Assembly: GCA_028695935.1 (NCBI GenBank)
Contig: JAQVHY010000006.1
Span: 1 to 45,609 of the forward strand
Reading direction: 5' to 3'
Length of the DNA: 45,609 nucleotides
Origin: Desulfobacca sp.
GTDB taxonomy: Bacteria; Desulfobacterota; Desulfobaccia; Desulfobaccales; Desulfobaccaceae
Below, piece by piece: positions 1-45,609 of the stretch; positions within the stretch are counted from its first letter, which is position 1, and each line of letters opens with the position of its first letter. A program made the translations under genes and the position numbers. The notes under the pieces are model-generated. The model ran no database searches. It was not told where the DNA came from and saw only the letters and a list, made by a program, of their open reading frames with translations.

Positions 1-570
1 GCCTCCCCGCTGGTTGATCTCTTTGATTCCCCGGTGCTGCCGGGTCAGGCCGGCAGTTTTTTCTTTGACCATGAGGGCCAATTGGCCTCTGCTACTCAAA
101 TAATCAGGCAGGGCATTTTAACCCGACCGATCACAGATCTCCATTCCGCGGCGCGGCTGGGGCTGCCGCGTAGCGCCAATGGGCGGCGGGAATCGTTTGC
201 CCGCAAGGCTTATGCCCGCATGACCAACACCTATTTCGGTCCCGGCCCTCACACCTTTGCGGAGATGCTGGCCGATATCGAGTTCGGCTATTTTCTCGAC
301 CATCCCTCCAACGGCATGGAGGACCCCAAAGGCTGGGGGATTCAACTGGAAGGGTTGTATGCGGAGGAAATCCGCCAGGGGCAGTTGACCGGCCGGGTCT
401 ATTCCCCGGTGATCGTTACCGGCTACGTCCCGGACCTGCTGCGGTCTATTACCATGGTCGGCAATAAAGTCGAAATTACTGGCCTGGGCACCTGTGGCAA
501 GGGTCATAAGGAATGGGTCAAGGTGTCGGACGGCGGCCCTTATCTGCGTTTGCAGGCCCGGCTGGGTTGA
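1..570 (+). CDS. TldD/PmbA family metalloprotease-like protein, C-terminal part (5' truncated by window)
   Basis: Open frame runs from the window start; protein has TldD/PmbA C-terminal features (HPSNGMEDPKGWGIQLEGLYAEEIRQGQLTGRVYSPVIVTGYVPDLLRSITMVGNK). The ATG at 34 is probably internal. Confidence 0.75.
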   Translation, partial: ASPLVDLFDSPVLPGQAGSFFFDHEGQLASATQIIRQGILTRPITDLHSAARLGLPRSANGRRESFARKAYARMTNTYFGPGPHTFAEMLADIEFGYFLDHPSNGMEDPKGWGIQLEGLYAEEIRQGQLTGRVYSPVIVTGYVPDLLRSITMVGNKVEITGLGTCGKGHKEWVKVSDGGPYLRLQARLG

Positions 571-578
571 TCCTTATC

Positions 579-1268
579 TCACGATGCCGATGGCGCGCCA
601 AGGCGTTGGTGGATAGCCTGGTACAGGTCGTTGATGATCTGAATGGATAAACGTTGCATGGCCTGACTCATGGCTTGCGCCAGCCCCTCCGGGGTTTTTT
701 CCACTAATGGCTCCAGGGCGCGATAATTCTTCTGAAACATCACCCGCCGGGTAATCTCCTGGTGGTCCAGATCTAAAAGCGTCAGATGGAGACCGAGCGC
801 GGCCTGCCAACCCTCGGGTCGATCAATCTCCAGACACTCTGCCACGCCGCCTTCGAGACGGAAACGGCAATCATCGCTACTTGTAGCTCCCCAAACGGCC
901 TTGAATAGCCCGGAGTTTCTCAGGTCGCGGACGAGATAATCGGTAACCAGGAATCCGGGGTTGACGCGCCAGCGGTGGTAGTGGTAAGCATCGCTCTTAA
1001 AAGGCTCGGCCTGATAAACCATGGCAGTAGTGTTGTAGGCCTGGGCAACCGCCAATTGTTCAACTTTAAGCCCGGCGTTCAGGGCCGGACGCCCGGTTGC
1101 CGCCGGAGCCGGGTAGTCAAAGATATAACGCTTGATTAATACCGGTGGTTTGCCGCAACCACTTACTATCCATAGCCAAATAGAAATACCTGCCACGATG
1201 CGGACACCCAGCTGCGAGGGCCGTGATATTTTCGCTTGTACTTTTTTAAAGGGATTTATCATGTTCAC
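579..1268 (-). CDS. ABC-type transport auxiliary lipoprotein, PqiC/DUF330-like
   Basis: Lipobox-like SGCGKPPVLIKRYIFDYPAP; follows the MlaD gene in a same-strand cluster. Confidence 0.7.
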   Translation of the reverse strand: MNMINPFKKVQAKISRPSQLGVRIVAGISIWLWIVSGCGKPPVLIKRYIFDYPAPAATGRPALNAGLKVEQLAVAQAYNTTAMVYQAEPFKSDAYHYHRWRVNPGFLVTDYLVRDLRNSGLFKAVWGATSSDDCRFRLEGGVAECLEIDRPEGWQAALGLHLTLLDLDHQEITRRVMFQKNYRALEPLVEKTPEGLAQAMSQAMQRLSIQIINDLYQAIHQRLGAPSAS

Positions 1269-1278
1269 CCCTGAACGC

Positions 1279-2175
1279 CTATTCGTTCCACCTCGGGGTT
1301 GGCGGTTTACCGAACAGCAGATCTGAAGGCCGGTTAGAGAGCCTTTCCATAAGCATCTCCAGGTTTTCAGAGGCGCGGCGTAGATTCCGGTTAGTTCCCT
1401 CGAGGTCCCGGGCGATTCTACGCGTTTCCTTAACGGTTTCGGCCAGTTTCATCTCGGTCAACTGTTTTTCGGCATTATTGAGCACCGCAGTGGCACTCTT
1501 GAGAGTTTTGTCAACGCCGACCAAGACCTGATCGAGCCTTCCCCGGGCCACCACCTGCTTGACTTGGGCGCTCAATTCATCCAGATTGTTTGCGGCTGAC
1601 TCCACTCGGGCCAAAATTTTTTGCATTTGCTCGCCATTCAAAAAATTTTCCATTTCCTTGGTGCTGGCGATAATCTGGTCCGAGATTCCTTTAGTATCAA
1701 CCTGCTTCAGTTTATTGACAATCTCTTCGATTCCCGAAAGAATTTTTTCTTTTTCGGAAGGCCGCGAGGGAATAATCGGATATTCGGAGGGAAAGTCGAT
1801 CTGAGGGGAGAGATCCGTATCTCCTGGTTTACGGCGGTCTAAATCGATGTACATTATGCCGGTGATGCCGGCGGCCGAAAGTTGGGCCACCGTATTGTGG
1901 GTTAAGTTATCTTCCAGGTCAATTTTCATCACTACGGCAATCAGTCGGTTATCCGGTGCCACCTCTATCTCTTCTACCCGACCCACCTCCACTCCCCGAT
2001 ACCTGACGGTCGAATCCTTCTGTAGACCCTGCACTGATTCGTCCAGATAGGTAACGTAAGTATCCCCTGTTTGGAAGTACCGGGTCGCTCCCACCCAGAT
2101 GATGGCAATCATACCGATAAGCACACCGATAATTACAAAAAGCCCTACTAAAAATTTGGAGGTCTTACGGGCCAT
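1279..2175 (-). CDS. mlaD: MlaD/MCE family lipid-transport periplasmic protein
   Basis: N-terminal TM then MCE domain (YVTYLDESVQGLQKDSTVRYRGVEVGRVEEIEV), helical C-terminus. Confidence 0.9.
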   Translation of the reverse strand: MARKTSKFLVGLFVIIGVLIGMIAIIWVGATRYFQTGDTYVTYLDESVQGLQKDSTVRYRGVEVGRVEEIEVAPDNRLIAVVMKIDLEDNLTHNTVAQLSAAGITGIMYIDLDRRKPGDTDLSPQIDFPSEYPIIPSRPSEKEKILSGIEEIVNKLKQVDTKGISDQIIASTKEMENFLNGEQMQKILARVESAANNLDELSAQVKQVVARGRLDQVLVGVDKTLKSATAVLNNAEKQLTEMKLAETVKETRRIARDLEGTNRNLRRASENLEMLMERLSNRPSDLLFGKPPTPRWNE

Positions 2176-2193
2176 GTCCGGTTACCTGCGCAA

Positions 2194-2964
2194 CTATTTA
2201 AGTTCTCCAACCCGGCGCTGGAAAAAATTTACTACCCGGGGGTCAGTAGAGTGCTCCCGGAGGTAATGAGGATCACCTTCGGCGATTAGGCCTTTAGCAG
2301 TTTTATCCAGCATTACCACCCGGTGGGCAATATCAAAGATGGATTCCAGTTCATGAGTGACGATGACCATGGTAGTCCCCAGGCTGGAGTTGATCGTTTT
2401 GATCAGGTTGTCCAGTTCGGCGGAGGTTATGGGGTCCAACCCGGCCGAGGGCTCATCGAAAAACAGGATGCTGGGGTCCAGGGCCATGGCTCGGGCCAGC
2501 CCCGCCCGTTTTTTCATGCCGCCCGAAAGTTCGGAGGGCAACAACTCTGCAGAGCCGGTCAGATTAACCATCGCCAGTTTCATCCGGACCAACAGGTCGA
2601 TGCTCGCCGGGGAAAGATCCGTGTATTCCCCCAGCGGTAGGGCCACATTTTCACCTAAAGTCATAGACCCGAACAGGGCGCTGGACTGGAAGAGCACCCC
2701 GATTTGCATCCTCAACTGGCGCAACTGGACCTCGTCAGGGGTATTGATATCAACTCCTTTGATCAGCACTCTACCGCTGGCGGGCCGATAAAGGCCGATC
2801 ATCTGTTTCATCAGCGTCGACTTGCCACAGCCGCTGCCTCCCAGAATGACCAGGACTTCGCCCTCATTCACCTGGAAGCTAACGTTGGTAAAGATAGTCC
2901 GGTCTCCAAAACGAGCGGTGAGGTTCTCCACGACGATGATCGGGTTTTTATCAGAGCTGGTCAA
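2194..2964 (-). CDS. mlaF: ABC transporter ATP-binding protein, MlaF-like
   Basis: Walker A GGSGCGKSTLMKQMIG, signature LSGGMKKRAGLARA, Walker B ILFFDEPSAGLDP. Confidence 0.92.
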   Translation of the reverse strand: MTSSDKNPIIVVENLTARFGDRTIFTNVSFQVNEGEVLVILGGSGCGKSTLMKQMIGLYRPASGRVLIKGVDINTPDEVQLRQLRMQIGVLFQSSALFGSMTLGENVALPLGEYTDLSPASIDLLVRMKLAMVNLTGSAELLPSELSGGMKKRAGLARAMALDPSILFFDEPSAGLDPITSAELDNLIKTINSSLGTTMVIVTHELESIFDIAHRVVMLDKTAKGLIAEGDPHYLREHSTDPRVVNFFQRRVGELK

Positions 2965-2977
2965 AACCGTACCGTTT

Positions 2978-4126
2978 TTACCTTAAATAATGCAAGACGA
3001 TGGCAAACGCCGAGTCTGTAACAATAATCAAGAAAATGGCCGCCACCACCGCCGAGGTGGTCGCGGAGCCTACGGCCTCAGCCCCTCCTCGAACCTGAAA
3101 ACCTCGCTGGCAACCGATACCGGCAATCAGCAGCGCAAATACGGCTGATTTTACCAGACTGGAAAGGAGATCAAAGAGATTTAAACTCTTTTGGGTTTGG
3201 GATATATAAGAGAACACGGTCAGGTCCAACCCGACCACGCCGACAATCATGCCGCCGATTAACCCGAAGAAATCAGCATACAAGGTGAGCACCGGCACCA
3301 CTAACATGGTGGCCAACACCTTGGGCAGGGCCAGGAATTTCAGCGGGTCAAATCCCATAATGATCAGGGCGTCCACTTCCTCGTTGACCATCATGGTGCC
3401 GATTTCGGCGGCAAACGCCGACCCCGACCGTCCGGCTACCAAGATCGCGGTCATGATAGGCCCTAGTTCTTTGACCATGGCAATGGCCAAAAGCGAGGCG
3501 ACGTAAATATTGGCTCCGAATTGCTTGAGCTGCAAGGAAGACATAAAGGCAATGATCAGGCCGAGGAGTAAGCTGATCAGTCCGACGATCGGTAGCCCAT
3601 CCACTCCCGCCCTTTTCATATAGAATAAGGTATCTCCCCAACGGATTTTGCCCGGATGCCGGAAGGACTGCGCCAGCGCGATCAGCAAGCCGCCCAGGAA
3701 GGTCAGCACCTGGACAAAATCGTTGAGGACACTGAGACTTACTGCCCCTACCTGTTCCAAGGCCTTCCACGGTCGTGGTTTCGGAACCGGAGGCGATGGT
3801 TGCAGCGCTTGTCGATCAACCAGGGCCATGATCCGCCGCGCCGCGTCCGTCAGATTAACTAATTGGAAAGGGAGATTTTGCGCTTTAGCCTGATCTTCCA
3901 TCTGGATCAATGCCAAGGCGCCGGCGCTGTCTAGATACTCAACCTGAGAAACATCAACGGTAAGCTCAGCGGGCCGCATCTCGGTCAGGAACGCAGCATA
4001 CTCAGATTCAAGGTGTTCCAGGTGTTCTAACACCAGGCGGCCGGAGATCGATAGGATGATTTTTTCCCGCTTCTGACCTTCGATCTGGAAGGCATAATCT
4101 GGTTTTGGCCGGGAGGTGGTTGGCAT
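2978..4126 (-). CDS. mlaE: MlaE family ABC permease with N-terminal STAS domain
   Basis: STAS-like N-terminus (LTVDVSQVEYLDSAGALALIQ) fused to MlaE permease (GPIMTAILVAGRSGSAFAAEIGTMMVNEEVDAL). Confidence 0.9.
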   Translation of the reverse strand: MPTTSRPKPDYAFQIEGQKREKIILSISGRLVLEHLEHLESEYAAFLTEMRPAELTVDVSQVEYLDSAGALALIQMEDQAKAQNLPFQLVNLTDAARRIMALVDRQALQPSPPVPKPRPWKALEQVGAVSLSVLNDFVQVLTFLGGLLIALAQSFRHPGKIRWGDTLFYMKRAGVDGLPIVGLISLLLGLIIAFMSSLQLKQFGANIYVASLLAIAMVKELGPIMTAILVAGRSGSAFAAEIGTMMVNEEVDALIIMGFDPLKFLALPKVLATMLVVPVLTLYADFFGLIGGMIVGVVGLDLTVFSYISQTQKSLNLFDLLSSLVKSAVFALLIAGIGCQRGFQVRGGAEAVGSATTSAVVAAIFLIIVTDSAFAIVLHYLR

Positions 4127-4197
4127 GGCAAGTGGGAGTAGGGCTGCCGCGTCTTTATAGGACTGCTAGCTGATCTCTGGTCAAAGGCCAGTCGAAG

Positions 4198-4764
4198 TTA
4201 GCGGTTAAAATCAATGGCTAAAAACTCCTCTTCCGTCACCCCCGATTGGTTATTTACCGCGGTGGCATCAAAACATAATATTATTAACCCCTTAACCTCA
4301 TGCTTGTGGAGGGTGGGGACGCAGATTACATAAAGCCTGAAACCATCTTGAAAAAAGAGCCGGGCCTGCACTATTTTTCCCTCGGCCAGGGCCTTGCGGA
4401 CGGTGCGATAATTTGAAAAACTCTGAACATTATTAGTCCCTTCAGGATGGCTGGCTAAGCGGAGCGCCTTATGATCAAGGACCGTGATATCTAATAGCCC
4501 GGGTACCTCTTGCGAGTTAGCCCGCTTAAATAACTCCTCTAGTTTTAGGTTGATAGATTTTTTATCCTGGTCTGCAATTGGTTTACCGAGGGCCAGGGAA
4601 AAATTATCGATAATTTTTTTTAAATTTTGCTTAAGACTAGTGGCGGCCGGGCTTAGCGACGGCTCCTGGGACTGGCAGCCCATGAAGACTACCGCCAGGA
4701 TTATGACTGAGGCTATTTGTAACCCTAATTGCTTAATATCTCGCCACTTACCACCATAGTCCAT
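4198..4764 (-). CDS. Putative lipoprotein with single-cache-like region, unknown function
   Basis: Signal/lipobox IILAVVFMGCQSQ; sequence resembles short cache-type sensors (HPEGTNNVQSFSNYRTVRKALAEGKIVQARLFFQDGFRLYVICVP). Confidence 0.6.
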   Translation of the reverse strand: MDYGGKWRDIKQLGLQIASVIILAVVFMGCQSQEPSLSPAATSLKQNLKKIIDNFSLALGKPIADQDKKSINLKLEELFKRANSQEVPGLLDITVLDHKALRLASHPEGTNNVQSFSNYRTVRKALAEGKIVQARLFFQDGFRLYVICVPTLHKHEVKGLIILCFDATAVNNQSGVTEEEFLAIDFNR

Positions 4765-4886
4765 CTCTACTCTCCTAGCTTATTACTAAGCCCTCCGGGT
4801 TTGATAAATCAAACCCATACAGAAAATACCCATCCGTAATTTTGATAGCAATTTGGTCTAAGATTTAGAATATGTGTTTTGTGGCC

Positions 4887-4970
4887 GTAATCTTTTAGTG
4901 GCGCGAAGTTGCTTACTGCTCGCCGGTTTCTTGGTGCGCCGACTAAAGCTTGCGGCTACAAGAGGATTAC
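4887..4970. repeat. Imperfect intergenic inverted repeat
   Basis: GTAATC-tTTTAGT-GGCGC on the left is approximately mirrored by GCGCCgACTAAA...GATTAC on the right; lies between two minus-strand CDSs. Confidence 0.45.
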
Positions 4971-4998
4971 CATTAAAATCGGTCAATTGAAATACTAT

Positions 4999-5496
4999 TT
5001 ATTCCGGGCTGTCTTTAATAATCTGGCCGGGGCAGATAAACGACACCCCCTGATTCGCGGCCGCGCCAATCATCACCGCCTCAATTATTGGCATATTAAC
5101 TTCGGTCTTGGCCTTCCATTTAACTATAAAGAACGCTCCTGGCCCTCCGGTAATATCTGATTCTTTGACGAAGAATTGATTTGAGGTCCAAGGATCAAGC
5201 TTAATCGGCCGGTCCGTATAATTTCGCACCATCTTCCCCTGGGAATCATAGTACTTCACCGTGAGCACGGTGATGGCCTGCGCCGGGTCAGTGTTGCGTA
5301 TACTCAAAGTAGCAGTTAAATTAAAAGGTCGCAGTCGATCCCCAAAATAGACATTGGAATAGATGGGCACATAAACGGTTTGTGGTCCTCCTAACTTGGC
5401 GTCTGAACGTGCCCATCCGGCTGAGCTTCCCCAAGCCGTTACCAACAGGACCCCGAATATGCTTACTACTGACCTCAATCTATTATTTAAGATCAT
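4999..5496 (-). CDS. DUF3124 domain secreted protein
   Basis: Signal peptide plus VYVPIYSNVYFGDRLRPFNLTATLSIRNTDPAQAITVLTVKYYDSQGKMVR, typical of DUF3124. Confidence 0.75.
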   Translation of the reverse strand: MILNNRLRSVVSIFGVLLVTAWGSSAGWARSDAKLGGPQTVYVPIYSNVYFGDRLRPFNLTATLSIRNTDPAQAITVLTVKYYDSQGKMVRNYTDRPIKLDPWTSNQFFVKESDITGGPGAFFIVKWKAKTEVNMPIIEAVMIGAAANQGVSFICPGQIIKDSPE

Positions 5497-5576
5497 GTTT
5501 TTGCCTCATCATCATTGGGCAAAGGTGAACGCCGGTAACCGGTCTATAATCTGGATGTCGCGTTAAGGCTTAGCTA

Positions 5577-5680
5577 GTTTCCATCCGGAAACTCCCCCGC
5601 CCCTGGTGGGAGGGGGTTAGGGGAGGGGGCCTAAATTTCAACATCTAGCACAGCCTGGCTTGAGTTAGTTTTCCGGACGT
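5577..5680. repeat. G/C-rich hairpin element bounded by inverted TCCGGAAA termini (copy 1)
   Basis: TTCCATCCGGAAACT at left, TTTTCCGGACG at right, internal ACTCCCCC...GGGAGGGGGTTAGGGGAGGGGG; related to 44433-44560. Confidence 0.6.
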
Positions 5681-5684
5681 AGAT

Positions 5685-6284
5685 TTAGTCAAGTGCTTTG
5701 GCCTGTAATTTCATCTTGTTAAGCAAATCAGCAAAAGACTTATTTTGAATGACCCGAGCAAACTGATCTTTATAAGTTTGCAGAATGCTGATGCCGTCAA
5801 CCTTGACATCATAGAGCACCCAGCCTGAAGAGCGCCCATGCATCAGGTACTCCACCGGAATTTTTTCATTAATACGGACTATGGTGGTTCTTACCTGGGC
5901 CCGGTCACCTTGCTGTGATTCCTGATGATATTGTATGGTTTCTCGTTTAAGGAAGTTTAGCACCAAACGGGTATAGGAATCTTGAAATAAGCGGGCAAAG
6001 GTTTCTTGAAACTCACGCTGCTGGCCGGCTGAGAGACGGTTGTAGGTCGGGCCTAAAGAAGTACGGGCCATCATGCTGAAATCGAAATTTGCTTTGATGA
6101 TCTGGCGGATGGCGCGGGCGCGGGCGTCGTGGTAGGCTGCACCGCTCAGAGCCGGATCGTTTTGGATGGCCAGCACTTTATCCAAAATTCCTTTGACATA
6201 AGTGGTAGGTGTCCCCGCTATTGCGTCTAGGGGTAGACACCAGAGAACTACCAAAATCCAGGCCACTATTCGAAAATTTTTCAT
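5685..6284 (-). CDS. MlaC/Ttg2 (HpnM-like) periplasmic phospholipid/hopanoid-binding family protein
   Basis: Signal peptide MKNFRIVAWILVVLWCLPLDAIAG; MlaC-type core (RQIIKANFDFSMMARTSLGPTYNRLSAGQQREFQETFARLFQDSYTRLV). The longer ORF start (6596) overlaps the next gene; ATG at 6284 preferred. Confidence 0.85.
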   Translation of the reverse strand: MKNFRIVAWILVVLWCLPLDAIAGTPTTYVKGILDKVLAIQNDPALSGAAYHDARARAIRQIIKANFDFSMMARTSLGPTYNRLSAGQQREFQETFARLFQDSYTRLVLNFLKRETIQYHQESQQGDRAQVRTTIVRINEKIPVEYLMHGRSSGWVLYDVKVDGISILQTYKDQFARVIQNKSFADLLNKMKLQAKALD

Positions 6285-6307
6285 TACTGCAACCTCTTTG
6301 GTTTTTT

Positions 6308-9070
6308 TTATTGAAAAGGCCTGATATCTTGGCCTTCGGTTAATGGTTCCAAAACGGCGCGGGCGCGGGCCTCTTTTTTGGCCAGCAACCGTAAGAAGGC
6401 TGGCAGCACGCTTAAGGCGGCCAGCAAAACACTGGTGCTGCCTACCGTGGCCAGCAGTCCCAAACTGAAGACCCCTTGATGGCTGGAAACCATCAGACTG
6501 CCAAACCCCACCGCGGTGGTCAGGGCTGACAGAGTAACGCCCTTGGCGGTGCTGGCCGGCAGGGTGATGCCGCGGGCCATCGGGTCTATCTTCCAACGCG
6601 ACAGGATGACAATGCCGTATTCCATCCCTTCCCCTAAAATTAGGGGCAGGAACAGAACATTGGCCTGGTTAAAGGAGACATCCAGCAGCCACATCAGGTT
6701 CAAGGTCCAGCCGGTGCCTACCAGTAAGGGGACAATGGCCAACAGGGCTAATTTTATATTGCGGAAAAAGAGCAACAATACGCAGGTTACCGCTAATAAC
6801 GCCAGGCCGGCGGCGACCAGGCAGGCATTACGGAAGGCGGAAGTAAAGACGTAGAGTAATACCGGGTCACCTACCACATTTGGGTCCACCGTGCGCAGAT
6901 CATGGACAAATCTGGCCAGCGGTTCCCGATCCCAGACATCCTGGGCCGGAAACACGCGGATCAGATAGCTGCCCTGCGAGCCAATGAATCGTTCCCGGAC
7001 CTCTTGCGGCAAATCGCTGATCTGGGGGGGCGGGGTATTCAGACTACTAGTTAGCAACTGCCATTTATCCTGGAGATCAGCAAAGAACTGCTGTTCAAAC
7101 CTTGCCAATCGTGCCGCGATCGCCTTATCGGGATTCTGACGCAACAAGGTCAAAAGCTGGGAAAGCAGCAGATTGGCTTCATCCAATTGGACTTTGGTGA
7201 CTTGGTTTTCCGGCTCCCAACTGCTGTTCTGAGCCTGCGACAGCTTGAAGTGAATCCGGCCCAGTACTGATGCCAGTTCGGCGGGGGAAGAGGACCGTGG
7301 TAAACTTACCGGAAACTCGACCTCACTGAGTACCGGTCTCAGCTCCTGCAACAGATGTTGCTTATATTCCGGGTCGCGGGGCAGAAAAGAGAGGATGGAT
7401 TCGACATTCGATACCGTGGGCAACTGTTTTAAGGCCCGGGTCCGAGCCTGAATCTCTTCTGGACTGCAAACGGTCATGACCCCATAAACACTGGAATATT
7501 GCGAGTCCTCTAATATTTTAAGTTCCCAAACTACCGACTCGGTTTCCTGATTTTGGAGGTTCAAGGGATTCAAGTCGAAGGGCACATACCACAGGCTGAT
7601 GCCTCCCAGGGCGGCAAAGGCCAGTCCCACGGCCAGAATCAACCCGGGCCGCTGCCATTTGAGCGATAAAAAGGGCTGGGGATGAGGTTCGATGGCTTTA
7701 CCCGTCTCCGCTAGCTGGCACTTTTCAACCAGAAAGACCAGAGCCGGCTGTACCAATAAAGTGACCAATAACATGGCGGGGATGCCCATGAAAAGGATCA
7801 GGCCGAGCTCCGCCAGTCCTTGGAAACCCGTAAAAATTAGGGGAATGAAGGAGACGGTGGTTGCCAGCGCGGCGTAAATGATCCCGGGCATGCCATATCT
7901 TTGGGTTCCCCACAAAGCTCGCAAGGTGCAACGCCGGCTCCCATTTTCCTCTTCTTCGAGATGGCAGAACCAATGGATGCCGTAGTCAATGGTGATACCC
8001 ATCATCAGGGGGGCAAAAACCATGGAGAGGATATTGAGATGGCCTACCACCAGGGTAGTTAGACCAAAGGTCCAGGATAGTCCGACCAGCAGGACCACGA
8101 CTTCCACCAGCGGACGTTTCAGGCTGCGGAAGAAGAGAACAAGCAGGAAAAATTGACCCAGCAGCGATAACCAGGTGGCCAAGGTGATGTCCTGGAGGGA
8201 ATCAGTCATCTCATCGCTTTCCAGGGCCTCAGGGCCGGTAACCCCGACCTGGATGTCCGGGAAGCGAGTCTTAACCTGCTCGACGATCTGGCGCAAGTGG
8301 TTCAGGATTTTGGTTGATTCGGTATAGTCCCGGGCATTGGTGGTGATCAGGAAAAGTAGATATTGATCACCCTTGGTAAAAAAATAGCCCTCTTCTTGCC
8401 AATCTCCAAATTCCTTCGGAAAGACGGCGCGCAAGGGAGATTGATAAGGAGACCCATCATCCAGAGAATGATAAAATTCTCGTAGAGTGGCGTTCAAGAA
8501 ACTTAAATCTGGTAGCCGGGCTTTTTCTTCCTGCAGAAATTCAGTAAATAATTGCCCGAGCATATCGCGGGTGATTTCTTCGTTGATGGCGGTAAAGAAT
8601 TGGGTCAGCGAAGGCTCAGCAGCCAGAGCCGTCATCACCTCGCGAGACTCCAGAAGCTTATCTTTGATCTCGCCGATCTGCTCGGGTTTCATGTAAAGCA
8701 GCGCCCAAGACTTAAATTGCTCCGGATTCAAGTGATAAAAACGCTCGGAAAATTCCTCGGGATACTGACGTAGTTCCTGATCCAGGGCCTGGGCAAAGGC
8801 AATCGACTGTTTGCGATCATGGTTGCTAATGACCACGACCAGTCCATCTCTTTCCCCGAATTCCTGTTCCAGTTGTTCTTTCAGGGTGATCAGGTGTTGA
8901 TTACCGCCGATCAGTCCGCTTCGAGTGGTCTGGAAAGTCAGATTCTGGACCGTGTAATAAATCGATAGTCCGGCCAACAGCAAGGCAATGGTGACAATCG
9001 GCCAGGCAAGTCGATTCAGTAGGCGAATCCATATCTGAATCAGGCGATCAGATCTTTTTTCTGAGGACAA
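6308..9070 (-). CDS. RND superfamily (MMPL/HpnN-like) exporter
   Basis: 920 aa, two RND repeats with TM bundles (GITIDYGIHWFCHLEEE; ILGEGMEYGIVILSRW); adjacent to HpnM/MlaC-like gene. Confidence 0.85.
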   Translation of the reverse strand: MSSEKRSDRLIQIWIRLLNRLAWPIVTIALLLAGLSIYYTVQNLTFQTTRSGLIGGNQHLITLKEQLEQEFGERDGLVVVISNHDRKQSIAFAQALDQELRQYPEEFSERFYHLNPEQFKSWALLYMKPEQIGEIKDKLLESREVMTALAAEPSLTQFFTAINEEITRDMLGQLFTEFLQEEKARLPDLSFLNATLREFYHSLDDGSPYQSPLRAVFPKEFGDWQEEGYFFTKGDQYLLFLITTNARDYTESTKILNHLRQIVEQVKTRFPDIQVGVTGPEALESDEMTDSLQDITLATWLSLLGQFFLLVLFFRSLKRPLVEVVVLLVGLSWTFGLTTLVVGHLNILSMVFAPLMMGITIDYGIHWFCHLEEEENGSRRCTLRALWGTQRYGMPGIIYAALATTVSFIPLIFTGFQGLAELGLILFMGIPAMLLVTLLVQPALVFLVEKCQLAETGKAIEPHPQPFLSLKWQRPGLILAVGLAFAALGGISLWYVPFDLNPLNLQNQETESVVWELKILEDSQYSSVYGVMTVCSPEEIQARTRALKQLPTVSNVESILSFLPRDPEYKQHLLQELRPVLSEVEFPVSLPRSSSPAELASVLGRIHFKLSQAQNSSWEPENQVTKVQLDEANLLLSQLLTLLRQNPDKAIAARLARFEQQFFADLQDKWQLLTSSLNTPPPQISDLPQEVRERFIGSQGSYLIRVFPAQDVWDREPLARFVHDLRTVDPNVVGDPVLLYVFTSAFRNACLVAAGLALLAVTCVLLLFFRNIKLALLAIVPLLVGTGWTLNLMWLLDVSFNQANVLFLPLILGEGMEYGIVILSRWKIDPMARGITLPASTAKGVTLSALTTAVGFGSLMVSSHQGVFSLGLLATVGSTSVLLAALSVLPAFLRLLAKKEARARAVLEPLTEGQDIRPFQ

Positions 9071-9262
9071 CGGTTCGACCTTTAATTTAAACTAAATGGC
9101 GTTGACTGAGGTCAACGGCACTGGATTTAGACTAAAACTGCCTACCATAAGAACCACAACGCATACAGAACATAGGTTCATTATGGTGATTATTTTAATC
9201 ATTGAGTTGTTCTATTTCAAGACTACAATCCTGTCCTGCAGCAATCCTCCAGATAAAACAAA

Positions 9263-9289
9263 CTACCAGGGCCATCCCGGCCCTGGTAG
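9263..9289 (-). terminator. Rho-independent terminator candidate for the TolC family gene
   Basis: Perfect 11-bp stem CTACCAGGGCC-ATCCC-GGCCCTGGTAG; minus-strand continuation is T-rich (TTTGTTTTATC). Confidence 0.7.
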
Positions 9290-9310
9290 GATCTTGGTCT
9301 TCGCTATGGG

Positions 9311-9337
9311 AGAGCCGGTAAAAAACTTTTACTGGCT
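9311..9337 (-). terminator. Second hairpin overlapping the TolC-family stop codon
   Basis: AGAGCCgGTAAAA-a-TTTTACtGGCTCT near-perfect inverted repeat; stop at 9329-9331. Confidence 0.35.
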
Positions 9338-10726
9338 CTGGCCTTCTTTTTCCCCGGGCAGTCGGACCCGGTACATTCCTGTTGCTTTGTCTAATTGCAC
9401 TTTGGCCAGGTGATAATCATAAAGCGCCATGAGATAATCGCCCCGGAATTGCCCGTAACGTTCAAAGGCTTGGAAAATGTTATCCATTTTACCGATACCC
9501 ATGTCAAAGTTGCTGAGCTCGGTGACCAACCAGCGCCGGGCGTTAACGTAAGCCCGGTCTAGCCCCAGGGTTTTCTTATAACTTTCTTTGACCTTGCCAT
9601 AAGCCTGAGCCACTTCCACCGGAATACCCATCAGGGCCGTGCCTTGCATATTCTGTAGTTGATGTAATTCGGCCTGAGCCTGGCCGATCTTGGCCTTGGT
9701 AATCCCAAAATCCAGATGCATATGCATGCCCAGATAGGGAAAGGCATAGCTGGTATTGAAGTAATCCTCCGAATAGGGGTTGTGCCAGGTTTGCCGCCCT
9801 GGTGCCCCGGCATAGGCTCCTTTGAGACCTAAGAACAGCGATGGCCAGCGATCGGCCTTAGCAGCTTCGACGAGCAGTTTGCGGGCCTCCAGGCCTTCTT
9901 TCAGTTGGGCAAACTCAGGTCTCAGGTCTAAGGCTTTTTCAACATACTGCTCTACTGCTGCAGGCGGAGCCGAAGGTTGGGGTAGCTCCAGGGGTACTTT
10001 AAAGTCCTGGTTGGGACCATAGTCGATTAAGGCCTTGATGGCCTTATAGGCGACCTTGGCACCCTCCTCGGCTTCGGCGGCGAACTTGTCAACCGACCCT
10101 TCATACATGTCTAGACGGTACCGGTCACTTTCTTGGACCGCGGGCGAACCCAGGCGCAACAAACGATCAATCCGTTCCCGGATATCGGAAAGATAGACCC
10201 GGGCATCTTTGACTTCCCCCACACCCTGCTGAGCCAGGATCAGACCATAATAGGCCCGGGACAGATCCCAAATGACATCCCCCTTTTTCTCTTCGACCTG
10301 GGCCTCTTTGACCTTGATGTTGTGAGACGCGGCTTTTTTGCGGTGGGCGATTTTACCGAAAGTGTAAAGCGGTTGGAAAACATGGGCATCTATGCGGCCA
10401 AACCAGCTCACCCCATGGATGCGGTTACTGGGGTCAGGGAAATAGATAGAGCTACCCCGTACTTCCGGTCGCCGTGTATTGGGGGCCACCCCGGTGATGG
10501 CCACCGCCTCAATCTGTGGATAATAATGACTCTTAGCCTGTTCATGTTGCTGCTTGGCCGCATCCACTTCACTTTTGCTAGCTTTGACCTGAGGGCTGAA
10601 TTCTAGTGCCATCTTTACCAATTCCGGCAATTCGAGCACCGGAACCTCGGCAGCTAACAGCCCCGCTGGCGCAACTAGGATGGCCAAGCATACCATCACT
10701 CCCCCTAATCGAACCCAACTACTCAT
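9329..10726 (-). CDS. TolC family outer membrane efflux protein
   Basis: Signal peptide, duplicated helical TolC/OEP-like sequence (LPELVKMALEFSPQVKASKSEVDAAKQQHEQAKSHYYPQIEAVA). Confidence 0.85.
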   Translation of the reverse strand: MSSWVRLGGVMVCLAILVAPAGLLAAEVPVLELPELVKMALEFSPQVKASKSEVDAAKQQHEQAKSHYYPQIEAVAITGVAPNTRRPEVRGSSIYFPDPSNRIHGVSWFGRIDAHVFQPLYTFGKIAHRKKAASHNIKVKEAQVEEKKGDVIWDLSRAYYGLILAQQGVGEVKDARVYLSDIRERIDRLLRLGSPAVQESDRYRLDMYEGSVDKFAAEAEEGAKVAYKAIKALIDYGPNQDFKVPLELPQPSAPPAAVEQYVEKALDLRPEFAQLKEGLEARKLLVEAAKADRWPSLFLGLKGAYAGAPGRQTWHNPYSEDYFNTSYAFPYLGMHMHLDFGITKAKIGQAQAELHQLQNMQGTALMGIPVEVAQAYGKVKESYKKTLGLDRAYVNARRWLVTELSNFDMGIGKMDNIFQAFERYGQFRGDYLMALYDYHLAKVQLDKATGMYRVRLPGEKEGQSQ

Positions 10727-10913
10727 TTTCTCCTCCCTATCACTGGATCTTTATACCAGTGTGCTTGTTCCCGTAAACCAGGCGGCTCAGGATTACTACT
10801 AACTACTGAGCAAGCACGGTTCACCCCTTATATTTAAAGAACCAAATTTATGGGCCGCTTGGGCTTATTAATTGGGTTCCTTTAGCCATTTTACTCCTTA
10901 TCTCAATATTTAG

Positions 10914-11504
10914 TCAATCTTCTTTGCTGACCACCGTAACATGATTGGTGGACCGCTCCACATAGGGCCAGCTCAGGTGGAGGCTGGCGCGGCTCAGCAC
11001 CCATAACTCAGGAATGATTTCCGAGACCAATTTGCCACCGACAAATACCCGCACTACTGAACTTTCGGAAACCACCACCGCGATGGCTTCGGTTTCTTTG
11101 GTGATGGAGGCCGCGGCCATGTGGCGAGACCCTAACCCTAGGGGCAAATCAATGCCCACCGATGAAGAATTAAGGTATCGGCAGGCCGAGACCGCGACGC
11201 CTTCCCCATTAACCACAAACGCGCCGTCTAATTGCGCCAACTCCTTGATGGTCTCACGCATATTAGGATTGTCAATCCGTTTCACCTCGTCCGGATGTCC
11301 AAACAAGGGATCCAATATCAGACATTTGGATTGGGCCAGCACCGCGTCTGAATCATAGATGATAAACAAGGTGCCGATTTTCCTACCCTCGCGGCCTTCA
11401 CGGGCCAATTCCACCGCCAGGGTGATGACATGTTCCAGCACCTCGCGCTCAACACCCTGTTTTCTGGCGCAAATCTCGTCAAATAGATGGGTATCAGGAA
11501 ACAC
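10914..11504 (-). CDS. Stand-alone DisA_N (DAC) domain diadenylate cyclase
   Basis: DAC motifs LDGAFVVNGEGVAVSACRYL and GLGSRHMAAASITKETEAIAVVVSES; no TM segments and no DisA linker/HhH domains. Confidence 0.85.
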   Translation of the reverse strand: MFPDTHLFDEICARKQGVEREVLEHVITLAVELAREGREGRKIGTLFIIYDSDAVLAQSKCLILDPLFGHPDEVKRIDNPNMRETIKELAQLDGAFVVNGEGVAVSACRYLNSSSVGIDLPLGLGSRHMAAASITKETEAIAVVVSESSVVRVFVGGKLVSEIIPELWVLSRASLHLSWPYVERSTNHVTVVSKED

Positions 11505-12059
11505 CGTTCGTTCTCTGAACTATGAAAGTTTTATGGCGCCGCGCTACTCCTTATTAATCGGGAAGATGCACCGATAACCTGAAATATAAGTTAAATTACC
11601 AAATAAAAATTTTTTTTTCAATTGAATAGTAGTATTGTCCTGACTTTCGCAGACCTTCTCTAAGGCACGGACGGCAGGCCGGGGCGGAAATTGTGGATAA
11701 CCTCCCGGTTGGTCCCCGAAGTCAAGTTTTCTTTATTGTATTATGTAGCTTGTCTTGATATTTTAATTCAATGAATGACGAGGGCCAGATTGCCAATCCC
11801 GTGGTGCGCTCCTGTAAAGCGATTAGCTGGATATCCTGCCGGTGTGAGGTAGAACCAAGGCATTAATGGTCAGCGCGGCAATTAAGCGCAGGGCCGTTTT
11901 TTTAATTAATGTTAAGTTTGCTCCACGACCGATAAATGTTCAGGATCTTGCCGAGCTTAAGGATGGCAGCCAGTTGCCGGAGACGCGTCAACTTAATAAC
12001 CTCGCATCTCTCACTCCCAATCGGGTCTTTATTGTTAAGGCTGATTCCGGAGTACGACC

Positions 12060-13079
12060 ATGATCATTACCCAAACCCCCTTACGCATCAGCTTCGTGGG
12101 CGGCTTTACCGACTTTCGGGATTTCTGGAGCCAGGAAGAGGGCGCGGTCCTATGCACCGCGATTGACAAATTCATTTATGTCATCGTCAATAAACGTTTT
12201 GATGATCAGATTGTCCTGAACTACTCGCAACGGGAAGTAGTCCAGCGGCTGGACGATATTCAGCATGGCCTGATTCGGGAAGCGCTGCGCCTCACCGGCC
12301 TGGAGCACGGCGTCGAAGTGGTCACCTTGGCCGATGTTCCTACTGAGGGCTGCGGGTTAGGGTCCTCCAGCAGTGTTACGGTGGGGCTGTTAAATGCCTT
12401 CCATAATTTTTTAGGCCGTGCGGTAACTCCGGCTCAATTGGCCTGCGAGGCCTGTCAGATCGAAATAGACATCTTGAAAAAGCCCATCGGCATCCAGGAC
12501 CAATATATTGCCGCCTATGGCGATTTATGTACCTTCCGCTTCCGGACCGATGGCCGCGTCGAACCAGAACGGCTTGACCTGCCCTGGTCTCGAAAACGTT
12601 GCCTGGAAAAACACCTCTATCTTTTTTATTTGGGCAATACCCGCCAGGCAGATCCGATTTTAGCGAAAATTACCGCCAATATCGGCGCCCGCCGGCCGGA
12701 CCTGAGGGCTATCCGGGATCAAGTCTGGAAAATGCGGGATTTATTGCTCCAAGGAAAGCTGGATGATTTTGGCCGGGCGCTGCACCAGGGCTGGTTGGCC
12801 AAACGGGCGCTCAGCGCGGCTATTTCCAACCGCCAGATCGATCGAATTTACCAGCAAGCTCGGGAGGCTGGAGCTATCGGAGGTAAGGTCAGCGGCGCGG
12901 GTGGGGGCGGCTTTATCCTGCTTTATTGTTCGCCTTCCCAAATTAATCGGGTTCGAGAACGGCTTGCGCATCTGCGAGAATTGCCCTTTCAATTCGAACC
13001 CCAAGGCTCCCGAGTAATCTTTAATCAACCACCGACACGCCATAGAAATATCGAAATGGTCGGTAATTTCTGGCGTTGA
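12060..13079 (+). CDS. GHMP kinase, probable D-glycero-D-manno-heptose-7-phosphate kinase-like
   Basis: TPLRISFVGGFTDF N-terminus, GHMP motif GCGLGSSSSVTVGLLNA, C-terminal GGKVSGAGGGGFILLY. Confidence 0.85.
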   Translation: MIITQTPLRISFVGGFTDFRDFWSQEEGAVLCTAIDKFIYVIVNKRFDDQIVLNYSQREVVQRLDDIQHGLIREALRLTGLEHGVEVVTLADVPTEGCGLGSSSSVTVGLLNAFHNFLGRAVTPAQLACEACQIEIDILKKPIGIQDQYIAAYGDLCTFRFRTDGRVEPERLDLPWSRKRCLEKHLYLFYLGNTRQADPILAKITANIGARRPDLRAIRDQVWKMRDLLLQGKLDDFGRALHQGWLAKRALSAAISNRQIDRIYQQAREAGAIGGKVSGAGGGGFILLYCSPSQINRVRERLAHLRELPFQFEPQGSRVIFNQPPTRHRNIEMVGNFWR

Positions 13080-13289
13080 AAATCTATCCCAGATTATTGC
13101 CTCCGGATACCGGTGAGGCCTGTCGGTGTCAAGCTCATCCGTTATGGGAAAATTTGCCCTGCTAAGCAGTAAAAAAGTTCATCGTTGCCTTAGTCTTCGA
13201 ACCGGCCAGGAATGTTTTAACCGGGCTTGGCTGAATCTGGTCAGTAGCCTGGGTTATAAGGATATCTTAATACTTTACCTCAAAGTCTT

Positions 13290-14597
13290 TTACCAACCCA
13301 GATATTTCCGCACCCGTGGCGGCGCCTTAGCCTGCAGCCAGGTCTTAATTTCGGCCATGCCCGCTTCCAGCACCCGCAGTTTTGAGTCAAGCTCTTCCGA
13401 CAGCGGGCCGGTGCGCCACAGGAGGGACGGGGTCGGACCGGTGGCTTCCCAGGTCCGCAGGGCGAAAAGCAGGCTGCGGAGGTCAGCGCCTCGGACCCGA
13501 TTGGTTAACAGCCGGTCATCGGCCAAGGCGTCATAAAGATAATCCTGGCCCTGATCGGTGCCGATCTGATGCAGCGCGGCCCGGCGCAGCAGACAGGGAA
13601 AACAATAGCCGCAATTGCCCTGAGTTTGGCGGTGCCAGCGGGCGACCACCGGATGAGAGCAGGACAGGGTGTGAGGCAGCAAGACGCGCAACAGTTCCTG
13701 GCTTCGACTGGAAGCCAGCATTTCGCCTTTGGTCTGCCCCTGGTAGGGGTTGACCAGGGGGTGGAGAATCTTTATCTGGCGAAACAGGTCTTGCAAATTT
13801 TGAATGACATAAGGATGGGTGGTGCGGGTGCTGTAGCTGCCCAAACGGTTCAGGGTGAGCGGCGGGTTGAGGCTGATAAAACCGTTTTCCGGGACCAGAA
13901 GCGGCAGCCTCGGCTTAAAGGCCCCGGCCACCGCCAGTCCCAGGGCGATAAACAGCAGGGAGCGGCTCCGGAGGCTTAATTCCGGGGCCTCCAGTTGCAC
14001 CCGTAGGCCTAGATGGTGGACGCGCTCTGCCCCGTAATGTTGGGTCAGGGCCGCGGCCAGATTTTTTTGATACCCGGCCAGTTGTCCGAAATCATAGTGA
14101 CTGACCAATATCAGCCGGTAACCAGCCTCCAGGAAATCGAGGGCCCCGACCAGCGAATCAACCCCGCCGGAAAACAGGCAGACCAGATCCGGTTGCCAAG
14201 CTAAGTGCCACTCCGCCTGGAAGCCTAAGTCAGGGTTTAGTGGTCGGGGCACCAGTTGCCAGCGGTCCCCGGTGAGGAACTCCAAAGCCGGGGTCAGATC
14301 GGTCAGCGGTGCCATCCAGGCCGGACTTACCGGGACTTCCAGAACCAGCTCCCGGGTCCAGGCGTCCGCGGCAGTGGACCGGAGCACCAGCTTGTCCGCG
14401 GCCCAGACGCCGATCGCGAATAGCAGCAATGATTGATATTCCGGGCCGGGAAGCTGGGGGCTGGCCCACAGATGCTGCAGATTATGGTGCACCGTGAAGC
14501 CGGCAGTCGAGGGCCACAGGCTGAGATCAGCCGCATATTTCTCGGGGGTGTAAGGGGTTTCCTGGGGATGACCCCGGACAAAAATTCTAGCCGCCAT
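13290..14597 (-). CDS. qatC: QueC-like PP-loop ATPase / 7-cyano-7-deazaguanine-synthase-like protein (QatC-like)
   Basis: PP-loop FSGGVDSLVGALDF; C-terminal zinc motif C-(SHPVV...)-GNCGYCFPCLLRRAAL; ~140-residue N-terminal extension absent from housekeeping QueC; overlaps the upstream QatB-like gene by 11 nt. Confidence 0.75.
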   Translation of the reverse strand: MAARIFVRGHPQETPYTPEKYAADLSLWPSTAGFTVHHNLQHLWASPQLPGPEYQSLLLFAIGVWAADKLVLRSTAADAWTRELVLEVPVSPAWMAPLTDLTPALEFLTGDRWQLVPRPLNPDLGFQAEWHLAWQPDLVCLFSGGVDSLVGALDFLEAGYRLILVSHYDFGQLAGYQKNLAAALTQHYGAERVHHLGLRVQLEAPELSLRSRSLLFIALGLAVAGAFKPRLPLLVPENGFISLNPPLTLNRLGSYSTRTTHPYVIQNLQDLFRQIKILHPLVNPYQGQTKGEMLASSRSQELLRVLLPHTLSCSHPVVARWHRQTQGNCGYCFPCLLRRAALHQIGTDQGQDYLYDALADDRLLTNRVRGADLRSLLFALRTWEATGPTPSLLWRTGPLSEELDSKLRVLEAGMAEIKTWLQAKAPPRVRKYLGW

Positions 14598-15330
14598 ATG
14601 TCGCTGTCAGACCGCGCAACAGTTGCTGAAGTTGTCCGTCGAGCCAGGCCATGGTTTGGGGGGCGGTCCAGGCCAGGTCAAAAGGCTCGGTCCCGGCGGG
14701 GTCGAGAAATATTTGCGCCTTAATAAAATTGCGGAGTTCTTGCAGACGCTGCATCCCGGTCCGGGTATCCTCGACCTGGGCCTCCACCGCCTCTCCCAGG
14801 TCAGCGGCCAGTTTTTGGAACACGGCGGTTGCTAAGAAATTTTTTAACTGGTCAGCAATGGCAGCCGGGGCACCGTTGCCCGGACCGCGGTCCGCCCAAC
14901 CGTAATAATCTTCAGTACTTCCGGCTAATTCGTCTGCCAGGACATCGATCAGCGCCGAACGGGCTACGGCTGCCTCCAATAAGGCCCCGGGGCCAGCTAA
15001 TCTATCGATCAGGGCCGGAAGCCAGGTTTGCGGCGGACGGCCGATGTGGTTTTCCAGGCCCAGGTCCTTGAGGGTCTGAGCCAGCCCCTGCCGGGCTAGC
15101 TGTTGATAAAAGGCGGCCAGATTATGCGCGACTTGCTGAATATGATAAAAATGTCCGGTAGCCGCCTGGGTTTCAGGTATGCTATCGGCTAAGGCCATGG
15201 CATAGCGGGCCGCGACCTCGGCGACCGCCACCTGACCGGTGTTGTGGGGGGAGCTGAACCTGGCCATAGAGGCCTTGGCCTGGCGCCAGAACTTTCCGGT
15301 CGGGGCCTTACGGCCCGCGGATGTGCCCAT
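14587..15330 (-). CDS. qatB: QatB-like protein (Qat anti-phage system associated)
   Basis: N-terminus MGTSAGRKAPTGKFWRQAK resembles the MGTS start of QatB proteins; ATG at 15330 has GGAG 7 nt upstream, better than the tool's TTG at 15351. Overlaps qatC-like gene. Confidence 0.6.
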   Translation of the reverse strand: MGTSAGRKAPTGKFWRQAKASMARFSSPHNTGQVAVAEVAARYAMALADSIPETQAATGHFYHIQQVAHNLAAFYQQLARQGLAQTLKDLGLENHIGRPPQTWLPALIDRLAGPGALLEAAVARSALIDVLADELAGSTEDYYGWADRGPGNGAPAAIADQLKNFLATAVFQKLAADLGEAVEAQVEDTRTGMQRLQELRNFIKAQIFLDPAGTEPFDLAWTAPQTMAWLDGQLQQLLRGLTATYGG

Positions 15331-15357
15331 TTCTTTTCTCCATTGATTCAAATACTT

Positions 15358-15435
15358 ATCTCACGCCAAGCCGCCAAGGCGCAAAATCCTTAGGTAAAAA
15401 TTGCAACTTGGCGCCTTTGCGTCTTGGCGAGAGAT
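15358..15435. repeat. Palindromic dispersed element, copy 1 (CGCCAAGRCGCCAAGGCGCAAAG family)
   Basis: ATCTCACGCCAAGCCGCCAAGGCGCAAAAT ... ACTTGGCGCCTTTGCGTCTTGGCGAGAGAT imperfect ~30-bp inverted repeat; related copy at 39037-39116. Confidence 0.8.
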
Positions 15436-15437
15436 CT

Positions 15438-16784
15438 TCATACCCCTTCCCCGGCAGCCAAATTTTTGAGGCGGCTGTAACGTGGCCAGGAAAATTCCGG
15501 CCAGCACGGGAAAATCGAATTGTTATGAAACAGCGGTTCCGACTCCAGATCATAGCGCGAGACTTTGAGGGCTTCCGACCACAAAGCAGTATGCGGAATC
15601 GGAGAATATTGGGCCAGGACCGGGGTGGCGCCCAAGGCCCGCACCTGCCGGATGGCCTCGACGATCGCCGCATCCTCCTGGTGGGGCAGACCGATGAGCA
15701 GATAGACCCCGAGTTCGTCCGCCCGAAAACCCGCTTCCTGAAGCGCGGCCAGGGCCTGTTCCAAATCACCGGCCTGGACCTTGCTATCCAAGCGTTTGGG
15801 GCCCAGGGCGGTAGTTTCCAGACCCAGGCGCAAAGTGGCAAAATTGGCCTTTTTCAGCCACTCGGCCACCAACGGGGTGATCAGCTTCAGGTGCAGGCCG
15901 TTGGGGGTATGAAACCTTAAATTTAATCCCCGACTTAACACCCCTTCGAGGATGGGCAATAAGTGCGATTCGGCATTGATTAACAAGGCATCGTCATATA
16001 AGGCGACTTCATTTGATCTCAAACGAGCCTGCCAATAGGTTAGCTCCTCGACCACCGCGGCCGGGCGGCGTTGCTGAAATTTAGGTTGCAGCAGTTTGGA
16101 GGCGCAATAGGCACAGTCTAGGGGACAGCCGCGGGAGGTGAGTAGGGGGATCAGACCGCGTTCGCTAAGCAGGTGCAGAGCCGGGTAGGGGAGGGCATCC
16201 AGGTCGTCCAGAACCGGCGGCACAGGGCGATTCCAGCCAGTCAATTCCGCGAGCAGGGGCAGAATCTCCGGTTCCCCGGGGCCGGTCCGCACCAGGTCGG
16301 CGCCGCTGTAACGCCGGGCATGTTCCGGGCATAAAGTGGCGTAGATGCCTCCCAGCACCACCGGCACGCCGGGGAAATGGTCCCGAACCAGCCTGATGAC
16401 CGCCTGTACGCCAGGATACCAGTAGGTCATCAGAGAAGTCACCAGCACCGCCGCGGGCCGGGGAGTGCCATGTAGCTTTTCTCGAAATGCTGCTTCGCTG
16501 ATCCCATAACGGCCATAGCGGCGGGGGATGCCTCGCAGAGGATTGGGCGTTGGCAATGGTTCTTTATGATAGCGTCCGGTGACGGAATGGTCTTTCGACG
16601 GCAAGTCTTTGACGATATTCCGGTCTAAGGATCGTTCTAAACAATCAATAAATCTTACCGCGTAGCCCTGTGCCAACAGCCTCCCAGCCAGGTATAATAA
16701 TCCCAGCGGCCGAGCAAAAAAGTCGTGAGCGGCAAAATCGTAAATCCAAGGGTTGATCAACAGGATAGTGGGCGGGTGGTTCAC
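15438..16784 (-). CDS. B12-binding domain radical SAM protein
   Basis: Radical SAM motif TSRGCPLDCAYCASKLLQP (CxxxCxxC), N-terminal cobalamin-binding-like region (VLLINPWIYDFAAHDFFARPLGLLYLAGRLLAQG; VVLGGIYATLCPE). Confidence 0.85.
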   Translation of the reverse strand: MNHPPTILLINPWIYDFAAHDFFARPLGLLYLAGRLLAQGYAVRFIDCLERSLDRNIVKDLPSKDHSVTGRYHKEPLPTPNPLRGIPRRYGRYGISEAAFREKLHGTPRPAAVLVTSLMTYWYPGVQAVIRLVRDHFPGVPVVLGGIYATLCPEHARRYSGADLVRTGPGEPEILPLLAELTGWNRPVPPVLDDLDALPYPALHLLSERGLIPLLTSRGCPLDCAYCASKLLQPKFQQRRPAAVVEELTYWQARLRSNEVALYDDALLINAESHLLPILEGVLSRGLNLRFHTPNGLHLKLITPLVAEWLKKANFATLRLGLETTALGPKRLDSKVQAGDLEQALAALQEAGFRADELGVYLLIGLPHQEDAAIVEAIRQVRALGATPVLAQYSPIPHTALWSEALKVSRYDLESEPLFHNNSIFPCWPEFSWPRYSRLKNLAAGEGV

Positions 16785-16785
16785 C

Positions 16786-17274
16786 TTATCTTAAGGCCCG
16801 ATTCACCTCGAATTGCCTACTGGCCAGATGGACAGGCTGGTGCTGTTCAAGAATAACCGGAGCCTGGCCATACCGGCGACCACGGCCCCGCCTCAGCTCT
16901 TCAACATCCGGAGTCACCAGCAGGGAAAAACTTATGAAAATCAGGCAAATCACGACAAATGCCAGGGTAATAACTGCTCTGGTGCTGCCCTTGCCGATGA
17001 GACTTCTAAATAAACTCAGAATCATCTGCCAGTGTAAAATGATATGGATGACCAGTAAGGTGAGTAAAGTCAGGGCCAGGTAGAGATGGATGGACCCCCA
17101 TTCATGGCGGTCCAGGCCCAGCCAGAAAAGGTCAACGTTACGGCCATATACCTCCCACCTCTGCTCGCCCGGGATGAGGACATATTTTATCAGAAAGCCG
17201 ATCCCGGCGATGGCGCACATAATCACAAACATCAGAGCATCAATAACAAAATTAACCTTGGCTTTAGTCCACAT
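16786..17274 (-). CDS. DUF4405-like membrane protein
   Basis: TM segments with conserved His (HEWGSIHLYLALTLLTLLVIHIILHWQMI), typical of DUF4405/cytochrome b561-like small membrane proteins. Confidence 0.65.
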   Translation of the reverse strand: MWTKAKVNFVIDALMFVIMCAIAGIGFLIKYVLIPGEQRWEVYGRNVDLFWLGLDRHEWGSIHLYLALTLLTLLVIHIILHWQMILSLFRSLIGKGSTRAVITLAFVVICLIFISFSLLVTPDVEELRRGRGRRYGQAPVILEQHQPVHLASRQFEVNRALR

Positions 17275-17385
17275 ATTCTTTCTACCTTCCGAACAAATTT
17301 AGCACCCGACAAATTAGCAAACCGATGCATCTAAACCAAACTTAAGTTAGCGCAGGAATTGCTGATCGTCAAGGTGATTAAAAAA

Positions 17386-17414
17386 TTGACAATCCTGCCT
17401 AAGCGGTATATAGG
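17386..17414 (+). promoter_or_regulatory. Sigma70-like promoter of polA with overlapping inverted repeat
   Basis: TTGACA (17386-17391), 17-nt spacer, TATAGG (17409-17414); inverted repeat CTGCCTA(17395-17401)/TAGGCAG(17411-17417). Confidence 0.45.
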
Positions 17415-17430
17415 CAGATTGGAGGTTCAA

Positions 17431-20091
17431 ATGAGCAAGTCATCTGCCACTCTTTATCTTATTGATATCAGTTCATATATTTATCGGGCCTATCACGCGC
17501 TGCCGGGGCTGCGGAACTCTCAGGGTTTGCCGACCAACGCGGTATTTGGGGTTACCAGTATGTTGCTCAAGGTCTTGCGAGAGCGCCAGCCGGTCTATTT
17601 TGCCCTGGCCTTTGATGCCAAAGGTCCGACCTTTCGGCATCAGCGCTATCCGGACTATAAGGCCCAACGTCCGCCCATGCCCGACGACCTGGTGATCCAG
17701 TTGCCCTATATCCATCAATTGGTCTCGGCCTTAAATCTGCCCGCCCTGGAACAGGAAGGCTTCGAAGCCGATGATATCATTTGCACTTTAACCAAGAAGG
17801 CTCGGGCCGCGGGTCTTGAGGTGGAAATTGTCTCAGGGGATAAGGACTTATGGCCGTTGATTGAGGACGGGGTTACGGTCTGGGACCCGATGAAGGATGT
17901 GCGCTATGACCTGGAGGCGATCAGGGAGAAATACGGGGTAGAGCCGGAGCAGCTAGTGGAAATCAGGGGCTTGGCCGGGGATACCAGCGATAATATTCCG
18001 GGGGTCCCAGGGGTAGGAGAAAAAACCGCTCGGCAATTAATCTCCCAATTCCACGATCTTGACAACCTCTTCCAGCATCTGGAGGAGATCAATAAAAAGA
18101 AACTTAAGGCCAACCTGGTCCAATATCAGGACCAGGCCCGGCTTAGTCGGGAATTATCGGTTCTGGACTCGCAGGTGCCGCTGCCTATACCTTTAGAACA
18201 GTTAAAGCCTGGTCCGTGGGATCACCAGGCCTTGCGCCGCCTGTTCAACAAGCTCGAATTTAGCAAATTTGCCAAGGAATTGGGCGCAGAGGCCCCGTCG
18301 GGAAATTTTTCCCTGGTGCGTGATCCTGAGGTCCTGAGGTCGGCAGTAGCACAGATCAAGAACGCCGGCCAGGTCGCGCTTTTTTTCCTTACCAGCGACC
18401 AACACCCGATGCTCGCTCAAATCGGCGGATTAGCCCTGGCCTGGCAGGCAGGGGCCGGGATTTATCTACCCTGGCGAGGACAACCCCCGGCCGGGGTGGG
18501 GGAATTATTGGGACCGATGTGGAGCGATCCTCAGATTGCCAAGATCGGGCCGGACCTGAAGGCCGCCCTGCTGGTGGGAGAACGCTATGGCTGGCACCTG
18601 GCCGGGTTAGCGGGCGATATTCTGTTGGCCTCTTATCTTCTCAATCCAGCCCGTTACGAACAAAACCTGGAAAATGTTGCCCTCCACTATCTGAGCACTA
18701 ATCTACCCGCACCTCGGGAGTTGGCCGGACACCCGGTGGCGACCCTAAACTTGCCGGAAGAATTGGCGTTGATTTATGCGGCCCAGCGCGCCGAAACCGC
18801 GCTGGGCCTGTGGCCCCGATTACAGGCCGAACTAGTCCAGGAGAATCTGCAATCACTCTATGAGGATTTGGAGTTACCGCTGTTACCGGTGCTGGCCCGG
18901 ATGGAGGCCCAGGGGATCGGCATTGACCAGGATTTTCTGGAAAAATTCAGCCAGGATCTGGAGAACGATCTTAAACGCCTGGAACAAGAAATTTATGCCC
19001 TGGCCGGAGAAACCTTTTTAATTCAATCGCCCCAACAACTGGCCCATATTCTGTTTGATAAATTGCAGTTGCCGCCGCAGAAAAAAACCCGCGGCAAGAG
19101 CGCCTATTCTACCGACATCGAGGTACTGCAGACCCTGGCCGAGCTCCATCCCATTGCCGCCCAAGTTTTACAGTATCGAACGCTGACCAAATTAAAATCC
19201 ACCTATGTGGATTCTTTGCTCCGGCTCATCAATCCGGCCACCGGTCGCATCCATACTACCTTTGTGCAGTCGGTGGCCGCCACCGGACGCTTGTCCAGCC
19301 GCGATCCCAATCTCCAGAACATCCCGGTGCGGGGTGAAATGGGCGCCCAGATCCGCCAGGCCTTTGTGGCCGGGCCCGGACAGGTGTTTATCAGTGGCGA
19401 TTATTCCCAAATTGAGCTCCGCATTTTGGCGCATTTTTCCGAAGATCCGGCCTTCCTGAAGGCCTTTCAAGAAGGCATCGATATCCACCGCCAGACCGCG
19501 GCCGAGGTTTTCGATCTGCACCCAGAGTTAGTCAGCCCGGATATGCGTCGATTGGCCAAAGTGATCAATTTTGGCATCATTTATGGGATGAGCGCCTTTG
19601 GCCTGGCCAAACAATTAGGGGTCGGCCAGCGGGTCGCCCAGGATTTCATCAACCGCTATTTTGAGCGTCATACCGGGGTCCAACGCTATATTCAACAAAC
19701 GCTGGCGACCGCGCGTCAGCAAGGCTGGGTGGCCACCTTATGGGGGCGGCGGCGGCAAATTCCTCAGATCAACAGCAGCAACCGCAGCGTCCGGCAGGAA
19801 GCGGAGCGCAGCGCCATCAATACCCCCATTCAAGGCAGCGCCGCGGATCTGATTAAAACCGCGATGCTGGCCGTGGAAGCCGTCTGGAACCGGGAAAGAC
19901 TGACCGGCCGCTTGCTGCTGCAACTGCACGATGAATTATTGTTAGAAATCCCCGAGGCAGAAATGCCGATTTCCGTGCGCTGGTTAAAGCAAACCATGGA
20001 AAATGCGATCCAACTTAAGGTCCCTTTGATTGTCGATATCCGAGTCGGGAAAAATTGGGGCGAAATGCAGCCCTGGTCAGGCAATTTTTAA
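17431..20091 (+). CDS. polA: DNA polymerase I
   Basis: 5' nuclease domain, degenerate 3'-5' exo, Pol A motifs (DYSQIELRILAHFSEDP; RRLAKVINFGIIYGMSAFGLA; QLHDELLLEIPE). ATG at 17431 preceded by GGAGG; preferred over the tool start at 17359. Confidence 0.97.
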   Translation: MSKSSATLYLIDISSYIYRAYHALPGLRNSQGLPTNAVFGVTSMLLKVLRERQPVYFALAFDAKGPTFRHQRYPDYKAQRPPMPDDLVIQLPYIHQLVSALNLPALEQEGFEADDIICTLTKKARAAGLEVEIVSGDKDLWPLIEDGVTVWDPMKDVRYDLEAIREKYGVEPEQLVEIRGLAGDTSDNIPGVPGVGEKTARQLISQFHDLDNLFQHLEEINKKKLKANLVQYQDQARLSRELSVLDSQVPLPIPLEQLKPGPWDHQALRRLFNKLEFSKFAKELGAEAPSGNFSLVRDPEVLRSAVAQIKNAGQVALFFLTSDQHPMLAQIGGLALAWQAGAGIYLPWRGQPPAGVGELLGPMWSDPQIAKIGPDLKAALLVGERYGWHLAGLAGDILLASYLLNPARYEQNLENVALHYLSTNLPAPRELAGHPVATLNLPEELALIYAAQRAETALGLWPRLQAELVQENLQSLYEDLELPLLPVLARMEAQGIGIDQDFLEKFSQDLENDLKRLEQEIYALAGETFLIQSPQQLAHILFDKLQLPPQKKTRGKSAYSTDIEVLQTLAELHPIAAQVLQYRTLTKLKSTYVDSLLRLINPATGRIHTTFVQSVAATGRLSSRDPNLQNIPVRGEMGAQIRQAFVAGPGQVFISGDYSQIELRILAHFSEDPAFLKAFQEGIDIHRQTAAEVFDLHPELVSPDMRRLAKVINFGIIYGMSAFGLAKQLGVGQRVAQDFINRYFERHTGVQRYIQQTLATARQQGWVATLWGRRRQIPQINSSNRSVRQEAERSAINTPIQGSAADLIKTAMLAVEAVWNRERLTGRLLLQLHDELLLEIPEAEMPISVRWLKQTMENAIQLKVPLIVDIRVGKNWGEMQPWSGNF

Positions 20092-20126
20092 GATATTGAT
20101 ATTTATGAAATATTTAGATAGGCCAC

Positions 20127-20169
20127 AAAAAAAATCAAGGCTAACAATAATTTTACTTGATATTTTTTT
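20127..20169 (+). terminator. AT-rich stem-loop downstream of polA
   Basis: AAAAAAAATCAAG ... CTTGATATTTTTTT, T-run at the 3' arm. Confidence 0.45.
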
Positions 20170-20237
20170 GGGGTTGTTGTTAAATACCATTAGTTTAAAA
20201 AACCGCATTATTCCATTACTTTGAAAAGGGGGGATAA

Positions 20238-20531
20238 ATGATGAGGAAAGCTTTGGTACGGAGAGGTTTCGCCTTAGCCATTCTCATGGCGTTCGTCCTC
20301 GTCATGGGAGCGGGTTGTTGCGACACGTGCAAAAAGTACGTAGACGAAGCCAAGATGTACGCTGATCAGGCAAAAGCGTCGGCTTCCAAGGCGGACAGTG
20401 CCGCGCGCAACGCGGAGGCTGCAGCAGCAGATTCCAAAGCCGCAGCTGACAAGGCTGAAGCGGCAGCGGATCGCGCCGAAGCCGCGGCTGCCAAGGCAGA
20501 GGCTTGTCTGTTAAAGAAGATGCGGAAGTAA
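20238..20531 (+). CDS. Small alanine-zipper (Lpp-like) lipoprotein 1
   Basis: Signal peptide with lipobox-like VMGAGC; Ala-rich heptads (ADQAKASASKADSAARNAEAAAADSKAAADKAEAAADRAEAAAAKAEA). Confidence 0.75.
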   Translation: MMRKALVRRGFALAILMAFVLVMGAGCCDTCKKYVDEAKMYADQAKASASKADSAARNAEAAAADSKAAADKAEAAADRAEAAAAKAEACLLKKMRK

Positions 20532-20620
20532 GGGCCTGTGCACGGTTTGCGAAAGCTTTACTTGGAGGGGGATTTCCAAGCCAAAGCAAATCTACCGTCC
20601 TCTCCGAAAGGGGGTAATCG

Positions 20621-20923
20621 ATGATGAAAGCGTTATTGACAAAAGGCTATGCCTTGGCGCTCCTCGCGGTCTTTGCCCTGGTAGTGGGAGCTTCGGGTTG
20701 CTGCCAAAAGTACTATGATGAATGCAAAATGTACATGGAGCAATCCAAAGCTGCAGCAGATCGGGCTGCCGCCTCGGTTGTAAATGCCGAAGCGGCTGCA
20801 CAGGATGCCAAACCTCCTATTCCGAAAGCCGCCGCGGCGGCTGATCGTGCGGAGGCCGCTGCTGCCCGGGCAGAAGACGCAGCCGAAAAGGTATGCGCCA
20901 GAGCTATGCGGTACAGAAGGTAA
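20621..20923 (+). CDS. Small alanine-zipper (Lpp-like) lipoprotein 2
   Basis: Paralogue of 20238-20531: VVGASGCCQKYYDECKMYMEQSKAAADRAAASVVNAEAAAQDA...; similar RBS context AAAGGGGGTAATCGATGATG. Confidence 0.75.
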   Translation: MMKALLTKGYALALLAVFALVVGASGCCQKYYDECKMYMEQSKAAADRAAASVVNAEAAAQDAKPPIPKAAAAADRAEAAAARAEDAAEKVCARAMRYRR

Positions 20924-20950
20924 AAATGTACCGATAGCCGATTTAAATCT

Positions 20951-21910
20951 TCATTCACTAGGTGATTCGAGGGTGTGGGTCAGGCTGGTAGCCGCTACAC
21001 CCTCAGTCTTTTTGGTTATCTCCTCCGGCATGCCTAACTTTTCTTCCACGATTTTTACCACCTTGGAATAATCAATCTCGGTAATTAACCCGCGGTCTTC
21101 CAGTTTGTTAAGGGTATGAATCAGCATGTCCGGAATCCGATGGTAGAAATCCTCGTTGACTTCCAGGTAGATCCGCCCTTGCCGGAAACCGATCTTGACC
21201 GGCTCATAAATGTATTCCACTACGGTTCCCACTGACACCATCGGAAATAATTCCTTAATGTGCTCGGGATACATCCGGGTACAGCCGTGGCTGACCAGTC
21301 TTCCCACGCCCCAGGGCATATGGGTGCCATGGATTCCGTAATCTCCCCAGGAGAGGGTAAGTTTGTAATCTCCCAAAGGGTTATCGGGACCCGGCGGCAT
21401 GACGGCCATGCCATATTTGGCCTGTAAAGATTTGGGCACATACCAGGGCGGCTTGACTTTCTTTTCGGTGACTTTATAGATCCCGGTCGGGGTCTTAAAG
21501 TCCAGCACGCCCATGCCAATCGGAAAAGTGTAAACCTTCTGGGCATTATCGGCAAATTTATACAGCCGCATTTCGCCGGTGTTCACGATCAGTTGACGAT
21601 TCTGAGAATCCGGCACAATCCAGGTGGTGGGGATAGTAATCCGCTCCCCGACCGGCGGTAGGAAAGGATCCCAATGCCGGTAGAGCTGACCCAACTCCAG
21701 GTAACCCAGGCCGTAATCCCGGGCAATATCCAGTAGCGTGTCACCTTTTTGAATTTCATATTCCTGCGTATGGCCGATCACCGTAACCGCCTGAGGATCT
21801 ACGCCTAAGGAAGAAGCCGGCAGGTGAACCGAATAAGGCCCGGCCGCCAGCGCCACCCCGGAAAGCAGCAGATTAAAGGCCAGCAGTACGGCAGTCCAAA
21901 GCCCGGTCAT
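20951..21910 (-). CDS. L,D-transpeptidase (YkuD) with LysM domain
   Basis: LysM-like YEIQKGDTLLDIARDYGLGYLELGQLY and catalytic motif HGTHMPWGVGRLVSHGCTRMYPEHIKELF. Confidence 0.92.
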   Translation of the reverse strand: MTGLWTAVLLAFNLLLSGVALAAGPYSVHLPASSLGVDPQAVTVIGHTQEYEIQKGDTLLDIARDYGLGYLELGQLYRHWDPFLPPVGERITIPTTWIVPDSQNRQLIVNTGEMRLYKFADNAQKVYTFPIGMGVLDFKTPTGIYKVTEKKVKPPWYVPKSLQAKYGMAVMPPGPDNPLGDYKLTLSWGDYGIHGTHMPWGVGRLVSHGCTRMYPEHIKELFPMVSVGTVVEYIYEPVKIGFRQGRIYLEVNEDFYHRIPDMLIHTLNKLEDRGLITEIDYSKVVKIVEEKLGMPEEITKKTEGVAATSLTHTLESPSE

Positions 21911-22974
21911 TAGGATTCCTCCATATTGGTCCGCAAGTCTTCCAAGTTTTTTGGCAAGGGCGGTAATATTACCCCCCGTTCGGTAATAATCCCGGCAATT
22001 AAGCCATGGGGGGTAACATCGAAGGCCAGATTTAAGGCCCGGCAGCCATCCGGAGCAATGGGGAGACCTTGGATCTGGGTGACCTCCCGGCCATCGCGCT
22101 CCTCAATAGGTATCTGACGGCCTTCGGATAACGAAAAATCAAAGGTCGATAGGGGAGCCGCCACATAAAACGGTATTTTATGGTACTGGGCCAGGACTGC
22201 CACGCCATAGGTGCCGATCTTATTGGCCACGTCGCCGTTGGCGGCAATGCGATCCGCGCCTACCACCGCCAGTTGGATCTTACCCTGGGCCATTAAACAG
22301 GCCGCCGAGTTGTCGGTGATCAGGGTATGGGGAATGCCCAGCTTCATCAGTTCCCAGGTGGTCAATCGCGCGCCTTGCAGAATCGGTCGGGTTTCATCTG
22401 CTATTACCTGTATTTTCTTACCTTTTTCCCAGGCCGCGCGAATCACTCCCAGGGCAGTGCCATAACCGCCGGTAGCCAGACCCCCGGCATTACAGTGCGT
22501 GAGCACGGTATCGCCCTCCTGGATTAACCCCTGGCCGGCCGCGGCTAATTGTCGATTAATGGCAATGTCTTCTCTAAGGATGTTTTGGGCCTCGGTGACT
22601 AAGAGCTGCTTGAGCTCATCAATCCCCTGGTCGAGATGGGCCGCGACCAACGCTTGCATACGCTTCAGGGCCCAGGTGAGATTGACCGCGGTAGGCCGGG
22701 CCCCGGCAATTACCTGGCAGATGTCCTGGAAATGACGCTGAAACTCCTGGACCTGGCGAGTGGGAGACTGAAGAGCACCCAAAGCCGCGGCCATGGCGGC
22801 GGCCACTCCAATGGCGGGCGCGCCCCGGATGGCCAGGGTCTGAATCGCCTCCACTACCTGGCGATAATCATCACAGGTCAGATAGAGTTCTTTTTCCGGT
22901 AATCGCCGCTGATCGAGCAGCACCACCTTATCATGTTCCCAACGAATGGTGTCATAGCCTGTAATTTCGGTCAC
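21910..22974 (-). CDS. mtnA: S-methyl-5-thioribose-1-phosphate isomerase
   Basis: IRGAPAIGVAAAMAAALG, LTHCNAGGLATGGYGTALGVIRAA, VVGADRIAANGDVANKIGTY. Confidence 0.93.
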   Translation of the reverse strand: MTEITGYDTIRWEHDKVVLLDQRRLPEKELYLTCDDYRQVVEAIQTLAIRGAPAIGVAAAMAAALGALQSPTRQVQEFQRHFQDICQVIAGARPTAVNLTWALKRMQALVAAHLDQGIDELKQLLVTEAQNILREDIAINRQLAAAGQGLIQEGDTVLTHCNAGGLATGGYGTALGVIRAAWEKGKKIQVIADETRPILQGARLTTWELMKLGIPHTLITDNSAACLMAQGKIQLAVVGADRIAANGDVANKIGTYGVAVLAQYHKIPFYVAAPLSTFDFSLSEGRQIPIEERDGREVTQIQGLPIAPDGCRALNLAFDVTPHGLIAGIITERGVILPPLPKNLEDLRTNMEES

Positions 22975-23062
22975 TTATAATCCCCTTTAAATTTAACTTG
23001 CCACGACCGCAGGGGTGTAGCGTTAAACGCACTTTAAGTTATTTAAATCTTGGTGATGAAAT

Positions 23063-23632
23063 TTACCCGCGGGGTTTGGCCCAGATTTCCAGGACGGTTA
23101 AATCCAAGAAGCGTTTGGAGGCCGCCGAGCGCAGCAAGGCTACGGTATCCGCCCCCCAGGCAGTACCGGCCATAGCTACTACCTCGGCCCCTTCGGGTAT
23201 CAGTCCGGCATCGACGGCTTCCATCACAATCTCGCAACAGACCTTCATCCCCTGGCCCAAGCGCCTGAGTGTATTGGCGATCAATAAAGTAGGGGCGCTG
23301 CCTTTGAACTGTTCCGCCAGGCTGGTCTCCAGGGAATGGGTGAGGATGGTGCCCCTATACACCGGAACCCCTAAGGCCCAGATCTGACGATAGTTGTCTT
23401 CCTTAAATTCATCGATATTGGGACCCTTAAAACCGACGCTGTGGCCGACGATCACCAAGTTGATATTTTTACCCGCCAGTAAACGGGCGGCTTTGACCCC
23501 GGTATCGCCGGTAGTGGAGGCCACGACAAAATATTTATAACCTTCGGCCTGGGCTCGGGCCAAGATCTCCAGGCAGGCGTCGGTATTTTCCGGCCCGGTT
23601 CTATCAAAATACCAGACTTCCCGTCGAATCAT
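23063..23632 (-). CDS. Stand-alone pyruvate kinase alpha/beta (PK C-terminal-like) domain protein
   Basis: YFVVASTTGDTGVKAARLLAGKNINLVIVGHSVGFKGPNIDEF and EVVAMAGTAWGADTVALL; single-domain protein. Confidence 0.75.
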   Translation of the reverse strand: MIRREVWYFDRTGPENTDACLEILARAQAEGYKYFVVASTTGDTGVKAARLLAGKNINLVIVGHSVGFKGPNIDEFKEDNYRQIWALGVPVYRGTILTHSLETSLAEQFKGSAPTLLIANTLRRLGQGMKVCCEIVMEAVDAGLIPEGAEVVAMAGTAWGADTVALLRSAASKRFLDLTVLEIWAKPRG

Positions 23633-23931
23633 CGCTCCTCCCGCTTATTACCGCGTTTAGGCTTGACCATGGCCCCTATATTTTTGCCTCTGGATTAGCA
23701 TTAGTCAAGGGGATTTCTGGGGTTCGAGCTATTATCGATTCCAGACTCTATCCTGCGATCAGCAGAGGTTAATTTTAACCATTTGGACAGAAAAAAACTT
23801 TAGTTTTACAATACATGTTTCGATATATGGCTTAGATGAACACGGTCTGGGCTGATTTTATAAGTAAATTTGTGCATCCCTAACCAAGAAGTCAATAAGG
23901 GGGTATCGAGTCAGATACCCAAGGAGGCCGT

Positions 23932-25551
23932 ATGAAATTGACCATGGGAAAAAAACTAGGTCTGGGGTTTGGCTTAGGACTGGCGGCTTTAATAGTCCTT
24001 ACCGTTCTAGGTTATCGGGGATTGAGTCATAATCTAAAGGCTGCCCGACTGATCAATACCGGCAGTCATTTTCAAACCAGCATTGCCCAGGCGCAAGGGG
24101 CGTACGGGCTCGGGGTCCAAAAGCTGACCGAGGGTCTTATTAGATCAGACCACCCCCAAGCCGCCATTAAGGCATTAGACAATTATAAATCCAAATCGGG
24201 AGAGTGGCTGGAGGGGCCAACTCGGGTAGAGCTGGAAAGATTAATCCCCTCTGTTCGGCGAAATTTACAAATGATACAAGACCTTAATACAAAGTTCCAA
24301 CAATCTGCCCAGGATCTCAAGGACTATTTGGACAAAGGGGAGCTACCGCTCGCCATCAGTCAGTACTTTCAGACCACCGCGCCGTTAGTTGAACAGTTGT
24401 CTCAACAGTATGCCCAGATCCAGACCGAGATCCAGACTCGGGTCGCGGAGGCCAATGGGGCATTAATCCAGACTAGCCAAAAGTATCAGAATCTTTTATA
24501 TTTTTGGGGTGGGTTGCTTTCTTTGGGTTTTGTGGTGTTGGGATTTTTCTTGGGACGCAACTTAGTGGGAAGCCTGAAACGCACCGTGGAAGGGTTGGGG
24601 CAGGCGTCAAGCGAAGTTGCCGCGGCCTCCGGTCAGGTGGCCCAGGCCTCCCAGCAACTGGCCGAGGCTTCGACCCAGCAAGCGGCATCGCTGGAAGAGA
24701 CTTCTGCCTCTATGGAAGAGATGGCGGGCACCGTTAAGCAAAATTCTCTCAATGCTGAAGAGTGTAACCGTCATATGCTTCAGACCCATGAAAAGACCAG
24801 AGAAGTGCATAAGTCCCTGCGCGCCACTAAGGATTTCATGTTGACCATCTCCCAATCGGGCGAAAGCATAAAAAAGATTATCAGGAATATCGACGAGATC
24901 GCCTTTCAAACCAATCTATTGGCCCTGAACGCGGCAGTGGAAGCGGCCCGCGCCGGGGAGGCCGGTAAAGGCTTTGCGGTAGTGGCCGATGAAGTCCGCA
25001 ACCTGGCCCAGCGAGCCGCGGAAGCTGCCAAGACCACGGATGGCCTGATCGGCGAAACTGCGAAACAGATCGAAATGGGTACCGTCCAGATTCAGGAGAC
25101 TTTGACCAAGTTCTATGATATGGGCGATTCCGCCAAGAAGGTCAACGATCTGGTTGGTGAGATTGCCAGCGCCAGCCAGGAACAGGCCCAAGGGGTGATC
25201 CAGATCAATGGGGCCGTAGCCCAAATGGACAAAGTGGTGCAAAGTAATGCTGCCAATGCCGAAGAGAGCGCCTCAGCCGCGGAGGAATTGGCCGCTCAGG
25301 CAGAGGTTATGAAGAATCATGTGTTGGAACTGATGGGTATGGTTACCAGCGGTTACCGAGATAACCAAAAACCAAGGCTAATCAGCGGGGCTCGCACGCC
25401 GAAGAAGTTAAAACTTGATCACCAAACGGGTAGGCTGCCAGAAGCAGCGGCTTCACCAACCGGCAGCCGAACACCAGCTCCGGTTGAACCTCGAATGGTC
25501 CACCCGGAAGAGATTATTCCCATGGAAGATAAAGATTTTCGGGATTTTTAG
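23932..25551 (+). CDS. Methyl-accepting chemotaxis protein
   Basis: Two TM segments, helical sensor region, signalling hairpin [40 protein letters not shown]. Confidence 0.95.
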
Positions 25552-25676
25552 GATTCCAGGCTTTGGCCTAAAATCAGTAAAATTGGGTTTTAGGCTTTGC
25601 GCTGCCTGCAGCCGGGGCGGCGTTGACCGTTGGACAAGAGCCGTCGGCCTTATTTAATAAATTAGGGATGGTTGGT

Positions 25677-26645
25677 TTATTTGATGGCGGGGGTTAGAGC
25701 TGGCGCTAAGATATCATCCGGCAATATGACTATTTCTCGCTCCAGGGTAACCCCGAAAAGCTTCCCGACGGTTTCTTGGATGTGGGCGATTAGCGCCTTT
25801 ACCTGAGCCGCGGTGGCATTGCCCAGATTGATGATGAAATTGGCATGATGGGCGGACACCTGCGCGTCTCCATACCGCAGCCCTTTTAAGCCAGCCTGCT
25901 CGATCAGCCACCCGGCCGGTCGGCCGCCAGGCGGATTTTTAAAGACGCTGCCGCAATTACTTGAATTAACGGGAGATTTTGCCTGCCGCTGCCGCAGCAG
26001 CTCTGATATCCGGGCCTGAATCTTTTCGGGCGGCGCGGTCTCATCCAGATAAAATTCTGCGGCTACCACCAACCAGTGTGGAAAGTTAAGCAGTCGGGAG
26101 TGCCGATAGCTCAAATTCAGTTCCGCGGCCGTTAGGGTTACCAGCTGCAATCGAGGGGTGACCAGGGTGACCTGCCGGAGGTGAGCGCCGATTTCTTGAC
26201 CTGGACCGGTACCGGCGTTGAGCCGGACCGCGGCGCCCACGGTGCCCGGAATACCCGCCAGAAACTCAAACCCCGCCACTCCCTGGACGGCTAGATAGTG
26301 CGCCAGTCGAGGCAGGGACACCCCAGCTCCAACTCGCAGGCGATCGCCCTCAAGTTTTAGTTCTTTAAAAGTTGGGGCCAGGTGTAGGGTAATACCCGGC
26401 AGCCCGCGGTCGGCGATCAACAGGTTGGAACCCCGCCCCAGAAAGAACAACGGCCACTCGTACGTCTGAGCCTGTCGGAAAACTTCAAACAGATCGTCCA
26501 GGTCACGGGGGACGGCCAAAACCTGGGCACTGCCGCCGATTTTCCAGGTGGTCAAAGGCGCTAAAGGGTGATTGTCATAGACCTGACCCCGGATGGCCAG
26601 TGAGTGATTCAGACCAACATCCATATAATTTATCGACTTAGGCAT
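25677..26645 (-). CDS. murB: UDP-N-acetylmuramate dehydrogenase
   Basis: FAD-binding TTWKIGGSAQVLAVPRD, LGRGSNLLIADRGL, FLAGIPGTVGAAVRLNAG, NSSNCGSVFKNPPG. Confidence 0.95.
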   Translation of the reverse strand: MPKSINYMDVGLNHSLAIRGQVYDNHPLAPLTTWKIGGSAQVLAVPRDLDDLFEVFRQAQTYEWPLFFLGRGSNLLIADRGLPGITLHLAPTFKELKLEGDRLRVGAGVSLPRLAHYLAVQGVAGFEFLAGIPGTVGAAVRLNAGTGPGQEIGAHLRQVTLVTPRLQLVTLTAAELNLSYRHSRLLNFPHWLVVAAEFYLDETAPPEKIQARISELLRQRQAKSPVNSSNCGSVFKNPPGGRPAGWLIEQAGLKGLRYGDAQVSAHHANFIINLGNATAAQVKALIAHIQETVGKLFGVTLEREIVILPDDILAPALTPAIK

Positions 26646-26875
26646 TAATAATTCGACCGGTGAGCTATTATAACCGGTGTTATTCAGACATTTCCAGCCA
26701 GATCTTGCAACTTATATAAATCCTTAATCAATTCAACTATTATGCTGTTCACCGCTGCCCGTCAAGTTAACAGAATTTTTTTAACGCCATCTGAATTGGG
26801 CTAAAACCGCGGTTGCGACCCCCTTGCCTGCAAAGGCAATCCCTGGTAGGATAATAAAAATTTTTTAGGGAGGCG

Positions 26876-28303
26876 ATGATTATTTCCCGGCGACGGACTC
26901 TATTTCCCAGGCAAAGCAGCCTATTCCTGATCCTGTTGACGATCGGGTTGGTGGCTGGCCTGATCGGATTTATCATCTACGGCATCGATTGGCAAGCCCC
27001 CCAGGTGCAATTAACCCCTGAAATTAAGGTCTTGGGAACTAAAACCCACCTGACTTTAAAGGTTGCCGACCAAGACAGCGGTCTCCAACAGTTGCGGGTA
27101 ACCCTGGAACAGCCGGGCTTGGTCAAGGTTATTGTGGACCGTAATTTCCCGGCCGGTGGCTGGTGGGGGGGAGGCCGGGAGCATCTCGTGGAGATGCCCT
27201 TAACCTTGGAACCTAAGAGTTTAGGGCTGCAGGAAGGCCCGGCTATACTCACGGTGGGGGCTCGGGATTATTCTTGGTGGGGCTGGTTTGGAGGCCGAAA
27301 AACTACCTTAACCCGGCAACTTACCATTGACCTGATACCTTTGCAAATATCGGTGCGGTCCTTGAACCATGTCTTGAACCAGGGGGGGGCCGGGCTGGTC
27401 ACCTATCAGATCAACAAGGACATTAAACAGAGCGGGGTTTTGGTTGATGGCCGCTGGTTTACCGGTTATCCCTGTCCCGGTAACCCCCCGGGGGGTTATT
27501 TGGCCTTCTTTGCCGTGCCGATTGAAGTGACTAACCCTTTCTCGCTGGAAATCAAGGCGATCGACCTGGCCGGTAATGAAGCTCGGCAGTCGGTGGTCTA
27601 TCGCTTGAAACGGCGTCGCTGGCGCACTGACCGCATTAACATCTCAGAAACCTTTTTACAACAAAAACTGCCGGAATTCCAGGCCATGTCAGTGGATCTA
27701 AAAAATATCAGCGACCCGCTGCAGGCCTTCCTGGTGGTCAATCAGCAGTGGCGCCGGGCTAACAACCAGCGAGTGGAAGAAATCTGCCGTACCAGTCATC
27801 CGCAACGTTTCTGGAAAGGGCCATTTCTGCGCCTGAAGAACAGCAAGCCGATGGCGGGATTTGCTGACCAGCGATCCTATTTCTTTCAGGGGCGGGAAAT
27901 TGACCACCAGGTCCATATGGGTCAAGACCTGGCTTCGCTCCAAAACGCCGAAGTGGTTGCAGCCAATCACGGCGTCGTAATTATGGCTGAGACTCTGGGG
28001 ATTTATGGCCAGAATGTGATCATCGATCATGGCTGGGGCCTGTTCAGCATGTATAGCCATCTGAGTCAGATTCAGGTCAAGACCGGTCAGCAGGTCAAGA
28101 AGGGTGATATCATTGGCCGCACCGGGACTACGGGCCTGGCCGGCGGCGATCACTTACATTTTGGCATGATTGTTCAGGGGCAATATGTTGATCCCTTAGA
28201 ATGGTGGGACGCCCACTGGATTAAAGATAACGTCGAACTTCAACTTAAGCCCGATCAGCCGCCCCAGTCGGTGGAACAAGTTTCTCGTCCTGGGACTACC
28301 TGA
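26876..28303 (+). CDS. M23 family metallopeptidase
   Basis: N-terminal TM, beta-rich region, C-terminal LytM domain (HQVHMGQDLAS...VIIDHGWGLFSMYSHLSQIQVKTGQQVKKGDIIGRTGTTGLAGGDHLHFGM). Confidence 0.92.
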   Translation: MIISRRRTLFPRQSSLFLILLTIGLVAGLIGFIIYGIDWQAPQVQLTPEIKVLGTKTHLTLKVADQDSGLQQLRVTLEQPGLVKVIVDRNFPAGGWWGGGREHLVEMPLTLEPKSLGLQEGPAILTVGARDYSWWGWFGGRKTTLTRQLTIDLIPLQISVRSLNHVLNQGGAGLVTYQINKDIKQSGVLVDGRWFTGYPCPGNPPGGYLAFFAVPIEVTNPFSLEIKAIDLAGNEARQSVVYRLKRRRWRTDRINISETFLQQKLPEFQAMSVDLKNISDPLQAFLVVNQQWRRANNQRVEEICRTSHPQRFWKGPFLRLKNSKPMAGFADQRSYFFQGREIDHQVHMGQDLASLQNAEVVAANHGVVIMAETLGIYGQNVIIDHGWGLFSMYSHLSQIQVKTGQQVKKGDIIGRTGTTGLAGGDHLHFGMIVQGQYVDPLEWWDAHWIKDNVELQLKPDQPPQSVEQVSRPGTT

Positions 28304-28358
28304 TCGCTATCGGCTTTTTGGAACAAGGGGCCGGGTTTAGCCGGTAAGATGTAGGAAA

Positions 28359-28982
28359 ATGGGAAATAAGCCGACGATGTTGCGCATCAACCCCCAGAAC
28401 CCCCAAGAACGCCTGCTCCGTCAGGTGGTCCAGGTACTGGCGGACGGGGGCATTATTGCCTATCCTACCGATACCTGTTATGGGATCGGCTGCGATCTGT
28501 TTAACAAAGGCGGGATTGAAAAGATTTATCAGCTCAAACGGCGGTCGCTGTCCAAACCTTTCAGTTTTATCTGTGCCGACTTAAAAAATATCAGCGAATA
28601 TGCCCGGGTTTCCAACTACGCCTACAAGACCATGAAGCGGCTCTTGCCCGGACCTTATACCTTTATTTTAGAAGGCTCCCGGCTGGTGCCCAAGATTATG
28701 CTGACCCGGCGTAAGACCGCGGGTATCCGGGTCCCCAACCATGCCATCGGTCTGGGGTTGGTGAAACTTCTGGGCCACCCTATCATCAGCACCAGCGCCA
28801 GCCGCGCCGACGGGTTGGTAATGAGCGATCCCTATGAGATTGCCGACTATTTCAAACCGTATCTGGATCTAGTGGTGGATGGCGGGGTAATTATGCCGGA
28901 ACCGTCCAGCGTGATCTCGCTGATTTATGATGTCCCCGAAATCATTCGGGTGGGCAAAGGAGAGGTCAGTGATTTCGAATGA
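28359..28982 (+). CDS. L-threonylcarbamoyladenylate synthase (Sua5/YciO/YrdC family)
   Basis: GGIIAYPTDTCYGIGCDLFNKGGIEKIYQLKRRSLSKPFSFICADL and GHPIISTSASRADG. A second in-frame ATG (28377) is an alternative start. Confidence 0.88.
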   Translation: MGNKPTMLRINPQNPQERLLRQVVQVLADGGIIAYPTDTCYGIGCDLFNKGGIEKIYQLKRRSLSKPFSFICADLKNISEYARVSNYAYKTMKRLLPGPYTFILEGSRLVPKIMLTRRKTAGIRVPNHAIGLGLVKLLGHPIISTSASRADGLVMSDPYEIADYFKPYLDLVVDGGVIMPEPSSVISLIYDVPEIIRVGKGEVSDFE

Positions 28983-29001
28983 TGCGGTTAGCTCTAGTTG
29001 C

Positions 29002-29889
29002 TTACTTGCCTGAACTGAGCAGATAGGCCGGAACCAACGGCGACAGTTGTAACTGACTTAAGGTTTCCTGCAGACTCTGCCCAAAGAGCAATTGCCAGAG
29101 CGAGAACTTATCCTTTTCGGGATAGATGGCCTCTACTTTGCCCACTATACCCCCCAAGCGGCCGGCCTTTTCGATGGCATCCTGGAGATTACCGAATTCA
29201 TCGATCATCTTTAGATTTTTGGCTTCTTCACCGGTTAGGATCCGCCCATCGGCCACGGCTCTGACCTTTTCTAGGGGGAGCTTGCGGCCCTGGGCCACGT
29301 CCCGAATGAATTGTTCGTGAATATTGTTAAGCAGATTTTGGAGATAGGCCTTCTCCTCCGGAGTCATGGGGCGCATGGGGGAACCGGTATCTTTAAAGGC
29401 CCCGGCCTTAAGGTCGTAGAAGTCCAACCCTAACTTTTTAATCAAATCTTCGACATTGGCAAATCTGATGATCACCCCGATGCTGCCGGTCATGGTACCG
29501 GGGCTGGCGATGATCAGGTCGGCGGCACTGGCGATATAATAACCTCCGGAAGCGGCGACGGTGCCTAAAGAAGCGACGATTTTTTTAGTCTTGCGGATCT
29601 TGTTAATTTCCCGCCAGATTTCTTGAGCCGGGCCGACGGCTCCCCCCGGCGAGTTAATGCGCAAGACAATCGCCTTGATCTGGGAATTTCGCCGATATTT
29701 ATCCAGTTGCTTTAAGGTATCCTGGGCCTCAGCAATCAGCCCCTTAACTTCTATGACCCCGACTTTTTCTCCTCTCGACCACAGGGTGCCGTCTTTCGCA
29801 AAGGATAGCATCAACAGACTGAGGCCGATAAAAAACAGGATAATCGAGCCCAGGATAAGCACTACGGAGTAAAGCGGCCGTTTTTTCAT
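29002..29889 (-). CDS. sppA: Signal peptide peptidase SppA
   Basis: INSPGGAVGPAQEIWREI, ASGGYYIASAADLIIASPGTMTGSIGVI. Confidence 0.93.
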   Translation of the reverse strand: MKKRPLYSVVLILGSIILFFIGLSLLMLSFAKDGTLWSRGEKVGVIEVKGLIAEAQDTLKQLDKYRRNSQIKAIVLRINSPGGAVGPAQEIWREINKIRKTKKIVASLGTVAASGGYYIASAADLIIASPGTMTGSIGVIIRFANVEDLIKKLGLDFYDLKAGAFKDTGSPMRPMTPEEKAYLQNLLNNIHEQFIRDVAQGRKLPLEKVRAVADGRILTGEEAKNLKMIDEFGNLQDAIEKAGRLGGIVGKVEAIYPEKDKFSLWQLLFGQSLQETLSQLQLSPLVPAYLLSSGK

Positions 29890-29908
29890 AGAGTCCTTCC
29901 CCAGTTGG

Positions 29909-31795
29909 TCAGGATTTATTCTCCGCCTTTTTCAGTTCACTTTCTTCCAGACTTTCCCGCAAAATCTCACCCAATGGAGTAGTAGCTTCCTTCCGGGAAT
30001 GGAGGTATTCGCGGTACACGGTGCGTTCTTCTTCACTTTCCAGTTTGCGGATACTGAGGCCAATTTTGCGATCCCGGGCCGAGACATTGACCACCTTGAC
30101 GGTGATCACATCACCGACCTGAATCTGGGCGGCTTTGTTCTTGTCGCGACTCAATTCGGAGATATGCACCAGGCCTTCAATGCCTTCTTCCAACTCTACG
30201 AACAACCCGAAGTCGGTGACATTGGTGACCACCCCATTGACCCGTTGTCCGACCGGATAGCGTTGTTCAATCGTATCCCAGGGATCCGGGGTCAGTTGTT
30301 TTATCCCCAGAGAAAATCGTTCGTTCTCTTTATCGATGTTGAGGACCTCGGCCTGGACTTCCTGGCCTTTTTTATAGATTTCCGAAGGATGCTTGATGCG
30401 CTTGGTCCAGGAAATATCAGAGATATGCACCAGGCCGTCGATGCCTTCGTCAATGCCGATAAAAATGCCGAACTCGGTAATATTTTTGATTTTGCCTTCG
30501 ATGATGGTCCCTACCGGGTATTTCTCGCCGATAACATCCCACGGGTTCGGTTCCACCTGCTTCATCCCCAGCGAAATCCGCTTTTTCTCCGGATCCAGAT
30601 CCAGAACCACCACCTCCACGATATCGTTCACATTAACCACTTTGGAGGGGTGACGAATCTTCCGGGTCCAGGACATCTCGGAAACATGGATCAGACCCTC
30701 AACTCCGGGTTCCAGTTCGATGAACGCCCCGTAATCGGTAAGGCTGACCACCTTGCCCTGCACCCGGCTGCCGACCGGATATTTTTCCGCGGCCATGGTC
30801 CAGGGATCGGGTACCAGTTGTTTGAGGCCCAGCGAGACGCGCTCATTTTCCCGATCAAAATGTAAGACCTTCACGGTAATGGGATCACCTACCTGATAAA
30901 GATCCGAGGGATGACCGATCCGCCCCCAGGACATGTCGGTAATATGGAGCAGTCCGTCAATGCCGCCGAGATCGACAAAGATCCCGTAATCGGTGATATT
31001 TTTTACCACGCCGTCAATAATCTTACCTTCTTCCAGACTGGCCAGGGTTTGCGCCTTTAGTTCCGATTTTTCCTTCTCTAAAATGGCCCGTCGGGACAAA
31101 ACGACATTTCGCCTTTTTTTGTTGTATTTTAATACCTTGAATTGATGGCGCTGCCCGACCAGGGCATCGACGTTGCGGATCGGCTGTAAATCTACCTGGG
31201 AGCCGGGCAGGAAACCGGTGAGACCGCCGACATCCACCGAAAACCCACCTTTCACCTTGGCGGCGATGATCCCCTCCACTACCCCGTCTTCCTGATAGGC
31301 CGTGCTGATTTCCTCCCAGACTTTGATTTTTGAGGCCTTCTCTTTGGAGAGCATAACGACGCCCTCCTCATCGTCCCGGCGTTCCAAGAGCACATCTACC
31401 TGATCGCCGATCTGGGCGGTAACTTCACCTTCGGGGGTGGTAAACTCCTGGATCGGAATCTGGCCTTCACATTTGTAACCGATGTCAACCACGGCGTAAT
31501 CCTTATCGATGGAGACAATACGCCCCGAGATCACTTCGCCCTCTTGGACCCGGCGCAGACTTTCCTCATAGAGTTCGGTCATTTTCTCCACATCTCCCGG
31601 TTTGTCGATCTCCGCCGCGCCCGGGCCCGTATCGCTTAAGGCGACACCGGTCCCCGGTTCTTCAGAGGCCATAATCTCGGGAGTAGTCTCCTCCAGAGTA
31701 GTCTCCTCCAGAGTAGTCTCCTCGGGAGTGGCTTGGGTCTCAGCCTCTGTCGATCCCGTTTCGCTAATCAGGTCCGGTTTTTTATCATTATCCAT
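29909..31795 (-). CDS. rpsA: 30S ribosomal protein S1
   Basis: Six S1 repeats (e.g. VGSRVQGKVVSLTDYGAFIELEPGVEGLIHVSEMSW). Confidence 0.96.
   Translation of the reverse strand: MDNDKKPDLISETGSTEAETQATPEETTLEETTLEETTPEIMASEEPGTGVALSDTGPGAAEIDKPGDVEKMTELYEESLRRVQEGEVISGRIVSIDKDYAVVDIGYKCEGQIPIQEFTTPEGEVTAQIGDQVDVLLERRDDEEGVVMLSKEKASKIKVWEEISTAYQEDGVVEGIIAAKVKGGFSVDVGGLTGFLPGSQVDLQPIRNVDALVGQRHQFKVLKYNKKRRNVVLSRRAILEKEKSELKAQTLASLEEGKIIDGVVKNITDYGIFVDLGGIDGLLHITDMSWGRIGHPSDLYQVGDPITVKVLHFDRENERVSLGLKQLVPDPWTMAAEKYPVGSRVQGKVVSLTDYGAFIELEPGVEGLIHVSEMSWTRKIRHPSKVVNVNDIVEVVVLDLDPEKKRISLGMKQVEPNPWDVIGEKYPVGTIIEGKIKNITEFGIFIGIDEGIDGLVHISDISWTKRIKHPSEIYKKGQEVQAEVLNIDKENERFSLGIKQLTPDPWDTIEQRYPVGQRVNGVVTNVTDFGLFVELEEGIEGLVHISELSRDKNKAAQIQVGDVITVKVVNVSARDRKIGLSIRKLESEEERTVYREYLHSRKEATTPLGEILRESLEESELKKAENKS
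31681..31725. repeat. Three tandem 15-bp in-frame repeats in rpsA 5' region
   Basis: GAGTAGTCTCCTCCA x2 plus GAGTAGTCTCCTCGG; encodes ...EETTLEETTLEETTPE. Confidence 0.9.
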
Positions 31796-31819
31796 ACAAA
31801 TCTTCCCCCTATAATATTT

Positions 31820-32560
31820 CTACCCTAACGGGTGTTTTTCTGCTTTAGATAACTTATCGCAATCTGGGGCAGCTTGACAAGTGGACTGCTCCAGTTTAGG
31901 CCGGATCAGTTCCTGGCAGGCATTTACTACCTGTGCCAGATTGAGGTTGGTGCTGTCAATCACCTGGGCACCGGGCGGAATTGAGAGCGGCCCTTCTTGT
32001 CGGGCACGGTCGCGTTGATCGCGGTCCGCCAGGTCGGCCTGAACCTGCTCCGGTAGTTGGTGCAACCCCCGGCCTTGTAGTTCCTGGCGGCGACGCTGAG
32101 CCCGAACGGCTAAGTCGGCATCTAAATAGATTTTGACCTCCGCATCAGGAAACACCACAGTTCCCATATCCCGCCCTTCGGTGACAACCCCGCCGTTTTT
32201 TCCACAGCGACGTAGGTAAGCAGCTACCCATTGGCGCACCGGCCTCAAGGTAGCGACCCGAGACGCGTCCTGGCTAATCCGGGGCGTTCGAATGGCCTGA
32301 GTGATCTCCTGACCCTGGTTCCAGAGCCGCAAACCCTCGGGACCAGACGTAACCTCTAGCTCAAAATTCGCCAGGAAGGTTGCCAGCCATCCCGCATCAT
32401 TCAGGTCGCCACCCTGGTTCCCAGCTACCAGAGCTATGGCGCGATAAAAGGCCCCGCTGTCCAAATAAAGGTATTCCAGCCATTGAGCCAGTCGTTTGCT
32501 GACGCTGCTTTTACCGGCCCCGGCCGGACCATCAATGGTAATGATCAATCGACGGGGCAC
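31820..32560 (-). CDS. cmk: Cytidylate kinase
   Basis: ITIDGPAGAGKSSVSKRLAQWL, DSGAFYRAIALVA, VTEGRDMGTVVFPDAEVKIYLDA. Confidence 0.94.
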   Translation of the reverse strand: MPRRLIITIDGPAGAGKSSVSKRLAQWLEYLYLDSGAFYRAIALVAGNQGGDLNDAGWLATFLANFELEVTSGPEGLRLWNQGQEITQAIRTPRISQDASRVATLRPVRQWVAAYLRRCGKNGGVVTEGRDMGTVVFPDAEVKIYLDADLAVRAQRRRQELQGRGLHQLPEQVQADLADRDQRDRARQEGPLSIPPGAQVIDSTNLNLAQVVNACQELIRPKLEQSTCQAAPDCDKLSKAEKHPLG

Positions 32561-32561
32561 C

Positions 32562-33662
32562 TCAGACCGTAAACCCCATAACCTTTTTAAATGCCTGCAA
32601 GAAACGGGAGTTTTCTTCCGGAAGCCCGGCGTTGACGCGAATATATTCGGGTAGATTATAACTGCTCATGGCCCGAATAATTACTCCTTCCCGAAGCATA
32701 CGCTGGTAGAATTCCTGGCTGTCCCGATCGATCCGAATCAGCAAGAAATTGGCGTGGGTCGGAAGATAGGCAATCCCCAGGCGATCCAGTTCCTGGCCCA
32801 GGTAAGCCAGTCCGTCCCATACTAGTTGCCGGGTGCGCTGCAAAAAGTCCTGGTCATCTAATGCAGAGCGCGCCGCGACTTGCGCCAGGCTATTGACGTT
32901 GAACGGTTGCCGCATCCGGTTCAGGTAATCTAGCAATTCGCTCGGTCCATAACCATAGCCGACCCGCAGACCCGCCAAGCCATAGGCCTTGGAAAAGGTC
33001 CGGAGCCCGATCAGGGGCAATTGCTCGTCCAGGTACTCCAGACCGGAGGGCACCTCCGGCGATTTGACAAAATCAATATAGGCTTCGTCTAAGACCACAA
33101 TCACCCCAGGGGGCAGGGCCTTGAGAAAATCTTCCCATTCTGTCCGATAAAAGGCGGTTCCGGTAGGGTTGTTGGGATTGTTGAGGATGATGATTTTGCT
33201 GCACGGGGTCAAGGCTTGGATCAGTGCTGGCAAATCCACTCGAAAATCTTTTAGCGGCAGGGGCCGAAAGATACCTCCTGCTCCCTGGGTTAATATGCCA
33301 TACATTAGAAAGGAAGGAGCAAAGCTCAAGACTTCTTCCCCAGGTTGCAGGAAAGTGCGCACGATTAATTCCAGAATTTCATCTGAACCATTGCCCAGGA
33401 TTAATTGCTCCGATCTGATCCCCAAGTGGCGGCTTAAACGCGCTTTGAGATAATAGGCCCCACTATCGGGATAGCGGTTGAGGCTAGCAAGGTGCGTGTG
33501 AATGGCTTTCAAAGCCAGGGGGGAAGGTCCCAGAGGATTTTCGTTAGAGGCTAGTTTTATCGCCCCGGTAATGCCAAGTTCTCTTTCTAACTCTTCTAGA
33601 GGCTTGCCTGGCGGATAAGCCGTCAGCGTGGCGATGTTTTCTGGTACCAAAGATTCAAACAT
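32562..33662 (-). CDS. hisC: Histidinol-phosphate aminotransferase
   Basis: KLASNENPLGPSPLALKAI, VVLDEAYIDF, LRTFSKAYGLAGLRVGYG. MFESLVPENI (33662) preferred as start over 33689. Confidence 0.92.
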   Translation of the reverse strand: MFESLVPENIATLTAYPPGKPLEELERELGITGAIKLASNENPLGPSPLALKAIHTHLASLNRYPDSGAYYLKARLSRHLGIRSEQLILGNGSDEILELIVRTFLQPGEEVLSFAPSFLMYGILTQGAGGIFRPLPLKDFRVDLPALIQALTPCSKIIILNNPNNPTGTAFYRTEWEDFLKALPPGVIVVLDEAYIDFVKSPEVPSGLEYLDEQLPLIGLRTFSKAYGLAGLRVGYGYGPSELLDYLNRMRQPFNVNSLAQVAARSALDDQDFLQRTRQLVWDGLAYLGQELDRLGIAYLPTHANFLLIRIDRDSQEFYQRMLREGVIIRAMSSYNLPEYIRVNAGLPEENSRFLQAFKKVMGFTV

Positions 33663-34130
33663 AGACTCCACAACAAGGCCGGGGCACACGCCCTATTACT
33701 CGATCCCAGTCGGTTCGGAGGATTTCTCTAATCCGAGAATATAGAGCTGAGTGCTTAGTTTAAGGGTGGGAGGAGATGATCTTGCTGGGGTTAATCGCTG
33801 GTCAGCCTGGGTAGGATGATCTAGGACTTGATTCTCCCAAGGTTCCCGATTCCTCTTCTGTGCCCATGTTAAGGCCAGAGTCTGATCCGCAGCCGCTAAT
33901 GGCATGCAACCCTTAAAAAAGCAAAGCACTAAGGCCTTGACCCCTTTTATCCCGATAGGCCGGAATGGCCACAAATGTTATTCTGTTTCTATAACCTAAA
34001 CTAATTAAAAAATCAATACCTTTTTCCAAGGCTGGAGGAAATCTTGACGACCGGGTTAAAGGGCATTGAAATGAGATAAAATTTCTGTTACTTTCTTATC
34101 ATCTACCTGAGGAGTTGTGGTTTTTCTCTG

Positions 34131-34739
34131 ATGTCTCTGGCTAATGTTATCACTTTAAGTCGGTTGCCGCTGCTGATCACTTTAGTGGCGATACTCTTTA
34201 TCCCCAATCTGGAGTTGCGTTTACTAGGACTGGCTCTCCTCATCATCCTGTTTCTGATGGACTGGTTTGACGGCTATGTCGCCCGACTGCGAAATGAAGT
34301 CTCCCATTTAGGGGCAGTCCTAGATGTAGCCCTGGATCGGGCCGTAGAAAATATTTTGTGGATCAGTTTTATGGACATCGGGCTCGTGCCCTTGTGGGTG
34401 CCGATTATATTTTTGATACGCTCATTTATTGTTGATAGTTTGCGCGGCGTAGCCCTCTGCCAGGGAAAATCGGTGTTTGGGATGATGCATTCGCGCTGGG
34501 GCAAGTTCCTGGTCGCCTCACGTTTTATGCGGGCTTTTTATGGATTTGCCAAGGCCTGGGTTTTTTGTCAACTCATGCTCACCCACGCCCTGATCTTGAA
34601 AGACTCCGCCTGGTTATCTATCCTACAACCTTTCAACCAAGCCTTGATCTGGCTGGTCGTCGGTCTCTGTGTGATCCGGGGGATACCAGTGTTGCTCGAC
34701 AGCCGTCGCTATTTTCTCACCCCCGCGGCTAACTCCTAA
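34131..34739 (+). CDS. CDP-alcohol phosphatidyltransferase (PgsA-like)
   Basis: Complete motif DWFDGYVARLRNEVSHLGAVLDVALD (D-x2-DG-x2-AR-x8-G-x3-D-x3-D). Confidence 0.88.
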   Translation: MSLANVITLSRLPLLITLVAILFIPNLELRLLGLALLIILFLMDWFDGYVARLRNEVSHLGAVLDVALDRAVENILWISFMDIGLVPLWVPIIFLIRSFIVDSLRGVALCQGKSVFGMMHSRWGKFLVASRFMRAFYGFAKAWVFCQLMLTHALILKDSAWLSILQPFNQALIWLVVGLCVIRGIPVLLDSRRYFLTPAANS

Positions 34740-34781
34740 AAAACTCAAGCCTTAATTATCGCATGTCAGTCAGCGGGGAGG

Positions 34782-35417
34782 TTGATGGTCAAGATCGCCG
34801 CTATTTTTGACGTGGATCGAACCTTGGTCAACGGTCCCACCGAACAATTGTTTTTCTATTACCTCTTACGGCAAAGACAATTATCCTGGGCCAAAGTGCT
34901 GGCCTTTTGTGGGCATCTGCTCATCGAGCCCCAAAGTCGGTTCCGCGATAAGTCCTATCTGGAGGGACAAGTCGTGGAAGAAATCGAGCATCTGGCCCGG
35001 GCCTGCTACCGGGAGGTGATCGCTCCGCGGCTTAGTGCCCAGGGCCGGGAATGCGTCCGGCAGCATCAGGCCCAGGGGCATGTGATTGTTATCCTGACCG
35101 GATCGCTGCACTGTTTGATCCATCCCTTAAAGGAGGAGCTGGGGGCCGAGTGGCTGATCGCGACCCGATTAGACCGGCAGAACCACCATTTCACCGGCGG
35201 CATTACCGGCCGGCATCCCCGCGGGGAGAACAAACTCCATCTGCTACTTGATCTGGCCCAGGCGGAGGGCTTTAATATTGCCCAATCCTACGCTTATGCC
35301 GACCATTTCGAAGATGTCCCGCTGCTTTTAAAGGTCGGCCATCCGGTGGCCGTTAATCCCAGTTGGCGGCTCAAACGCCTGGCCCGCCGCTATTACTGGC
35401 CGATCCGCTATTTCTAA
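34782..35417 (+). CDS. HAD-IB family phosphatase
   Basis: DVDRTLVNGPTEQLF motif I, VILTGSLHCLI motif II, AYADHFEDVPLL motif IV. Confidence 0.85.
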   Translation: MMVKIAAIFDVDRTLVNGPTEQLFFYYLLRQRQLSWAKVLAFCGHLLIEPQSRFRDKSYLEGQVVEEIEHLARACYREVIAPRLSAQGRECVRQHQAQGHVIVILTGSLHCLIHPLKEELGAEWLIATRLDRQNHHFTGGITGRHPRGENKLHLLLDLAQAEGFNIAQSYAYADHFEDVPLLLKVGHPVAVNPSWRLKRLARRYYWPIRYF

Positions 35418-35592
35418 CTACTTTTTAGGTAGGATAAGTCTTTGATCCCGATACGCATTTCTTCTACTTCGGCTAATTATCATCAATGATAATTTTTACT
35501 TTGAAAACATAAATATTAGATGATAGATTCGAGCTATATGTTTAGGGTAAGCTTGGCTTGAAAATAGAGGCCAAATCGCAAAGGAGATAGGA

Positions 35593-36051
35593 GTGTTCAA
35601 GGAATTCAAGGAGTTTGCTCTAAGAGGCAACGTGGTCGACATGGCCGTCGGCATTATTATTGGCGCGGCTTTTGGAACTATTGTCAAGTCCCTGGTGGAC
35701 GATGTCCTGATGCCGCCCATTGGTCTGCTGCTGGGAAATGTGGATTTTTCTGATCTGTTTCTAACTCTAAGAGCTGGTAAGGTCGCGGGACCCTACCTTA
35801 CTTTGGCCCAGGCCAAGGCCGCCGGGGCCGTGACCCTTAACCTCGGGGTGTTCTTAAACACGGTCATCAGTTTTCTGATCGTGGCCTTTTCCGTATTCGT
35901 GGTCATCCGCAGCATTAACCGTCTGCGGCGTCAAGAAGAGGCTCCGGCCGAGGTCACCACCAAGGTGTGCCCTTATTGTTTTACCACTATTCCCATTCAA
36001 GCAAGCCGTTGCCCCAACTGTACCACCGAACTGGGACCGCCAACGTCTTGA
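35593..36051 (+). CDS. mscL: Large-conductance mechanosensitive channel with C-terminal zinc ribbon
   Basis: GTG start; [48 protein letters not shown]-terminal CPYC-x11-CPNC. Confidence 0.93.
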
Positions 36052-36082
36052 TCAGCCCACCTTTTAAGGGGTGAAGGCACTT

Positions 36083-36427
36083 TCAGTGCCAATCTTTGGC
36101 ATCACAGAAACTGTGGGCCAATCCCTCCAGGGCCTCGGTGTAATCTGACCAATAGATCAGATCATGGCAAAAGGGGCAGCGAACCGTAGTATAGAGTTCC
36201 CGCCCCTTGTCTCCTTGGGGGGTCAGCTCCCAGATCCCTTCGGTATCACAATATACCGGCTGATCCAGGGCGGCCGGTTCAGTGTCGCTGATGCTCTTGA
36301 CGAGTTGGCTCTGTTCCCAATATTTATTGCTGCCCTCCCGCAGGATCAGACCGGAAAAGAGTCTGAGGGCCTCTTTTAAGGTCAAAATGGGCCAACCTCC
36401 TCTGCTAATTTTAGCTATAATTTTCAC
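36083..36427 (-). CDS. Hypothetical protein with CPFC motif
   Basis: 114-aa ORF in an otherwise non-coding interval, RCPFCHDLIYW; family not recognised. Confidence 0.55.
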   Translation of the reverse strand: MKIIAKISRGGWPILTLKEALRLFSGLILREGSNKYWEQSQLVKSISDTEPAALDQPVYCDTEGIWELTPQGDKGRELYTTVRCPFCHDLIYWSDYTEALEGLAHSFCDAKDWH

Positions 36428-36545
36428 TTAAGATCAAATAAAATCAACCAGGCCGCCCATCGCCAGCGGCGGGCACATTGACAGGGAGCATTTTTTGGGG
36501 TAATAAATTAGATTGGCGGAATGATATAGGAGGAAAGGATAATCC

Positions 36546-36800
36546 ATGAAATGCCCCCATTGTGGTGGGGAATTGCCCGTGACCCGATGTTCCGAGTGTG
36601 GCGGCGAGACCCCCGCTGATGGCGACTATTGTTGTCGCTGTGGCGCCAGGTTAGAAGAGTTGTTAGAAGCGATGCCGGATTTTAGCGATCGCGTCCTCTG
36701 CCCCGACGGCAACTGTATCGGGGTGCTGGACGAACATGGGGTCTGTAGTGTCTGTGGGCGGGCCTATGAGAACCTCCAGGACGAGACCGACCATGGATGA
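36546..36800 (+). CDS. Small multi-zinc-ribbon protein
   Basis: CPHCGGELPVTRCSECGG...CCRCGARL...CPDGNCIG...CSVCGRAY; RBS AGGAGGAAAGG upstream. Confidence 0.75.
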   Translation: MKCPHCGGELPVTRCSECGGETPADGDYCCRCGARLEELLEAMPDFSDRVLCPDGNCIGVLDEHGVCSVCGRAYENLQDETDHG

Positions 36801-37005
36801 GGCTTTAGTAAAACAACTTAAAAGCCGGGTAGAAAACGAACTGCGGCAACGGGAACTGGCCTTGCTGGAATATTGGTTGGAGGAATTAAAAAAAATTGAA
36901 GCCAAACGACACCAGGATCTGGCCGGGCTCTTAAATGACCTGAAGAGCTTGATCAACCGCATGCAAAACCGTTTTAAGATCCTGAAGGCCGGCCCGGAGA
37001 GATGA
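36793..37005 (+). CDS. Small coiled-coil protein, translationally coupled to the zinc-ribbon gene
   Basis: MDEALVKQLKSRVENELRQRELALLEYWLEELKKIEAKRHQDLAGLL...; ATG 36793 overlaps the upstream stop by 8 nt. Confidence 0.65.
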   Translation: MDEALVKQLKSRVENELRQRELALLEYWLEELKKIEAKRHQDLAGLLNDLKSLINRMQNRFKILKAGPER

Positions 37006-37009
37006 GCCG

Positions 37010-37381
37010 ATGTATGAATTAAAGATTATTACCCAGTTTTCCGCGGCCCATCGGCTGGAAAACTTCTATGGCAAATGCGAAGCCTTGCATGGGCATAACT
37101 GGAAGGTTGAAATTTTTGTGGGTGCAGCCTCCCTGGATGAGGCGGGGTTGGTACGAGATTTCGGGAAGATCAAGGCCGCGGCCCAGGAGGTTTTGGAGGA
37201 GGTCGATCATACCTATCTCAATGAGTTGGCAGCCTTCCAAAACCAAAATCCTTCCTCCGAAAATCTGGCCCGTTATCTCTTCGAACGTCTCAGCCCGGTG
37301 ATCAACGATGACCGGGTCAGGGTCACCCGGGTGGCGGTCTGGGAGTCGGATACCAGCAGCGCCGCTTATTACCTCCCTTAA
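37010..37381 (+). CDS. queD: 6-carboxytetrahydropterin synthase QueD / 6-pyruvoyl-tetrahydropterin synthase family
   Basis: FSAAHRL...GKCEALHGHNWKVEI, DFGKIKAAAQEVLEEVDHTYLNE, VAVWESDTSSAAYY. Confidence 0.9.
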   Translation: MYELKIITQFSAAHRLENFYGKCEALHGHNWKVEIFVGAASLDEAGLVRDFGKIKAAAQEVLEEVDHTYLNELAAFQNQNPSSENLARYLFERLSPVINDDRVRVTRVAVWESDTSSAAYYLP

Positions 37382-37390
37382 TGAGAAAAC

Positions 37391-37801
37391 ATGCGGTGGA
37401 AAGGGCGATTGTGGCTAGTGGCACTATTTCTGCTGGGCAATCTAGGGGTGATCTGGGCCCAGGCCAGTCGGCCCACCGAGCCGCAGCCCCAGAGCCTGAT
37501 TCAAAGCCCGGCCTTGAAACCCTGGCAGAAACCGCCAGTCACCTTTAGCCACCAACAGCACGAGAATCAGAAGATTGCTTGCACTACCTGCCACCATGAA
37601 TATGAAGGAGGCCGCAATATCTGGGTGCAAGGACAGCCGGTAAAGCTGTGCCAGGAATGCCATCTGACCCGACCGCAGGCGGATCGGCCGGATCTGAAAA
37701 ACGCCTTTCATCAGCAATGCAAAGGTTGCCACCTAAAACGCCGCCAACAGGGCCAGCGGGCCGGGCCGATCCGCTGTCTGGACTGCCACCGCCAGACCTG
37801 A
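37391..37801 (+). CDS. Tetraheme cytochrome c3-family protein
   Basis: Signal peptide and four heme motifs CTTCH, CQECH, CKGCH, CLDCH. Confidence 0.9.
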   Translation: MRWKGRLWLVALFLLGNLGVIWAQASRPTEPQPQSLIQSPALKPWQKPPVTFSHQQHENQKIACTTCHHEYEGGRNIWVQGQPVKLCQECHLTRPQADRPDLKNAFHQQCKGCHLKRRQQGQRAGPIRCLDCHRQT

Positions 37802-37826
37802 ATTTGACGCAACTGACGAGCTTAAC

Positions 37827-38390
37827 ATGACCGATCCCACGGCCAGAGAACAATTGCTCAAGCTGCTGCGGCAGGAAGCCTTGGAATTTAAAGAGGTTAC
37901 TCTATCCTCGGGCCGACGCAGTAATTATTATATTGATTGCCGCCGGGTAACCCTGTCCGCGGTGGGGGCCTACCTGACCGCCCAACTGGTCCTGGAGCAC
38001 TTGCCGCCCCAAACGGTGGAGGCCATCGGCGGCCTCACCCTGGGCGCCGACCCGATTGTCGCCGCGGTAGCCGCCATCAGTCACCTGCAAGGCCACCCGC
38101 TCCAGGCCTTTATTGTGCGCAAGGAAGCCAAGGGCCATGGCCAGCAGCACCTGATCGAAGGCCCGCCCCTGACGCCGGGGGCGCGGGTGGCCATCATTGA
38201 CGATGTCGCCACCAGCGGCGGTTCGATATTGAAGGCCATCCAGGCGGTGCGCCAGCAGACTGACTGGCAGATCATCCGGGTGATGTGTCTGGTCGATCGC
38301 CAGGAAGGGGCCGGGGAACTCCTGGCCCAGGCCGGCTATGAGCTGAGCGCCCTGTTTACCGGAGCACAACTCACTTCCATGCCAGATTGA
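37827..38390 (+). CDS. pyrE: Orotate phosphoribosyltransferase
   Basis: LSSGRRSNYYIDCRRVTLS, PRPP motif VAIIDDVATSGGSILKAI. Confidence 0.93.
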   Translation: MTDPTAREQLLKLLRQEALEFKEVTLSSGRRSNYYIDCRRVTLSAVGAYLTAQLVLEHLPPQTVEAIGGLTLGADPIVAAVAAISHLQGHPLQAFIVRKEAKGHGQQHLIEGPPLTPGARVAIIDDVATSGGSILKAIQAVRQQTDWQIIRVMCLVDRQEGAGELLAQAGYELSALFTGAQLTSMPD

Positions 38391-38459
38391 TAAGGGCTGA
38401 GAGGGTAGGGGAGGTAACCATCTTTCCCCTTTGGCTGACCTAAATCTAAGGTATTTGAT

Positions 38460-39023
38460 ATGCGTCCTAATTGGGATGAATACTTTATGCTGATCGCCAA
38501 GCTGGTGAGTACCCGCTCGACCTGCAATTCGCGGCCCACCGGCGCGGTGCTGGTGAAAGACAAGCAGATTCTGGCCACCGGCTACAATGGCTCCATGCCG
38601 GGCGCGCCCCACTGTATTGATCAGACCATGCCCGACGGCAGCCCCTACTGTCACCGCCGGGCCATCCAGGTGGCCGATGTCGATAAGTATAATTACTGCC
38701 GGGCCTCGCACGCCGAAGCCAATGCCATTGCCCAGGCGGCCCGGCATGGCGTGGCCATCAAGGGGGCCAGCCTCTATGTCACCCTGGAACCCTGCTATGT
38801 CTGCCTGAAGCTGCTGGCTACCGCCCAGATCGAACAAGTCTTTTATGAGTTACCCTATGAATCCCGGCATCCGGAACGCGATGCCTTCTGGCGCCAGCAG
38901 GCCCTGAAGGAGGCGGGTTTTAAGGTCTATCAACAACTGACCATTGCCCCCGCCACTCTGGAATATGTCCTGCCTTATCTGAACGGCTTTACCTCCCGCC
39001 GCCGCCTGCCTTCGACTACCTAG
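38460..39023 (+). CDS. Deoxycytidylate deaminase family protein
   Basis: RPTGAVLVKDKQILATGYNGSMPGAPHC, HAEANAIAQAAR, TLEPCYVCLKLL. Confidence 0.92.
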   Translation: MRPNWDEYFMLIAKLVSTRSTCNSRPTGAVLVKDKQILATGYNGSMPGAPHCIDQTMPDGSPYCHRRAIQVADVDKYNYCRASHAEANAIAQAARHGVAIKGASLYVTLEPCYVCLKLLATAQIEQVFYELPYESRHPERDAFWRQQALKEAGFKVYQQLTIAPATLEYVLPYLNGFTSRRRLPSTT

Positions 39024-39036
39024 CCCAACGCGGTTA

Positions 39037-39116
39037 GTCTCACGCCAAGACGCCAAGGCGCTAAGACCTTAAGGATTCGGTTGGTATCTTGGCGTCATTG
39101 CGTCTGGGCGCGAAAT
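39037..39116. repeat. Palindromic dispersed element, copy 2
   Basis: GTCTCACGCCAAGACGCCAAGGCGCTAAGACCTTAAGG ... ATCTTGGCGTCATTGCGTCTGGGCGCGAAATC; same family as 15358-15435. Confidence 0.8.
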
Positions 39117-39150
39117 CCAGTTCCAGCCAATCAGAAAATGTTTCAACCTC

Positions 39151-39179
39151 TTGACGCGTTTTCTCTCCGTGCTTAATTT
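39151..39179 (+). promoter_or_regulatory. Sigma70-like promoter candidate for hsp20 pair
   Basis: TTGACG, 17-nt spacer, TAATTT. Confidence 0.45.
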
Positions 39180-39220
39180 GAATGTCAAAGAAAGTCACTG
39201 ACGTAAAGGAGGAAATATCC

Positions 39221-39673
39221 ATGCCGTGGTTAACTTTTGGACCAAGAGTTGATCCATTCCGAGAGCTGGAGCAGATGCGCCGGGAAATGGACCGCCTGTG
39301 GGAAGATGCTTTTCGTCGGGAGCCTTTATTGCGGTGGCGGGCCGGAGTTTATCCATTGGTGAATATTTCCGAGGATGCAGACCATTTATATGTTCGGGCC
39401 GAGCTACCCGGGGTCAACCCCGAGGATATTCAGATCACTCTGGAAAATAATAACCTGATCCTGCGTGGGGAACGCAAGGTTCCGGAAGCGGAGAAAAATG
39501 TGGATTATCATCGCCGGGAACGGGAAGTAGGCTCTTTCCGCCGAGTGGTACGGTTACCGGGCCGGGTAGATCCCGGCAAGGTTGAGGCGACCTGCCAGAA
39601 CGGCGTGTTAATCATTACCCTGACCAAGCCGGAAGAGATCAAACCCAAGCAGATTACGGTTAAAAGCGCTTAA
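39221..39673 (+). CDS. Hsp20/alpha-crystallin family small heat shock protein 1
   Basis: LYVRAELPGVNPEDIQITLENNNLILRGERK; AAAGGAGG upstream of ATG 39221, preferred over 39182. Confidence 0.93.
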   Translation: MPWLTFGPRVDPFRELEQMRREMDRLWEDAFRREPLLRWRAGVYPLVNISEDADHLYVRAELPGVNPEDIQITLENNNLILRGERKVPEAEKNVDYHRREREVGSFRRVVRLPGRVDPGKVEATCQNGVLIITLTKPEEIKPKQITVKSA

Positions 39674-39690
39674 GGAAGGGGGGAAGAGAC

Positions 39691-40092
39691 ATGGCCGAAA
39701 AAGAATTGCAGCCCCGAGAAAAGGAAGCGGTGCCCACCAAGACCGAACTGACGCGACCGGGAAAAGTTTTCCTGCCGCCGGTGGATATTTATGAAAATCC
39801 CGAGGCTTTGGTGCTGCTGGCGGATATGCCGGGGGTAGCTTCGGATAAAGTAATGGTAGACCTGACCGATGACCGTTTGACCATTACCGGTGAGATCAGC
39901 CCGCCCCGCGGCGAACAGGAGCAACTCCTGGTCCAGGAGTATGAGACCGGCAATTACGTGCGGGAGTTTACCCTGGGCCAGATTATCGACCAGAACCGGA
40001 TCGAAGCGACCATGAAAAACGGGGTGCTGCGGCTGGTGTTACCCAAGGTGGAAAAGGCCAAACCCCGCAAGATTGAAGTAAAGGTGGGCTAA
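39691..40092 (+). CDS. Hsp20/alpha-crystallin family small heat shock protein 2
   Basis: LVLLADMPGVASDKVMVDLTDDRLTITGEI; VREFTLGQIIDQNRIEATMKNGVLRLVLPK. Confidence 0.93.
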   Translation: MAEKELQPREKEAVPTKTELTRPGKVFLPPVDIYENPEALVLLADMPGVASDKVMVDLTDDRLTITGEISPPRGEQEQLLVQEYETGNYVREFTLGQIIDQNRIEATMKNGVLRLVLPKVEKAKPRKIEVKVG

Positions 40093-40102
40093 TAATTGAC
40101 CG

Positions 40103-40122
40103 GGGAGACCTGGGGGTCTCCC
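40103..40122. terminator. Hairpin between convergent hsp20 and dnaB
   Basis: GGGAGACC-TGGG-GGTCTCCC perfect 8-bp stem; no clear T tract. Confidence 0.4.
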
Positions 40123-40151
40123 TGGCTCGCCCTTGCCGGTTGCCAGGCGAT

Positions 40152-41528
40152 TTAGAACGCCGGGGGAGGTTCCTCCTCGGCAAAATCATCAAACCGGGTA
40201 AATTTATCCCGATAGGCCAGCTTGAATTTGCCCGTCGGGCCGTTACGTTGCTTGCCGATACTGATCTCGGCAGTCCCTTTCTCAGGCGAATCCTCCTTAT
40301 AGACTTCATCCCGATAGATAAATAACACCACATCGGCATCTTGTTCAATAGCCCCAGACTCGCGCAGATCGGCCAGTTGCGGCCGTTTATTGGGCCGATC
40401 CTCAACCCGGCGATTAAGCTGCGACAGGGCCAACACCGGGACATTCAACTCCTTGGCCAAGGCCTTGAGCGACCGGGAAATTTCCGAGATTTCCTGTTCC
40501 CGGCTGCCCAATTCTTTGCGGCCGCGCATCAGTTGCAAATAATCAATGATTACCAGTCCCAATTTGCCCTCGGCTTTGAGGCGGCGGCACTTGGCCCGGA
40601 TTTCCAAAACCGTGGCCGCCGGGGTATCATCAATAACTATAGGACATTCCATCAGGTGGCTGGCGGCCTCTTGCAGGCTGTTCCAGTCCTCCTGACTTAA
40701 AAAGGCCCGACGCAGATGGGAGGAATCTACCAGACCAACGGAGCTGAGCAGGCGGCGCACTAGCTGTTCCTTGGACATTTCCAAGGAAAAGATGGTTACC
40801 GGGACTTTGCCCTGGAAGGCGACATTATAGGCCATATTTAGACTCAGGGCGGTCTTGCCCATGCTGGGGCGGGCGGCCAGCACGATCAGGTCCGAGGGCT
40901 GCAATCCCGCGGTTAGTTTGTCGAGTTCTCGAAAGCCGCTGGGGACGCCAGTGATTAACTCCCCCCGGCTCCAAATGGCCTCCAGAGTAGCAATCTCACT
41001 GTGCACCAGTTGATTGACCGGATGGAAGCCTGGACGCAGGGTGGATTCGGCAATCTCAAAGACCCGGCTTTCGGCCCAATCCAGCAATTCCGCCACATCT
41101 TCTACCGGGGTATAACAACTGGTGGCGATTTCCTCAGCCCGGGCGATCAGCCGACGCAGGACTGATTTTTCATGGATAATCCTGGCATAATAGTCAATGT
41201 TGACCGCGGTCCCGACCTGTGCATTGAGATCGGTTAAAAATACCGGCCCCCCGACTTCATCTAAAATCTGACGGTCCTGCAACCGCGCGGTTACCGTGAC
41301 CAGATCCACCGGCTCGCGGCGCTGGTAAAGATCCAACATGGCCCGATAAATCTGGCCATGCGCCTCACGATAAAAGTCTTCGGGCCGCAACAGATCGGCC
41401 ACCCGGTCCAAGGCCTCCCCCTGGAGCATAATCGCTCCCAATACCGACTGCTCGGCTTCCAGGTTGGCGGGTGGGCGCCGCTCCTCGGGTTCGGTTTTCG
41501 GTCTGGGAATGGCGGTTACTGAAGTCAT
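40152..41528 (-). CDS. dnaB: Replicative DNA helicase
   Basis: PPANLEAEQSVLGAIMLQGEALD, Walker A ARPSMGKTALSLNMA, VIIDYLQLMRG, LSQLNRRVEDRPNKRPQLADLRESGAIEQDADVVLFIYRDE. Confidence 0.96.
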   Translation of the reverse strand: MTSVTAIPRPKTEPEERRPPANLEAEQSVLGAIMLQGEALDRVADLLRPEDFYREAHGQIYRAMLDLYQRREPVDLVTVTARLQDRQILDEVGGPVFLTDLNAQVGTAVNIDYYARIIHEKSVLRRLIARAEEIATSCYTPVEDVAELLDWAESRVFEIAESTLRPGFHPVNQLVHSEIATLEAIWSRGELITGVPSGFRELDKLTAGLQPSDLIVLAARPSMGKTALSLNMAYNVAFQGKVPVTIFSLEMSKEQLVRRLLSSVGLVDSSHLRRAFLSQEDWNSLQEAASHLMECPIVIDDTPAATVLEIRAKCRRLKAEGKLGLVIIDYLQLMRGRKELGSREQEISEISRSLKALAKELNVPVLALSQLNRRVEDRPNKRPQLADLRESGAIEQDADVVLFIYRDEVYKEDSPEKGTAEISIGKQRNGPTGKFKLAYRDKFTRFDDFAEEEPPPAF

Positions 41529-42078
41529 ATCAGCCTCGACATCTTTATTTTCGGCTTATCTGAGCAATGCTAACCAAAGGGCCGACCGAACTGATCCGCC
41601 CTTACACCTCAAACTTGCGATGGCCTGGCTACAGGTCAGGAGTAGGGGAGGGGAGGGCCAAAATTATTGGATCCTCCGCCCCAAGATGCTAAATATGTTG
41701 ATGATTAACCGAATTAAGGATAAGAATCGATTCAATACCAATTTTAATAAAATCGAGGTCGGTTGTCAAAGGGGCTGACCACGAACTAGAAATTAGAAAG
41801 GATGGCACACCGTAACCCCCAGCCGGTCAATTAATCCTGCTCAATCGGGGGGTTGGAGGCTTTTCGGTAAGTAGCAGCAGGATGGTTTTATGAAGTAATT
41901 ATTAGGGCTTGGGGGCCAACCGCCCCCGCCCGGCCAAACTCCTCGCACTTCCCATTTTCGCCGATTTTCATACCCCGACAAAATCATCCCGCTTAGATAT
42001 CGCTAAGTTTGCCAATATTAAGGATTAAATCCGGGAATAAAAAATTGGCTCGAATATGACAGGCAGAGAGGAGCTTGT

Positions 42079-42528
42079 TTAAGTGGTCTCCGGTACTACC
42101 TCAACCTTGACCGCGGCCCGGACCCCGGATTGCAGGCGCACCGTGACTTCGTAGGTCCCCAGGGCCTTAATCGGCTCCGGCAGCTCCAACATTTTGCGGT
42201 CTAAATCAAAACCTTGCGAGGCCAGGGCCTCAGCGATCTGGGCCGAGGTAACCGAACCGTAAAGTCTTTCGGTTTCGCCCACCCGTTGGGGGATAGTGAG
42301 CGTCACTCCTTCCAGGCGGGTCGCCAGGGCCAGAGCCGTCTCTTTTTCGCGTTCCTGGGTCTTTTGCAGACGGGCGCGCTGTTGCTCAAAGCGGGCGATA
42401 TTGCCTGGAGTCGCCTCCAGCGCTTTACCTTGCGGGATTAGATAATTACGTCCATAACCGCGGGCGACTTCGACTAGATTACCGACTTGTCCCAATCCCG
42501 GGAGGTCTTCGGTTAAGATCAGTTTCAC
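42079..42528 (-). CDS. rplI: 50S ribosomal protein L9
   Basis: MKLILTEDLPGLGQVGNLVEVARGYGRNYLIPQGKALEAT. Confidence 0.96.
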   Translation of the reverse strand: MKLILTEDLPGLGQVGNLVEVARGYGRNYLIPQGKALEATPGNIARFEQQRARLQKTQEREKETALALATRLEGVTLTIPQRVGETERLYGSVTSAQIAEALASQGFDLDRKMLELPEPIKALGTYEVTVRLQSGVRAAVKVEVVPETT

Positions 42529-42592
42529 GTTTGCTTACCTCTTACCATTCAATAAAAAATCATGCAGGTTTAAATAAACTCAGGGGCTGCTC

Positions 42593-43537
42593 TCAGGCTT
42601 GGGTCGGCGGCTGGTGCAAACGCCGAAAATCAAACCACAGGTCAACCAGCCCCACCCCAATCACCAGGAGGGTGACGGGCTTGAGAAGCAGCAAGGGATA
42701 GCCCAAGGCCCGGATTATTTTGGGAACCTGGCACCGGTGGAAAATAAACGCCACAATAGCCAGCCCCTGATAAAAATAAATCAGGCCACAGAGCAGCAAG
42801 ATATTAAGCGCTACCTTCGGCAACCAGCCGATCGGCAGGAGCAGTCCGAAACCGGCCGCCAAAGCAATAAATACCAGCCATTCCGGGGACTTCCACAGAT
42901 TAAGCGGCGGGCCGACATCCTGGCCCGTACTTTGTCGTAAAATTTCCCGACTAAGAATCATATTCAACCAGACGATCAGGGTGGTATTGATCAACCATAA
43001 TGCCGGGCTGATCTGCACCACCAATTCTATCAGTCCCGAGAGCTGAAGATTGTTCGGGAGCAACTGGTCAGTGGGAATCCCCTCCTTGCCCAATAAAGCC
43101 AGGAAATTATTTACCAGGTTCTCAATGGTCCGGTGTAAATAATCCAGCGGCGCTAAACCCTGGTGCAGGGCCTGTCCGACAAAAATCAGACCCCCCACTA
43201 GGGTCGTGATTAATACGGTGATACTGATGGCGCGATCCGCCGCGTAACCGCGTATACTAAGTAACGCCAGGATTAAACCGATCAGCGCCAATTCTAGGTA
43301 TTGAACAATTTCTCCGTCTAAGTGGAAAAAATGTTCCAGATACCAAAAAGCCCCACCCGCCACCAGCACCAGAAAGAATCCCGACCACCAGCTAACCCGC
43401 CGACAGACCAGGATAATCGGTAAGGGTATCAAGATGCCAAACAGTGTCCCCAGGAGCGGAATCTGAAGGGAGGCAATGTATAGCAGCAGTAGTACACAGA
43501 GTCCGCTGATCAGCCTTAATACCAGTGTGGTTTCCAC
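42593..43537 (-). CDS. DUF2232/YybS-like membrane protein
   Basis: Multiple TM segments; position between rpsR and rplI as commonly seen. Confidence 0.75.
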   Translation of the reverse strand: METTLVLRLISGLCVLLLLYIASLQIPLLGTLFGILIPLPIILVCRRVSWWSGFFLVLVAGGAFWYLEHFFHLDGEIVQYLELALIGLILALLSIRGYAADRAISITVLITTLVGGLIFVGQALHQGLAPLDYLHRTIENLVNNFLALLGKEGIPTDQLLPNNLQLSGLIELVVQISPALWLINTTLIVWLNMILSREILRQSTGQDVGPPLNLWKSPEWLVFIALAAGFGLLLPIGWLPKVALNILLLCGLIYFYQGLAIVAFIFHRCQVPKIIRALGYPLLLLKPVTLLVIGVGLVDLWFDFRRLHQPPTQA

Positions 43538-43577
43538 TGGGGCCCCTCCATCCTCTCAGCCGTCGGCGCGATCCGGC

Positions 43578-43835
43578 CTAATCCTGGGGCAGTGTGGCGG
43601 TATAGGGTATCAGCGCTAAGTGCCGGGCGCGTTTGATTTCGGTGGTAATCTGTCGTTGATGGCGAGCGCAGTTGCCCGATATGCGTCGGGGAATAATTTT
43701 GCCGCGCTCGGTAATAAAATGCCTCAAGGTGTTGACATCTTTATAATTAACCCGCAATGAACTATCAACACAGAAACGACAGACTTTCCGTCGCCGAAAT
43801 ACCGTTTTCCGTTTCCGTCTGGTAGGTAAGGCCAT
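43578..43835 (-). CDS. rpsR: 30S ribosomal protein S18
   Basis: [60 protein letters not shown]. Confidence 0.96.
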
Positions 43836-43838
43836 AAG

Positions 43839-44270
43839 TTATACCTCCGTCTCAGGGGATTCGCCAGAGGACTCGCTGGCCTCAACCGGCACCGGGGTCT
43901 CGGACTCGACCGCAGGTTTCTCCGCTTCGGGAGGAGCCGCCGGCTTGGCCGCCAATTCCGCTTTAACCGCTTCGACATCCACCCGATCACTGGTTTTGAT
44001 GGTTAAAAAGCGGATAATCCGGTCATCCAACTTGTAGTTGCGTTCCAATTCGGAGACCACCGCCGGTTCACCGGCAAAGTCCGTCAAGACATAGTAGCCG
44101 CGGGTGAATTTTTGAATACGGTAAGCTAACTTACGCCGCCCCCAGTCCTCCCGATTAAACAGAGTGCCGTCCTGGGAGCTGATAATACCGGTGAACTTAT
44201 CAACAGTGGCCTCAATTTCAGCATCCATCAGGTCGGGGTTGATCACAAAGACCGACTCGTAACGTCGCAT
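43839..44270 (-). CDS. rpsF: 30S ribosomal protein S6 with acidic/proline-rich C-terminal extension
   Basis: MRRYESVFVINPDLMDAEIEATVDKF...WGRRKLAYRIQKFTRGYYVLTDF. Confidence 0.96.
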   Translation of the reverse strand: MRRYESVFVINPDLMDAEIEATVDKFTGIISSQDGTLFNREDWGRRKLAYRIQKFTRGYYVLTDFAGEPAVVSELERNYKLDDRIIRFLTIKTSDRVDVEAVKAELAAKPAAPPEAEKPAVESETPVPVEASESSGESPETEV

Positions 44271-44432
44271 CCTGCCTCCTTCTGGCTGTAGTAGCCCTGG
44301 ACCACGGCCCAGAGCAAGGAGTATAAACTTTATAGTTATCTTTTAAAAATACTTCTGTCAATAAAATTAGAGAATACTTTCGCCTTGGCCGCGCTATATC
44401 ACGCTCGAAGCTTTCGTGGTCCTCCCCTTAGT

Positions 44433-44560
44433 GTCCGTCCGGAAACCATTGTTTCCCTCCCCCTTGAGGGGGGAGGGTCAGGGTGGGGGTGAAAAATATT
44501 ATATATTTTCAATAGGTTCTAATTGACTCCCCCAGAGTAGGTAAGTTTCCGGATGGAATC
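44433..44560. repeat. G/C-rich hairpin element bounded by inverted TCCGGAAA termini (copy 2)
   Basis: CGTCCGGAAAC left, AGTTTCCGGATGGAA right, internal CCCTCCCCCTTGAGGGGGGAGGGTCAGGGTGGGGG; right end (inverted) matches left end of 5577-5680 over 15 nt. Confidence 0.6.
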
Positions 44561-44584
44561 CAGTTAGTTGACCATCAACTCCTT

Positions 44585-45223
44585 TTAACGTTCAACCACA
44601 AAATAAGTGGTCTTCTCATCAAAGCCCTGGTCGGTAATAATCTTGTTGACCACGGTGTAGGTACCCGGCTGGGCCGCTTTGGGAACCTGATAGGCAACCT
44701 GATCTACATAAGTGCCGTTGGCCTTGGTGGTCTGATTCTGGCTGGGAGGAGAAAACCGGCTGCCCCCAAACTGGACTTCGCGGGCCACGGTAACCGGGAT
44801 AGGCTGGTTCTCCGGGGTCAGCAGGGTATAAGACATGATCATATCGACCTGCCCGCCCGGTTTAACCTTAGTTGGATTGGTATCCACCTTTTCAATGGTG
44901 ATGATGTTGCCCCGGCTGGGGGAGTAGCTGTATTGCTGGGCGGCCAGGTTGGCATCGCGGACCTGAGACTCCTTGTGTTTGGCGTAGAGATAACTACCGA
45001 CGCCGCCCACCAGAGCTCCGGAAGCCGCGCCCACCCAGGCCCCGGTTGCCGCCGAACCAGTACCGGCACCGATGATTGACCCCAGGGCGGCCCCTAAGGC
45101 CGCTCCGCCCAGGGTCCCGGCTCCGGCGGACCGCGCCGGATCATAGTGGCCGTTAACCGAACAACCGGCCAGGGATATTAACATTAAAGAAGCAACCATA
45201 ATCGTTAGAGATTTACGGACCAT
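44585..45223 (-). CDS. Glycine-zipper lipoprotein
   Basis: Lipobox LISLAGCS; Gly-zipper GAGTLGGAALGAALGSIIGAGTGSAATGAWVGAASGALVGGVGSYLY; beta-rich C-terminus. Confidence 0.75.
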   Translation of the reverse strand: MVRKSLTIMVASLMLISLAGCSVNGHYDPARSAGAGTLGGAALGAALGSIIGAGTGSAATGAWVGAASGALVGGVGSYLYAKHKESQVRDANLAAQQYSYSPSRGNIITIEKVDTNPTKVKPGGQVDMIMSYTLLTPENQPIPVTVAREVQFGGSRFSPPSQNQTTKANGTYVDQVAYQVPKAAQPGTYTVVNKIITDQGFDEKTTYFVVER

Positions 45224-45253
45224 GTTATCCTCCTAGTGAAGCTGATGTTGTGG

Positions 45254-45609
45254 TTACCTGGCTTTCCAGATGCGATCCAGAATGCCATTGATAAAGGCGG
45301 CGGAGTCTTCCGTGCCATAGCGTTTGGCCAACTCCACGGCTTCATTGATTGCCGCCTTGGGCGGCACCTGAGGCACATAAAGCAGCTCAAAAGTGGCCAA
45401 ACGCAAGAGATTCCGATCTATGACGGTCATGCGCTCCAGACGCCAGTGCTCCGCAAACCGGGTGATCAGGGCGTCTAATTCGGCCTGATGAGCCTGGACG
45501 CCCTCCACCAGTTGTCGGAAATAGGCCGGGGCTTTCTGCCCTGCTTGAAAATGTTGTTGGTATTGATCAGGGATGGATTGTCCCACTGGCCTGGCCATCT
45601 CCCACTGAT
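45254..45609 (-). CDS. nusB: Transcription antitermination factor NusB (N-terminus beyond the window)
   Basis: DRNLLRLATFELLYVPQVPPKAAINEAVELAKRYGTEDSAAFINGILDRI; frame stays open upstream of the called Met, reading ...QWEM, matching the NusB ALQxLYQWE region. Confidence 0.92.
   Translation of the reverse strand, partial: QWEMARPVGQSIPDQYQQHFQAGQKAPAYFRQLVEGVQAHQAELDALITRFAEHWRLERMTVIDRNLLRLATFELLYVPQVPPKAAINEAVELAKRYGTEDSAAFINGILDRIWKAR

Follow-up and report, generated by a model that had tools for sequence, protein, structure and literature searches.

The qatB-qatC locus

Two adjoining genes for homologs of QatB and QatC are located on the reverse strand of the analysed stretch of Desulfobacca sp. 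DNA, which comprises 45,609 nucleotides and is referred to as the window. The upstream gene qatB (14587-15330, minus strand) encodes a protein of 247 aa that begins MGTSAGRKAPTGKFW, with its ATG at 15330, while qatC (13290-14597, minus strand) encodes a QueC-like PP-loop enzyme of 435 aa with the N- and C-terminal extensions of QatC. According to the ORF coordinates, the end of qatB and the start of qatC overlap by 11 nt (14587-14597, minus strand), in agreement with the preliminary description of this DNA. Translation of qatB from the ATG at 15330 gives MGTSAGRKAPTG, a purine-rich GGAGAAAAGAA is present just 5' of this codon, and the ATG was taken as the right start; the 254-aa version of QatB given in the preliminary description arises from a TTG further upstream.

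In the profile comparison that the preliminary description had proposed, QatC reached 347 bits against the NCBIfam model NF041925, above the curated cut-off of 280, and 343 bits against the PADLOC model of QatC. A profile search also matched the QatC of PDB entry 9vlk at 1.4e-89, and the match to the Pfam family QueC was weak (32 bits). QatB was matched by the PADLOC QatB model with 49.5 bits and by NF041924 of NCBIfam with 62.8 bits, the latter being under the curated cut-off of 100. Since QatB is divergent, two extra tests were carried out, a profile comparison with the PDB and a comparison of the predicted fold. With a profile built from the QatBs of the order Desulfobaccales, QatB chains were retrieved from the PDB entries 9vll (5e-11) and 9zee (1.6e-7). 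The AlphaFold2 model of QatB (pLDDT 79) yielded as its sole matches under E 0.001 the QatB structures 9y01 and 9y02, both with a probability of 1.00, and the TM-score against 9y01 was 0.59/0.66. Because the NF041924 cut-off was missed, yet both the PDB profile and the fold matched, the product of 14587-15330 is designated, on profile and predicted fold, a divergent QatB homolog. The two-gene QatB-QatC cassette put forward in the preliminary description is thus real, and chance is excluded because QatC recurs in 25 and QatB in 23 genomes of the order.

Conserved residues of QatC and QatB

The residues of QatC were assigned by alignment with the QatC chain of PDB 9zee, the numbering of which agrees with that of the P. 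aeruginosa residues in PMC13279940. The FSGGVDS loop for binding ATP pyrophosphate occupies residues 142-148 (14154-14174, minus strand), where S143, D147 and S148 correspond to P. aeruginosa S156, D160 and S161 and are invariant in 23 QatCs of the order. The loop contacting the substrate and QatB spans N244-H261 (13815-13868, minus strand), equivalent to P. aeruginosa N265-H282; its Thr257 and Thr259 are the counterparts of T278 and T280, and T257, R258, T259 and H261 are invariant across the QatCs of the order and the canonical QatCs alike. The zinc motif is formed by C313, C329, C332 and C335 (13593-13661, minus strand), which represent P. aeruginosa C334, C354, C357 and C360 and are likewise invariant. 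In P. aeruginosa numbering, S156, D160, S161, R233, N265, R272, T278, R279, T280, H282 and the zinc cysteines are kept in 23/23 QatCs of the order, so that all of these carry the SGGxDS motif, the zinc cysteines and Thr278/Thr280. Mutation of S156/S161 or T278/T280, or deletion of the N265-R279 loop, resulted in loss of defence in the published system (PMC13279940).

Two other features of the published enzymes are absent from the Desulfobaccales QatCs. Asp63, named among the conserved residues of QatC (PMC13329287), is Asp in 0/23 QatCs of the order versus 10/10 canonical QatCs covering the site, and its equivalent in the QatC of the window is Ser56. The basic patch R407/R410/R414, which is used for QatB binding and needed for defence in P. 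aeruginosa (PMC13279940), is not kept in the order either, and it is variable in canonical QatCs too. As Asp63 is a single residue outside the curated family definition, the assignment as QatC stands, as a variant.

The N-terminal tail of QatB (residues 1-25; 15256-15330, minus strand), with Gly2 as the predicted acceptor, was delimited by alignment and column entropy. Among 21 QatB sequences, for which the first start codon or MGTS was used as the gene start in the relatives, the residues M1, G2, T3, S4, R7, P10, W15 and A18 are invariant, and every one of the proteins therefore shows the MGTS start with a downstream Pro and Trp. Column entropy is at its minimum within the protein over residues 1-25 (0.95 bits vs 1.5-2.2 elsewhere), while most of the 21 QatBs are only 28-37% identical to that of the window. 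The first helix of QatB is predicted to begin at residue 13. Between the window's genome (G000) and its relative G001, QatB shares 52% identity vs 75-100% for the neighbours, which makes qatB the fastest-changing gene in the compared stretch.

Genomic neighbourhood

A gene for a B12-binding-type radical-SAM protein (15438-16784, minus strand), recognised by the Pfam domains B12-binding and Radical_SAM, adjoins qatB and is found immediately upstream of it in 18 genomes from both families of the order. In G023 it accompanies qatB without qatC, and in G007, G010 and G018 it resides on a contig other than that of qatB. Membership of this gene in the module is uncertain because the family is common in the phylum without qatBC, being present in 70/120 genomes outside the order, nearly all of them devoid of QatBC. 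The protein matched characterised families only far below their cut-offs and gave one weak match in the PDB. Nearly all genomes of the order encode this radical-SAM family, the N-terminus of which reads LINPWIYDFAAYD, and it has no close counterpart among solved structures.

Across the order, the neighbours of qatBC comprise polA, tilS, a K+ channel with a cyclic-nucleotide-binding protein, queD, purC, ribosomal protein S1 and dnaB, of which polA, PurC and some others were named by eye from sequence. No defence gene was found near qatBC, and 10 further proteins of the window had no PADLOC match. The view of the preliminary description that the pair sits among core genes and not in an obvious defence island is borne out. 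A DUF4405 membrane protein encoded at 16786-17274, between the radical-SAM gene and polA, occupies this place only in the genus of the window and is less conserved than the flanking genes (77% vs 91-93%, G000-G002). The window also encodes, at 10914-11504, a stand-alone protein of the diadenylate cyclase type with a DAC domain, the best match of which was DacZ (134 bits vs a cut-off of 430).

Missing partners and deazapurine genes

No QatA or QatD homolog was detected in the window by BLAST against ORFs of at least 90 aa. In the whole genome, QatA had no match, and the QatD model retrieved just one ordinary TatD on another contig (88 bits vs a cut-off of 230). The preliminary description had noted that neither the ATPase nor QatD accompanies the pair, which holds true genome-wide apart from the ordinary TatD; an unlinked effector of the QatA or QatD type, for which it allowed, was looked for genome-wide and not found. 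A 711-aa KAP-type protein in one other genus of the order scored only 24-26 bits against the QatA model, and neither QatB nor QatC was found next to it.

A true QueC is encoded at G000:C43:41465 (175.6 bits vs a cut-off of 150.3) and adjoins QueE, which answers the question raised earlier of a separate housekeeping queC, and QueD is encoded in the window at 37010-37381. Since QueD and QueE/QueC are all encoded, 7-carboxy-7-deazaguanine, a candidate substrate, should be made by the cell. Near queE-queC on the same contig (L069:2582-6637, G000:C43) there are three similar adjoining ORFs that appear by eye to be DNA methyltransferase-like (DLIYLDPPFNSQ), one of which contains a masked stretch.

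That QatC is simply the preQ0 synthase (QueC) of the organism is scarcely credible. The weak Pfam match to QueC speaks for such a role; the separate QueC beside QueE, the failure of E. coli QatC to complement queC (PMC13329287), and the Thr-x-Thr in place of the Tyr/Asp substrate site (PMC13279940) all speak against it.

Distribution and linkage

The bacteria of the order Desulfobaccales live in soils and sediments, and the records behind the loci of the order include Desulfobacca and Desulfobaccales. QatC was identified in 25/29 Desulfobaccales genomes, that of the window included, two of the 25 being fragments, and QatB in 23. Of the four genomes without QatC, three have a completeness of just 69-73%. 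The remaining one, G013 (95% complete), lacks QatB and the radical-SAM gene as well. An evenly drawn sample of 398 genomes of the phylum showed QatC in 17/18 from the order vs 10/380 others (Fisher p 5e-22). The minimal QatBC arrangement proposed in the preliminary description is thus supported on a larger scale than was claimed there, the pair being retained without QatA and QatD by almost all species of the order.

Both genes occur in 23 genomes of the order, and in 19 of these the two share a strand, with qatB upstream of qatC at a distance of up to 951 nt, which confirms the conserved linkage in relatives. Neither of the sequence-level outcomes that the preliminary description had named as fatal to its proposal, a lack of QatB homology and of linkage in relatives or a sole QueC in the genome, was observed. 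The locus is broken at contig ends in G006, and in G007, G010 and G023 both genes are kept on different contigs; G023 additionally has a contig identical to G018 at the qatBC locus, perhaps through contamination. Because the genomes of the order are mostly draft metagenome assemblies, the absences and unlinked cases in single genomes are weak evidence, and the conclusions rest on the order-wide pattern.

Elsewhere in the phylum, five QatCs exceeded the cut-off. Those of G078, G157, G195 and G242 belong to full ABCD operons, while that of G045 is N-terminally incomplete and followed by QatD, with no QatB found beside it. All nine plasmid neighbourhoods of QatC that were opened look like ABCD operons, although in two of them QatA and QatB are not annotated as such and their positions are taken by a P-loop NTPase and a hypothetical gene; no QatB match was obtained in the plasmids. 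QatC of the order type was not found in viral contigs, and the only two matches in annotated phages were weak, covering 48% of the query at 27.8% identity. There is precedent for QatC without QatA, because qatA is beside only 34% of the genes of the QatC cluster (PMC13329287). No description of an order-wide inherited QatBC was found in the literature that could be searched.

Several Desulfobacterota encode a QatC-like protein of ~700 aa (L066:7668-10533 in G043, L206 from ~4779 on, L207 from ~5255 on, and the fragment L060), which is preceded by an ORF of ~260 aa with an MGHVRLGxLPRxRxW start that had no Pfam or PADLOC match. By appearance, this is a further QueC-like enzyme, and the product of the ORF is a possible partner with an N-terminal glycine. 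An ORF of 188 aa at L205:2062-2628 (G214), with the start MGTSSNQPSPKTPSW, precedes a 429-aa QatC-like gene and likewise had no Pfam or PADLOC match.

Inheritance and origin

The distances among the QatCs of the order correlate with those of rpoB (Mantel r 0.90; 0/9999 permutations as high), and the two trees have 11/18 splits in common, with every genus sampled more than once being recovered. The exact rpoB topology was mildly rejected for QatC (AU p 0.016), and most of the conflicts are located at weakly supported QatC nodes. The qatBC pair is vertically inherited in Desulfobaccales, and QatC largely tracks the rpoB tree. For close pairs of genomes, dN/dS amounted to 0.18-0.23 for QatC and 0.28-0.40 for QatB, values that indicate purifying selection. 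This near-universal retention from parent to offspring suggests that the pair is now a built-in part of these cells. A horizontal island was considered on account of the GC content of QatBC (61% vs 53%) and rejected, as the radical-SAM neighbour is raised too and the GC of qatBC follows that of the host across the order.

In a tree rooted with QueC, the QatC clade of the order is placed among the QatCs of ABCD systems, with a support of 27-45% at several deep nodes. Judged from this tree, reduction from an ABCD system is slightly favoured over an ancestral state, and just slightly because the QueC root is too distant and the deep support is poor; the "ancestral" module of the preliminary description is not supported. 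The sister-like QatC of G045 gives no help in choosing between an ancestral and a reduced state, since its N-terminal part is missing and no QatB was found beside it.

Relationship to known systems

The closest likeness is to the QatB-QatC complex of the qatABCD system, which is represented by 9y01/9y02 from P. aeruginosa and by the further QatBC entries 9zee/9zef and 9vlk/9vll (PMC13279940). Common to both are the QatC fold with SGGxDS, Thr-x-Thr and the zinc site, the helical fold and MGTS start of QatB, and the position of qatB just before qatC. In the published system QatBC alone suffices against some phages, a likeness that the Desulfobaccales pair may share. Unlike the qatABCD system, which is patchily distributed, the Desulfobaccales pair is without qatA and qatD, vertical and near-universal in one order; its QatB shows just 28-37% identity in most of the order, and Asp63 and the basic patch are not kept. 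The tail of QatB is also short, with a helix from residue 13, in contrast to the flexible tail of ~65 residues in P. aeruginosa QatB (PMC13279940).

As in type IV CBASS, where Cap9 acts, a QueC-like enzyme is combined with a partner that has an N-terminal glycine acceptor, which is shown for CBASS and would apply here by analogy. The partner of QatC is QatB and not a CD-NTase, and QatC exceeds Cap9 in length and carries Thr-x-Thr at the site of the Tyr/Asp of Cap9 (PMC13279940, PMC13329287). QatC belongs to the same PP-loop/zinc superfamily as QueC, from which it differs by its substrate site and by the extra N- and C-terminal extensions, and a true QueC is encoded elsewhere in the genome.

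Proposed mechanism and biological role

Published QatBC forms a 1:1 complex in which Gly2 of QatB is essential; it blocks lambda on its own, and QatA and QatD affect the range (PMC13279940). Extrapolating from this and the work on Cap9, QatC would bind QatB, whose Gly2, exposed once Met1 is cleaved off, would enter the active site of QatC. At the expense of ATP, the enzyme would then activate a small molecule with a carboxylate group, which may be 7-carboxy-7-deazaguanine or a relative, and join it to Gly2. The Thr-x-Thr site of QatC may imply a substrate other than 7-carboxy-7-deazaguanine, and the reaction was not reconstituted (PMC13279940). Modification of a partner protein, as suggested in the preliminary description, agrees with the published findings (PMC13279940) and with the invariance of MGTS in the tail of QatB. 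Less certain is the further step, in which the modified QatB may be the working immune protein and the pair an intrinsic anti-phage module. We regard it as somewhat probable that QatBC of Desulfobaccales is a natural module that confers intrinsic defence through N-terminally modified QatB, with QatA and QatD not being needed. In favour of the module is the tail of QatB, which is better conserved than the rest of this rapidly changing protein, and the rapid evolution fits defence.

Doubt on the biological role comes from the order-wide vertical inheritance among core genes, which is unusual for defence. That no defence gene was found nearby, and that Asp63 and the basic patch have been lost, also counts against the favoured reading. 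The pair might instead have been domesticated, with QatC modifying QatB for a housekeeping or stress function and not for phage defence, a reading that we hold to be rather unlikely. The presence in 25/29 genomes, the vertical inheritance, the core neighbours from polA to dnaB, the retention of both genes even where unlinked (G007, G010, G023), and the loss of Asp63 and the basic patch all agree with it, but QatB outpaces its neighbours to an extent that better befits an immune protein, and elsewhere QatBC has been shown to defend on its own (PMC13279940). In a related and equally doubtful form, QatBC would constitute not a defence system but an order-specific core pathway of protein modification, in which QatC, perhaps in concert with the radical-SAM enzyme, would attach a small molecule to Gly2 of a rapidly evolving partner.

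It is improbable that the radical-SAM protein is a third component that makes or alters the compound joined to QatB, or modifies QatB itself. Its occurrence outside the order, its separation from qatB in three genomes and the ability of published QatBC to work without such a protein weigh against this role, for which its place immediately before qatB in 18 genomes spanning the two families and its pairing with qatB in G023 can be cited. Still far less probable is that the pair is the decaying, functionless remainder of what was once a QatABCD system: neither QatA nor QatD is present and the QueC-rooted tree hints at descent from ABCD, but the ORFs are full-length, the dN/dS values contradict decay, and the active-site and tail residues are invariant in the order-wide set.

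One lineage appears to have relied on QatBC alone ever since the order arose from its common ancestor, whereas the published systems shown to work on cloned QatBC also carry QatA and QatD. The order-wide alignment narrows the key residues, since the MGTS-P-W tail and Thr-x-Thr stay and Asp63 and the basic patch do not, and the Desulfobaccales QatBC offers a clean system for finding the reaction and the substrate of QatC. The question is thereby raised of whether QatBC provides intrinsic immunity or performs a cellular job; if the core pathway were true, the QatABCD systems and the Desulfobaccales pathway would be two uses of one module.
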